Assembly: GCA_011390675.1 (NCBI GenBank) | Contig: JAABRX010000026.1 | Location: 1-38,432, forward strand | Source: Trueperaceae bacterium | Lineage (GTDB): Bacteria; Deinococcota; Deinococci; Deinococcales; Trueperaceae | DNA: 38,432 nt | Reading direction: 5' to 3' | Shown here: positions 1 through 38,432 of the stretch, in pieces | Layout of the letters: every line of letters starts with the position of its first letter | Position numbering within the stretch: position 1 is the stretch's first letter | Made by a program: the position numbers and the translations under genes | The notes under the pieces: model-generated | Told to the model about the DNA's origin: nothing | Databases searched by the model: none | What the model saw: only the letters and a program-made list of their open reading frames with translations

Positions 1-457
<457 letters not shown>

Positions 458-461
<4 letters not shown>

Positions 462-1348
462 CCGCGTTCGCGGCGCGCGTGCACGCGCGCGTCCGCGAGC
501 TCGACACGCGCGTGTGCCTGGGCATCGACCCGCGCCCGCACGGGCACCCCAGCACGCACCCGGCCGCGCACGATGGCGATCCGGCCAAGACGGCGCTCGC
601 CGTCGTCGCCTACGTCCGCACCGTGCTCGACGCGACCCACGACCGGATCGCCTGCGCCAAGCCGCAGAGCGCCTTCTTCGAGGCGCTCGGGGTGCCCGGC
701 GTGATCGCGCTCGCGCAGGTGCTGGCCGACCTGCGCGAGCGCGGCATCCCGGCGATCCTCGACGCCAAGCGCGGCGACATCGGCAGCACGGCCGAGGCCT
801 ACGCGGCCGCGTACCTCGCCGACGGCGTGTTCGCGGCGGACGCGCTCACCGTCAACGCCTACCTCGGCCTCGACACGCTGGAGCCCTTCCTGGACGCAGC
901 GGTCGCGGGCGAGCGCGGAGTGTTCGTGCTCGTGAAGACTTCGAACCCAGGGAGTGGCGACCTGCAGGACGTCGCCACCGACGACGGCCGGCGCGTCCAC
1001 GAGCGCTTGGCCGACGCCCTCGCTGCGCGCGCGGAGCAGCTTCCGGCTGATGCCGACGGCTACACCGCGCTCGGCGCGGTCGCCGGCGCCACCTACCCGG
1101 CCGAGCTGACCGCCCTCCGGGCGCGCATGCCGCGCTCGCTGCTGTTGGTACCCGGCTACGGAGCGCAAGGGGGTACGGGGGCCGACGCCGCCGGCGCGTT
1201 CGACGCAGCCGGGCTCGGCGCGGTCGTCAACGCCAGCCGGACGCTGCTCTACCCCACCGGCGGCGCCGACGTCGCCGCGGCGGCGCGCGCGGCCGCGACG
1301 GCGATGCGCGACGACCTCAACCGGGCGCTGGAAGCCCGAAGGTCTTAG
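458..1348 (+). CDS. pyrF: Orotidine 5'-phosphate decarboxylase (subfamily 2)
   Basis: It decarboxylates OMP to UMP, the last step of de novo pyrimidine synthesis, in the cytosol. The predicted protein has 296 residues, typical of the longer type-2 subfamily. LGIDPRPHG lies near the N-terminus. The catalytic lysine/aspartate cluster [10 protein letters not shown] falls at residues 102-111 (D102, K104, D107). The phosphate-binding [12 protein letters not shown] stretch and a C-terminal [13 protein letters not shown] motif complete the TIM barrel. I chose the GTG at 458 because it overlaps the secA TGA by four bases and the alignable sequence begins there; an upstream in-frame start would add residues encoded inside the secA zinc motif. 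The TAG stop at 1346-1348 is also part of a promoter-like TAGGCT box for the next gene. Confidence 0.95.
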
Positions 1349-1351
1349 GCT
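1346..1351 (+). promoter_or_regulatory. TANNNT leaderless-type -10 box
   Basis: TAGGCT ends 5 bases before the ATG at 1357. Its first three bases are the pyrF stop codon. There is no Shine-Dalgarno site between the box and the ATG, so a leaderless transcript starting at or next to the ATG is inferred. Confidence 0.6.
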
Positions 1352-1356
1352 GGACC

Positions 1357-2235
1357 ATGCCACTCGACCTCGGGGCCGTGAACGCCGTGAACGCCGTGCT
1401 GTTCGTACCGAACCAGGGCCCGTGGCGTGCGCGCGCCGCGTCGTGGCTCACGGGGCTCGATGCGGAGCCCGATGCCATCGACGCCTGGCTCGACATCCTC
1501 GGACGGCGCGCCGCCGGGGCCCACGATTGGCGCGACGAGCTCGCGGGCGCGACCTTCCCGGACGGCCGCGCGATGCCACCCGTGCGTCCGTACAACGACG
1601 CCCTGCAGCAGCTCGAGTCAGCGGACGCGGTGGTGCCCATGTGGTCACGCGATGCGCTCCCGTTCGCGCTCGACGTCTGGGGCCCGGGCGAGCGCGGCGG
1701 CGAGCCCGAAACGCTGGGGCTGGAGCTGCTCGTGCACCGCACCGTGTTGGAAGACAGCAGCGCCGTAGGCACCAGCCCCGATGCACGCGCCGAACGCCGA
1801 GCCGTGATCGGGGACGCCTTCGCCGCGCTGATGGCCGAGGCGTGCGAGGTCTTCGAACCGGTCTTCGCGCTCGCGGACGGGATGCAGCCGGTCTCGGACT
1901 TCCTCGCCCGCGCCACCCCGGAGCGCGTCCGCCACCCCGCACCCGGCGGCGCGCGCCTCGCCGACTACGCATGGGCGCTCGCCTACTGGTCGCCCGCGCG
2001 GCTCGACGAGGACCTGGCCGCCCGGCTCGCCCGCGTCGAGACCCCTCCCCTGCCGCGCGCACCATTGGTGCCGGACGGCGTCGACGTCTCGGTGCGAACT
2101 CTGGCGACCGGCGGCGCGTTCCTGCGGGCACGCCGCATCCTGGGCACGGAGACCCGCGGCTCGCGCGCGCGCCTCGAGACGCCGCTCGCCCACCAACTCG
2201 GCCTGCGCAGCAACCACCTGTTCTACAAGCGCTAG
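1357..2235 (+). CDS. Unrecognised 292-residue protein
   Basis: I do not recognise this family. The protein has no signal peptide or membrane segment and looks soluble: a mixed alpha/beta N-terminal part (NAVLFVPNQGPWRARAASW), a central segment with VHRTVLEDSS, an acidic helical stretch around residues 145-175 (AFAALMAEACEVFEPVFALADG), then YAWALAYWSPARLDEDLAARL. The C-terminus is basic and ends LRSNHLFYKR. No catalytic motif stands out. The ATG at 1357 is 8 bases after the pyrF stop, has no Shine-Dalgarno site, and sits 5 bases after a TAGGCT box, so the gene probably has its own leaderless promoter. Codon use matches the neighbours (GC-rich third positions), which supports it being a real gene. 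Its 3' end faces the secreted-protein gene on the other strand. Confidence 0.8.
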   Translation: MPLDLGAVNAVNAVLFVPNQGPWRARAASWLTGLDAEPDAIDAWLDILGRRAAGAHDWRDELAGATFPDGRAMPPVRPYNDALQQLESADAVVPMWSRDALPFALDVWGPGERGGEPETLGLELLVHRTVLEDSSAVGTSPDARAERRAVIGDAFAALMAEACEVFEPVFALADGMQPVSDFLARATPERVRHPAPGGARLADYAWALAYWSPARLDEDLAARLARVETPPLPRAPLVPDGVDVSVRTLATGGAFLRARRILGTETRGSRARLETPLAHQLGLRSNHLFYKR

Positions 2236-2291
2236 CTCGGTCGCGCGCGACGTCTCCCGGGGCGCCGCCCCCCCGGTCGCCGCTCTGGTGG

Positions 2292-3164
2292 TCAGCGCCT
2301 GGGCGTCTGCAGGATCCGCCCCATGCCGACCGGCGACAGGTTGGTGCGCACCCGGGGCAACAGGCGCACGAAGGTCAGCACCGGCGCCGGATCGCCCACG
2401 AACACCGCCGAGAACGAATCGAGGCCCGCGACGAGCGGGTGCGCGAAGGCGAACACGTCCACCTCCTCGCCCACCGGCACCTCGTGCGGCCAGGCGCCCG
2501 GGAGGTCCGGCTCGCTTCCGACCAGGTACATCCGCGCGCGATTCTCCGCGAGGAACAGGTCGACCGCGACCGGCGCCACCGCACCAACGTAGGCGGTCAC
2601 GTCGTACGCGCACGTCGCCAGGCGCGCGGCGGCCGAGCGGAGCGCCCCGTCCCACACCTCGTCGGTCGGGCGCGTGACGATCAGGCGTGGGTACGCCGAC
2701 CAGTTCCAGACCAAGCCCAAGAAGGCGATCCGGCGGACGTCCTCGGTCGTCCACGCGACGAGCGCCGCGGGGCGCAGCGCCGGCGCGATGCGGGCGAGCA
2801 ACGTGTCCAGATCGGCGCCGACGCGCGCCAGGTCCGCCGGGTCCCCGGCGATCGGCGCGGCGACGCCGTACCAACCAGCGATCTCGTCGAGCGCCGCCTG
2901 CCACACGTCGGGCGCCATCGGCTCGACCTCGGCACCGCGGGCGATCACGCGCCGCTCGCGCAGGTACCGCAGGTCTTCGACGTGCGGGTGGTCGTCCGGC
3001 AACTCGAGCCGCCCCACCACGATGGATCGTGGCAGGGCGGGTTCCAAGGTGCGGACGACGTGGGCTAGGGCGGGGAGGGGGTGGGTGGGCATCGGCAGCG
3101 TGCACGCCGCGTGACCGGCAGACATCGAGAGTCCGAGCACCAGCCATGCCGCCCAACGGGCCAC
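2292..3164 (-). CDS. Secreted protein of unknown function
   Basis: A hydrophobic N-terminus (ARWAAWLVLGLSMSAGHA followed by AC) reads as a Sec signal peptide, so the ~270-residue mature part is probably periplasmic or exported. I do not recognise the family. The mature part is tryptophan- and leucine-rich, with VVGRLELPDDHPHVEDLRYLRERRV near the start and FLAENRARMYLVGSEPDLPG towards the end; no catalytic motif is obvious. The start is uncertain. I chose the GTG at 3164, about 11 bases after an AGGAG, because it gives a compact signal peptide. A GTG at 3176 and a TTG at 3203 are in frame. The gene begins just downstream of the PPC lipoprotein gene on the same strand, so the two are probably co-transcribed and may act together in the envelope. 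Confidence 0.75.
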   Translation of the reverse strand: MARWAAWLVLGLSMSAGHAACTLPMPTHPLPALAHVVRTLEPALPRSIVVGRLELPDDHPHVEDLRYLRERRVIARGAEVEPMAPDVWQAALDEIAGWYGVAAPIAGDPADLARVGADLDTLLARIAPALRPAALVAWTTEDVRRIAFLGLVWNWSAYPRLIVTRPTDEVWDGALRSAAARLATCAYDVTAYVGAVAPVAVDLFLAENRARMYLVGSEPDLPGAWPHEVPVGEEVDVFAFAHPLVAGLDSFSAVFVGDPAPVLTFVRLLPRVRTNLSPVGMGRILQTPRR

Positions 3165-3207
3165 CCGACACGTCACTCCTGACCGTCCGCCGGCACGGCG
3201 CAATGGA

Positions 3208-4053
3208 TCACTCGAGCGTAATCAGGTACCGGGACTCCGTAGAAGGTCCGGCAAGACCCGCCCGCGAGTAGACGCGGAAGACATCGCCAGCTACCAGCGT
3301 CGTGGTCGTGCCCGACAAACTCCCCGCGACCACCGTCGGCGGCACGTCGTTCGGGAACTCGAGCACGAGATCGAGGTCGAGGTTGTACACGGTGAAGCGC
3401 AAGGTCTCGGTCGAACCACCGGTGTAGACGAACCAATCCTCGTCGTCCAGTGCTTCGATGGCGCCCTGCGGGGCGTCCGCGGCGCTGAACGCCGTCGCTG
3501 TGCCGGTGGCGTCGTTGCCCTCGTTCTCATCGGTCGCGATCATCGTGTAGGCGTACAGATCGAAGACGCGCGGCGAGTTCGTCAGGTTGCGCACGCCAAT
3601 CACGTAGTACGGGGCCGTCGGTTCGACCGCGGCACAGGGGCCAAGGCAGAAGAACGTGGTCGACAGCGACGCCGTACCGACCTCGGCTGGCGCCGCGAGC
3701 GATGACACGCTCGGACCGAAGTAGCGGCTCGACTCGGATACCGCGCGGACCGAACCGCCGCTCGTGTACAGCGTGACGCGCAGATCGTTGCCCTCGACCT
3801 CGGCGTACAGAAGGTCGCGTGCCGTCGGTACGTCGACGCGGTAGTAGCGCGTCTGCTGCGCTGCGAGCGATGCCGTGAGTTGCGACTCCGGGGGAGTTCC
3901 GAGCGTCGGCACGAACACCTGGGCGTCAAAGGTACCCGAGAGCGACGGCGGGAACGTCGGCGTCGGCCCCGGAGTGACCGTGACCTGACAAGCGGCGAGC
4001 ACCAAGGCGAGCGCGGCGAGGGCCGCGAAGGGGATGAGGCGACGGTGGGTCAT
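3208..4053 (-). CDS. Lipoprotein with PPC-type C-terminal domain
   Basis: The N-terminus (basic MTHRR, hydrophobic run, then LAAC) is a clear lipobox, so the 281-residue precursor should be cleaved before Cys22 and lipid-anchored. A Thr/Pro-rich linker (TVTPGPTPTFPP) leads to two beta-rich domains. The second, from about residue 176, has the pre-peptidase C-terminal (PPC) pattern: ENEGNDATGTATAF, then GAIEALDDEDWFVYTGG. The first domain (about 38-170) looks like a diverged copy and contains a CLGPC pair. PPC domains occur on secreted peptidases and stand-alone envelope proteins; no protease domain is present here. A strong Shine-Dalgarno site (AGGAGGT, 4059-4065) 5 bases before the ATG fixes the start. 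The next gene downstream is also secreted. Confidence 0.88.
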   Translation of the reverse strand: MTHRRLIPFAALAALALVLAACQVTVTPGPTPTFPPSLSGTFDAQVFVPTLGTPPESQLTASLAAQQTRYYRVDVPTARDLLYAEVEGNDLRVTLYTSGGSVRAVSESSRYFGPSVSSLAAPAEVGTASLSTTFFCLGPCAAVEPTAPYYVIGVRNLTNSPRVFDLYAYTMIATDENEGNDATGTATAFSAADAPQGAIEALDDEDWFVYTGGSTETLRFTVYNLDLDLVLEFPNDVPPTVVAGSLSGTTTTLVAGDVFRVYSRAGLAGPSTESRYLITLE

Positions 4054-4076
4054 GGTGGACCTCCTAGTTCACCCGC

Positions 4077-4082
4077 ATCGTA
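4077..4082 (-). promoter_or_regulatory. Possible -10 box for the lipoprotein gene (leadered)
   Basis: TACGAT on the minus strand lies 23 bases before the ATG at 4053, leaving a short leader with an AGGAGGT ribosome site. No convincing -35 box is visible, so this is tentative. Confidence 0.4.
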
Positions 4083-4138
4083 GCCCTCCGACCCATACCT
4101 ACCCTGACGCGACCGTCACCGACCGTTCACGCTCCGAC

Positions 4139-5770
4139 CTACTCGACGATCAGCAGGTACGGGTACAGATCGGGACCGCCACCGTGGACCTCGAGCTCCA
4201 GATCCGGGTGCGCCTCCTCGATGCGCTCGACCAACGCGCGCGCCGCTTCCTCACCGGTGGCCACCGCGTAGAACAGCGTTCCCAGCTCGGCGTCCTCCGC
4301 CACGTCCTCCAGCATCGCCAACACGCACGCCTCGGCCGTGTCCGCCGTCTCCTTCAGCGTGCCGTCCAGGAGGCCGATGTACGCCCCTTCGTGCACGTCG
4401 ACGCCATCGATCGAAGCGTCGCGGCTCGCGACGGTGACCTCGAGGGTGCGGGCGTCCTTGGCAGCGCGCTCCATCGCGGGCACCACGGCATCGACCTCGG
4501 TGCCCTCCGCGAAGGCAACCGAAGCCGCGAGGCCTTGGCCCAGCGTGCGCGTCGCCAACACGACCACGCGCTTCTCCGGGACCAGTTCGGCCACCCGCTC
4601 CGCGGCGAGGATGATGTTCTTGTTGTTCGGGAGCACGACCACCGCGGGCGCGCCCAGCGAGCGCACCGCATCGGCGATGTCCTGCACCGAGGGGTTGTTC
4701 GTCTGACCGCCGCCGACGACTCGGGCGCCCAGGCTGCGGAACGCCTTGGTGATCCCGTATCCGCTCGACACCGCCACCAGACCGGTCTTCGGCGGTTCGG
4801 CAGCCTCCATGTCGACGTCGGCGAGGATCTCGGAGTGCTGCTCCGACATGTCCTCGACCTTGGAGCGCACCATCCGGCCGTAGCGCGCGACGAGCGCGAG
4901 CAGCTTCTCCGGCTCCTCGGTGTGGATGTGGCCCTTCACGAAGCCCTCGGCACCCACCACCAGCAACGAGTCGCCGAACGACTCCACCGCCTCTTGGATC
5001 TCGCGCGTCTCGACGCTCACCTCAGCGAGCAGGAACTCGGTGCAGAAGCCGAAGACCTCCTCTTCGAACTGCTCCTGCGCGCGCGTCGTCACCTTGGGGG
5101 GTTCGGGCAGCGGCTTGCCCTCGAACGCGGCGATCAAGCCCTCGAGGAGCCGCAGGAAGCCGAGGCCGCCGGCGTCGACCACGCCTGCCTGCTTGAGGAT
5201 CGGCAGCTGCTCGGGCGTGCGCGCGAGCGCCTCGTGCCCGGCCGCGAGCGCGCGCTCCAGCAGGGCGACGGGCTTCTCTCCGTCGAGGGGCTTGGAGACC
5301 GCGTCGGCCGCGAGGCGCACGACCGTGAGGATGGTTCCCTCCACGGGCTTCATCACCGCCGCGTACGCGGTCTTGGTCGCACCGTTCAGCGCCTTGGCGA
5401 GGATCGCCGCGCTCAACTCATCGTGCCGCTTGACGACGTCGGCGAACCCCTTGAGCACCTGCGACAAGATCACGCCGGAGTTGCCGCGCGCGCCGAGCAG
5501 CGATCCGTAGGAGAGCGCGTGCGCGACGTCGGCCATGGCCTTGGGCGACTCTTCGAGCAGTTGCCGGCGCACCGACTGCAGCGTCAGGTGCATGTTGGTG
5601 CCCGTGTCGCCATCGGGCACCGGGTAGACGTTGAGCGCGTTGATCTCGTCGATGTGCACGCCGAGGAAGTCGGTGGCGAAGACGAAGGCGTCCGCCAGAG
5701 CGACCGGCGCCAGCGTCGCCGCGTCCACCCCGACCGCCGCCGCCCGCTGCGCGGTCGGACCCTCACCCAC
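4139..5770 (-). CDS. fakA: DAK2-domain fatty acid kinase subunit A (YloV family)
   Basis: FakA-type proteins (YloV) phosphorylate fatty acids held by a FakB carrier to give acyl-phosphate for membrane lipid synthesis. The protein has 543 residues, the usual family length. The N-terminal DAK2 domain carries the nucleotide/magnesium motif NVYPVPDGDTGTNM (D53, D55) and SLLGARGNSGVILSQ. A middle region carries GFCTEFLL and VKGHIHTEEPEK. The C-terminal domain contains TNNPSVQDI and LPNNKNIILAA, typical of YloV. The GTG start overlaps the end of the Asp23 gene by 8 bases, reproducing the yloU-yloV pairing known in Firmicutes. No fakB is visible in this window. Substrate assignment rests on family knowledge only. 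Confidence 0.92.
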   Translation of the reverse strand: MGEGPTAQRAAAVGVDAATLAPVALADAFVFATDFLGVHIDEINALNVYPVPDGDTGTNMHLTLQSVRRQLLEESPKAMADVAHALSYGSLLGARGNSGVILSQVLKGFADVVKRHDELSAAILAKALNGATKTAYAAVMKPVEGTILTVVRLAADAVSKPLDGEKPVALLERALAAGHEALARTPEQLPILKQAGVVDAGGLGFLRLLEGLIAAFEGKPLPEPPKVTTRAQEQFEEEVFGFCTEFLLAEVSVETREIQEAVESFGDSLLVVGAEGFVKGHIHTEEPEKLLALVARYGRMVRSKVEDMSEQHSEILADVDMEAAEPPKTGLVAVSSGYGITKAFRSLGARVVGGGQTNNPSVQDIADAVRSLGAPAVVVLPNNKNIILAAERVAELVPEKRVVVLATRTLGQGLAASVAFAEGTEVDAVVPAMERAAKDARTLEVTVASRDASIDGVDVHEGAYIGLLDGTLKETADTAEACVLAMLEDVAEDAELGTLFYAVATGEEAARALVERIEEAHPDLELEVHGGGPDLYPYLLIVE

Positions 5771-6197
5771 GGCTGACCCCAGCGACGTGGACCTTGACCT
5801 CGTCCACCTCGACGCCGGCGTAGGTGTGGGCGGCGTAGCGCACGCGCTCGACGACCGATTCGGCCACCGCCGGGATGTTCACACCGTACGCAACGACGAC
5901 GTGCAGCACGACTTCTGCGCGGGTAGCGTCCTCGGAGCGGTCGATCTCGACCCCCTCGTCCACCTGGGACACGCCGAGGATCCGCCGCAGCCCCTCGCTC
6001 AGGCTGGCCGGCGCCATGCCGACGACGCCGGGCACCTCGTGGGCGGCCAGACCGATGACGGTCGCCAGCGCGCCATCGGCGACGTGCACGTGGTCGACGG
6101 CCCCTTCCGGCGTCCGTTTGGTCGAGCGGCGGCGCGGCTTGGGGGTCTGGGCGGCAGCGGCTGGGGCGCCTTCGGCATCGGCCGTGCGTCGGGGCAT
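5763..6197 (-). CDS. Asp23/Gls24 family protein (YloU-like)
   Basis: This 144-residue protein has a basic, alanine-rich N-terminal tail (PRRTADAEG, then KPRRRSTKR) and an Asp23/Gls24 domain: VADGALATVIGLAAHEVPGVVGM, then LHVVVAYGVNIPAVAESVVERVRYA and a C-terminal VDEVKVHVAGV strand. Family members are small envelope- or stress-associated proteins, and the YloU branch is regularly encoded before the DAK2 protein YloV, as here. The start is set by GAGGAGG (6204-6210) placed 6 bases before the ATG; an upstream in-frame ATG at 6224 has no such site and would fall before the likely transcript start. A -10-like TAGCAT sits just upstream, over the DUF503 stop codon. Confidence 0.9.
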   Translation of the reverse strand: MPRRTADAEGAPAAAAQTPKPRRRSTKRTPEGAVDHVHVADGALATVIGLAAHEVPGVVGMAPASLSEGLRRILGVSQVDEGVEIDRSEDATRAEVVLHVVVAYGVNIPAVAESVVERVRYAAHTYAGVEVDEVKVHVAGVSRG

Positions 6198-6222
6198 AAC
6201 GGTCCTCCTCGGGTGATTGGGC

Positions 6223-6228
6223 ATGCTA
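6223..6228 (-). promoter_or_regulatory. -10-like box for asp23-fakA, overlapping the DUF503 stop
   Basis: TAGCAT on the minus strand begins with the TAG stop codon of the DUF503 gene and lies 25 bases before the Asp23-family ATG, giving a leader of roughly 18 bases that holds the GAGGAGG ribosome site. It has no clear -35 partner. Confidence 0.45.
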
Positions 6229-6615
6229 CCGCGTCGCCGAACCGGGTTCGGTCGACGCGGGGACGCCGGCGATCGCGTCGCGCGGATCGAGCGGCTCCCA
6301 CGGTTCCAGGTCGAGGCGCGCGGCGCGCGCGATCAGGCCGGCGGCGGCGATCTCGTCACGCGCGCGCTCGAGGAGCGCCCGCAGGCGGTCGTCGTCGGCG
6401 TCGATGGCCGCGATCGCCCAGGTCTCGACGCCGTGGGCGTCCTGGTCGCTCATGCGCGCGACGGAGAGCTCGGGTCGGGCGCGCCATCGGGTGAGCAGCG
6501 GCAGCAGCAGGGCGCGTTTCTCCTTGAGGCTGCGCGCCCACGGCGTACCGATCTCGACCTGCAGGACCCCCAGCCAAGGCGCGACGGGGCCGGACCCCGA
6601 GGACCTGCGCGGCAT
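6226..6615 (-). CDS. DUF503 family protein
   Basis: A 129-residue protein with the DUF503 signature: a first strand VLQVEIGTPWARSLKEKRALLLPLL, then a second strand beginning SVARMSDQDAHGVETWAIAAIDAD. The family is small, widely conserved and structurally ferredoxin-like; its role is not established. It is often encoded near ribosome-maturation genes such as rbfA, but not here. The C-terminal ~25 residues (EPWEPLDPRDAIAGVP) are a lineage-specific extension. The ATG overlaps the stop codon of the upstream HMA-like gene (ATGA), so it is translated as part of the DUF1999-HMA-DUF503 operon. Confidence 0.88.
   Translation of the reverse strand: MPRRSSGSGPVAPWLGVLQVEIGTPWARSLKEKRALLLPLLTRWRARPELSVARMSDQDAHGVETWAIAAIDADDDRLRALLERARDEIAAAGLIARAARLDLEPWEPLDPRDAIAGVPASTEPGSATR
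6237..6251. repeat. 15-bp palindrome with 7-bp arms
   Basis: CCGAACC and GGTTCGG flank a single G. The palindrome lies inside the last codons of the DUF503 gene, 9 bases upstream of the asp23 -10-like box, so it could be an operator as well as coding sequence. That role is inference. Confidence 0.4.
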
Positions 6616-6833
6616 CAGCCCATGCCGGCCAGGAAGCCGAGCTTGCGCAACGAGCGGATCAGGTCCATGACGGTCGTCTCGCCACCGTCGTACGTCACGA
6701 GCGCCCCTTCCGGTCCGTGGGCTTCCGCGCTGGCGACGCCCGGGACCGCGCGCAAGGCGACGAGCACCTTGGAGCGGGCCGCGTCCGTGTCGAGGCCGCG
6801 CACGCTCAGGACCGCACGATCGAGCTTGCTCAC
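6615..6833 (-). CDS. HMA-fold small protein lacking the CxxC metal site
   Basis: This 72-residue protein resembles a heavy-metal-associated (HMA/CopZ) domain: an N-terminal strand AVLSVRGLD, a helix with ARSKVLVALRAVPGV, then strands ASAEAHGPEGALVTYDG and a final helix VMDLIRSLRKLGF. In metallochaperones the first loop is GMTCxxC; here it is GLDTDAARSKV, so both metal-binding cysteines are missing and the protein has no cysteine at all. A copper or mercury carrier role is therefore unlikely; the fold may serve for protein interaction. The GTG start overlaps the DUF1999 stop codon (GTGA) and its own stop overlaps the DUF503 start (ATGA). Fold assignment is by pattern only. Confidence 0.75.
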   Translation of the reverse strand: MSKLDRAVLSVRGLDTDAARSKVLVALRAVPGVASAEAHGPEGALVTYDGGETTVMDLIRSLRKLGFLAGMG

Positions 6834-7288
6834 GCGTCGTCCGGGGGCGCGGCCGCGGACGCCGCTCGGGCGCCCAGGACGCGCTCGAAGCGCCGCACCG
6901 GCCGCTCGCGCCAGGGGGCCTCGAGCGCCGCGCAGACGGCTCCGTCGTCGGCGGGGACGTCGATCGCGAGGTCGTACACGGCGGCGTCGTACGCGCTCTT
7001 GACGACCGCTTCGACCAGGGCACGCAGGACCCGCGCGTCGTCGTCCACCGCGACGACGCGCGCGACCGTCACGGTCGGACGGGCACCGTCCCAGACCGCG
7101 TGGGCGAGCACGAAGCCACGCGGAACCGCCAAGGAACCGGCGGCGAACGAGTGGCCGCTGCGCGCGTAGAAGGCCAGCGACGCGCGCGTCACGATGGGTT
7201 CGAGGCCGTGCGTCGCCGCGTAGGCTGCGTCGAGGGGAGCGAACGCGTCGAGGTCGTCGACGTCGACGGGTCGTAGGGCGGCGTTCAT
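6830..7288 (-). CDS. DUF1999 family GNAT-like protein
   Basis: A 152-residue protein closely resembling the DUF1999 family, known from Thermus and Deinococcus and structurally similar to GNAT acetyltransferases. Matching segments are ALRPVDVDDLDAF at the N-terminus, LAFYARSGHSFAA, GFVLAHAVWDG and ALVEAVVKSAYDAAVYDLAI. The canonical acetyl-CoA loop (Q/RxxGxG/A) is not obvious, so enzymatic activity is uncertain. I chose the ATG at 7288 because TATCGT lies exactly 6 bases before it and because the family begins at this point. A start at 7381 overlapping the truA stop would add a repeat-encoded tail. The gene heads the DUF1999-HMA-DUF503 unit. Confidence 0.85.
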   Translation of the reverse strand: MNAALRPVDVDDLDAFAPLDAAYAATHGLEPIVTRASLAFYARSGHSFAAGSLAVPRGFVLAHAVWDGARPTVTVARVVAVDDDARVLRALVEAVVKSAYDAAVYDLAIDVPADDGAVCAALEAPWRERPVRRFERVLGARAASAAAPPDDA

Positions 7289-7294
7289 GACGCC

Positions 7295-7300
7295 ACGATA
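7295..7300 (-). promoter_or_regulatory. TANNNT leaderless-type -10 box
   Basis: TATCGT on the minus strand ends 6 bases before the DUF1999 ATG at 7288, with no ribosome site between. It decides the start and shows that this unit can be transcribed independently of truA. Confidence 0.6.
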
Positions 7301-7338
7301 CGCGGGCGGCGCGGCGCGCGCCGTCGCCAAGGGGCTGG

Positions 7339-7386
7339 GGTCCGTCACGAGGTCCATCACCGGGTCCATCACGGGGTGCATCACCT
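7339..7386. repeat. Four tandem 12-bp repeats across the truA stop codon
   Basis: Units begin at 7339, 7351, 7363 and 7375 on the plus strand: GGTCCGTCACGA, GGTCCATCACCG, GGTCCATCACGG, GGTGCATCACCT. The core GGTCCATCAC is nearly invariant. The block covers the last two codons of truA and continues into the gap before the DUF1999 promoter. It may be a slippage-prone minisatellite or a set of operator sites. Confidence 0.85.
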
Positions 7387-8223
7387 CGGCGCCACGGCGG
7401 CGCCGGGCACGCGCGCCACCGTGCGCCGCTCGGACACCTCCGGGTCCCACGTCTCGTAACCCGCCTCCACGAAGTAGAGGCCCTGCGGCCCCACGTTCGG
7501 ACCTGCGCGGGCGCGATCGCGCGCCGCAAGCACGTCGGCCACGTCCTCGGGGCGCAGCTTCCCCTTCCCCACCCACAGGAGGGTGCCGACGATCGTCCGG
7601 ACCATGTTGCGCAAGAAGCCGTCGCCGGCGACGTGCAGGCGCAACTCCGCCCCGTCGACGCGCAGGTCGCACAGGAGGACGGTGCGCACCGGCGTGCGCG
7701 TCTCCTGGGTGGCGAACGACGAGAAGTCGTGGCGACCGACCAGATGAGGGGTCGCCGCCTGCATCGCCGCGACGTCCACGCGGCGCAGCACCGGGAGCAC
7801 GCGGTGGCGTTCCAGGGCTAGGCCCCTGGGGTCGTCGCGGGCGGGCCGCAGGCGGTAGAGGTAGCGGCGGTAGCGGCAGTCGTACTGCGCCTCGAAGTCG
7901 CCCCGAACGGTCTCGAGGTCGAGCACGAGCACGTCGCGCGGCAGGTGGGCGTTCAGAGCCAGCCGCAGCTTGGCGTCGGGGATGGCGGTCGTCGTGTCCG
8001 CGTGCGCGACCATCGCCAGAGCGTGCACCCCCGCGTCCGTACGGCCGGCGGCGACGACCGAGCCGTGGACCCCGGGAAGCCTCGCGAACGCGTGGTGCAG
8101 TACCCCCTGAACGGTGCGCTCGCCGGTCGGCTGCCACTGCCAGCCGTGGAAGTCGGTGCCGTCGAACTCGAGGGTGAGGCGCAGGCGGCGCGCACCCGGG
8201 ACCGTGCCAGCCGACGTGCTCAC
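7381..8223 (-). CDS. truA: tRNA pseudouridine(38-40) synthase TruA
   Basis: TruA converts uridines 38-40 of the tRNA anticodon arm to pseudouridine. The 280-residue protein has the family motifs in order: RLTLEFDGTDFHGWQWQP near residue 16, the catalytic AAGRTDAGVHA (Asp63), LNAHLPRDVLV, YRRYLYRL, then GRHDFSSFA and the C-terminal GDGFLRNMVRTIVGTLL. The C-terminus extends past the family core with ERRTVARVPGAAVAPR, partly encoded by the 12-bp repeat block. The GTG start overlaps the PAP2 phosphatase stop codon (GTGA), implying translational coupling to that gene. Length and motifs look complete. Confidence 0.96.
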   Translation of the reverse strand: MSTSAGTVPGARRLRLTLEFDGTDFHGWQWQPTGERTVQGVLHHAFARLPGVHGSVVAAGRTDAGVHALAMVAHADTTTAIPDAKLRLALNAHLPRDVLVLDLETVRGDFEAQYDCRYRRYLYRLRPARDDPRGLALERHRVLPVLRRVDVAAMQAATPHLVGRHDFSSFATQETRTPVRTVLLCDLRVDGAELRLHVAGDGFLRNMVRTIVGTLLWVGKGKLRPEDVADVLAARDRARAGPNVGPQGLYFVEAGYETWDPEVSERRTVARVPGAAVAPR

Positions 8224-9080
8224 CGACGGCGTGCGGTCGGGATCCAGCCGAACGCTTGACCGATGAACGGGGCGAACACCGTAGCGGTGGCGCCGAGGAC
8301 CGCGTACCTCAGGTACCCGCCGACGGGGTGGCGATTGATCGCTTCGGGCACCAGTTCGCTGCTGGCCACGAGCACGGTGAACGCGAGGACGAGGCCGACG
8401 AGGACGACGGCGATCCGTCCGAGCAGCGGGCCGTCGGTGCGGTGCTGCACCAGCATCGGTCCCACGGTCAGCGCCGCGAGCGCGCCGGTCACGAGGTCGG
8501 ACTCGGGCGTGGGGAACGCCAGATGGAGCGCGAGCGGCGCAGCGACGCCCAGGGCGACCGCGAGGGCCGGCGGCGGCTCGAACCCGGAGCGCATCCACAG
8601 CGTCGCCGCGACGACGATCACGACGCCGATCAGCAGGCCGCCGACGACGTCGGCGAGCACGTGGACGCCCAGGTAGAGCCGTGAGAACGCGACGAGCGCG
8701 ATCAGCACCACCGCGGCGACCCAGAACCACGCGCGCCTCGCGAGCACGGCGGCGAACCCCCAGAAGGTGGTCGCGATCTGCGTATGCCCGCTAGGGAACC
8801 CGGCCCCGAGGGCGCCGTCGACCGCGCGCTGAGTTCGGATCACCGAGGCGTCGAGCTCGAACGGGCGCGGGGTGTCGAACCAGCCCTTCGCGTACTGGTT
8901 GAGCTGAAAGCTGACCAATACCGCGATGCCGAGCGCGCGGCCGGCGCGCGCATCGACCGCGAGGTACGCGACGACCATGAACGCCACGAACGCCTCCGCG
9001 GAGCCGAGGTCGGTGATCCAGGTCATCAGCGCGTCGAGCCACGGAGCGGCGACGCTCTGAACGAGGTGTACGGTCTCCAT
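8220..9080 (-). CDS. PAP2-family phosphatase (membrane)
   Basis: A 286-residue integral membrane protein with the three PAP2 phosphatase motifs: KGWFDTPRPF (residues 65-74), FPSGHTQ (95-101) and SRLYLGVHVLADVVGG (from 133, with catalytic His140). Hydrophobic segments alternate through the whole length, and extra C-terminal helices follow the catalytic core. Members hydrolyse lipid phosphates or pyrophosphates; undecaprenyl pyrophosphate recycling is one possibility, and it would fit the DUF368 transporter encoded a few kb away, but the substrate cannot be read from sequence. The ATG at 9080 has only a weak GGGGGA upstream and no nearby TANNNT box. It is first in a minus-strand run with truA. 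Confidence 0.9.
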   Translation of the reverse strand: METVHLVQSVAAPWLDALMTWITDLGSAEAFVAFMVVAYLAVDARAGRALGIAVLVSFQLNQYAKGWFDTPRPFELDASVIRTQRAVDGALGAGFPSGHTQIATTFWGFAAVLARRAWFWVAAVVLIALVAFSRLYLGVHVLADVVGGLLIGVVIVVAATLWMRSGFEPPPALAVALGVAAPLALHLAFPTPESDLVTGALAALTVGPMLVQHRTDGPLLGRIAVVLVGLVLAFTVLVASSELVPEAINRHPVGGYLRYAVLGATATVFAPFIGQAFGWIPTARRR

Positions 9081-9257
9081 CCGGTCCCCCAGCGGGCCGC
9101 AGCGTCAGGTGCCGAGCTCGCCGCCGGCTGCGGCTGGGGCACGTGCGCGTCACGGGCGGCTCCGACGTCGCGGGCATCCTATCGTGCGGCTCGCGGCGCG
9201 CACCGCGGGTCGCCGCCGCTCCTCCCCCCGCACGGGCGCCGTGCGACCATGGTCGGC

Positions 9258-10553
9258 ATGAGCGATGCCCCCCGGTCCGATGCCCTCTTCGAACGCTCCC
9301 GCCGCCTCTTGCCCGGCGGCGTCAACTCGCCGGTCCGCGCCTTCGGTGCGGTCGGCGGCACGCCTCGCTTCGTCGCCCGCGCCGACGGTGCGCACGTCTG
9401 GGACGCCGACGGACGCCGCTACCTCGACCTGGTCGGCTCCTGGGGGCCGATGATCCTCGGGCATCGGCATCCGAAGGTCGTCGCCGCGATCGAGGAAGCC
9501 CTGGCGCACGGCACGTCGTTCGGGGCGCCCACCGAGGCCGAGCTGCTCCTGGCCGAGCGCGTGGTCGACCGGTACCCGGCCGTGGAGCGGCTGCGGTTCG
9601 TCAGCAGCGGCACCGAGGCGACGATGAGCGCGCTGCGCGTCGCTCGCGGCGCCACCGGCCGCAGCGCCGTCGTGAAGTTCGCCGGCGGGTACCACGGCCA
9701 CGCCGATGGTCTGTTGGTGTCGGCGGGCTCGGGCGCGGTGACCACCGGCGTCCCCTCGTCCGCCGGCGTGCCGGCGGAGACGGCTGCGTGGACGTGGGTG
9801 GCGCCCTACAACGACGTGGCCGCGCTGACGCGGCTGTTCGACGAGCGCGGCGCCGACATCGCCGCGGTGATCGTCGAACCGGTGGCCGGCAACATGGGCG
9901 TGGTCGAACCGACGCCCGCCTTCCGCGCGGCGCTCCGCGACCTCACGCGCGCACGTGGCGCGCTCTTGATCGTGGACGAGGTGATGACCGGGTTCCGCCT
10001 GGCGCGCGGCGGCGCGATCGAACGGTACGGCCTCGACGCCGACCTGGTCTGCTGGGGCAAGGTGCTCGGCGGCGGTCTGCCGGTGGGCGGGTACGGCGGC
10101 CGCGGTGCGGTGATGGACCACGTCTCGCCGATCGGCAAGGTCTACCAGGCCGGCACCTTGTCCGGGAACCCGTTGGCGATGGCGGCCGGCGCCGCGACGC
10201 TCGACGCGATCGACGCGACTCCGGACCTGTACCCGACCCTCGAGCGGCGGGGCGCCTGGTTGGCGGACGCGCTGCGCGCGGGCGCCGCCGAAGCGGGGGT
10301 GCCGGCGACCGTCAACCAGGTGGGGTCGATGTTAACCGTGTTCTTCACGGATCACGCCGTTACAGACTTAGCCACCGCCGAGCAGAGCGACGCTCGGGCG
10401 TTCGCGCGCTGGTTCCACGGGCTCCTCGACCGCGGCGTCTGGTGGCCGCCCTCCGGGTTCGAGGCCGCCTTCCTCGGGTACCCGCTCGACGACGAGGCGC
10501 TCGACCAGGTGGCCGACGCCGCGCGCGCGGCCTTCCGGCTCGCGGCGGGCTGA
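9258..10553 (+). CDS. hemL: Glutamate-1-semialdehyde 2,1-aminomutase
   Basis: HemL converts glutamate-1-semialdehyde to 5-aminolevulinate in the C5 heme pathway, using PLP. The 431-residue protein begins with the hallmark RSRRLLPGGVNSPVRAFG. It contains FVSSGTEATMSALRVARG, KFAGGYHGHADGLLV, the LLIVDEVMTGFR strand and the PLP lysine in CWGKVLGGGLPVGGYGG (about Lys268), plus YQAGTLSGNPLAMAAG. An in-frame ATG nine bases upstream (9249) is equally possible; neither has a Shine-Dalgarno site. Upstream of these lie 177 bases without a gene, with a TATCGT at 9180-9185 that could be a promoter with a ~65-base leader. mnmE follows after 9 bases. No other heme gene is present in the window. Confidence 0.96.
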   Translation: MSDAPRSDALFERSRRLLPGGVNSPVRAFGAVGGTPRFVARADGAHVWDADGRRYLDLVGSWGPMILGHRHPKVVAAIEEALAHGTSFGAPTEAELLLAERVVDRYPAVERLRFVSSGTEATMSALRVARGATGRSAVVKFAGGYHGHADGLLVSAGSGAVTTGVPSSAGVPAETAAWTWVAPYNDVAALTRLFDERGADIAAVIVEPVAGNMGVVEPTPAFRAALRDLTRARGALLIVDEVMTGFRLARGGAIERYGLDADLVCWGKVLGGGLPVGGYGGRGAVMDHVSPIGKVYQAGTLSGNPLAMAAGAATLDAIDATPDLYPTLERRGAWLADALRAGAAEAGVPATVNQVGSMLTVFFTDHAVTDLATAEQSDARAFARWFHGLLDRGVWWPPSGFEAAFLGYPLDDEALDQVADAARAAFRLAAG

Positions 10554-10562
10554 GGGACCTAC

Positions 10563-11909
10563 GTGGCGCTTGCTCCGATCGACGACACGATCGCGGCGAT
10601 CGCCACCGCGCCCGGGATCGGCGCCATCGGCGTCGTTCGGATCTCGGGGCCGGAGGCGCTCGCCGTCGCCGACGTGGTCTTCCGCCCTGCCGGTGGCGGG
10701 CGCGCCGCGCAGGCCGCCGACCGGGTGGCGACGTTCGGACGGCTCGTCGACGGCGACGTCTTCCTCGACGAAGGCTTGCTCCTACCGTTCCACGCACCGC
10801 GCTCCTACACGGGACAGGACGTCGTCGAGCTCCAGCTGCACGGGGGGCCGGCCGTGCTGCGGGCGGTGCTCGACGCGACCCTGCGCGCCGGCGCGCGCCC
10901 GGCCGGTCCGGGGGAGTTCACGCTCCGCGCGGTCGTGCACGGCAAGCTCGACCTCACGCGGGCCGAGGCCGTCGGCGCGATGATCGAGGCGCGCTCGGAC
11001 GCGGCGCGCCGGCAGGCGAGCATCGGGCTCGCCGGGAGCCTCGCGCACGCCCTGGGCGAGGCGCAGACGCACCTCACCAGCGCGTACGCCCACCTGGTGG
11101 CCGCGCTCGATTACCCCGAGGAAGGGGTGCCCGACGCCGACGTCGCCGCGCACGTCGCCGAGGCGCGAGCCCGGCTGGCACGGCTGCTCGCCACCGCTCA
11201 GGCCGGGCGTTTCGCGGTGCACGGCGCCCGCATGGCGCTCGTCGGACGGCCGAACGCCGGGAAGTCGAGCCTCCTCAACGCGCTGCTGGGGTACGAACGC
11301 GCCCTGGTCGGAGCCGCTCCGGGGACCACGCGCGACTACCTCGAAGCGCCGCTCGAGCTCGGCCGCGTGAGCGTCACCGCGATCGACACCGCGGGGCTGC
11401 GCGCGACGGACGACGACGTCGAGGCGGGCGGCGTCGCTCGAGCCCGCGCGCTCGCCGCGGCAGCCGACGTGGTCGTGGCGCTCGTCGACGGCGCGCGTCC
11501 CTTGGCCGCGGAGGACCGCGCGCTCGTCGCCGAACTCGATCCGACCCGCACCGTCTGGGTGGCGACCAAGGCCGACCTGCCGCACGCCTGGCCCGACGAC
11601 GCCCTGGGGGTGCCGCTGCTGCGGATGTCGAGCCACGACGGCTCGGGCCTCGACGCGCTCGAGGCGCGGCTCGAAGCTCGGCTGCTCGGGGACGCCGCGG
11701 GCGAGGAGACCTGGGTGACGTCCGAACGCCACGCCGACGCGCTCCGCGAGGCGATCGCCGCGCTCGACCGGCTCCCGACGGTGCCGCACGATCTGCAGGG
11801 GCTCGACCTCGAGACCGCCCTGCGGGCGCTCGATCGGATCACGGGCCGCGGGGACGTGGTCGAGACGACGCTGAGTGAGGTGTTCGCGCGCTTCTGCGTC
11901 GGGAAGTAA
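10563..11909 (+). CDS. mnmE: tRNA modification GTPase MnmE
   Basis: MnmE, with MnmG, installs the carboxymethylaminomethyl group on wobble U34 of certain tRNAs. The 448-residue protein has the N-terminal tetrahydrofolate-binding domain (IAAIATAPGIGAIGVVRISGP; YTGQDVVELQLHGG), a helical domain, an inserted GTPase with GRPNAGKSS (about 228-236), GTTRDYLE, DTAGLR and TKAD, and the C-terminal FCVGK box whose Cys is essential. All expected parts are present. The GTG start at 10563 is preceded by GAGGGA and lies 9 bases after hemL, suggesting co-transcription. It converges with the gene at 11914, leaving only 4 bases. Confidence 0.97.
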   Translation: MALAPIDDTIAAIATAPGIGAIGVVRISGPEALAVADVVFRPAGGGRAAQAADRVATFGRLVDGDVFLDEGLLLPFHAPRSYTGQDVVELQLHGGPAVLRAVLDATLRAGARPAGPGEFTLRAVVHGKLDLTRAEAVGAMIEARSDAARRQASIGLAGSLAHALGEAQTHLTSAYAHLVAALDYPEEGVPDADVAAHVAEARARLARLLATAQAGRFAVHGARMALVGRPNAGKSSLLNALLGYERALVGAAPGTTRDYLEAPLELGRVSVTAIDTAGLRATDDDVEAGGVARARALAAAADVVVALVDGARPLAAEDRALVAELDPTRTVWVATKADLPHAWPDDALGVPLLRMSSHDGSGLDALEARLEARLLGDAAGEETWVTSERHADALREAIAALDRLPTVPHDLQGLDLETALRALDRITGRGDVVETTLSEVFARFCVGK

Positions 11910-11913
11910 CCGT

Positions 11914-12444
11914 TCAGGCGACGACGGCGCCCTCTGCCTCGCTCGCGGCCGCCTGGACGGCCGCCGGGAACTGCGCCGTCACCCGTTCCAACACGGAGCG
12001 CGCCGTGAACTCGATCATGTGGAGCAGCGCCCGCCCACCCCAGCGCTCGGGCTCGGGGAGCCTCAGGTGGACGCGCACGTCGAACCGGTAGCGGACGCGC
12101 GCCCCGTCCGCGCCGCGCGACCCGGCGGCGAGCGGCGCGACCTCCGCCTCGCCGTCCACCTCCGCCCAACCCGGACCGTCGGGATCGAGCGGCCGTCCGA
12201 TCAAGCGAGCACCGGCATCGGTGATCACCAGCTCGCTCTCGAACGGCAGCGAGCGCTGCCCCAAGAACGCCGCGTTGACCGGCAGCGCCGCGCGCACCAG
12301 TTCGGGTTCGCCCGGCACGACCGTGAGCGCTTCGAGGAAGTTCGCCTTCGCCAGACTGCGCGGGACGTCGCGCACGAAGGCGAGCGCCTCGGCACGCGGT
12401 AGCGCGAGCTCCAGGTCGAACACGACTTGGTGCTCCAGCATCAT
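11914..12444 (-). CDS. SRPBCC-like protein, possibly DUF3809
   Basis: A 176-residue soluble protein. It starts with a strand-helix pattern (HQVVFDLELALPRAEALAFVRDVPRSLAKANFL), continues with several beta strands (SELVITDAGARLIGRP, ARVRYRFDVRVHLRLP) and ends with a long helix (HMIEFTARSVLERVTAQFP). That order fits a START/SRPBCC ligand-binding fold. It resembles the DUF3809 family that I associate with Deinococcus, but this is from memory and not certain. No ligand or reaction can be inferred. Two adjacent ATGs (12444 and 12441) and a GTG at 12459 are candidate starts. It follows the 88-residue gene by about 10-25 bases and is probably co-transcribed with it. Confidence 0.75.
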   Translation of the reverse strand: MMLEHQVVFDLELALPRAEALAFVRDVPRSLAKANFLEALTVVPGEPELVRAALPVNAAFLGQRSLPFESELVITDAGARLIGRPLDPDGPGWAEVDGEAEVAPLAAGSRGADGARVRYRFDVRVHLRLPEPERWGGRALLHMIEFTARSVLERVTAQFPAAVQAAASEAEGAVVA

Positions 12445-12469
12445 GGCTGCACCGTCCACGCGCCGCCGG

Positions 12470-12736
12470 TCATCGGGTGCGCGGCCCGACCCACTCGACG
12501 CGCAGTTCGTCGGCGTCGATCGCGGCGGCGAGCTCCTCCTCGGTGGCGTTGCGCAGCCGGGGGAGCTCCGCGAACAGCGCGGCGCTCGTCGCGAAGCCCA
12601 CGCGCACGGTCACCAGGCCGTCGTCGTCGGCGCGTCCGATGCGCCACAGGAGGGCGCCTGCCAGGTCTTCGAGCGCTTCGGCGGTGAGCCCCAGTTCGCC
12701 CAGGGTCTCGCGAACGCGCGCGGATACGTCGGTCAT
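12470..12736 (-). CDS. Small unrecognised 88-residue protein
   Basis: Not recognised. The predicted protein is acidic and mostly helical at the start (RVRETLGELGLTAEALEDLAGALLWRIG), then has a strand (LVTVRVGFATSAALF), a second helix (NATEEELAAAIDAD) and a short C-terminal strand LRVEWVGP. There is no signal peptide, metal motif or nucleotide site. The start is well supported: TACGCT lies exactly 6 bases before the ATG with no ribosome site between them. It heads a two-gene unit with the SRPBCC-like gene and is transcribed away from the DUF368 gene, whose own TANNNT box is about 65 bases away. Confidence 0.75.
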   Translation of the reverse strand: MTDVSARVRETLGELGLTAEALEDLAGALLWRIGRADDDGLVTVRVGFATSAALFAELPRLRNATEEELAAAIDADELRVEWVGPRTR

Positions 12737-12742
12737 GGGCGA

Positions 12743-12748
12743 AGCGTA
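12743..12748 (-). promoter_or_regulatory. TANNNT leaderless-type -10 box
   Basis: TACGCT on the minus strand ends 6 bases before the ATG at 12736. It is one half of a divergent pair with the DUF368 promoter. Confidence 0.6.
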
Positions 12749-12813
12749 CCGTACGGCGCGCGCAGCGCACGTCCCGCGCGCGGCGTGCGCGGGCCCCAGG
12801 ACGTCGCGCGTGC

Positions 12814-12819
12814 TAGCTT
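12814..12819 (+). promoter_or_regulatory. TANNNT leaderless-type -10 box
   Basis: TAGCTT ends 7 bases before the GTG at 12827. It supports that GTG as the start of the DUF368 gene, with a leaderless transcript inferred. Confidence 0.6.
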
Positions 12820-12826
12820 GGCCGCC

Positions 12827-13765
12827 GTGCCCGACGGCGTCCCCACCCAACCCATCGCTCCCGAGCCCGCCGCCGCGGACGCGCACCGCAAGCCCCGCAT
12901 CGGAGCCTTCGGCACGCTCTGGCGCGGCGCCCTCATGGGCTTGGCCGACGTCGTGCCCGGGGTCTCCGGCGGGACCATGGCCCTGCTGCTCGGCGTGTAC
13001 CCCAGGCTGATCGCGGCGCTGGCCGCGCTCACCGGAGCCGCCACCTGGCGGGCGCTCGTCGACCGCCGCTGGGCGGCCGCCTGGCGCGCGGTCGACGGGA
13101 CCTTCCTCGCGACGCTCCTGATCGGTATCGGACTGATGGTCGTCGCGGCGGCCGGCGTCGTCGAAGCGGCGCTCCACGCCTACCGCCCGTGGGTGTACGC
13201 CACCTTCTTCGGGCTGGTGGCCGCATCGGGCGTCGTCGTGCTCAGACTCGTCGGCACGCGCGGCCCGGTGCAGGTCGCGGCGTTCCTCGGAACGGCGCTC
13301 GGAGCGGCGATCGTGGTCGGCCTCGCCCCGACCTCGACGCCCGACGCGGCCTGGTTCCTCGCCGTCGCCGGCGCCATCGGCATCTGTGCCCTGGTGCTCC
13401 CCGGCGTCTCCGGCGCGTTCCTGCTCGTGCTGCTGGGTCAGTACGAGCGGGTCCTGGGCGCGATCGCCACCTTCGACCTCGCCACCCTGGTCCCCTTCGC
13501 GATCGGCGCCGGCATCGGGCTGCTCGGCTTCGCACGGCTCCTCGCCCGCTGGCTGCGGCACGCGCCCGACACCACCCACGCCGTGCTCGCCGGCTTCCTG
13601 TTCGGCAGCCTGCGGCGCGTGTGGCCCTGGCAGGGCGACGACACGCTGCGCCTGGCGCTGTTCGCCCCGCCGGACGCGGCGACCGCGGTGGCGGCGGCGG
13701 CGTTGGCCGGCGCCGCCTTCGCGGCGGTGCTCGCGCTCGCGACGTGGGAACGTCGCACGCGCTGA
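12827..13765 (+). CDS. DUF368 family polyprenyl-phosphate transporter
   Basis: A 312-residue polytopic membrane protein with the twin DUF368 signature: GLADVVPGVSGGTMALLLGVY (about residues 37-57) and a second, inverted-repeat-like copy ICALVLPGVSGAFLLVLLGQYE in the middle. About eight hydrophobic segments follow a short polar N-terminus. DUF368 proteins (PopT in Vibrio cholerae) were recently linked to returning undecaprenyl phosphate across the cytoplasmic membrane for cell-wall synthesis; that role is assigned here by family. The end of the protein is very alanine-rich (ATAVAAAALAGAAFAAVLALA), a last membrane helix. The GTG start is set by TAGCTT 7 bases upstream. Other starts further upstream would run through the divergent promoter region. 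Confidence 0.92.
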   Translation: MPDGVPTQPIAPEPAAADAHRKPRIGAFGTLWRGALMGLADVVPGVSGGTMALLLGVYPRLIAALAALTGAATWRALVDRRWAAAWRAVDGTFLATLLIGIGLMVVAAAGVVEAALHAYRPWVYATFFGLVAASGVVVLRLVGTRGPVQVAAFLGTALGAAIVVGLAPTSTPDAAWFLAVAGAIGICALVLPGVSGAFLLVLLGQYERVLGAIATFDLATLVPFAIGAGIGLLGFARLLARWLRHAPDTTHAVLAGFLFGSLRRVWPWQGDDTLRLALFAPPDAATAVAAAALAGAAFAAVLALATWERRTR

Positions 13766-13864
13766 CGCCGCAGCGACCTCGGTACCTGTTCTCATCCGCT
13801 TCATCGCGCTGACGGGCGCGCATCATCCGCGGCGGTCATGCTCGGGTCAAGGAGGTTCGCGCCC

Positions 13865-15205
13865 ATGAACCGAGATCCGCACGACACCCACCTTCACGAC
13901 CCCATCCCGCGCGCGGCGACCGCGACGCGCTCCGACGCGCGCGGCCGCCTGGCGCTCGCCACGCTCGCCCTGGTGCTGGCGATGGCGGCGCTGCTCGTCG
14001 CTCCGCTGCTCAGCCCCGGTCTGGCCCAGATCGCACCGCTCGACGAAGCCGGCGTCTTGTTGGCCGACGAACGCAACAACGTCGAGGTGATCGAGACCTA
14101 CGGCCCGAGCGTCGTCTCGGTCAGCGTCGAGATCCGCGGCGAGGCGGTCGACCCGTTCGCCGCGCTCCGCGACCAGATCCCTCCGCAGTTCCGCGACTTC
14201 TTCAGCCTGCCGCAAGCGCCGAACGGACCGCAGGTGCGGCAGGGCGCAGGGAGTGGCTTCGTGGTGGCGGGCGACCGACTGATCACCAACTACCACGTGA
14301 TCGCCGACGCCCTTGCCCCCAACGACGTGGCGTTCGTCGACGGCGCCACCGTCACCGTCACCTACCCGGGCGACGAGACCGAGTACGCCGTGCGCGTCGT
14401 CGGCGCCAACCCCGACGTCGACCTGGCGCTGCTCGAGCTGGTCGACCCGAGCGCGGCCCCGAACGTGCGCCCCGTCCCGCTCGGCGACAGCGACGTGCGC
14501 GTCGGCCAGAAGGCGATCGCGATCGGCAACCCCTTCGGCCTCGCGAACACGGTCACCACCGGCATCGTGTCGGCGATCGGGCGCGAGCTCCCGTCGATCG
14601 GGCGCATCGAGATCCCGATGATCCAGACCGACGCCGCGATCAACCCCGGCAACTCCGGCGGCCCGCTGCTCGACAGCCAAGGCCGGCTGCTCGGGGTCAA
14701 CACCGCGATCGTCGCCGGCCGCAGCGTCGGCGGCAGCGCCGGCAACGTCGGGATCGGCTTCGCCGTGCCGGCCGAGCTCGTGCGCGACGCCCTTCCAGAT
14801 CTCGAGGCCGGTGGGCTCTCGGGCGTGTTCGCCGCCTCGACGGACCCCGACCAGCCGCGCCTGGGCATCCGCATCGGTGCGCTCGAGGACGTCCCGACCG
14901 TCGTGCGCGAGGCGCTCGACCTCCCCGAGACCGGGCTCGTGATCACCGCCGTGCAGCCGGGCAGCGCCGCCGAGTCGGCGGGTCTGCGCGGGCCGGCCTT
15001 CGATGCGCAGGTCGACGGGGGCACCTTCCCGGCTGGGGGCGACGTGCTCGTGGCGGCCGACGGGGTCGCCCTCGAGCGCGCCGAGGACCTCCAGCGCATC
15101 GTGTTCGGCAAGGAGGCCGGCGACACCGTGGTGCTCGAGGTCTGGCGCAACGGCGACGTGCGCACGGTCGAGGTGGAGCTCAGCGTCCCAGCGGACGAGG
15201 AGTGA
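13865..15205 (+). CDS. HtrA/Deg-type serine protease with PDZ domain
   Basis: A 446-residue envelope protease of family S1C. The N-terminus has a polar stretch and one hydrophobic segment (LALATLALVLAMAALLVAPLL), a signal peptide or signal anchor. The trypsin-like domain shows the catalytic triad: His144 in TNYHVIAD, Asp186 in NPDVDLALLEL and Ser264 in NPGNSGGPLLDSQG; the TTGIVSAIGR and IQTDAAINPG loops are typical of HtrA. A single PDZ domain follows (LGIRIGALEDVPTVVREAL, then VITAVQPGSAAESAGLRG). It degrades or refolds damaged exported proteins. The start is fixed by AAGGAGGT (13849-13856), 8 bases before the ATG; this is one of the few genes here with a classic ribosome site. Confidence 0.95.
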   Translation: MNRDPHDTHLHDPIPRAATATRSDARGRLALATLALVLAMAALLVAPLLSPGLAQIAPLDEAGVLLADERNNVEVIETYGPSVVSVSVEIRGEAVDPFAALRDQIPPQFRDFFSLPQAPNGPQVRQGAGSGFVVAGDRLITNYHVIADALAPNDVAFVDGATVTVTYPGDETEYAVRVVGANPDVDLALLELVDPSAAPNVRPVPLGDSDVRVGQKAIAIGNPFGLANTVTTGIVSAIGRELPSIGRIEIPMIQTDAAINPGNSGGPLLDSQGRLLGVNTAIVAGRSVGGSAGNVGIGFAVPAELVRDALPDLEAGGLSGVFAASTDPDQPRLGIRIGALEDVPTVVREALDLPETGLVITAVQPGSAAESAGLRGPAFDAQVDGGTFPAGGDVLVAADGVALERAEDLQRIVFGKEAGDTVVLEVWRNGDVRTVEVELSVPADEE

Positions 15206-15242
15206 AGGGTGACGAGCGCGGCCATCCGCGCGCGCGGGCGCG

Positions 15243-15248
15243 TACCCT
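15243..15248 (+). promoter_or_regulatory. TANNNT leaderless-type -10 box
   Basis: TACCCT ends 6 bases before the GTG at 15255. It decides the start of the GH13 gene. Confidence 0.6.
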
Positions 15249-15254
15249 GAGGGC

Positions 15255-17132
15255 GTGATCGACGCCCCGTTCGTCGCCGAGCACGCCGCGGTCCCCGAGC
15301 TCTTCGAGGACCGCGGCGCGCTCCTGCGGTTGCGGGTCCGCACCCGCGGACCCCGCCCTCTTCGCGCCTTCGTGCGCACCGAACCCGACCACGAAGAGCG
15401 CCTGACGGCGCTCGCCGCCGAGGGAGCGCCCGACGCGCGCGGCTGGACCACCTGGATCGCCGAGGTCGCGGTCGCCACCCACGACCCCGTCACCACCTAC
15501 GCCTTCCGCTTCGTGTTCGCCGACCGCCAGGCGTGGCTGGCCGCGGACGGGATGCATCCGGGCGAGCCCGACCCGACCGTCCACTTCCGGCACGCGGCCG
15601 GGCACGTGCCCGCCGAATGGGTCTGGGGCACGGTCTTCTACCAGGTCTTCCCCGAGCGCTTCCGCAACGGCGACCCGACGAACGACCCGCAGGACGGCGA
15701 TTGGTCGGTCGGCGGCGAGCCCATCGTGCGCCGCGCGTGGAGCGATCGTCCGACGCGCGGCATGGGGCCCCGCGAGTTCTTCGGCGGCGATCTGCAGGGC
15801 GTGCGCGACGGACTCGAGCACGTGACCGACCTCGGGGCGAACGCGCTGTACCTCAACCCCGTCTTCGTGAGCCCGAGCAGCCACAAGTACGACACGGTCG
15901 ACTACGCCCGCGTCGACCCCCACCTGGGCGGCGACGACGCGCTCCGTGCGCTCCTCGAGGACGCCCGCGGCCGCGGCGTCCGGGTGGTCCTCGACGCGGT
16001 CGTCAACCACACGAGCGAGCGCCATCCTTGGTTCGAGGAGGCTCGCACCAGCGTCGCCGCGGGTACGGCGACGGGCACCCGCGATCACTACGTGTTCCCC
16101 GAGCCGGCCGATCCGGACCGCTACGTCGGCTGGGCCGGCGTGCGCACGCTCCCGGTGCTCGACTTCGCGAGCGCCGGCGTGCGCGCCAAGGTGTACGAGG
16201 CGGACGACGCGATCCTGCGAAGCTGGTTGCGCCCCCCGTGGGCGATCGACGGGTGGCGGCTCGACGTGATCCACATGCTCGGCGAGGGCCCCGGGGCATC
16301 GCGCAACCACGACCACGTCGCCGCGATGCGCCGTGCGATCCGCGCGGAGCGCCCCGACGCCTACGTCCTGGGCGAGCACTTCTTCGACGCCACCGCTTGG
16401 CTTCAGGGGCACGAGGAGGACGGGGCCATGAACTACGCCGGCTTCCTTCGTCCGATGCTCGCCTTCTGGGCCGGGATCGACTTCCGCGGCGACCCGGAAC
16501 GCTGCGACGCGGCCGAGCTCGACCGACGGCTCACCCGGACGCGGGCGCGGCTGCCGTGGCCCATCGCGCTCTCCCAGTTCAACCTGCTCTCCTCGCACGA
16601 CGTCCCACGCTTCCTCACCCGCGTCGGCGGCGACGTCGAGGCGTTCCTCGCTGCCCACCACGCGCTCTTCGCGTACGTCGGGGTCCCGTGCGTCTACTAC
16701 GGCGACGAAGTCGGGCTCGAAGGGGGCGAGGACCCGGACAACCGCCGCCCCATGCCCTGGGCGCCGGGCGCCTGGAACCGCCGCGTGCATGCGACCGTCC
16801 GTCGGCTCGCGCATCTGCGGCGCCACCATCCCGCGCTCGCGCGCGGGCGCTATCGGACGCTCCTCGCCGAAGGCGACGCCTTCGCGTTCGCCCGCGAGTC
16901 GGGCGGCGAAGCGGTCGTCTGCGTACTGCACCGAACGGGCGGCTCGGTCCGACTGCCGATCGGCACCCTGGGCGTGGTGGGGTCCTGGACCGACGCGCTG
17001 ACCGGCGCCACCCTCGAGGACGACGGCGAGCACCTCGTCGTCGAACTCCCCGCCGGCCGCGCCGGGGCGCGCACGCTCGTCAGCCGCGCCGACCGCGTGG
17101 CCCAGCTACCGCCGCTGGAGATGCCGTCGTGA
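15255..17132 (+). CDS. GH13 alpha-glucosidase / maltodextrin glucosidase (MalZ-neopullulanase type)
   Basis: A 625-residue cytosolic-looking enzyme (no signal peptide) of glycoside hydrolase family 13. A beta-rich N-terminal domain (about 1-120) precedes the barrel, as in cyclomaltodextrinases and MalZ. FYQVFPERFRNGDPTNDP, KYDTVDYARVDPHLGG and LDAVVNHTSERHPWF are strongly MalZ/neopullulanase-like. The catalytic residues are the nucleophile Asp337 (GWRLDVIHM), the acid Glu374 (VLGEHFFD) and Asp449 (LLSSHDVPRF). The C-terminal beta domain ends about residue 620. It should hydrolyse short maltodextrins, complementing the glycogen phosphorylase encoded about 4 kb downstream. The exact substrate is not certain. 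Its stop overlaps the patatin start (GTGA). Confidence 0.92.
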   Translation: MIDAPFVAEHAAVPELFEDRGALLRLRVRTRGPRPLRAFVRTEPDHEERLTALAAEGAPDARGWTTWIAEVAVATHDPVTTYAFRFVFADRQAWLAADGMHPGEPDPTVHFRHAAGHVPAEWVWGTVFYQVFPERFRNGDPTNDPQDGDWSVGGEPIVRRAWSDRPTRGMGPREFFGGDLQGVRDGLEHVTDLGANALYLNPVFVSPSSHKYDTVDYARVDPHLGGDDALRALLEDARGRGVRVVLDAVVNHTSERHPWFEEARTSVAAGTATGTRDHYVFPEPADPDRYVGWAGVRTLPVLDFASAGVRAKVYEADDAILRSWLRPPWAIDGWRLDVIHMLGEGPGASRNHDHVAAMRRAIRAERPDAYVLGEHFFDATAWLQGHEEDGAMNYAGFLRPMLAFWAGIDFRGDPERCDAAELDRRLTRTRARLPWPIALSQFNLLSSHDVPRFLTRVGGDVEAFLAAHHALFAYVGVPCVYYGDEVGLEGGEDPDNRRPMPWAPGAWNRRVHATVRRLAHLRRHHPALARGRYRTLLAEGDAFAFARESGGEAVVCVLHRTGGSVRLPIGTLGVVGSWTDALTGATLEDDGEHLVVELPAGRAGARTLVSRADRVAQLPPLEMPS

Positions 17133-18172
17133 GCGCCGCGCGCCCCCTCGTCTCCAAGACCGAGTCGCCCCCCCACCCGGATCGGCACCGCATCGGCCTC
17201 GTCCTGTCCGGCGGCGGCGCCCGCGGCTTCGCCCACATCGGGCTGCTGCGCGTCCTCGAGCGCCACGGCGTCGAGGTCGACGTCGTCGCCGGCACGTCGA
17301 TGGGCGCGATCGTCGGCGCGCTCTACGCCCACGGGTACCGCGCCGACGACCTCCAGGAGCTCGCCGCGTCCGTCAGTTGGCGCGACGTCATCGACCTGTC
17401 GCTCCAGGCCGGGCTCCTCAAGGGCGAGAAGCTGCGGCAACTGCTCGCCACGTACCTACCGGAGACCTTCGACGAGCTCGCCAAGCCCCTGGCGGTGACG
17501 TGCACCGACCTCGAGAACGGTGAGGAGCTGACCTTCACGAGCGGCGACCTGATCACCGCCGTGCGCGCCTCCGCCTGCTTCCCGGGTGCCTTCGAACCGA
17601 TCGAGCACGAGGGGCGCACGCTGGCGGACGGCGGCATCTGCAACAACCTCCCGGTCGACGCGCTGGCGCTGATGCGCGCCGAGATCACGATCGCCTCGGA
17701 CGTCACAGCAATGCGGCGCGCCGGGTTCGTGCACCCCGACGCGGACCGGGCGTCGTGGTGGTCGCGGATGGTGGCGACCGTGACGCTCGAGCGGCGCACC
17801 CCGCTCGCGACGGTCACGCTCCGTTCGACCGACATCATGATGCGGCTCCTCACCGACACCCGCTACGTTCACCACCCGGCCGATCTGCGGGTCCAGCACG
17901 ACCTTCCCGAGGTCCGCCTCGAGTCGTTCTGGGACCTCGACGCGATCGTCGCCAAGGGCGAGACGAACGCGGAGGCGGCGTTTCGCGCGGAACCCGCGCT
18001 CCTGCGGAAGCTGCAATCGAGCACGGGCGCGCCGGGCGCGGGCCGCCCGCTGCCGGACCCGGACACCGACGCGAGCGACGAGACCGGGCGCGACGCCAAC
18101 GCGCGCGGCGCGCGCCTCGCCGCGAGCGCGACGCGGTCCACGGCCACGCGAGCGAAACGGCGCCGGGGGTAG
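17129..18172 (+). CDS. Patatin-like phospholipase
   Basis: A 347-residue protein of the bacterial patatin / RssA-YchK-like family. The oxyanion motif GGGARGFAHIGLLRVLE is at about residues 29-45, the nucleophile elbow GTSMGAIVGALY holds Ser57, and the catalytic Asp167 is in LADGGICNNLP, so the Ser-Asp dyad is intact. The domain ends near residue 300. A low-complexity, Asp/Arg-rich tail (about 310-347) is probably disordered. Patatins hydrolyse acyl esters of lipids; the true substrate is unknown. The GTG start overlaps the GH13 stop codon. The TAG stop is the start of the TAGACT box of the signal peptidase gene. Confidence 0.93.
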   Translation: MSAARPLVSKTESPPHPDRHRIGLVLSGGGARGFAHIGLLRVLERHGVEVDVVAGTSMGAIVGALYAHGYRADDLQELAASVSWRDVIDLSLQAGLLKGEKLRQLLATYLPETFDELAKPLAVTCTDLENGEELTFTSGDLITAVRASACFPGAFEPIEHEGRTLADGGICNNLPVDALALMRAEITIASDVTAMRRAGFVHPDADRASWWSRMVATVTLERRTPLATVTLRSTDIMMRLLTDTRYVHHPADLRVQHDLPEVRLESFWDLDAIVAKGETNAEAAFRAEPALLRKLQSSTGAPGAGRPLPDPDTDASDETGRDANARGARLAASATRSTATRAKRRRG

Positions 18173-18175
18173 ACT
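18170..18175 (+). promoter_or_regulatory. TANNNT -10 box fused to the patatin stop codon
   Basis: TAGACT ends 7 bases before the lepB ATG at 18183. Bases 18170-18172 are the patatin TAG stop codon. No ribosome site lies between, so a leaderless lepB transcript is inferred. Confidence 0.65.
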
Positions 18176-18182
18176 GCCCGCC

Positions 18183-19148
18183 ATGGCCGAACCCTCGCGT
18201 CCCCACGCGCCTTCTCGCTCCCCGCGCAGCTCGCGCACCGAACCCGCACCGACTTTCGGCCAACGCGTATGGACCGAAGTGCGCGGGTACGCCGAGGCGC
18301 TGGTCATCGCCTTCGTGGTGGTCACCTTCGTCTTCAACACCGTCGGCGTCGTCGGCAGCTCCATGCGACCCAACCTCAACGGCGGCGTCGGCAGCAGCAA
18401 CCTGTTGCAGTCGCTCCTGACCGGCGACCGCGTGTTCATCCCCAAGTACGAGACCTGGCTGCGCCGCGCGGGGCTCCTCGGGCCGTACCGGCGCGGCGAC
18501 ATCGTGGTGGTGCGCGACCCTGCGAACTCCCCCACGGCGCTCGAGACCGACACCCGCCCGTTCTTCATCAAGCGCGTGGTCGGCATCCCGGGCGACCACC
18601 TGCGCATCGAAGCCGGACAAGTGGTGGTCAACGGCCATCCGATCGATCAGAGCTTCATCGAGGGCACGGGCGAGATCACCGCCGACCGGCAGGACTTCCC
18701 GGTGATCACCACGCGCGACGGCGAGCTCGAAGGGCTCGTCGTGCGCTTCGCGACCACGCCATCGGGCACGCCCGCCCCCGACCTGCCCGTCGCCGGCTTC
18801 TACCCGCCGGCGCTGCCCATCGGGGACCCACGGGTACAGCTGTACTACGGCCTCACGCTCGACTCGTTGGCGCCGGTGCCCGCCGACGCGGTCGACGGGG
18901 AGCCCTTCGTCCACGAGCTGATCCTGCCGGACGGCTACTACTTCCTCATGGGCGACAACCGGCAGCGAGCGCGCGGCGGCAGCGAAGACTCGCGCCTGTT
19001 CGGGCCGGTGCCGCTGATGTCGATCGCCGGCAAGGCCAGCGCCATCATCTGGCCGCCCAGGCGCGACGGCGAATGGAACTGGCGCGCGCTGCGGCCGCCG
19101 GCCGCGTTCGCCGAGGTTCCCGACCCGTCCGGCGTGGACGACCGCTGA
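18183..19148 (+). CDS. lepB: Signal peptidase I (first copy)
   Basis: LepB cleaves signal peptides from exported proteins at the outer face of the cytoplasmic membrane. This 321-residue protein has a polar N-terminal tail of ~35 residues, one membrane anchor (ALVIAFVVVTFVFNTVGV) and the catalytic Ser60 in GSSMRPNL. The general-base Lys130 lies in FFIKRVVGIPGD, and the C-terminal box is MGDNRQRARGGSEDSRLFGPV. It is longer than the second copy because of inserts after Ser60 (NGGVGSSNLLQSLL) and between the catalytic boxes (about 165-250). The start is fixed by the TAGACT box 7 bases upstream. The second signal peptidase follows after 5 bases. Confidence 0.95.
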   Translation: MAEPSRPHAPSRSPRSSRTEPAPTFGQRVWTEVRGYAEALVIAFVVVTFVFNTVGVVGSSMRPNLNGGVGSSNLLQSLLTGDRVFIPKYETWLRRAGLLGPYRRGDIVVVRDPANSPTALETDTRPFFIKRVVGIPGDHLRIEAGQVVVNGHPIDQSFIEGTGEITADRQDFPVITTRDGELEGLVVRFATTPSGTPAPDLPVAGFYPPALPIGDPRVQLYYGLTLDSLAPVPADAVDGEPFVHELILPDGYYFLMGDNRQRARGGSEDSRLFGPVPLMSIAGKASAIIWPPRRDGEWNWRALRPPAAFAEVPDPSGVDDR

Positions 19149-19153
19149 GCGAC

Positions 19154-19768
19154 GTGCCCGCCAGGACCGCCCCGCAGCCGACGGGCGGCGTCGCGGTCCA
19201 GCTCCTGCGCACGGCCGTCGTGCTGCTGCTCGGGGTGGCGACCGCGGTGTTCGTCGTCACGACCGTGGGCATCGAGGGCGACTCGATGGCGCCGACCCTA
19301 CACGACGGGGAGCGCGCGTTGGTGCCGCGCTACGAGACCTGGTGGCTGCGCGCCACGGGGCGCACCTGGTCGCCCGGCGACGTCGTGTACTTTCGACCAC
19401 CCGGCACGGCCCAGACGTCATGGGTCGATCGCGTGACCGGCGGGCCCTTCCTGATCAAGCGGGTCGCCGCCACCGCGGGCGCGACGATCGGGATCGAACG
19501 CGGTCGCCTGGTCGTGGACGGTTCCTTGGTCGACGAGCCGTACCTCGCCGGCACGCGGGTGCCTCCGACCGGCCTCCCGACCCAGACCGTGCCGGTCGAG
19601 AGCGTGTTCGTGCTGGGCGACAACCGCTCGCCGCTGGCGTCGCGCGACTCGCGCGCCTTCGGCGCCGTGCCGCTCGACCAGGTGGCGGGCCGTGCCGCAT
19701 GGGTCGTGTGGCCCCCGTTCCGGCGCTCGTCCGACGGGAACTGGGCGTGGAACGTGCGGCGGCTCTGA
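19154..19768 (+). CDS. lepB: Signal peptidase I (second copy)
   Basis: A second signal peptidase I, 204 residues, directly behind the first. It has an N-terminal anchor (LLRTAVVLLLGVATAVFVVTTVGI), catalytic Ser44 in GDSMAPTL, Lys102 in FLIKRVAATAGATIG and the closing box LGDNRSPLASRDSRAFGAV. It shares with its neighbour an unusual segment after the serine box (VPRYETWWLRATGR versus IPKYETWLRRAGLL), which argues for tandem duplication followed by divergence. The lysine box lacks the usual GxPGD (it reads ATAGAT), so substrate range may differ. The GTG start at 19154 is 5 bases after the first copy's stop; there is no separate promoter, so co-transcription is likely. Confidence 0.92.
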   Translation: MPARTAPQPTGGVAVQLLRTAVVLLLGVATAVFVVTTVGIEGDSMAPTLHDGERALVPRYETWWLRATGRTWSPGDVVYFRPPGTAQTSWVDRVTGGPFLIKRVAATAGATIGIERGRLVVDGSLVDEPYLAGTRVPPTGLPTQTVPVESVFVLGDNRSPLASRDSRAFGAVPLDQVAGRAAWVVWPPFRRSSDGNWAWNVRRL

Positions 19769-19783
19769 GGCGCCGGAGCACGC

Positions 19784-20368
19784 TCAGGCCTGCGCGCGCC
19801 GCCCGTCGAGCGCCAGCACGTCGGCGCGCGCCTGCATCGCGGCGAGGACGACGGCGACGTGGTCCCACAGGTCGACCCCCAGCTCCTCGGCAGCCCGGAC
19901 CACCCCTTCGCGATCGACGCCGCGGGCGAACGCCTTGTCCTTGAACTTCTTCTTGAGGCTCTTGAGTTCCAGCCGACGCACGTCCTTGTCGGGCCGGACG
20001 AGCGCGGCGGCGGTGATCAGACCGGTCACCTCGTCGCACGCGTAGAGCACCTTGGCCAAGCGCGTCGTGCGCGGGACGCCGGTGAAATCCGCATGGCCGA
20101 GGATGGCGTCGAGCATGACCTCGGGCGCTCCGTGCGCGCGCAGGTACTCCACGGCGACGTACGGGTGCCCGTCCTCGCCCAGATGCGGGTGGCGCTCGTA
20201 ATCGAGGTCGTGGAGCAACGCGGTGGCGGCCCACAGGTCTGCGTCCGCGCCTTCGCGCTCGGCGTAGGCGGCGACGGCGGCCTCGACGGCGAGCATGTGG
20301 TGGCGCAGGCTCTCGCTGGCGGTCCAGTCGGTCATCAGGGCGTGGGCGGCGGCACGGTCGAAGGTCAT
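19784..20368 (-). CDS. HD-domain metal-dependent phosphohydrolase
   Basis: A 194-residue HD-superfamily protein. Metal ligands are visible in order: H24 in SLRHHMLAVE, the HD doublet in TALLHDLDYERHPH, and further His/Asp residues in ILGHADFTGVP and LYACDEVTGLI. The C-terminal half is lysine-rich (ELKSLKKKFKDKAFARG) and helical. This resembles stand-alone HDIG hydrolases, whose usual substrates are nucleotides or phosphate esters; none can be assigned. The ATG at 20368 is set by TAGGCT 7 bases upstream. It is transcribed divergently from the 6-phosphogluconolactonase gene across a 55-base gap that holds both promoters. Confidence 0.9.
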   Translation of the reverse strand: MTFDRAAAHALMTDWTASESLRHHMLAVEAAVAAYAEREGADADLWAATALLHDLDYERHPHLGEDGHPYVAVEYLRAHGAPEVMLDAILGHADFTGVPRTTRLAKVLYACDEVTGLITAAALVRPDKDVRRLELKSLKKKFKDKAFARGVDREGVVRAAEELGVDLWDHVAVVLAAMQARADVLALDGRRAQA

Positions 20369-20375
20369 GGCTCCG

Positions 20376-20381
20376 AGCCTA
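20376..20381 (-). promoter_or_regulatory. TANNNT leaderless-type -10 box
   Basis: TAGGCT on the minus strand ends 7 bases before the HD-hydrolase ATG at 20368. Confidence 0.6.
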
Positions 20382-20411
20382 ACGCTCCAGAGACCCGCGC
20401 GCGGCCGATGG

Positions 20412-20417
20412 TAGGCT
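20412..20417 (+). promoter_or_regulatory. TANNNT leaderless-type -10 box
   Basis: TAGGCT ends 6 bases before the pgl ATG at 20424. The same hexamer drives the divergent HD-hydrolase gene. Confidence 0.6.
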
Positions 20418-20423
20418 CGTGGT

Positions 20424-21167
20424 ATGGCGACGCTCGAGCTTCACGTGGTCGACGACCTCGCGGACGCGTGGGTGCCGCTCTTCGTCGAAGCCTGCCACCA
20501 CGCCGTCGCGGCGCGCGGGCGCTTCGTCGTCGCGCTCGCCGGCGGGGGCACGCCGCTGCCGGGGTACCGGCGTCTGCGCGACCGCCGCGACCTCCCGTGG
20601 GAACGCGTCTGGGTCACGTGGGGCGACGAGCGCGACGTGCCGCCCGATCACCCGGACCGCAACGAACGGGCCACCCGCGAGGCGCTGCTCGACGCCGTGC
20701 CCATCCCGGCGGACCACATCGTCGCGTGGCCCTACGGTCCCGACCCGAGCGCGTCCGCGCGCGCGCACGCCCAAGCGCTCCATAGCCTGTTCGGCGACCC
20801 GCTCGACCTCGACCTCGCGCTGCTCGGCCTGGGCGCCGACGCCCATACGGCCAGCCTCTTCCCCGGTACGGGCGCCATCGCCGCCGAGGGCACGACGGTC
20901 GTCGTGCGCCCCGACGCCGACGGTCCGGCGCGGCTCTCGCTCACCGCCGGCGCGCTCGGCCGCGCCCGCGAAGCCTGGGCTCTGGTCGCGGGAGCGGACA
21001 AACGCGACGCGCTGGCGCGCACGCTTACCGCGCGGCGAAGCGAAGCTCCCCCCGATCCCGGGGTGGCGGACGCGCTACCGCTGACCGCGATCCGGCCGCG
21101 CGAGGCGCTCCACGTGTTCGCCGACGCCGCGGCGGCCGGCGAGCCGAACGCCGGCGCGGCGACCTGA
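20424..21167 (+). CDS. pgl: 6-phosphogluconolactonase
   Basis: Pgl (DevB type) hydrolyses 6-phosphogluconolactone to 6-phosphogluconate, the second step of the oxidative pentose phosphate pathway. The 247-residue protein has the family landmarks: VALAGGGTPLPGYRRL near residue 38, the WGDERDVPPDHPDRNERATR block with the phosphate-binding arginines, and LLGLGADAHTASLFPGT, whose catalytic histidine follows GAD. Length is normal. It stands alone: neither zwf nor gnd is in the window. The start is set by TAGGCT 6 bases upstream. It converges with glgP across 38 bases. Confidence 0.95.
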   Translation: MATLELHVVDDLADAWVPLFVEACHHAVAARGRFVVALAGGGTPLPGYRRLRDRRDLPWERVWVTWGDERDVPPDHPDRNERATREALLDAVPIPADHIVAWPYGPDPSASARAHAQALHSLFGDPLDLDLALLGLGADAHTASLFPGTGAIAAEGTTVVVRPDADGPARLSLTAGALGRAREAWALVAGADKRDALARTLTARRSEAPPDPGVADALPLTAIRPREALHVFADAAAAGEPNAGAAT

Positions 21168-21205
21168 GGGGCGGGCGACGCACCGAGCGGCGCCCGCCGG
21201 TCGGG

Positions 21206-23749
21206 TCAACCCCAGCGCAGCGCGAGCCCGTCGAACGGGTTCGCGAGGCCCGGGTGCACCGGGTACGCCCGCACGCCGTACACGAGGCGCCCGCTGATCT
21301 TCGGCGCGAAGCGCGCCACGTACCGGTGCCCCCCGTCCGGGTACGTCTCGACATGGTCCATCGGCGCCACGTGCAGGTGCCGCTGCAGATCGTCGCCCTC
21401 GAGCCCGTAGACCACCTCGACGACCAGGTCGGCGCCCAGCAGGCCGCGGGGGTTGAGGACCGCCTCGACCTCGATGGCGTCGCCCACCTGGCGCACGCCG
21501 TCCGTCGCGGGGCGTCCCTCGAAGTAGACCGTGGGCCAGTGCTCGAGCACCTTCTTGCGCCAGGCGGCGAGTTCGCCGGCGAGCGCGTAGCCGTCCTCGG
21601 CGAACGCCACACCCCGCGCGCTGGCCGGCGCGTAGTACGCCTCCACGTAGTCCTTGACCATGCGCTGGGCGTTGAAGCGCGGCGTCACGCTCGCGATCGC
21701 CTGCGCCGACCGCCCCATCCAGGCGGTGGGGACGCCGTCGTCGTCGCGGGCGTAGTACAGCGGTACGACCTCGCGCTCGAGCAGCGCGTACAGCTCGTCC
21801 GCGTCCGCCGCGTCGGCCCGCGCGTCGTTGGCGTAGGAGCGCTCGCCACCGATCGCCCAGCCGTTGCCCCCGTCGAAGCCCTCGGGCCACCAGCCGTCGA
21901 GGATGCTGAGGTTGAGCACGCCGTTCATCGCCGCCTTCTGACCGCTCGTGCCCGAGGCCTCGAGCGGGCGTCGCGGGGTGTTGAGCCACACGTCGACGCC
22001 CCGCGTCAGCGCGCGGCCGACGGCCATGTCGTAGTCCTCGACGAAGAGCACCTTGCCCTGGAAGCGCGGCTCGGCAGACAGCTGCTGGATCGACCGGATC
22101 AGTTCCTGCCCGGCCTCGTCCGCCGGATGCGCCTTGCCCGCGAAGACGAGCTGCACCGGGCGCTCCGGATCGGAGAGCAGGCGCTCGAGCCGGTCGAGGT
22201 CGCGGAAGATCAGCATCGCGCGCTTGTAGGTCGCGAAGCGGCGGGCGAAGCCGATGGTCAGCGCCTCGGCATCGAACAGCTCGCCGATGTCGGCCATGTC
22301 GGTCGGGCTGGCCTCCTGCCGGTCGAGCTGGCGGCGCACCCGACGGCGCAGGAAGCGCACGCTCTGCGCCTTCATGTCCTGACGCGCACGCCACAGCGCC
22401 GCCGGATCGAGCTCGCGGACGTCGGCCCACATCGCCACGTCGTCGAGCCGCTGCGGCCAATCCGCGGGCAGCGCTCCGTCGATCAGCTCGCGGATCTGCG
22501 GCGCGAGCCAGGTACCGGCGTGCACGCCGTTCGTTACGAAGCCGATCGGCACCTCGTCCTCGGGGACGCCGGGCCACAGATCCGACCAGATCTTGCGGCT
22601 GGTCTCGCCGTGGAGCTTGGCGACGCCGTTGCGCCCCGTGGTGAAGCGCAGCGCCAGCGCGGGCATGCTGAACACCGGTCCCCATCCGTGATCGGCGCGC
22701 CCCAACTCCATGAAGTCGTGCTGGCGCAGTCCGAGCTGCCCCCAGTAGCCACCGAACGCTTGGGCGACGAGCTCGAAGGGGAAGGCGTCGTTGCCCGCAG
22801 CCACCGGCGTGTGCACCGTGAACACCGTGCTCGCGGCGACCGCCTCGCGCGCCTGCTCGAACGGCACGCCCTCGGCGACCAGCTCACGGCAGCGCTCGAG
22901 CGCCATGAAGGCCGAATGCCCCTCGTTCATGTGCCACGACGTAGGAGCGACGCCGACGGCCCGCAGCATGCGCACGCCGGCGACGCCCAGCACCATCTCC
23001 TGAGCGATGCGGGTGCGCTGATCGCCGCCGTAGAGCCGGGCCGACAGCGCCCGGTCGTCGGGGTGGTTCTCGGGGAGGTCGATGTCGAGCAGCACGACCG
23101 GTACCCGGCCGACCCGCGTCCGCCACGCGCCGACCACGACCTCCCGACCGAAGATCTGCACGCGCACGCGCACCGGCTCGCCGTCCTCGTCGACGACCGG
23201 CGTGAGCCCCAGGTCGAACGGGCTGCGGCGCGCGTAGACCGCCTCCTGGCGACCGTCCGCAGCGACCCGCTGGTGGAAGTACCCCTCCGGGTACCACAAG
23301 CCGACCGCCGTGAGCGGTACGCCCAGGTCGCTCGCGGCCTTGGTGTGGTCGCCCGCGAGCACGCCCAGGCCGCCGGAGTACAGGGCGACGCCCTCGTGCC
23401 AGCCGTACTCGGCGCAGAAGTAGGCGTAGGAATCCTGGGCCCGCTCGGGGTGCGCGCGGCCGAACCAGCTCGGGTCGACGAGGTACGCGTCGAAGCGCGC
23501 CACGACGCGCTCCAGGTGCGCCAAGAACTCCGGGTCGGCCGCCTTGGTCTCCAGGCGCTCCTGCTCGATGTCGCGAAGCAGCACGATCGGGTTGTGGTCG
23601 ACGCGCTCCCAGAGATCTCGGTCGAGCTCACGGAACAGCGCGCGCGCATCGGGCTCCCAGGTCCAGAACAGGTTCCGGGAGAGCTCGTCGAGGCGGGCGA
23701 GTGGTGGGGGTAGGTGGGGCAGGACGGTGACGCGTCCGAGGATGCTCAT
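21206..23749 (-). CDS. glgP: Alpha-glucan (glycogen) phosphorylase
   Basis: It releases glucose-1-phosphate from glycogen or maltodextrins. The 847-residue protein belongs to the branch found in Thermus, with an N-terminal DUF3417-type domain (LARLDELSRNLFWTWEPDARALF) before the GT35 core. Recognisable parts are FCAEYGWHEGVALYSGGLGVLAGDH, WHMNEGHSAFMALER, HTPVAAGNDAF, VTNGVHAGTWLAP, FARRFATYKRAMLI and the PLP box EASGTSGQKAAMNG, whose lysine is about residue 605. The ATG at 23749 has GGAG 7 bases upstream and a GTCCCC/GGGGAC hairpin before that. An in-frame GTG at 23794, close behind AAGGAGGA, would add 15 residues. It faces the GH13 enzyme's pathway and probably shares maltodextrin substrates. 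Confidence 0.95.
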   Translation of the reverse strand: MSILGRVTVLPHLPPPLARLDELSRNLFWTWEPDARALFRELDRDLWERVDHNPIVLLRDIEQERLETKAADPEFLAHLERVVARFDAYLVDPSWFGRAHPERAQDSYAYFCAEYGWHEGVALYSGGLGVLAGDHTKAASDLGVPLTAVGLWYPEGYFHQRVAADGRQEAVYARRSPFDLGLTPVVDEDGEPVRVRVQIFGREVVVGAWRTRVGRVPVVLLDIDLPENHPDDRALSARLYGGDQRTRIAQEMVLGVAGVRMLRAVGVAPTSWHMNEGHSAFMALERCRELVAEGVPFEQAREAVAASTVFTVHTPVAAGNDAFPFELVAQAFGGYWGQLGLRQHDFMELGRADHGWGPVFSMPALALRFTTGRNGVAKLHGETSRKIWSDLWPGVPEDEVPIGFVTNGVHAGTWLAPQIRELIDGALPADWPQRLDDVAMWADVRELDPAALWRARQDMKAQSVRFLRRRVRRQLDRQEASPTDMADIGELFDAEALTIGFARRFATYKRAMLIFRDLDRLERLLSDPERPVQLVFAGKAHPADEAGQELIRSIQQLSAEPRFQGKVLFVEDYDMAVGRALTRGVDVWLNTPRRPLEASGTSGQKAAMNGVLNLSILDGWWPEGFDGGNGWAIGGERSYANDARADAADADELYALLEREVVPLYYARDDDGVPTAWMGRSAQAIASVTPRFNAQRMVKDYVEAYYAPASARGVAFAEDGYALAGELAAWRKKVLEHWPTVYFEGRPATDGVRQVGDAIEVEAVLNPRGLLGADLVVEVVYGLEGDDLQRHLHVAPMDHVETYPDGGHRYVARFAPKISGRLVYGVRAYPVHPGLANPFDGLALRWG

Positions 23750-23762
23750 GGTGGGTCTCCAA

Positions 23763-23778
23763 GTCCCCGGCGGGGGAC
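23763..23778 (-). promoter_or_regulatory. Short hairpin in the glgP leader
   Basis: GTCCCC and GGGGAC, separated by four bases, form a 6-bp all-but-perfect GC stem that ends just before the GGAG ribosome site of glgP. It could occlude or expose that site, or be an operator. Function is inferred only. Confidence 0.45.
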
Positions 23779-23784
23779 CTCGGA

Positions 23785-23790
23785 AGGGTA
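23785..23790 (-). promoter_or_regulatory. Possible -10 box for glgP (leadered)
   Basis: TACCCT on the minus strand lies 35 bases before the glgP ATG. A start ~7 bases downstream would give a ~29-base leader made up of the hairpin and the ribosome site. Confidence 0.4.
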
Positions 23791-23806
23791 CCACCCGTCC
23801 TCCTTG

Positions 23807-23812
23807 TAGCCT
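23807..23812 (+). promoter_or_regulatory. TANNNT leaderless-type -10 box
   Basis: TAGCCT ends 5 bases before the ATG at 23818. It sits back to back with the glgP promoter region. Confidence 0.55.
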
Positions 23813-23817
23813 GAACC

Positions 23818-24816
23818 ATGCGCCGAACCGCCGCCCCCCACCCGCTCGCCACCGTCGCCCTGGCGGTGCTGCTCGGTGCGATCCCTGCGACCGCCCACGG
23901 AGCCGACCTGCACGCGTTCGTCGGCCTGGACGCCGGCGGCCTCCGAGCGCGTGCCGTCCTCGCCGACCTGCGGGTCGCCGACCCCGGGCTCGTCGACGAC
24001 CGCTTCGACGTGGGGTTCGCGCGCACCGAGGGCGCGGCGTCCGCCGCCCTCGGGTGGCGCCGCACCGCGGTCGCGGGGCCCCTCGGCAACCTCGTGCTCG
24101 AGGGCGCGTTCGGCGTCGGACGGGCCGGCGCGCCGACCGGCGGCACGAGCACGGGCGCGGAGCTCGGCGTGCGCGGGGTGGTCGGGCCGGTGGCGCTCTC
24201 CGTGCGGGCGGCGTACGGGAACCGCGTCCCGTTCGCCTGGCCCGAGCTTTCCGCCGACGCGCCGACAGCGCCCCCCAGCGATCCTCGGGCGCGCACGAGC
24301 GCGGGCGCCGCCGACCCCGTGGTCGCCGCCACGACCAGCGCGACCTGGCGCATCGACCGGAACTGGACGCTCTCGGTCGCCCCCACCGTGGCGCGCACCG
24401 CATCGGAGTGGACGGGATCGCTGGAGGCGGGACTGCGCCGATACGGGCTCGGCGACGATCTCGACCTGTCGGTCCGGATCGACGCCGCCAGCGGCCCGAG
24501 CGCACGCCATGCGGCGCTCGGAGCGACGCTGCACCACGCCCCGCGGCGCGCGCCGGAATCGAGCGCCACGATCTGGTGGGGCGCCGGGCCGGCCGGGCTC
24601 GCGCCCGGCGCCGACGTGGCGTGGCGGGTGCGCTCCGGCGGGACCGAAGCCACCGTCGCCGCGGGCTGGGCGCCGTTCTGGAGCGACCGACCCGTCGGCT
24701 ACGCCGCGCTGCGGGCGAGCGCCCCCATGGCCACCGGACGCGGCCGGGTAGCGGTGGCGTGGACGGGCACGACCTGGCTGGCCGAACTCGGCTGGACGCA
24801 GGCGCTGCCGCGCTGA
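23818..24816 (+). CDS. Exported beta-barrel-like protein of unknown function
   Basis: Family not recognised. The 332-residue precursor has a clear signal peptide (basic MRRTAAPHP, hydrophobic LATVALAVLLGAIPA, cleavage near AHGA). The mature part is made of short alternating strands with Gly/aromatic turns (AGPLGNLVLEGAFGVGRAG, GELGVRG-like repeats, SATWRIDRNWTLSVAPTVA, ATVAAGWAPFWSDRPVGYAALRASAPM), which reads like an outer-membrane beta barrel. It ends WLAELGWTQALPR and lacks a terminal Phe. Deinococcota have an outer-membrane-like envelope, so such a location is plausible but unproven. The start is set by TAGCCT 5 bases upstream. It is divergent from glgP and convergent with the PEGA gene. 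Confidence 0.75.
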   Translation: MRRTAAPHPLATVALAVLLGAIPATAHGADLHAFVGLDAGGLRARAVLADLRVADPGLVDDRFDVGFARTEGAASAALGWRRTAVAGPLGNLVLEGAFGVGRAGAPTGGTSTGAELGVRGVVGPVALSVRAAYGNRVPFAWPELSADAPTAPPSDPRARTSAGAADPVVAATTSATWRIDRNWTLSVAPTVARTASEWTGSLEAGLRRYGLGDDLDLSVRIDAASGPSARHAALGATLHHAPRRAPESSATIWWGAGPAGLAPGADVAWRVRSGGTEATVAAGWAPFWSDRPVGYAALRASAPMATGRGRVAVAWTGTTWLAELGWTQALPR

Positions 24817-24837
24817 CCGGCCGCAGCTCCGGGCCCG

Positions 24838-24865
24838 TGGCTCAGGGCATCTGGCTCAGGGCATC
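24838..24865. repeat. Exact 14-bp tandem duplication
   Basis: TGGCTCAGGGCATC occurs twice in direct succession (24838-24851 and 24852-24865), covering the stop codon of the PEGA gene. The period is not a multiple of three; because the extra copy lies after the stop it does not alter the protein. Confidence 0.85.
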
Positions 24866-25968
24866 AGGGGGCGCAGCGCGCCGGTATCGAGGTCGAGCTC
24901 GAACCAGCCCTCGTCGGGGACCGCGCGCAACCAACGCCGGACGGTGCCCGCGGTCACGACCTCGATCGTCCGAAGACCTGGGTCCGGCAGCGCGTAGCCG
25001 TCGCCCTGCGGCACCCCGTCGACGAAGAGCCGCACCGGTCGATCCGTGCGCCAGACGATCAGCGGGTCGCCGAGCGCCTCGAGCTCGAGCTCGACGCGCG
25101 TCACCCGGAAGCCGCGCACGGGCGCCGTCGCGGTGCGCGGTTCGAACCCGGGCCGGCGCACCGTCACCTCGCGCGCGCCGGGCGCCGCGTCGATCGTGAG
25201 CGGCGAGCGACCGACCGGCGCGCCGTCGACGAACACGTCGGCCGGTGGCGTCGCCACCACCTGCAGGCTCCCTCCGACGATCGCCGTCATCTCGACGTGC
25301 AGGAAGCGGGTGTCGCCTCCGCGCAGGTCGAGGGTGCGCACCTCGGGAAGGTACCCCTCGAGGCGCAGCTCCACCTCGTAGCGCCCTGGAGCGAGCCCCA
25401 ACAGGTCGACGGCCCCGGAGCGGCCCACGGCGACGCCGTCGACGCGCACCTCGGCCCCACGCGGCTCGCTGGACACGAACAGCCCCGCGTCGCCCGGCGG
25501 CAGCGCCGGTCCCGACGCCGTGAACTCGGCGAGCACCGCCGCGACCTCGTCCGCGACCGCGTTCAAGGTGGCGAGGCCGAACCCGCGCGAGAGCAGGTCG
25601 GACGCACGCCCCTCGAGCGCGTCCACCGCCAGCAGGTCGACCGCGAAGGGGCCGTCGACGGCGGCGCGCGCGACGATCTCGCCGGACACCGCGAACCGCG
25701 TGCCCTCCAACTGGGCGATCAACACCGCGAAGTCGGGCTCGAGGCTCCCGGCGATGCCGGCCGTGATCAGGGGTGCCGAAGTCACCCGCTGGCCCCGCTC
25801 CGCCAGAGCCGAGCGCAACGCCTCGACGAAACGCCCGGCGATCTCCGGAGCGACCGCCTCGCGCGCGGGCAGGTCCGGGATCGCGAACCCCTCGGCGCGC
25901 ACCGGCGCGGGCAGCAACGCCAGCGCGAGCGCGATCCCAACCGCCACCAGCCGGCTCCAACGAATCAT
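24856..25968 (-). CDS. Exported PEGA-domain protein
   Basis: A 370-residue precursor with a signal peptide (VAVGIALALALLPAPVRA, cleavage before EGF). The first ~135 mature residues form an alpha/beta domain of unknown type (RFVEALRSALAERGQRV, then FAVLIAQLEGTRFAVSGEI), similar in layout to the N-terminal domain of curli-assembly CsgG-like or TolB-like proteins; that comparison is weak. Then come two PEGA beta domains (VSSEPRGAEVRVDGVAVGRS and VVATPPADVFVDGAPVGRSP) and a diverged third (RTDRPVRLFVDGVPQGDG). PEGA domains usually attach proteins to the envelope or surface layer. The ATG at 25968 is 7 bases after TAGACT. A divergent phosphoesterase gene starts 91 bases away. Confidence 0.88.
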   Translation of the reverse strand: MIRWSRLVAVGIALALALLPAPVRAEGFAIPDLPAREAVAPEIAGRFVEALRSALAERGQRVTSAPLITAGIAGSLEPDFAVLIAQLEGTRFAVSGEIVARAAVDGPFAVDLLAVDALEGRASDLLSRGFGLATLNAVADEVAAVLAEFTASGPALPPGDAGLFVSSEPRGAEVRVDGVAVGRSGAVDLLGLAPGRYEVELRLEGYLPEVRTLDLRGGDTRFLHVEMTAIVGGSLQVVATPPADVFVDGAPVGRSPLTIDAAPGAREVTVRRPGFEPRTATAPVRGFRVTRVELELEALGDPLIVWRTDRPVRLFVDGVPQGDGYALPDPGLRTIEVVTAGTVRRWLRAVPDEGWFELDLDTGALRPLMP

Positions 25969-25975
25969 CGTCGTC

Positions 25976-25981
25976 AGTCTA
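25976..25981 (-). promoter_or_regulatory. TANNNT leaderless-type -10 box
   Basis: TAGACT on the minus strand ends 7 bases before the PEGA-protein ATG at 25968. Confidence 0.6.
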
Positions 25982-26043
25982 GCAGCCGCCTTCGCGCGCA
26001 CCGACGGGCGCCGGGCCGATGCCGGAGGCGCGTGCACGCGGTG

Positions 26044-26049
26044 TATCGT
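26044..26049 (+). promoter_or_regulatory. TANNNT leaderless-type -10 box
   Basis: TATCGT ends 9 bases before the phosphoesterase ATG at 26059, the widest spacing of the set, so the transcript may carry one or two bases of leader. Confidence 0.5.
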
Positions 26050-26058
26050 GCGGGTCCG

Positions 26059-26820
26059 ATGCGGTACCTGGTGTTCGGCGACGTCCACGGCAACGCCCCC
26101 GCGCTCGATGCCGTGCTCCGCGACGCGGTCCGCCGTGGGTTCGACGCCGCGATCTTCCTGGGCGACCTGGTCGGGTACTACCCCTACCCCAACGAGGTGG
26201 TCGACCGTCTCCGCGAGCTCGCCCCCCAGGTGCGGTTGGCGGGCAACCACGACGCGCTCCTCGTCGCGCTCGCCGGCGGTGCCAGCGCGGTGCGCGCCAA
26301 GGAGGGAACGCTGGTGGTCGACGTCGTCCAGCGCCACCTCGCCGCGTTGGACCACGCCGCGATCGACTACATCCGCGGCGCGAGCGCGCGGGCCGGTGAC
26401 GACGTCTGGTCGGCCGCCCACGGCGCCTTTCGTGCCCCCTTCGACTACCTGACCGGCCTGGAGTCCGCGGCCGCGAACCTCCGGCACCTGCCCTCACCGC
26501 TCGGTCTGGTCGGCCACACGCACGTAGCGCGCGCCTTCGCCGTCGTCGAATCGGACGGCGCGCCGCTGTGGCGCACGGTGGACTTCAAGGGCCCGAGTTC
26601 GAGCTACACGGTACCGCCGCGGGCGCGCGCCTTCCTCAACCCCGGCTCCGTCGGCCAACCGCGCGATGGCGACCCGGCGGCGGCGTACGCGCTGTTCGAG
26701 CCGGACAAGCGGCGCTTCACGGTCCATCGGGTGCCCTACGACGTGGTCGCGGTCCAGCGGAAGGTGCACCAGGCCGGCTACCCGGAGTCGCTCGCGGAGC
26801 GCCTGGAACGCGGTCGATGA
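26059..26820 (+). CDS. Calcineurin-like metallophosphoesterase (YfcE/MJ0936-like)
   Basis: A 253-residue enzyme with the complete metallophosphoesterase motif set: GDVHGN (Asp8, His10), GDLVGYYPYPNEV (Asp36), GNHD (Asn63, His64), a histidine in AAHGAFR and the closing GHTH. The pattern GDLVGYGPxPNE is typical of the bacterial branch sometimes annotated as a diadenosine-tetraphosphate- or serine/threonine-phosphatase-like protein; the physiological substrate is unknown. The C-terminal LNPGSVGQPRDGDPAAAYALFE is also conserved in that branch. Its stop codon overlaps the holB start (ATGA), so the two are coupled. Confidence 0.92.
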   Translation: MRYLVFGDVHGNAPALDAVLRDAVRRGFDAAIFLGDLVGYYPYPNEVVDRLRELAPQVRLAGNHDALLVALAGGASAVRAKEGTLVVDVVQRHLAALDHAAIDYIRGASARAGDDVWSAAHGAFRAPFDYLTGLESAAANLRHLPSPLGLVGHTHVARAFAVVESDGAPLWRTVDFKGPSSSYTVPPRARAFLNPGSVGQPRDGDPAAAYALFEPDKRRFTVHRVPYDVVAVQRKVHQAGYPESLAERLERGR

Positions 26821-27770
26821 GCCTGGTGCCCGAGGGTCAGGCTGCGGCGCTCGCGGCGTTGCGCGCGCTCGCCGCGCGCGGCGACGACGCGCCGCGCACG
26901 CTGCTGCTCGCCGGCCCCGATGGCGTCGGGCGGCGCGACGTGGCCCGCTGGTACGCGGCCCTGCGCGGGTGCGCCGCGAACCTCGACGATCCCTGCGGGC
27001 GCTGCCCGGCCTGCCGCACGCTGTTGCCGGACGCCGACGGCGTCTTGGACGCACCCGACTACCGGGAGGTCGGTCCCGCGACCACGACCCGCGACGGGAA
27101 ACCGGCCCGGCGTCCGCAGCTCCGCATCGACCAGTTGGTACCGCGCGAGCGCAGCGACGTCGACGACCCGCTGGGCACGTGGCTGGCGCGGCCGCCGGCC
27201 TTCCGCCACCGGGTGGGGACGATCGTGCGCGCCGAGACCTTGACCGAGGAAGCTGCGAACGCCTTCCTCACCACGCTCGAGGCGCCGCCCCGGAACGCGA
27301 CCCTGGTGCTGATCGCGCCGGGCCCGGACGCGCTGCTGCCCACGGTCGCTTCGCGCTGCGCGGTCGTCCGGCTGAGGCCGGCCGATGCGCCCGCTGCGGT
27401 CCGGGCGCGGCTCGCGCCGCATCCGTCCCTCCGGTTGGGCCGCCCGGCGGCATGGCGCTCCGCGCTCGCGGACGAGGCGTCGACGGACGCGAAACGCGCC
27501 GCCGTGGCGGATCTCTTGGCCGCGCTACCGGGCGACCTGGCCGACGCCTTCGCGGCGGCCGAGGCGCTGGCCGCCGCGTGGCCCACCGGCGACGACGAGA
27601 TGCCGGGGCTCCTGCGGGAGGCCTGGCGCAGCGCTGGGCCGGCCGCCTACGCGAACGGCGACGCGGCCACCGCGGCCCTCGAGGAGGCGTGGGGCGCGTA
27701 CGCGCACCGAGAGCTGGCGCTGCGGCGTTGGGTGTTGGCGCTGCGTTCGAGCTTCAGCCGCCACCCTTGA
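26817..27770 (+). CDS. holB: DNA polymerase III subunit delta' (HolB)
   Basis: Delta' is a stator subunit of the clamp loader that places the beta clamp on DNA. The 317-residue protein has the AAA+ layout: a degenerate P-loop GPDGVGRRD (the usual Lys is Arg, as expected for the non-hydrolysing subunit), and a four-cysteine zinc module (Cys52, 60, 63, 66; DPCGRCPAC). Then come ETLTEEAANAFLTTLEAPP and the SRC box in LPTVASRCAVVRL, which supplies the arginine finger to the neighbouring subunit. The start overlaps the phosphoesterase stop. The 3' end overlaps the convergent ricT gene by 17 bases. Confidence 0.92.
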   Translation: MSLVPEGQAAALAALRALAARGDDAPRTLLLAGPDGVGRRDVARWYAALRGCAANLDDPCGRCPACRTLLPDADGVLDAPDYREVGPATTTRDGKPARRPQLRIDQLVPRERSDVDDPLGTWLARPPAFRHRVGTIVRAETLTEEAANAFLTTLEAPPRNATLVLIAPGPDALLPTVASRCAVVRLRPADAPAAVRARLAPHPSLRLGRPAAWRSALADEASTDAKRAAVADLLAALPGDLADAFAAAEALAAAWPTGDDEMPGLLREAWRSAGPAAYANGDAATAALEEAWGAYAHRELALRRWVLALRSSFSRHP

Positions 27771-28554
27771 CGCGCCGGACCTCGGCGGCCGGGAACTCGT
27801 GGAAGCTCCCCTCGTCGGTGCGCAGCTCCACGGTGCCGGCGAGCGGGCTGATCTTGACCACCTTGCCGCAGGTCCCGGTGCCGTCGTGGCAGGCCTGGCC
27901 GCCCTTCTTGGGCATGCCCTTCAGCAGCTCACGGTACTGATCGTGTTCGTACTGGAGGCAGCACATGAGCCGACCGCACGGCCCGGTGATCTTCTCGGGG
28001 TTGAGCGGCAACTGCTGATCGCGCGCCATCCGGATCGAGACCGCGCTGAAGGTCTGCAACCAGGTCGACGAGCACGAGCCGCTGCCGCACCGGCCCAGCG
28101 TTCCGAACATGCGCGCCTGATCGCGCGGTCCCACGTTGACGAACTCGAGGCGCGCGTCGGTGTGCGCCATCAACGCCTGGGCCATCGCCCGCAGCGGCGC
28201 CTGCCCCTCGGTGCCGTAGCTGAGGACGAGCACGGACTCGTCGAGGGTGAACTCCAGCGCGACGATCTTGGCGTCCGAACCGGTCTCGCGCACCCGTGCC
28301 CGGACCAACCACTTGAGGTCCTCGGCCTTGTCGCGCAGCCGCTCGTAGGCCTCGAGGTCGGCGCGGTCGGCGGCGCGCAGGACGTGGCCCACCGTCCGCT
28401 CTTCGCTGCGCAACTCGGTGCGCACCTTGGCGATCTCGACGCCGCGGCGGGTGGTCACCACGCAGCGCGAGCCGACGGGCGGCGGGCTCGGCGGAGCCTC
28501 GACGAAGTGCAGTTTGGGGCCGTTGTCGAACGTCACGCCCAAGGCGTCGATCAT
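27754..28554 (-). CDS. ricT: PSP1-domain protein, RicT (YaaT)-like
   Basis: A 266-residue PSP1-domain protein. RicT of Bacillus works with RicA and RicF as an iron-sulfur complex that helps RNase Y mature mRNAs. The hallmark is visible: VGPRDQARMFGTLGRCGSGSC, then AVSIRMARDQQLPLNPEKI and GPCGRLMCCLQYE. Cysteines 156, 161, 193, 198 and 199 are candidate cluster ligands, although the first pair is spaced differently from the usual CxxxCC form. The N-terminal half has TTRRGVEIAKV. The ATG overlaps the rnhB stop (ATGA) and has GGAGGA 5 bases upstream inside rnhB. It is the last gene of the kinase-rnhB-ricT operon. Neither RicA nor RicF is in view. Confidence 0.9.
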   Translation of the reverse strand: MIDALGVTFDNGPKLHFVEAPPSPPPVGSRCVVTTRRGVEIAKVRTELRSEERTVGHVLRAADRADLEAYERLRDKAEDLKWLVRARVRETGSDAKIVALEFTLDESVLVLSYGTEGQAPLRAMAQALMAHTDARLEFVNVGPRDQARMFGTLGRCGSGSCSSTWLQTFSAVSIRMARDQQLPLNPEKITGPCGRLMCCLQYEHDQYRELLKGMPKKGGQACHDGTGTCGKVVKISPLAGTVELRTDEGSFHEFPAAEVRRVKGGG

Positions 28555-29186
28555 GCGGTTCCTCCAAGGAGCGGCGGGGCGCACTGCGCCACCGGCCGGT
28601 AGCTTCGTCGGTGCAAGGAGCACGGTCCGTGCGCGTGCAGCGCGGCGCGATGGGCCGGCGCGCCGTAGCCCTTGTGGCGCTCGAATCCGTACGCCGGGAA
28701 CGTGCGGGCGGCGGCGCGCATGCAGTCGTCGCGGTGGGTCTTGGCCAGGATCGAGGCGGCGGCCACCGACAGCGAGGTCGCGTCGGCCCGAGGCGGCGCG
28801 ACCAGCGGCACCGGGCCGGTTTCGAAGTGCAGCTTCAAGAAGTCGGTGACGAAGGCGTCCGGGACCAGGTTCAAGCGCGCGATGGCGCGGTGCGCCGCGA
28901 CGTGGGTGGCGCGCAACGGTCCCAAGGCGTCGACCTCACGGGCGTCGGCCTCGGCGAGCGCCCACGCGCGGGCGCTCGCGCGCACGTGCGCGGCAAGGCG
29001 TTCGCGCATCGCCGGCGTCAGCGTCTTCGAATCGCGGTACGGCAGGTCGACGACGTCGGGAAGCACCACCACCGCGACGACCACGGGACCCGCCCACGCG
29101 CCACGGCCGGCTTCGTCCACGCCCGCGACGGCCCGCAACCCACGCGCCCAGAAGGCGCGCTCCAGCTCGAAGCCCGTCGCGCTCAC
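28551..29186 (-). CDS. rnhB: Ribonuclease HII
   Basis: RNase HII nicks RNA-DNA hybrids and starts removal of single misincorporated ribonucleotides. The 211-residue protein carries the RNase HII set: GVDEAGRGAWAGPVVVA (catalytic Asp/Glu), RDSKTLTPAMRERL, FVTDFLKL where the third acidic residue is expected, SLSVAAASILAKTHRDD and HKGYGAPAH. Length is normal. The GTG start overlaps the stop codon of the histidine kinase gene (GTGA) and its stop overlaps ricT (ATGA), so all three should be translated from one mRNA. The combination of a sensor kinase with two RNA-processing proteins is unusual. Confidence 0.96.
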   Translation of the reverse strand: MSATGFELERAFWARGLRAVAGVDEAGRGAWAGPVVVAVVVLPDVVDLPYRDSKTLTPAMRERLAAHVRASARAWALAEADAREVDALGPLRATHVAAHRAIARLNLVPDAFVTDFLKLHFETGPVPLVAPPRADATSLSVAAASILAKTHRDDCMRAAARTFPAYGFERHKGYGAPAHRAALHAHGPCSLHRRSYRPVAQCAPPLLGGTA

Positions 29187-30364
29187 GCGCTCGCGGCCGC
29201 GATCTCCTCGGCCACGATGGGCGCGGCCACGTCGACCGGGATCGTGAAGTAGAAGGTACTGCCGCGCCCCACCTTCGATTCCACCCAGATCCGGCCGCCG
29301 TGCTTCTCGACCGCGAGCTTGCAGAACGTCAGACCCATGCCGGTGTCGTACCGGTCGTGGACCGTGTGCCGAGATTGCTCGAAGGCGTTGAAGATGCGCT
29401 TCTGGTCGGCTTCGGGGATGCCTTCGCCGTCGTCGCGCACCGATAGTACGAAGTCTTCGTCCTGCTTCCAGGCGCGAAAATCGATGTACCCACCGCGGCG
29501 GGTGTGCTTGATCGCGTTGGCCATCAGGTTCGCCAGGATCCGCCGCAACAGGTTGGGGTCGGCGACGATGCGCTCCGCCTCGGGGCGCACCAAGAAGCCG
29601 AAGTGGCGGTCGCGGGGACCGCCGGAGACGTCGCCGAGCGATTCCTTGGCGAGCTCGGTCAGGCTCGGGACGACGGCGGGGCCGTAGGGCATGTGGCCCT
29701 CTTTCATGCGCCGGACGTCGAGGATGTTGGCCGCCAGGTTCAGGAGGTGCTGCGCCTCGCTGCGCGCGAGCCCGAGCAGTTCGTCGAGGCCGGCGTCCTC
29801 GTGGGCGCCCGTCTTGATCATGTCCAGCGAGTGGTCGAGCAAGCCCATGACGCTCGAGATGGGGCTCTTGAGGTCGTGGACCAGCATGTGGATCAAGTCG
29901 TCCTTGACGCGCTCGGACTCCTTGTACGCCTGTTCGAAGCGGCGCGACTGCTCGAGCGCGTGCCGCAGGCCGCGCTCGACCTGGCGGCGATCGAGCAGCC
30001 GCTTGAGCGTCGCGCGGACGACGTCGGGCCGGGTGGGCAGGTTCAGGTACGCGTCGACGCCCTGGTCGACGACCTTGGACTCGAGGGCCGGGTCGTTGGG
30101 CCCCAGGTACACGATCGGGACGTCGACCAACGAGGCCCGGCGCCGCAGGAGCGCGATCAAGTCGAGCTGCGCCACCTTGTCGACGAGCGCGTGCTCGAGC
30201 ACGATCGCCTCGGGCACCGAACCACGCGTGTGGTACAGCAGTTTCTCCACGTCGTCGAAGACCTCGGTGGCGAGCCGCAGCGCGCGCACGACCGAACGCA
30301 AACCCTCGCCCCGGGCCTCGGAGGCCATGGCGATGAGCACGTACGGAGGTTGCGACGCCGTCAT
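29183..30364 (-). CDS. Histidine kinase with an N-terminal pseudo-receiver domain
   Basis: A 393-residue soluble kinase with no membrane segment. Residues ~7-125 look like a receiver (CheY) fold with all key positions lost: the acidic pair is replaced (YVLIAMASE), the phospho-acceptor position reads VLEH (Glu57), the Thr/Ser position is Gly88 in PIVYLGP, and the Lys is Leu109 in YLNLP. A short coiled linker (RFEQAYKESERVKDDLI) leads to a HisKA domain with the phosphorylatable His163 in MLVHDLKSPISS. The ATPase domain has N (LANLMANAIKHT), G1 (VRDDGEGIP), F (FNAFEQS) and G2 (GMGLTFCKLAVEKHGG) boxes, all intact. No cognate response regulator is nearby. It leads the rnhB-ricT operon. Confidence 0.92.
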   Translation of the reverse strand: MTASQPPYVLIAMASEARGEGLRSVVRALRLATEVFDDVEKLLYHTRGSVPEAIVLEHALVDKVAQLDLIALLRRRASLVDVPIVYLGPNDPALESKVVDQGVDAYLNLPTRPDVVRATLKRLLDRRQVERGLRHALEQSRRFEQAYKESERVKDDLIHMLVHDLKSPISSVMGLLDHSLDMIKTGAHEDAGLDELLGLARSEAQHLLNLAANILDVRRMKEGHMPYGPAVVPSLTELAKESLGDVSGGPRDRHFGFLVRPEAERIVADPNLLRRILANLMANAIKHTRRGGYIDFRAWKQDEDFVLSVRDDGEGIPEADQKRIFNAFEQSRHTVHDRYDTGMGLTFCKLAVEKHGGRIWVESKVGRGSTFYFTIPVDVAAPIVAEEIAAASA

Positions 30365-30372
30365 GTCCGTGC

Positions 30373-30378
30373 ATCATA
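30373..30378 (-). promoter_or_regulatory. TANNNT leaderless-type -10 box
   Basis: TATGAT on the minus strand, the closest match to TATAAT in the set, ends 8 bases before the kinase ATG at 30364. Confidence 0.6.
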
Positions 30379-30487
30379 GCGCGCCACCGCTGCACCACGC
30401 CTGGGACGTCCCCTCCGGACGCGCGCCGAGCGACCGGTCGCCGCGCCGCCCGTACGCCGGGCACCGGTCGCGACCGCCGCCCTCGGG

Positions 30488-30493
30488 TACCGT
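30488..30493 (+). promoter_or_regulatory. TANNNT leaderless-type -10 box
   Basis: TACCGT ends 6 bases before the GTG at 30500 that starts the VWA-protein gene. Confidence 0.6.
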
Positions 30494-30499
30494 TGCGGC

Positions 30500-32956
30500 G
30501 TGGACGACGTCGGTAGCTGGTTCGCACTCCCCTGGGTGCTCGCGGCGCTGCTCGCGCTGCCGCTGCTCCCCCGTGGACGCGGCTGGCCGTGGCGGGCGGC
30601 CGTCCTGGCCGCGTTGGTGGTCGCGCTGGCGCAACCGCAGCGACCGGCGATCGAAGACCGGGTGGCCGTGCTCGTCGACGTGTCCGACAGCGTCGGCGAC
30701 GCGGGCATCGGCGCCGAAGCGACGCTCGCGCGCGCCCTGGGGGCCGATGCGACCGTCTACCGCTTCGCGGGCGACGTCGCGCGGGTCGACGCCGGCTCGG
30801 TGGGCGCCGCGGCCGGCACCACGACGCCCGCCGCCGCCGTCGACCCGGGGCGCACCGACGTGGCCCGCGCCCTCGCGGTCGCGCTCGCCGATGGCGCGCG
30901 CCGCGTGGTCCTCGTATCGGATGGGATCGACAGCACGTCCGCGGGCATGCCGAGCTCCGCGGCGGTGCCCGTCGACGTCGTGGTGCTGCCCACGACCGCC
31001 AACGCGCGCCTCGAGGCGCTCACCGCACCGGACCGGGTGACGCCGGGGGCATCGATCGAGGCCGTGGCCCTGGTCGACCTGGACCGCGGCGCGCGCGTCG
31101 TGCTGCGCCCCGAGCTCAACGGCGTCGCCCTCGACCCCGTCGAGCTCGACCTGGAGGCCGGCCGCCACGCGATCCCCTTCCGGGTGGCCGCGCCGACCGA
31201 CGCCGACCCCCGTGCCGAGAGCGCGCTGCGCATCGGCGCGACGCTCGAGGTCGACTTCGCTCAGCCCACCGGCGACGACGCCCAGACCACCGAGGTGGCG
31301 GTCGCGGCGCGTGGTGCGGTGCTCGTGATCGGCGATCCCGCCGCCGCCGCGCTGCTGCGCGCCCAGGGCTTGGACGTCGAGGAAGCGACCCCCGACCGGG
31401 TGGCCGCACCGTTCGACCCCGCGGCGGTGGTGCTGCGCGCGGGCGCCGGGGACTTCACGCCCGGACAACTGGAGCTGCTGGCGCGCTACGTGGACCAGGG
31501 CGGCGGCCTCCTGATGACCGGCGGGCCCCAGGGCTTCGGCCTCGGCGGCTGGTACCGCACGCCGCTGGAATCGACCTTGCCGGTGCGCAGCGACGTGCGC
31601 ACCGAGGTGACCGTGCCGCAGGTCGCGATGGTCATGGTGCTCGACGTGTCGCAGTCGATGGCGGCCGGTCAACCGAGTCGCCTCGAGCTGGCGAAGCGCG
31701 GCGTGATCGACGTCGTCGACCTCGCATTCGAGACCGACCTGCTCGGCCTGATCGTCTTCTCCGACCCCTCCTCCACCCGCTGGGCGTTCGAGCTGCGGCC
31801 CGCGACCGAGTCCGGCAAGCGGGCGATGCGCGACGCGACGCTCGCCGTCCAGCCGCAGGGCGGCACGGTCCTCGGGCCGGCGTACGAGCAGGCCCTCGGG
31901 GCGCTCGCCGCGAGCGGCGCGGCGATCCAGCACGTGATCGTGCTCTCGGACGGCAAGCTCTACGACGGTCAGGGCGCCTTCGCCGGCTCCGCCCCCGATT
32001 GGGAGGCGACGGCCGCCGGCGCCCGGCTCGGGCGCATCACCACCAGCGCGATCGCGATCGGCGCGGACGCCGATCGGGTCGCGCTCGAAGGCCTTGCGCG
32101 CGGCGGCGGCGGCCGCTTCTACGAGGCGTTCGACACCGCCACGCTGCCACGGCTGTTCACCAACGAGGCGTTGACGGCCTCGCGCGATCTGCTGCGCGAC
32201 GAGCGGGTGGCGCCCGAGGGGCGCCGACACCCGCTGTCGCCGTTCGAGGGGCCTGCCCCGACCGTCGACGCGTACGTGGCGACGACGCTGGCGCCGACGG
32301 GCGAACCGCTGTTCGTCGCCCTCGACGACGAACCGCTGCTGGCGGTCGGCCGCGCCGGCCTCGGCCGCAGCGCCGCCCTGACCACCGACCTGAACGCGTG
32401 GGCCGGCGACTTCGGGCGCTGGTCGGAACTGCCGGCCGTGCTGGGCGGGGTCGTGCGCTGGTTGCAGGCGCGACCGGAGCCGTACAGCGCCACCGCCCGA
32501 CCGCGCGGCGGCGTGCTCGACGTCGTGGTCGACGCGGTGGTCGCCGGCGCGTACGTGAACGACCGACCGTTGGTGGCGCGGTTCCAGGGATCCGAGACCG
32601 AGCTCCGGCAGGTGGCGCCGGGCCGCTACGTGGGCGAGCTGCCGGTCCGGGGCAGCGGCGGCACCCTCGTGGTCTCCGACGGCGCCGAAGTGGTCGCGCG
32701 GCACTCGGTCGCGACCCCGGATCCGGAGCTCGCGGGCGGCGATGGCGGCGCGGCGCTGGCCGCGCTGGCCGAACGCTCGGGCGGCGACGTCCTGACCGTC
32801 GCGGAGCTCTCGGAGTACCGACCGGCCGGCAGCGCCACCGCCGCGCCGCTGTGGGGCTGGGCGGCCGCGCTCGCCTTCGCGCTCCTGCTGGCCGAGCTCG
32901 CGTGGCGGCGCTTCGCGCCCGACCCGATCGACGTCAGTCGGTCGGACGCTCGCTGA
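30500..32956 (+). CDS. Membrane protein with two VWA domains and a GATase1-like domain
   Basis: An 818-residue membrane-anchored protein. Two N-terminal hydrophobic segments (FALPWVLAALLALPLL and AAVLAALVVALA) precede VWA domain 1, whose MIDAS motif DVSDS starts at Asp60. A beta-rich region (~170-270) follows, then a glutamine-amidotransferase-like fold without catalytic Cys (YVDQGGGLLMTGGPQGFGLGGW). VWA domain 2 has MIDAS DVSQS at Asp382. A beta region (~590-760) and one C-terminal helix (WAAALAFALLLAELAW) complete it. This VWA-GATase-VWA layout recurs in large bacterial envelope proteins, sometimes beside MoxR/BatA genes, but no MoxR is here. Function is unknown; metal-dependent protein binding is likely. 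The last 23 bases overlap the convergent truD gene. Confidence 0.9.
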   Translation: MDDVGSWFALPWVLAALLALPLLPRGRGWPWRAAVLAALVVALAQPQRPAIEDRVAVLVDVSDSVGDAGIGAEATLARALGADATVYRFAGDVARVDAGSVGAAAGTTTPAAAVDPGRTDVARALAVALADGARRVVLVSDGIDSTSAGMPSSAAVPVDVVVLPTTANARLEALTAPDRVTPGASIEAVALVDLDRGARVVLRPELNGVALDPVELDLEAGRHAIPFRVAAPTDADPRAESALRIGATLEVDFAQPTGDDAQTTEVAVAARGAVLVIGDPAAAALLRAQGLDVEEATPDRVAAPFDPAAVVLRAGAGDFTPGQLELLARYVDQGGGLLMTGGPQGFGLGGWYRTPLESTLPVRSDVRTEVTVPQVAMVMVLDVSQSMAAGQPSRLELAKRGVIDVVDLAFETDLLGLIVFSDPSSTRWAFELRPATESGKRAMRDATLAVQPQGGTVLGPAYEQALGALAASGAAIQHVIVLSDGKLYDGQGAFAGSAPDWEATAAGARLGRITTSAIAIGADADRVALEGLARGGGGRFYEAFDTATLPRLFTNEALTASRDLLRDERVAPEGRRHPLSPFEGPAPTVDAYVATTLAPTGEPLFVALDDEPLLAVGRAGLGRSAALTTDLNAWAGDFGRWSELPAVLGGVVRWLQARPEPYSATARPRGGVLDVVVDAVVAGAYVNDRPLVARFQGSETELRQVAPGRYVGELPVRGSGGTLVVSDGAEVVARHSVATPDPELAGGDGGAALAALAERSGGDVLTVAELSEYRPAGSATAAPLWGWAAALAFALLLAELAWRRFAPDPIDVSRSDAR

Positions 32957-34064
32957 CCGTCGCTTCCCCCGAGCCGTCGAGCGGCGCGTCCACGTCCACC
33001 TTCATGACCTCGCGCAGCACGCTCGTCGCGTAGCTCCCCTTGGGGAGCTCGAAGCGCAGCATCAGGTCCGACCCGTCGCGCTCGACCGTCGCTTCGAGCC
33101 CCGCCACCCGCGTCGAGCGGCGGTCGCCATGGCGACCGACCAGGTCGACCCAGCGCAGGTCGAGCGCGGCGAGGCCCGCGGCCTCGCGCCGCCCCGCCTC
33201 CCCCGCCGACGGCTTGACCTTCTTGCCGTACAGCGGCAGCGTGGCCGAGAGCGCGAGCGCATGGGCGCGCGCCACGGCGTCCTCGAGGTCCGCTTCGGTG
33301 ACCTGGAAGGTCCCTCCGGTGTCGTGCTTGCGCGCCCAGTCGCCCACGAGCACGCCGGCGTACGAACCGTCCTCGACGCGCTCCGCGAGCCAACGGTTGA
33401 ACATCAGCGACTGCAGCGCCGACACGAAGAAGCGTTTGAGCCGGTGCCCTCCGGGCACGTCATGGCCGTGGAGCAGGCGCCAGCCGTCGACGGCGTTGCG
33501 ACCGAAGCGACCGAAGCGCTGGGGACCGAAATAGTTGGGCGACCCCGCTCGAGCGAGGCGCTCGAAGACGGCGTTCGCCCGCGCCTCGGCGTCGTCGTCG
33601 ACGTCGCGGACGCGCACGACGAAGGCGTTGCCCCGCAGGTGGCCGATTCCGAGCTTGTTCGCGTGCCGACTGGTCTCCAGGACGCGCACGCCGTCCATGG
33701 CCTCGAGGGCGGCCCAAGCTTCGGCCTCGAAGCGCCTTGGCACGGAGAGCCACTGTTCGGTGCGCGCCACCTTGTCCTTGAGCCCGGCGACCCCGACGTT
33801 GGGCTCGGGGACGCCGGCGCCCTTCAGCGCGACGATCAGGTCGCGGGTCGTGTGCCCGACCTTCTCGACGCGGGCGTACGCATGGCTCCCCTCGCCCGAA
33901 GGCAGGTAGAGGGGTCGCTCCACCACCTCGAAGTCGTCCGGGTGGGCGCGCAGGGTCCCGCCGGTACCGCCGAGGTCGGCGGTGAGCGGCGGAAGGTCGG
34001 ACCAGCGGAAGGTGAGGCGGTGCTCGAGGTCGGCATCGAGCGCAGGCAGTGGCGTTCCGCTCAC
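32934..34064 (-). CDS. truD: tRNA pseudouridine(13) synthase TruD
   Basis: TruD makes pseudouridine at position 13 of tRNA(Glu) and some other RNAs. The 376-residue protein has the family core: LRAHPDDFEVVERPLY, the catalytic GLKDKVARTEQW (Asp97), GHLRGNAFVVRVRD and NYFGPQRFGRFGRNAVDG, with the inserted TRUD domain in the second half (PLYGKKVKPSAGEAGRREA). The C-terminus ends at LRFELPKGSYATSVLREVMK plus a short acidic tail that is encoded opposite the end of the VWA gene. The GTG start overlaps the LON-domain stop codon (GTGA). Confidence 0.95.
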   Translation of the reverse strand: MSGTPLPALDADLEHRLTFRWSDLPPLTADLGGTGGTLRAHPDDFEVVERPLYLPSGEGSHAYARVEKVGHTTRDLIVALKGAGVPEPNVGVAGLKDKVARTEQWLSVPRRFEAEAWAALEAMDGVRVLETSRHANKLGIGHLRGNAFVVRVRDVDDDAEARANAVFERLARAGSPNYFGPQRFGRFGRNAVDGWRLLHGHDVPGGHRLKRFFVSALQSLMFNRWLAERVEDGSYAGVLVGDWARKHDTGGTFQVTEADLEDAVARAHALALSATLPLYGKKVKPSAGEAGRREAAGLAALDLRWVDLVGRHGDRRSTRVAGLEATVERDGSDLMLRFELPKGSYATSVLREVMKVDVDAPLDGSGEATVSERPTD

Positions 34065-34714
34065 GAAGCGTCGGCAGCCGGCGAGGCGATCGGGGCGGGC
34101 GCGTGGGCCGCCACCCGCTCGTCCATCATCCGCTCCGCGCGCCGGAAGCGCTCGACGAGCGAAGGGGCGTCGAGCAGCGTCTGGCGCGCCTCAGGTTCCA
34201 CGCGCACGTTCGCGCACACGAACGAGGCCTGGTAGAGCAGGTCCTCGGGCACGTGGGCATCGACGACCTTGGCGGCGTCGCCGACGAAGAAGGTCGCGGC
34301 GTAGCGCCGGAAGGCCTCGATCGCGTCCCAGGCGGCCACGCGCTCCTCGTTCGGGTCGTCGCGGCGGAGCGGGAGCGGCTTCTCCTCGGTGAAGTACAGC
34401 GGGCGCGTGCCGCCATCGCTCTCGGGCACGTCCTCACGCCGGGCCACGGTCGCCTTGACGCGCTCGCGTCCGTGGCCCGTCAGGGTGTAGGTGCCGTCGG
34501 GTTGCTCGGCCAACTCCACGACGTGGACCACGGTGGCCACCTCGTCGAACGGAGCGCCGCCGTCGCCTCGCGCGCGCGCGATCACGAAGCGCGGTTCGTC
34601 CAGCTCGAGGACGCTCTGCACGAGCCGCTTGTAGCGGGCCTCGAACACCACCAGCGGCACGGTCTGGCCTGGGAACACCACCAGGTCGAGGGGGAAGACG
34701 GCCAACTCCTGCAT
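34061..34714 (-). CDS. LON substrate-binding domain protein (stand-alone)
   Basis: A 217-residue protein made only of the LON N-terminal domain: LAVFPLDLVVFPGQTVPLVVFEARYKRLV, then VIARARGDG and the beta strand TYTLTGHGRERVKATV, followed by a helical bundle (AWDAIEAFRRYAATFF, DLLYQASFVCANV). There is no AAA+ or protease part, so it is not Lon protease; such proteins may bind unfolded or specific substrates, and their role is unknown. The ATG at 34714 is 7 bases after TACCGT on the minus strand. It is coupled to truD. Confidence 0.88.
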   Translation of the reverse strand: MQELAVFPLDLVVFPGQTVPLVVFEARYKRLVQSVLELDEPRFVIARARGDGGAPFDEVATVVHVVELAEQPDGTYTLTGHGRERVKATVARREDVPESDGGTRPLYFTEEKPLPLRRDDPNEERVAAWDAIEAFRRYAATFFVGDAAKVVDAHVPEDLLYQASFVCANVRVEPEARQTLLDAPSLVERFRRAERMMDERVAAHAPAPIASPAADAS

Positions 34715-34721
34715 CGCACGC

Positions 34722-34727
34722 ACGGTA
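34722..34727 (-). promoter_or_regulatory. TANNNT leaderless-type -10 box
   Basis: TACCGT on the minus strand ends 7 bases before the LON-domain ATG at 34714. It drives the LON-truD pair. Confidence 0.6.
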
Positions 34728-34817
34728 CCAGGGCGCCGCCGGACCGCACCGTAGGCCGCCACGCGCATCGCCCCGGCCGGCCGGCGCGGGCGCCCCGCTC
34801 TCGGCTGCCGGACCACG

Positions 34818-34852
34818 ACGAAGCGCCGGTCCCTCGGGGACCGGCGCTTCGT
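34818..34852 (-). terminator. Strong hairpin after tRNA-Asp
   Basis: A 16-bp stem with a 3-base loop (arms 34818-34833 and 34837-34852; core GCGCCGGTCCC) lies 5 bases beyond the 3' end of the tRNA gene. In the tRNA direction the bases after it are only weakly T-rich (TCGTCGTGG), so it may act as a terminator of low-U type or as a 3' processing boundary. In the plus direction it is followed by TTCGTTTGG, but no plus-strand gene reads into it. Confidence 0.75.
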
Positions 34853-34857
34853 TCGTT

Positions 34858-34933
34858 TGGCGGAGCCGACGGGATTTGAACCCGCGACCTTCTGCGTGAC
34901 AGGCAGATATGCTAACCGCTACACTACGGCTCC
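34858..34933 (-). tRNA. tRNA-Asp (anticodon GTC)
   Basis: A complete 76-base cloverleaf with encoded CCA. The acceptor stem pairs GGAGCCG with CGGCTCC followed by the G discriminator. The D arm is TAGTGTAGCGGTTAGCA-like. The anticodon arm TCTGC/GCAGA encloses CTGTCAC, giving anticodon GTC for GAC/GAU. The T arm CGCGGGTTCAAATCCCG is canonical. A G discriminator is an expected identity element for aspartate. Confidence 0.97.
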
Positions 34934-34946
34934 AAACGCGTTCCCA

Positions 34947-34976
34947 AGCCTACCGGCTCGAGGTCCGGGGTGTCAA
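34947..34976 (-). promoter_or_regulatory. Canonical -35/-10 promoter for tRNA-Asp
   Basis: On the minus strand TTGACA (34971-34976) and TAGGCT (34947-34952) are 18 bases apart, and the -10 box ends 13 bases before the tRNA. The tRNA gene is the only unit in the window for which I see a consensus -35 box. Confidence 0.85.
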
Positions 34977-35016
34977 CGGCGGTCCGGTCGGGGAGGACCG
35001 TGCGTCCCGCCGGTGC

Positions 35017-35022
35017 TACGCT
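35017..35022 (+). promoter_or_regulatory. TANNNT leaderless-type -10 box
   Basis: TACGCT ends 6 bases before the oxidoreductase ATG at 35029. Confidence 0.6.
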
Positions 35023-35028
35023 CGCGCC

Positions 35029-36027
35029 ATGAACGCCATCGACGCGATTCGGTCGCGCGGCAGCGTCCGCTGGGGCATCGTCGGCTGCGGCGACGTCACC
35101 GAGGTCAAGTCCGGTCCCGCGTTCCAGCGCGTGGCCGGGAGCTCGCTCGCGGCCGTCATGCGCCGCGACGGCGCCAAGGCGCGCGATTACGCCGAGCGCC
35201 ACGGGGTCCCGCGCTGGTCGGACGACGCCCGCGACGTCATCGAAGCCGACGACGTCGACGCCGTGTACGTCGCGACCCCACCGTCGAGCCACGCCACGTA
35301 CGTGCTCCAGGCCGCGCAGGCCGGCAAGCCGGTCTACGTCGAGAAACCGATGGCGCGGACCGTCGCCGAGGCCGAGGCGATGGTGGCGGCCTGCGCCGAC
35401 GCGGGCGTGCCGCTGTTCGTCGCCTACTACCGCCGCGCGCTCCCGCGCTTCGCGTTCGTCCGCGAGCGCCTCGCCGAGGGCGCCATCGGCACCCCGACGC
35501 GCGTGCACGCGGTGGTGTCGCAACCGCCGCCGCCCGACGCGGCGAGCGCCGGCTGGCGCTGGGACGCGGCCACGGCCGGCGACGGATTGGTGTTCGACCT
35601 GGGCAGCCATGGGCTCGACCTGCTCGACCACTGGTTCGGACCCGTCCGCTCGGTCGCCGGGGTCGCCCGGACGCGCTCCGCGTGGGCCCAGGTGAGCGAC
35701 GAGCTGGTGGCCGCGCTCTCCTTCGAGCACGGCGTGATCGGCACGGCCGCCTGGAGCTTCACCGGACCCACCGTGCGCGACCGCATCGAGGTCTTCGGCA
35801 CCGCGGGGTCGCTGCACGTGCCGCTGTTCGCCGACGGCCCGGTGGTGCTGACCGACGCGCAGGGCCGCACGGTCGAGCACGTGGTCCCGCACCCCGCCCA
35901 CGTCCAGGAACCGCTGATCGCCGCGATCGTCGCCGACCTGCTGGGGCGCGGCGAACCCGCCCCGAGCACCGGCGCGAGCGGGCTGCGCACCCAACGCGTC
36001 CTCGGGCAGCTCGCGGCGTCGCGTTGA
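35029..36027 (+). CDS. Gfo/Idh/MocA family NAD(P)-dependent oxidoreductase
   Basis: A 332-residue dehydrogenase of the Gfo/Idh/MocA family. The N-terminal Rossmann fold starts with RWGIVGCGDVTEVKSGPAF (GxGxxx). DAVYVATPPSSHATYVLQA and the conserved EKPMA follow at about residue 105. The C-terminal alpha/beta domain carries GWRWDAATAGDGLVFDLGSHGLDLLDHWFG, where GSHGLDLLD holds the likely catalytic His/Asp. Members act on sugars, inositols or biliverdin; the substrate cannot be read here. The start is fixed by TACGCT 6 bases upstream. It converges with mqnP over 22 bases and has no sugar-pathway neighbour. Confidence 0.93.
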   Translation: MNAIDAIRSRGSVRWGIVGCGDVTEVKSGPAFQRVAGSSLAAVMRRDGAKARDYAERHGVPRWSDDARDVIEADDVDAVYVATPPSSHATYVLQAAQAGKPVYVEKPMARTVAEAEAMVAACADAGVPLFVAYYRRALPRFAFVRERLAEGAIGTPTRVHAVVSQPPPPDAASAGWRWDAATAGDGLVFDLGSHGLDLLDHWFGPVRSVAGVARTRSAWAQVSDELVAALSFEHGVIGTAAWSFTGPTVRDRIEVFGTAGSLHVPLFADGPVVLTDAQGRTVEHVVPHPAHVQEPLIAAIVADLLGRGEPAPSTGASGLRTQRVLGQLAASR

Positions 36028-36049
36028 GCCACCCGGCGCGGGCCGGCGG

Positions 36050-36928
36050 CTACCGGAAGAGCGTCAGGTCGAGGAGCACGCCGGCGAGGACGATCGCGCC
36101 GACGTAGAGGTTGGCGTCGAACGCCTTGAGCGCGATCGCGGCGCCGTGGCGCGCCACCCACGCGTGTTGTACGGCGAAGACCGCCGCCACCGCCACGACC
36201 GCCAGCCCCGACGCCGGCCCGAGGCCGGCGGCCGCGACGAACGCCGCGAGCGCCGCGACGGCGAGGACGTGCAAGGCGATGGCGATGCGGCGCCCACCGG
36301 CCTCGCCGAAGCGGGCCGGGATGCTATGCACGCGGTGCGCGACGTCGAAGTCGCGATCGAGCAGGGCGTAGATGACGTCGAACCCGGCGATCCAGGCGCC
36401 GACCGCCAGCCACGACCACCACGTCGCCGGCGCGAACGCTCCGGTGACCGCGATCCAGCCCCCCGCCGCCGCCGCGCCGATCGTCGCGCCGAGCCAGAGG
36501 TGGCAGGCCCAGGTGAACCGCTTCGTGAGCGGGTAGAGCGCCAGGAAGACCGCCGCGAGCGGCAGCAATGCCGCCGTGAGCGGGTTGAGCGCGATGCCCG
36601 CGACCACGAAGGCGAGGGCTCCGAGGGCCGCCAGCGCCCAGGCGTCGAGGGCGCGCAGCGTCCCGGACGGAAGCTCGCGCTTCGCCGTGCGCGGGTTGGC
36701 GGCGTCGATGCGGGCGTCGAAGATCCGGTTGAGCGCCATCGCGAAGGTCCGGGCGCCCGCCATGGCCAGCGTCACCCACCCGAAGGTGGCCCAGCCCGGC
36801 CAACCGCCCGCGGCGGCGAACATGCCCGCGAAGGCGAAGGGCAGCGCGAACAGCGTGTGTTGGAAGCGGACGAGCGCGAGGTAGGAGCCCAGCGTGCGCC
36901 GGGGTCGAAGCGTCGGAGCGCCGTTCAT
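36050..36928 (-). CDS. mqnP: UbiA-family prenyltransferase, probably MqnP
   Basis: A 292-residue membrane prenyltransferase with about eight helices. The two diphosphate/magnesium motifs are MALNRIFDARIDAANPRTAKRELPSG-like (N-x3-D-x3-D) near residue 66 and FDVIYALLDRDFDVAHRVHSIPARFG near residue 183. These forms match the 'UbiA-other' branch used for 1,4-dihydroxy-6-naphthoate in the futalosine menaquinone pathway (MqnP) better than MenA. Deinococcota use that pathway, which fits. No other mqn gene is in the window, so 4-hydroxybenzoate-type substrates cannot be fully excluded. The ATG at 36928 is 6 bases after TAGGCT. Confidence 0.88.
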   Translation of the reverse strand: MNGAPTLRPRRTLGSYLALVRFQHTLFALPFAFAGMFAAAGGWPGWATFGWVTLAMAGARTFAMALNRIFDARIDAANPRTAKRELPSGTLRALDAWALAALGALAFVVAGIALNPLTAALLPLAAVFLALYPLTKRFTWACHLWLGATIGAAAAGGWIAVTGAFAPATWWSWLAVGAWIAGFDVIYALLDRDFDVAHRVHSIPARFGEAGGRRIAIALHVLAVAALAAFVAAAGLGPASGLAVVAVAAVFAVQHAWVARHGAAIALKAFDANLYVGAIVLAGVLLDLTLFR

Positions 36929-36934
36929 GGGGCG

Positions 36935-36940
36935 AGCCTA
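36935..36940 (-). promoter_or_regulatory. TANNNT leaderless-type -10 box
   Basis: TAGGCT on the minus strand ends 6 bases before the mqnP ATG at 36928, so mqnP can be expressed apart from the upstream DUF512 gene. Confidence 0.6.
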
Positions 36941-36998
36941 CCCCCGCACGCCGGTGTCCGATCGGGACGCGCGCGACCCGGTCGGCGCCGAGCCACGG

Positions 36999-38411
36999 TC
37001 AGTGCTGCCCCGAAGCTTCTTTGATCGCGTGCGTGGAGAAGCCGAACTGCGGGATCGTGGTCGCGCCGCCGGTCCCGAGGACGGTCGCGAAGAGCTCCGC
37101 GAGGTTGGTGCCCCCCACCTCGACGCGCATGCCCAGCGCTTCCCGCAAGTCGTCCAGGGTGCGGTCGTCGAGCAGCGTCTCGGTGCCGTACTTGAGCATG
37201 CTCGGCGACAGCAACAGCAAATCGGCCTCGCCCGGCGCCACCTGCGTGAGCACGTCGCGACCGGCCAACAGACCGGTGACCGTGGTGACCGCCCCGAACG
37301 TCCGGTTCACGAGCGGCCGCACCTCGACGTCGAGCCCTTCGACCGAGCGCAGGGGCGCGACCGCGCGCTCGAGCACCGGCCCGAACAGCGCCCCGGTGAC
37401 CATCAAGACGCGCTGCGGAACGTCGAGGCGCGCGGGCAGCGCCGGAAGCGGCGCCTCCAAGAAGTCGCGCACCATGCCGACGCCGTTCTCGAGCATCACG
37501 AACCCCTCGTACGCCTCCGCCGCCGGCAGCGGTCGGCCGGAGGTCAGGTAGAGCTCGTCCGAGAGGAACGCGAAGCGGGTGCCCTTCTCATGCAGCATGC
37601 GGCGCTGGAAGGCCTCGACGCGCGCGACCAGGTCGTCGGCCTCGTCGCCGGTCAGGGTGCGCACGTCGGGGAGGTTGCGGCGATGGTCGGTGAGGCCCAC
37701 GGGGACGACGGCCACGGCCTGCACGTTGGGACGCGAGGCCAGGTACTCGAGGGTGGCGTCGAGCGCGGCGCCGTCGTTGCGGCCCGGGACGGCGACGACC
37801 TGCGTGAACAGATCGATCGGTTCGAGCCGCTCGATCATGCCGCGGATGCTCGTCGCGCTCGGGTCCTTCACCTTCAGGCGCCACCACTTCATCATGTCGG
37901 CGCGCAGCGCCTCGTCGGCGGTGTGCACGCTGACGTACAGCGGCGACAGGTGCTCGTCGAGGATCCGCTGCACGTCGGCCTCGGTGAGGTTGGTCAGGGT
38001 GACGAAGCTCCCGTAGAGGAAGCTCGTGCGGTAGTCGTCGTCCATCGTGTACAAGCTCTTGCGGAACCCCTTGGGCATCTGATGCACGTAGCAGAACTCG
38101 CACTTGTTCGCGCACAGCCGCAGGCCGTCGAAGATCACGTCGTCGAACTCGAGGCCCGGGTCCTCCCACTCGACCTCGACCACGCACCCGTCGGTGCCGG
38201 CGGCGTCGCGCAACTCGAGCACCGCGCGCCCGCGCTCCAGCTCGCGGCGGTAGGCGAGCACGTCGGGCACCCACTGCCCGTTGATCCGGAACAGCTCCCA
38301 ACCGGCCTCGACGCCGGCTTGGGCGGCGGGCGAGCCCGCCGCGACGGAGCGCACGGGCGCGACGTACGGCGGCTCGTTCGGATCGGTGGGGGCGGGGCGG
38401 ACGATGGGCAC
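36999..38411 (-). CDS. DUF512 protein: PDZ-like plus radical SAM domain
   Basis: A 470-residue protein with a PDZ-like N-terminus (VRSVAAGSPAAQAGVEAGWELFRINGQ) followed by a radical-SAM-type iron-sulfur motif with Cys100, Cys104 and Cys107 (LRLCANKCEFCYVHQMP), then the family-specific GFRKSLYTMDDDYRTSFLYGSFVTLTNL. The rest is the DUF512 domain, including VVPVGLTDHR, FLSDELYL and a C-terminal GGATTIPQFG. The family is found in clostridia, cyanobacteria and some others, often beside the GTPase Der; its reaction is unknown. The GTG at 38411 is 8 bases after TAGTCT at the window edge. What lies upstream is not visible. Confidence 0.92.
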   Translation of the reverse strand: MPIVRPAPTDPNEPPYVAPVRSVAAGSPAAQAGVEAGWELFRINGQWVPDVLAYRRELERGRAVLELRDAAGTDGCVVEVEWEDPGLEFDDVIFDGLRLCANKCEFCYVHQMPKGFRKSLYTMDDDYRTSFLYGSFVTLTNLTEADVQRILDEHLSPLYVSVHTADEALRADMMKWWRLKVKDPSATSIRGMIERLEPIDLFTQVVAVPGRNDGAALDATLEYLASRPNVQAVAVVPVGLTDHRRNLPDVRTLTGDEADDLVARVEAFQRRMLHEKGTRFAFLSDELYLTSGRPLPAAEAYEGFVMLENGVGMVRDFLEAPLPALPARLDVPQRVLMVTGALFGPVLERAVAPLRSVEGLDVEVRPLVNRTFGAVTTVTGLLAGRDVLTQVAPGEADLLLLSPSMLKYGTETLLDDRTLDDLREALGMRVEVGGTNLAELFATVLGTGGATTIPQFGFSTHAIKEASGQH

Positions 38412-38419
38412 GACGGGCC

Positions 38420-38425
38420 AGACTA
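38420..38425 (-). promoter_or_regulatory. TANNNT leaderless-type -10 box
   Basis: TAGTCT on the minus strand ends 8 bases before the DUF512 GTG at 38411. Confidence 0.55.
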
Positions 38426-38432
38426 GCAGGTA

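Follow-up and report, generated by a model that had tools for sequence, protein, structure and literature searches.

A putative leaderless −10 box of lepB that supplies the stop codon of the upstream patatin gene in Trueperaceae

In the 38,432 bp of DNA from a Trueperaceae bacterium analysed here (contig JAABRX010000026.1 of assembly GCA_011390675.1; the whole stretch is called the window), the hexamer TAGACT at position 18170 is very probably, judging from sequence and conservation, the leaderless −10 element of lepB. It would be the conserved and primary feature of the junction, and would also supply the stop codon of the patatin-like gene upstream. In samples from three genomes of the family, the sharing of a stop codon with a −10 box is real, is far above chance, and is concentrated at one spacing.

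Materials and Methods

The genome to which the window belongs (G000; 3.49 Mb) is 79% complete and has 73% GC in its sampled part; the window is its contig C72. Counts were made on 2.3 Mb in total, comprising 1.12 Mb of G000, 0.80 Mb of its congener G004 and 0.40 Mb of G008, another member of the family, in which 1016, 724 and 347 genes, respectively, were called. The caller was a home-made coding model without upstream signals, and gene starts were checked by inspection only. Two rows that duplicated contig stretches (L001 and L002) were left out. Junction offsets were taken for co-directional pairs and run from the upstream stop's first base to an ATG in the downstream gene's frame.

For the lepB junction, 14 loci (L063–L076) were used among 43 found; the other 29, from other phyla, were left out, and the lepB junctions of G008, G010, G015 and G022 lie outside the examined set. 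Twelve of the 43 loci had best-segment identities of 58–83%, and all twelve are from Trueperaceae, the closest lepB relatives. The samples contain 26 junctions that share a stop with a box; seven distinct ones have an orthologue in another of the sampled genomes, giving 13 comparisons with reciprocals counted twice.

Results

The patatin–lepB junction

According to the available text of two published accounts, leaderless genes in Deinococcota are driven by a lone −10 motif, TANNNT, which sits about 6–7 bp ahead of the ORF (PMC12340547; PMC3160421); the same text of the first reports that box function was shown in Deinococcus radiodurans, with bases 1, 2 and 6 being essential (PMC12340547). In the window, a patatin-like phospholipase gene (17129–18172, plus strand; gene caller; Pfam PF01734 Patatin, E 3.6e-39) ends, as read from the sequence, with a TAG at 18170–18172. 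Just as the earlier note had claimed, this TAG is the first half of TAGACT (18170–18175, plus strand), and a 7-base spacer (18176–18182) separates the hexamer from the ATG (18183–18185) of lepB, the gene for signal peptidase I (Peptidase_S26; 18183–19148, plus strand; Pfam PF10502, E 5.1e-32). TAGACT has the TANNNT form of the Deinococcota leaderless promoters, the 7 bp that separate it from the ATG agree with their spacing of about 6–7 bp, and, as expected of a leaderless gene, no Shine-Dalgarno (SD)-like word lies between box and ATG. Because this spacing matches the one given for D. radiodurans in the available part of PMC12340547, transcription of lepB may well start at or next to its ATG. 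The coding-only gene caller set the lepB start at 18279, not at the boxed ATG. The lepB gene is the first of two tandem Peptidase_S26 genes, the second (19154–19768) following after 5 bases, and in several relatives a second S26 match is also found after lepB. The window further carries a tRNA-Asp (GTC) on the minus strand (34858–34933).

A TANNNT box was present in all 13 Trueperaceae lepB junctions examined, i.e., the window and 12 other loci, although these are not independent, since several are from close relatives and L064 is apparently G004's own contig. The box sits 13 bases (once 12) before the ATG and takes the forms TAGACT, TACACT and TAGGCT. In 12 of the 13 junctions, one of these by inference, the stop of the upstream gene is on the box, being TAG in six and TGA in six. 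The TAG stands at the front of the box in the window and in L063, L064, L065, L066 and L074, its use in L063 being presumed from a contig that ends inside the upstream frame. The TGA starts with the box's final base in L068–L071 and L073, where patatin is upstream, and in L072 (2982), a locus with no patatin match in which an alpha-amylase gene runs into the lepB box and ends on the TGA. In L067 the upstream stop is about 40 bases ahead of the box, not on it. No box was found at lepB in the two outgroup loci, L075 (Calidithermus) and L076 (Deinococcales). The lepB tree, many forks of which are weakly supported, requires two changes for each stop mode. The two genes lie apart in G008, with the patatin homologue on contig C24 and lepB on contig C99, and so the patatin–lepB junction is absent there.

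Other boxes in the window

Two further junctions of the window had been put forward as having the same arrangement. One of them bears this out: pyrF (OMP decarboxylase, OMPdecase; 458–1348, plus strand; Pfam PF00215, E 5.7e-30) ends with a TAG (1346–1348) inside the candidate −10 box TAGGCT (1346–1351, plus strand), and 5 bases on, a spacer slightly short of the usual 6–7 bp, is the ATG of a gene at 1357–2235 (plus strand; gene caller; no Pfam match). The pyrF junction was counted among the shared junctions. The gene at 1357 has no match in the compared genomes, and the sole pyrF match, in G008, ends with TAG in a convergent overlap.

The DUF503/asp23 junction, which is on the minus strand, proved to be of a different kind. 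Its −10-like box, TAGCAT (6228–6223), holds the DUF503 stop TAG (6228–6226) and overlaps an ATG at 6224; a further in-frame ATG (6197–6195), the likely asp23 start, stands behind the SD motif AGGAGG (6209–6204). Given this second ATG after AGGAGG, the gap between the genes is likely 28 bases and includes a leader, and the asp23 promoter is probably leadered, not leaderless. Sixteen bases lie between the DUF503 stop and AGGAGG, i.e., the stop is not inside the SD motif. The same layout occurs in G004 (L138), where TAGCAT and AGGAGG are retained and DUF503 ends with TGA 29 bases ahead of the box; in G008, the stretch ahead of asp23 showed no TAGCAT. The window's second TAGACT box-plus-ATG, TAGACTGACGACGATG (25966–25981, minus strand), identified from sequence, gene caller and Pfam, precedes a PEGA-domain gene. 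There the neighbouring gene is divergent and no stop is shared.

Boxes ahead of gene starts

In the window's own genome, TAGACT followed after 4–10 bases by ATG occurs 52 times, versus 5 times for the reversed pattern. When 41 genomes (this one and 40 relatives) were searched, the pattern was matched in all of them, with a strong excess in many and near or below the control level in some, e.g., G005, G014 and G033. In the three sampled genomes, 309 of 1942 starts have TANNNT 11–14 bases ahead of an in-frame ATG, namely 152 of the 1336 co-directional starts and 157 of the 606 divergent ones. Only 3–25 co-directional and 4–35 divergent boxes (9–60 combined) were counted in any of eight other 4-base registers, and the reversed motif at 11–14 was found at 35 co-directional and 44 divergent starts (79). 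SD-like words were near 12 of the 309 boxed ATG starts versus 454 of 845 unboxed ones, a scarcity that is partly forced, since the box occupies part of the scanned stretch; four of the 21 shared junctions do contain an SD-like word. A scan for the −35 sequence TTGAC gave values near the control-distance level in four of five groups and no clear −35 signal, the only excess being for boxes far from a co-directional gene (16 vs 7 of 54, allowing two or fewer mismatches). Sequence and spacing support the view that TAGACT behaves as a promoter −10 box. The second base ahead of the box is G in 71% of the 157 divergent boxed starts of G000, G004 and G008, which is perhaps an extended −10 feature.

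Stop codons on the box

Across the three genomes, an upstream stop begins precisely at the first base of a box in 21 cases, as against about 1.1 per position over the 55 positions upstream. At offset 11–14 the stops were TAG in 22 cases, TAA in 5 and TGA in 17 (n = 44; TAG 50%). Elsewhere TAG was used in 2 of 42 cases at offset 5–10, 1 of 18 at 16–20, 9 of 75 at 21–38, and 22 of 158 at 39–79. TAG differed from TGA in its use of the 11–14 register (Fisher p 1e-12), and the TAG share in that register differed from the share at convergent gene ends (153 of 616; p 6e-4). The earlier note had further asked whether the hexamer begun by such a TAG ends in T; this was so for 18 of the 22 TAG stops at 11–14, which read TAGNNT, and four were without the final T. 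The corresponding counts were 1 of 17 for TGA stops at that offset and 11 of 153 for convergent TAG stops. By genome (G000, G004 and G008, respectively), the TAG counts were 10, 10 and 2, and the TAGNNT counts were 8, 9 and 1; G008 alone adds little.

The broader proposal, that TAG stops are favoured wherever a promoter must fit into a short gap, thus stood at offset 11–14 and did not extend to the whole class of 8–35 base gaps. In that class TAG made up 38 of 224 stops (17.0%, called starts), compared to 24.8% of the convergent ends, i.e., there was no enrichment. When the comparison was repeated with in-frame ATGs (offsets 11–38), the TAG share was 33 of 142 (23%), again not different from convergent ends (p 0.75). 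Convergent ends are themselves TAG-rich, in part because of 4-base overlaps. In these overlaps (L003–L062 and L106–L185), the palindrome CTAG mostly provides both stops, and 28 of the 32 stops counted read CTAG.

A second mode of sharing, which the earlier note does not mention, was found at position +5 of the box, with a TGA stop whose first base is the final T of the −10 box (TANNNTGA). This sequence accounted for 5 of the 26 TGA stops with an ATG at offset 6–9; at convergent ends it accounted for none of 450 TGA stops, and at other offsets for 1 of 194. The form TAGNNTGA closes two frames at once.

In the orthologue comparisons, three junctions were shared in both G000 and G004, a result that could also reflect selection for keeping the sharing. 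For three others (L133, L138-6790 and L171-4151), the orthologues keep the box without sharing the stop; their upstream stop is 43–77 bases away, or the neighbouring gene is divergent. In two of the 13 comparisons there was no box. As boxes are kept where no stop makes use of them, the promoter element can be conserved regardless of stop sharing, though not everywhere. At L138 in G004, an alpha-amylase/patatin junction also has a shared box (TAGACTGA), where G000 has a GTGA overlap and no box.

Promoter and stop codon choice

TAG-type boxes made up 74 of 157 boxes at divergent starts, 34 of 61 near a co-directional gene, and 23 of 54 far from one. An over-use of TAG boxes beside co-directional genes was not supported (p 0.29 and 0.64 vs divergent starts). 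The number of upstream frames that end on a box was compared with a trap null, in which a random frame that reaches a stop-containing box ends there one third of the time. By 60 bases beyond the start, a stop has been reached in just 27% of the out-of-frame cases, the median distance being about 450 bases, and with the longer overlaps removed the expected on-box share is 0.65 (hand calculation). The observed share was 21 of 29, compared to the null of 0.65 (p 0.44); the null includes the caller's 60-base overlap limit, and n = 29 gives little power. Since the on-box share fits the trap null, sharing can follow from the box being among the few available stops, and extra selection for TAG is probably unneeded. 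The suggestion that stop codon choice is tied to the promoter survives in that stop and box are shared, and a special preference for TAG is not needed to account for it.

Discussion

We propose that, at these junctions, the promoter box comes first and is what is conserved, and that the upstream stop would be secondary to it. At 18170, TAGACT would start lepB transcription at or beside the ATG. A box holds TAG or TAA, and sometimes TGA over its last base (TANNNTGA), and so offers a ready-made stop in one or two frames; in GC-rich DNA, where out-of-frame stops would otherwise be far off, the box may then act as the stop. An upstream frame that drifted or was shortened into the box would end there, and this capture would set the stop codon. 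Capture would also allow tight packing, with the private promoter of the following gene fitted into a gap of 8–11 bases (3–6 in the TGA mode), and the earlier suggestion that such boxes give downstream genes private promoters inside gene runs is a reasonable reading.

A rival account is that TAG rather than TGA is actively favoured on the box, either because sharing saves bases or because it insulates the leaderless start from upstream ribosomes. The preponderance of TAG at offset 11–14 (22 of 44, compared with nearby shares of 2 of 42 and 1 of 18) is what such selection would produce, as are the junctions shared alike in G000 and G004 and the 12 of 13 lepB stops on the box (one inferred), reached with two stop codons and two different upstream genes. 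We nevertheless consider this account unlikely: the on-box share is not significantly above the trap null, TAG boxes are not significantly commoner beside co-directional than beside divergent genes, and the 8–35 class as a whole lacks a TAG excess over convergent ends. That the −10 box is a dual element for transcription start and translation stop, held under joint selection in leaderless GC-rich genomes, is put forward with considerable doubt. If it were true, TAGNNT and TANNNTGA would serve to close upstream frames, TAGNNTGA two at a time, thereby fixing the stop codon of the junction, and such boxes would shield the 5′ end of the following leaderless message from ribosomes.

The two remaining accounts do without a promoter. 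In translational coupling, the short gap would let a ribosome that ends patatin re-initiate at lepB; patatin stop and lepB start are indeed close together, and starts that overlap a TGA (ATGA) are very common in the sampled genomes, with 143 ATG cases. Coupling does not, however, predict the T at the sixth base (18 of 22), the strict 11–14 register, or the presence of the same box at 157 of 606 divergent starts, and on these grounds we rejected pure coupling, which seems to us highly improbable. That a TAG stop and a six-base word overlap by chance alone is more improbable still, to the point of being negligible. Single cases such as asp23, which is leadered, could be accidental, but as a general account chance is rejected by the 52 occurrences of TAGACT-N4-10-ATG versus 5 of the reversed pattern, by the 21 stops on the box where 1.1 are expected per position, and by the conservation of the box at lepB. 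The reading we prefer remains that of a leaderless −10 box that captures the upstream stop.

These junctions offer a countable case in which a neighbouring promoter, not release factors or GC content, would set the choice of stop codon. TAG and TGA usage statistics in leaderless GC-rich bacteria may carry a promoter signal. As an aid to annotation, a TAGNNT stop 11–14 bases before an in-frame ATG, or an TANNNTGA stop 6–9 bases before one, would indicate where the next leaderless gene starts.

Sharing of a stop codon with a −10 box was not found in the literature searched, a body of text in which subscription journals were mostly not included; in particular, the available portions of PMC12340547, PMC3160421, PMC6319747, PMC2784483, PMC6728331, PMC4633059, PMC8079986 and PMC10653884 contain no case of it. 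Leaderless genes of Actinomycetota, as described in the accessible parts of PMC4633059 and PMC8079986, have the same kind of box, TANNNT, and the same layout as here, and those parts do not mention the sharing of box and stop. In small samples of our own, 650 kb of Nonomuraea had TAGNNT at both of its two TAG stops at offset 11–14, with two stops at position 0 and two at +5 of a box, and a 100 kb Allomeiothermus plasmid with repeats had TAGNNT at none of its three TAG stops at 11–14. Boxes were rare on this plasmid, again a small sample: one of its 47 co-directional starts had a box, as did one of its 18 divergent starts.

The nearest printed precedent, as far as the available text of PMC2784483 goes, concerns stop codons adapted to the SD motif with which they overlap. 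There, as here, the choice of the upstream stop shifts where it doubles as a start signal of the downstream gene, and the spacing is narrow. In the portion of that paper available, the signal is translational, namely the SD motif, with a spacing of 5–8 bp and with TGA or TAG as the stop; here, in contrast, the signal is a −10 box, and the gap is 8–11 bp with TAG at the front of the box and 3–6 bp with TGA at its end. The lepB junction does not belong to the SD type, as no SD-like word follows the box in which the stop could lie.

The closest relative of the box itself is the leaderless −10 motif of Deinococcus-Thermus, which, in the available text of PMC12340547 and PMC3160421, resembles the present one in being TANNNT about 6–7 bp before the ORF, at many genes and in the same phylum. 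The main texts of these two papers do not contain the term "stop codon" at all. The present case differs from theirs in that the box doubles as the upstream stop and in that the family is Trueperaceae. In sum, the simplest view is that the sharing is a side effect of a known promoter type of the phylum.
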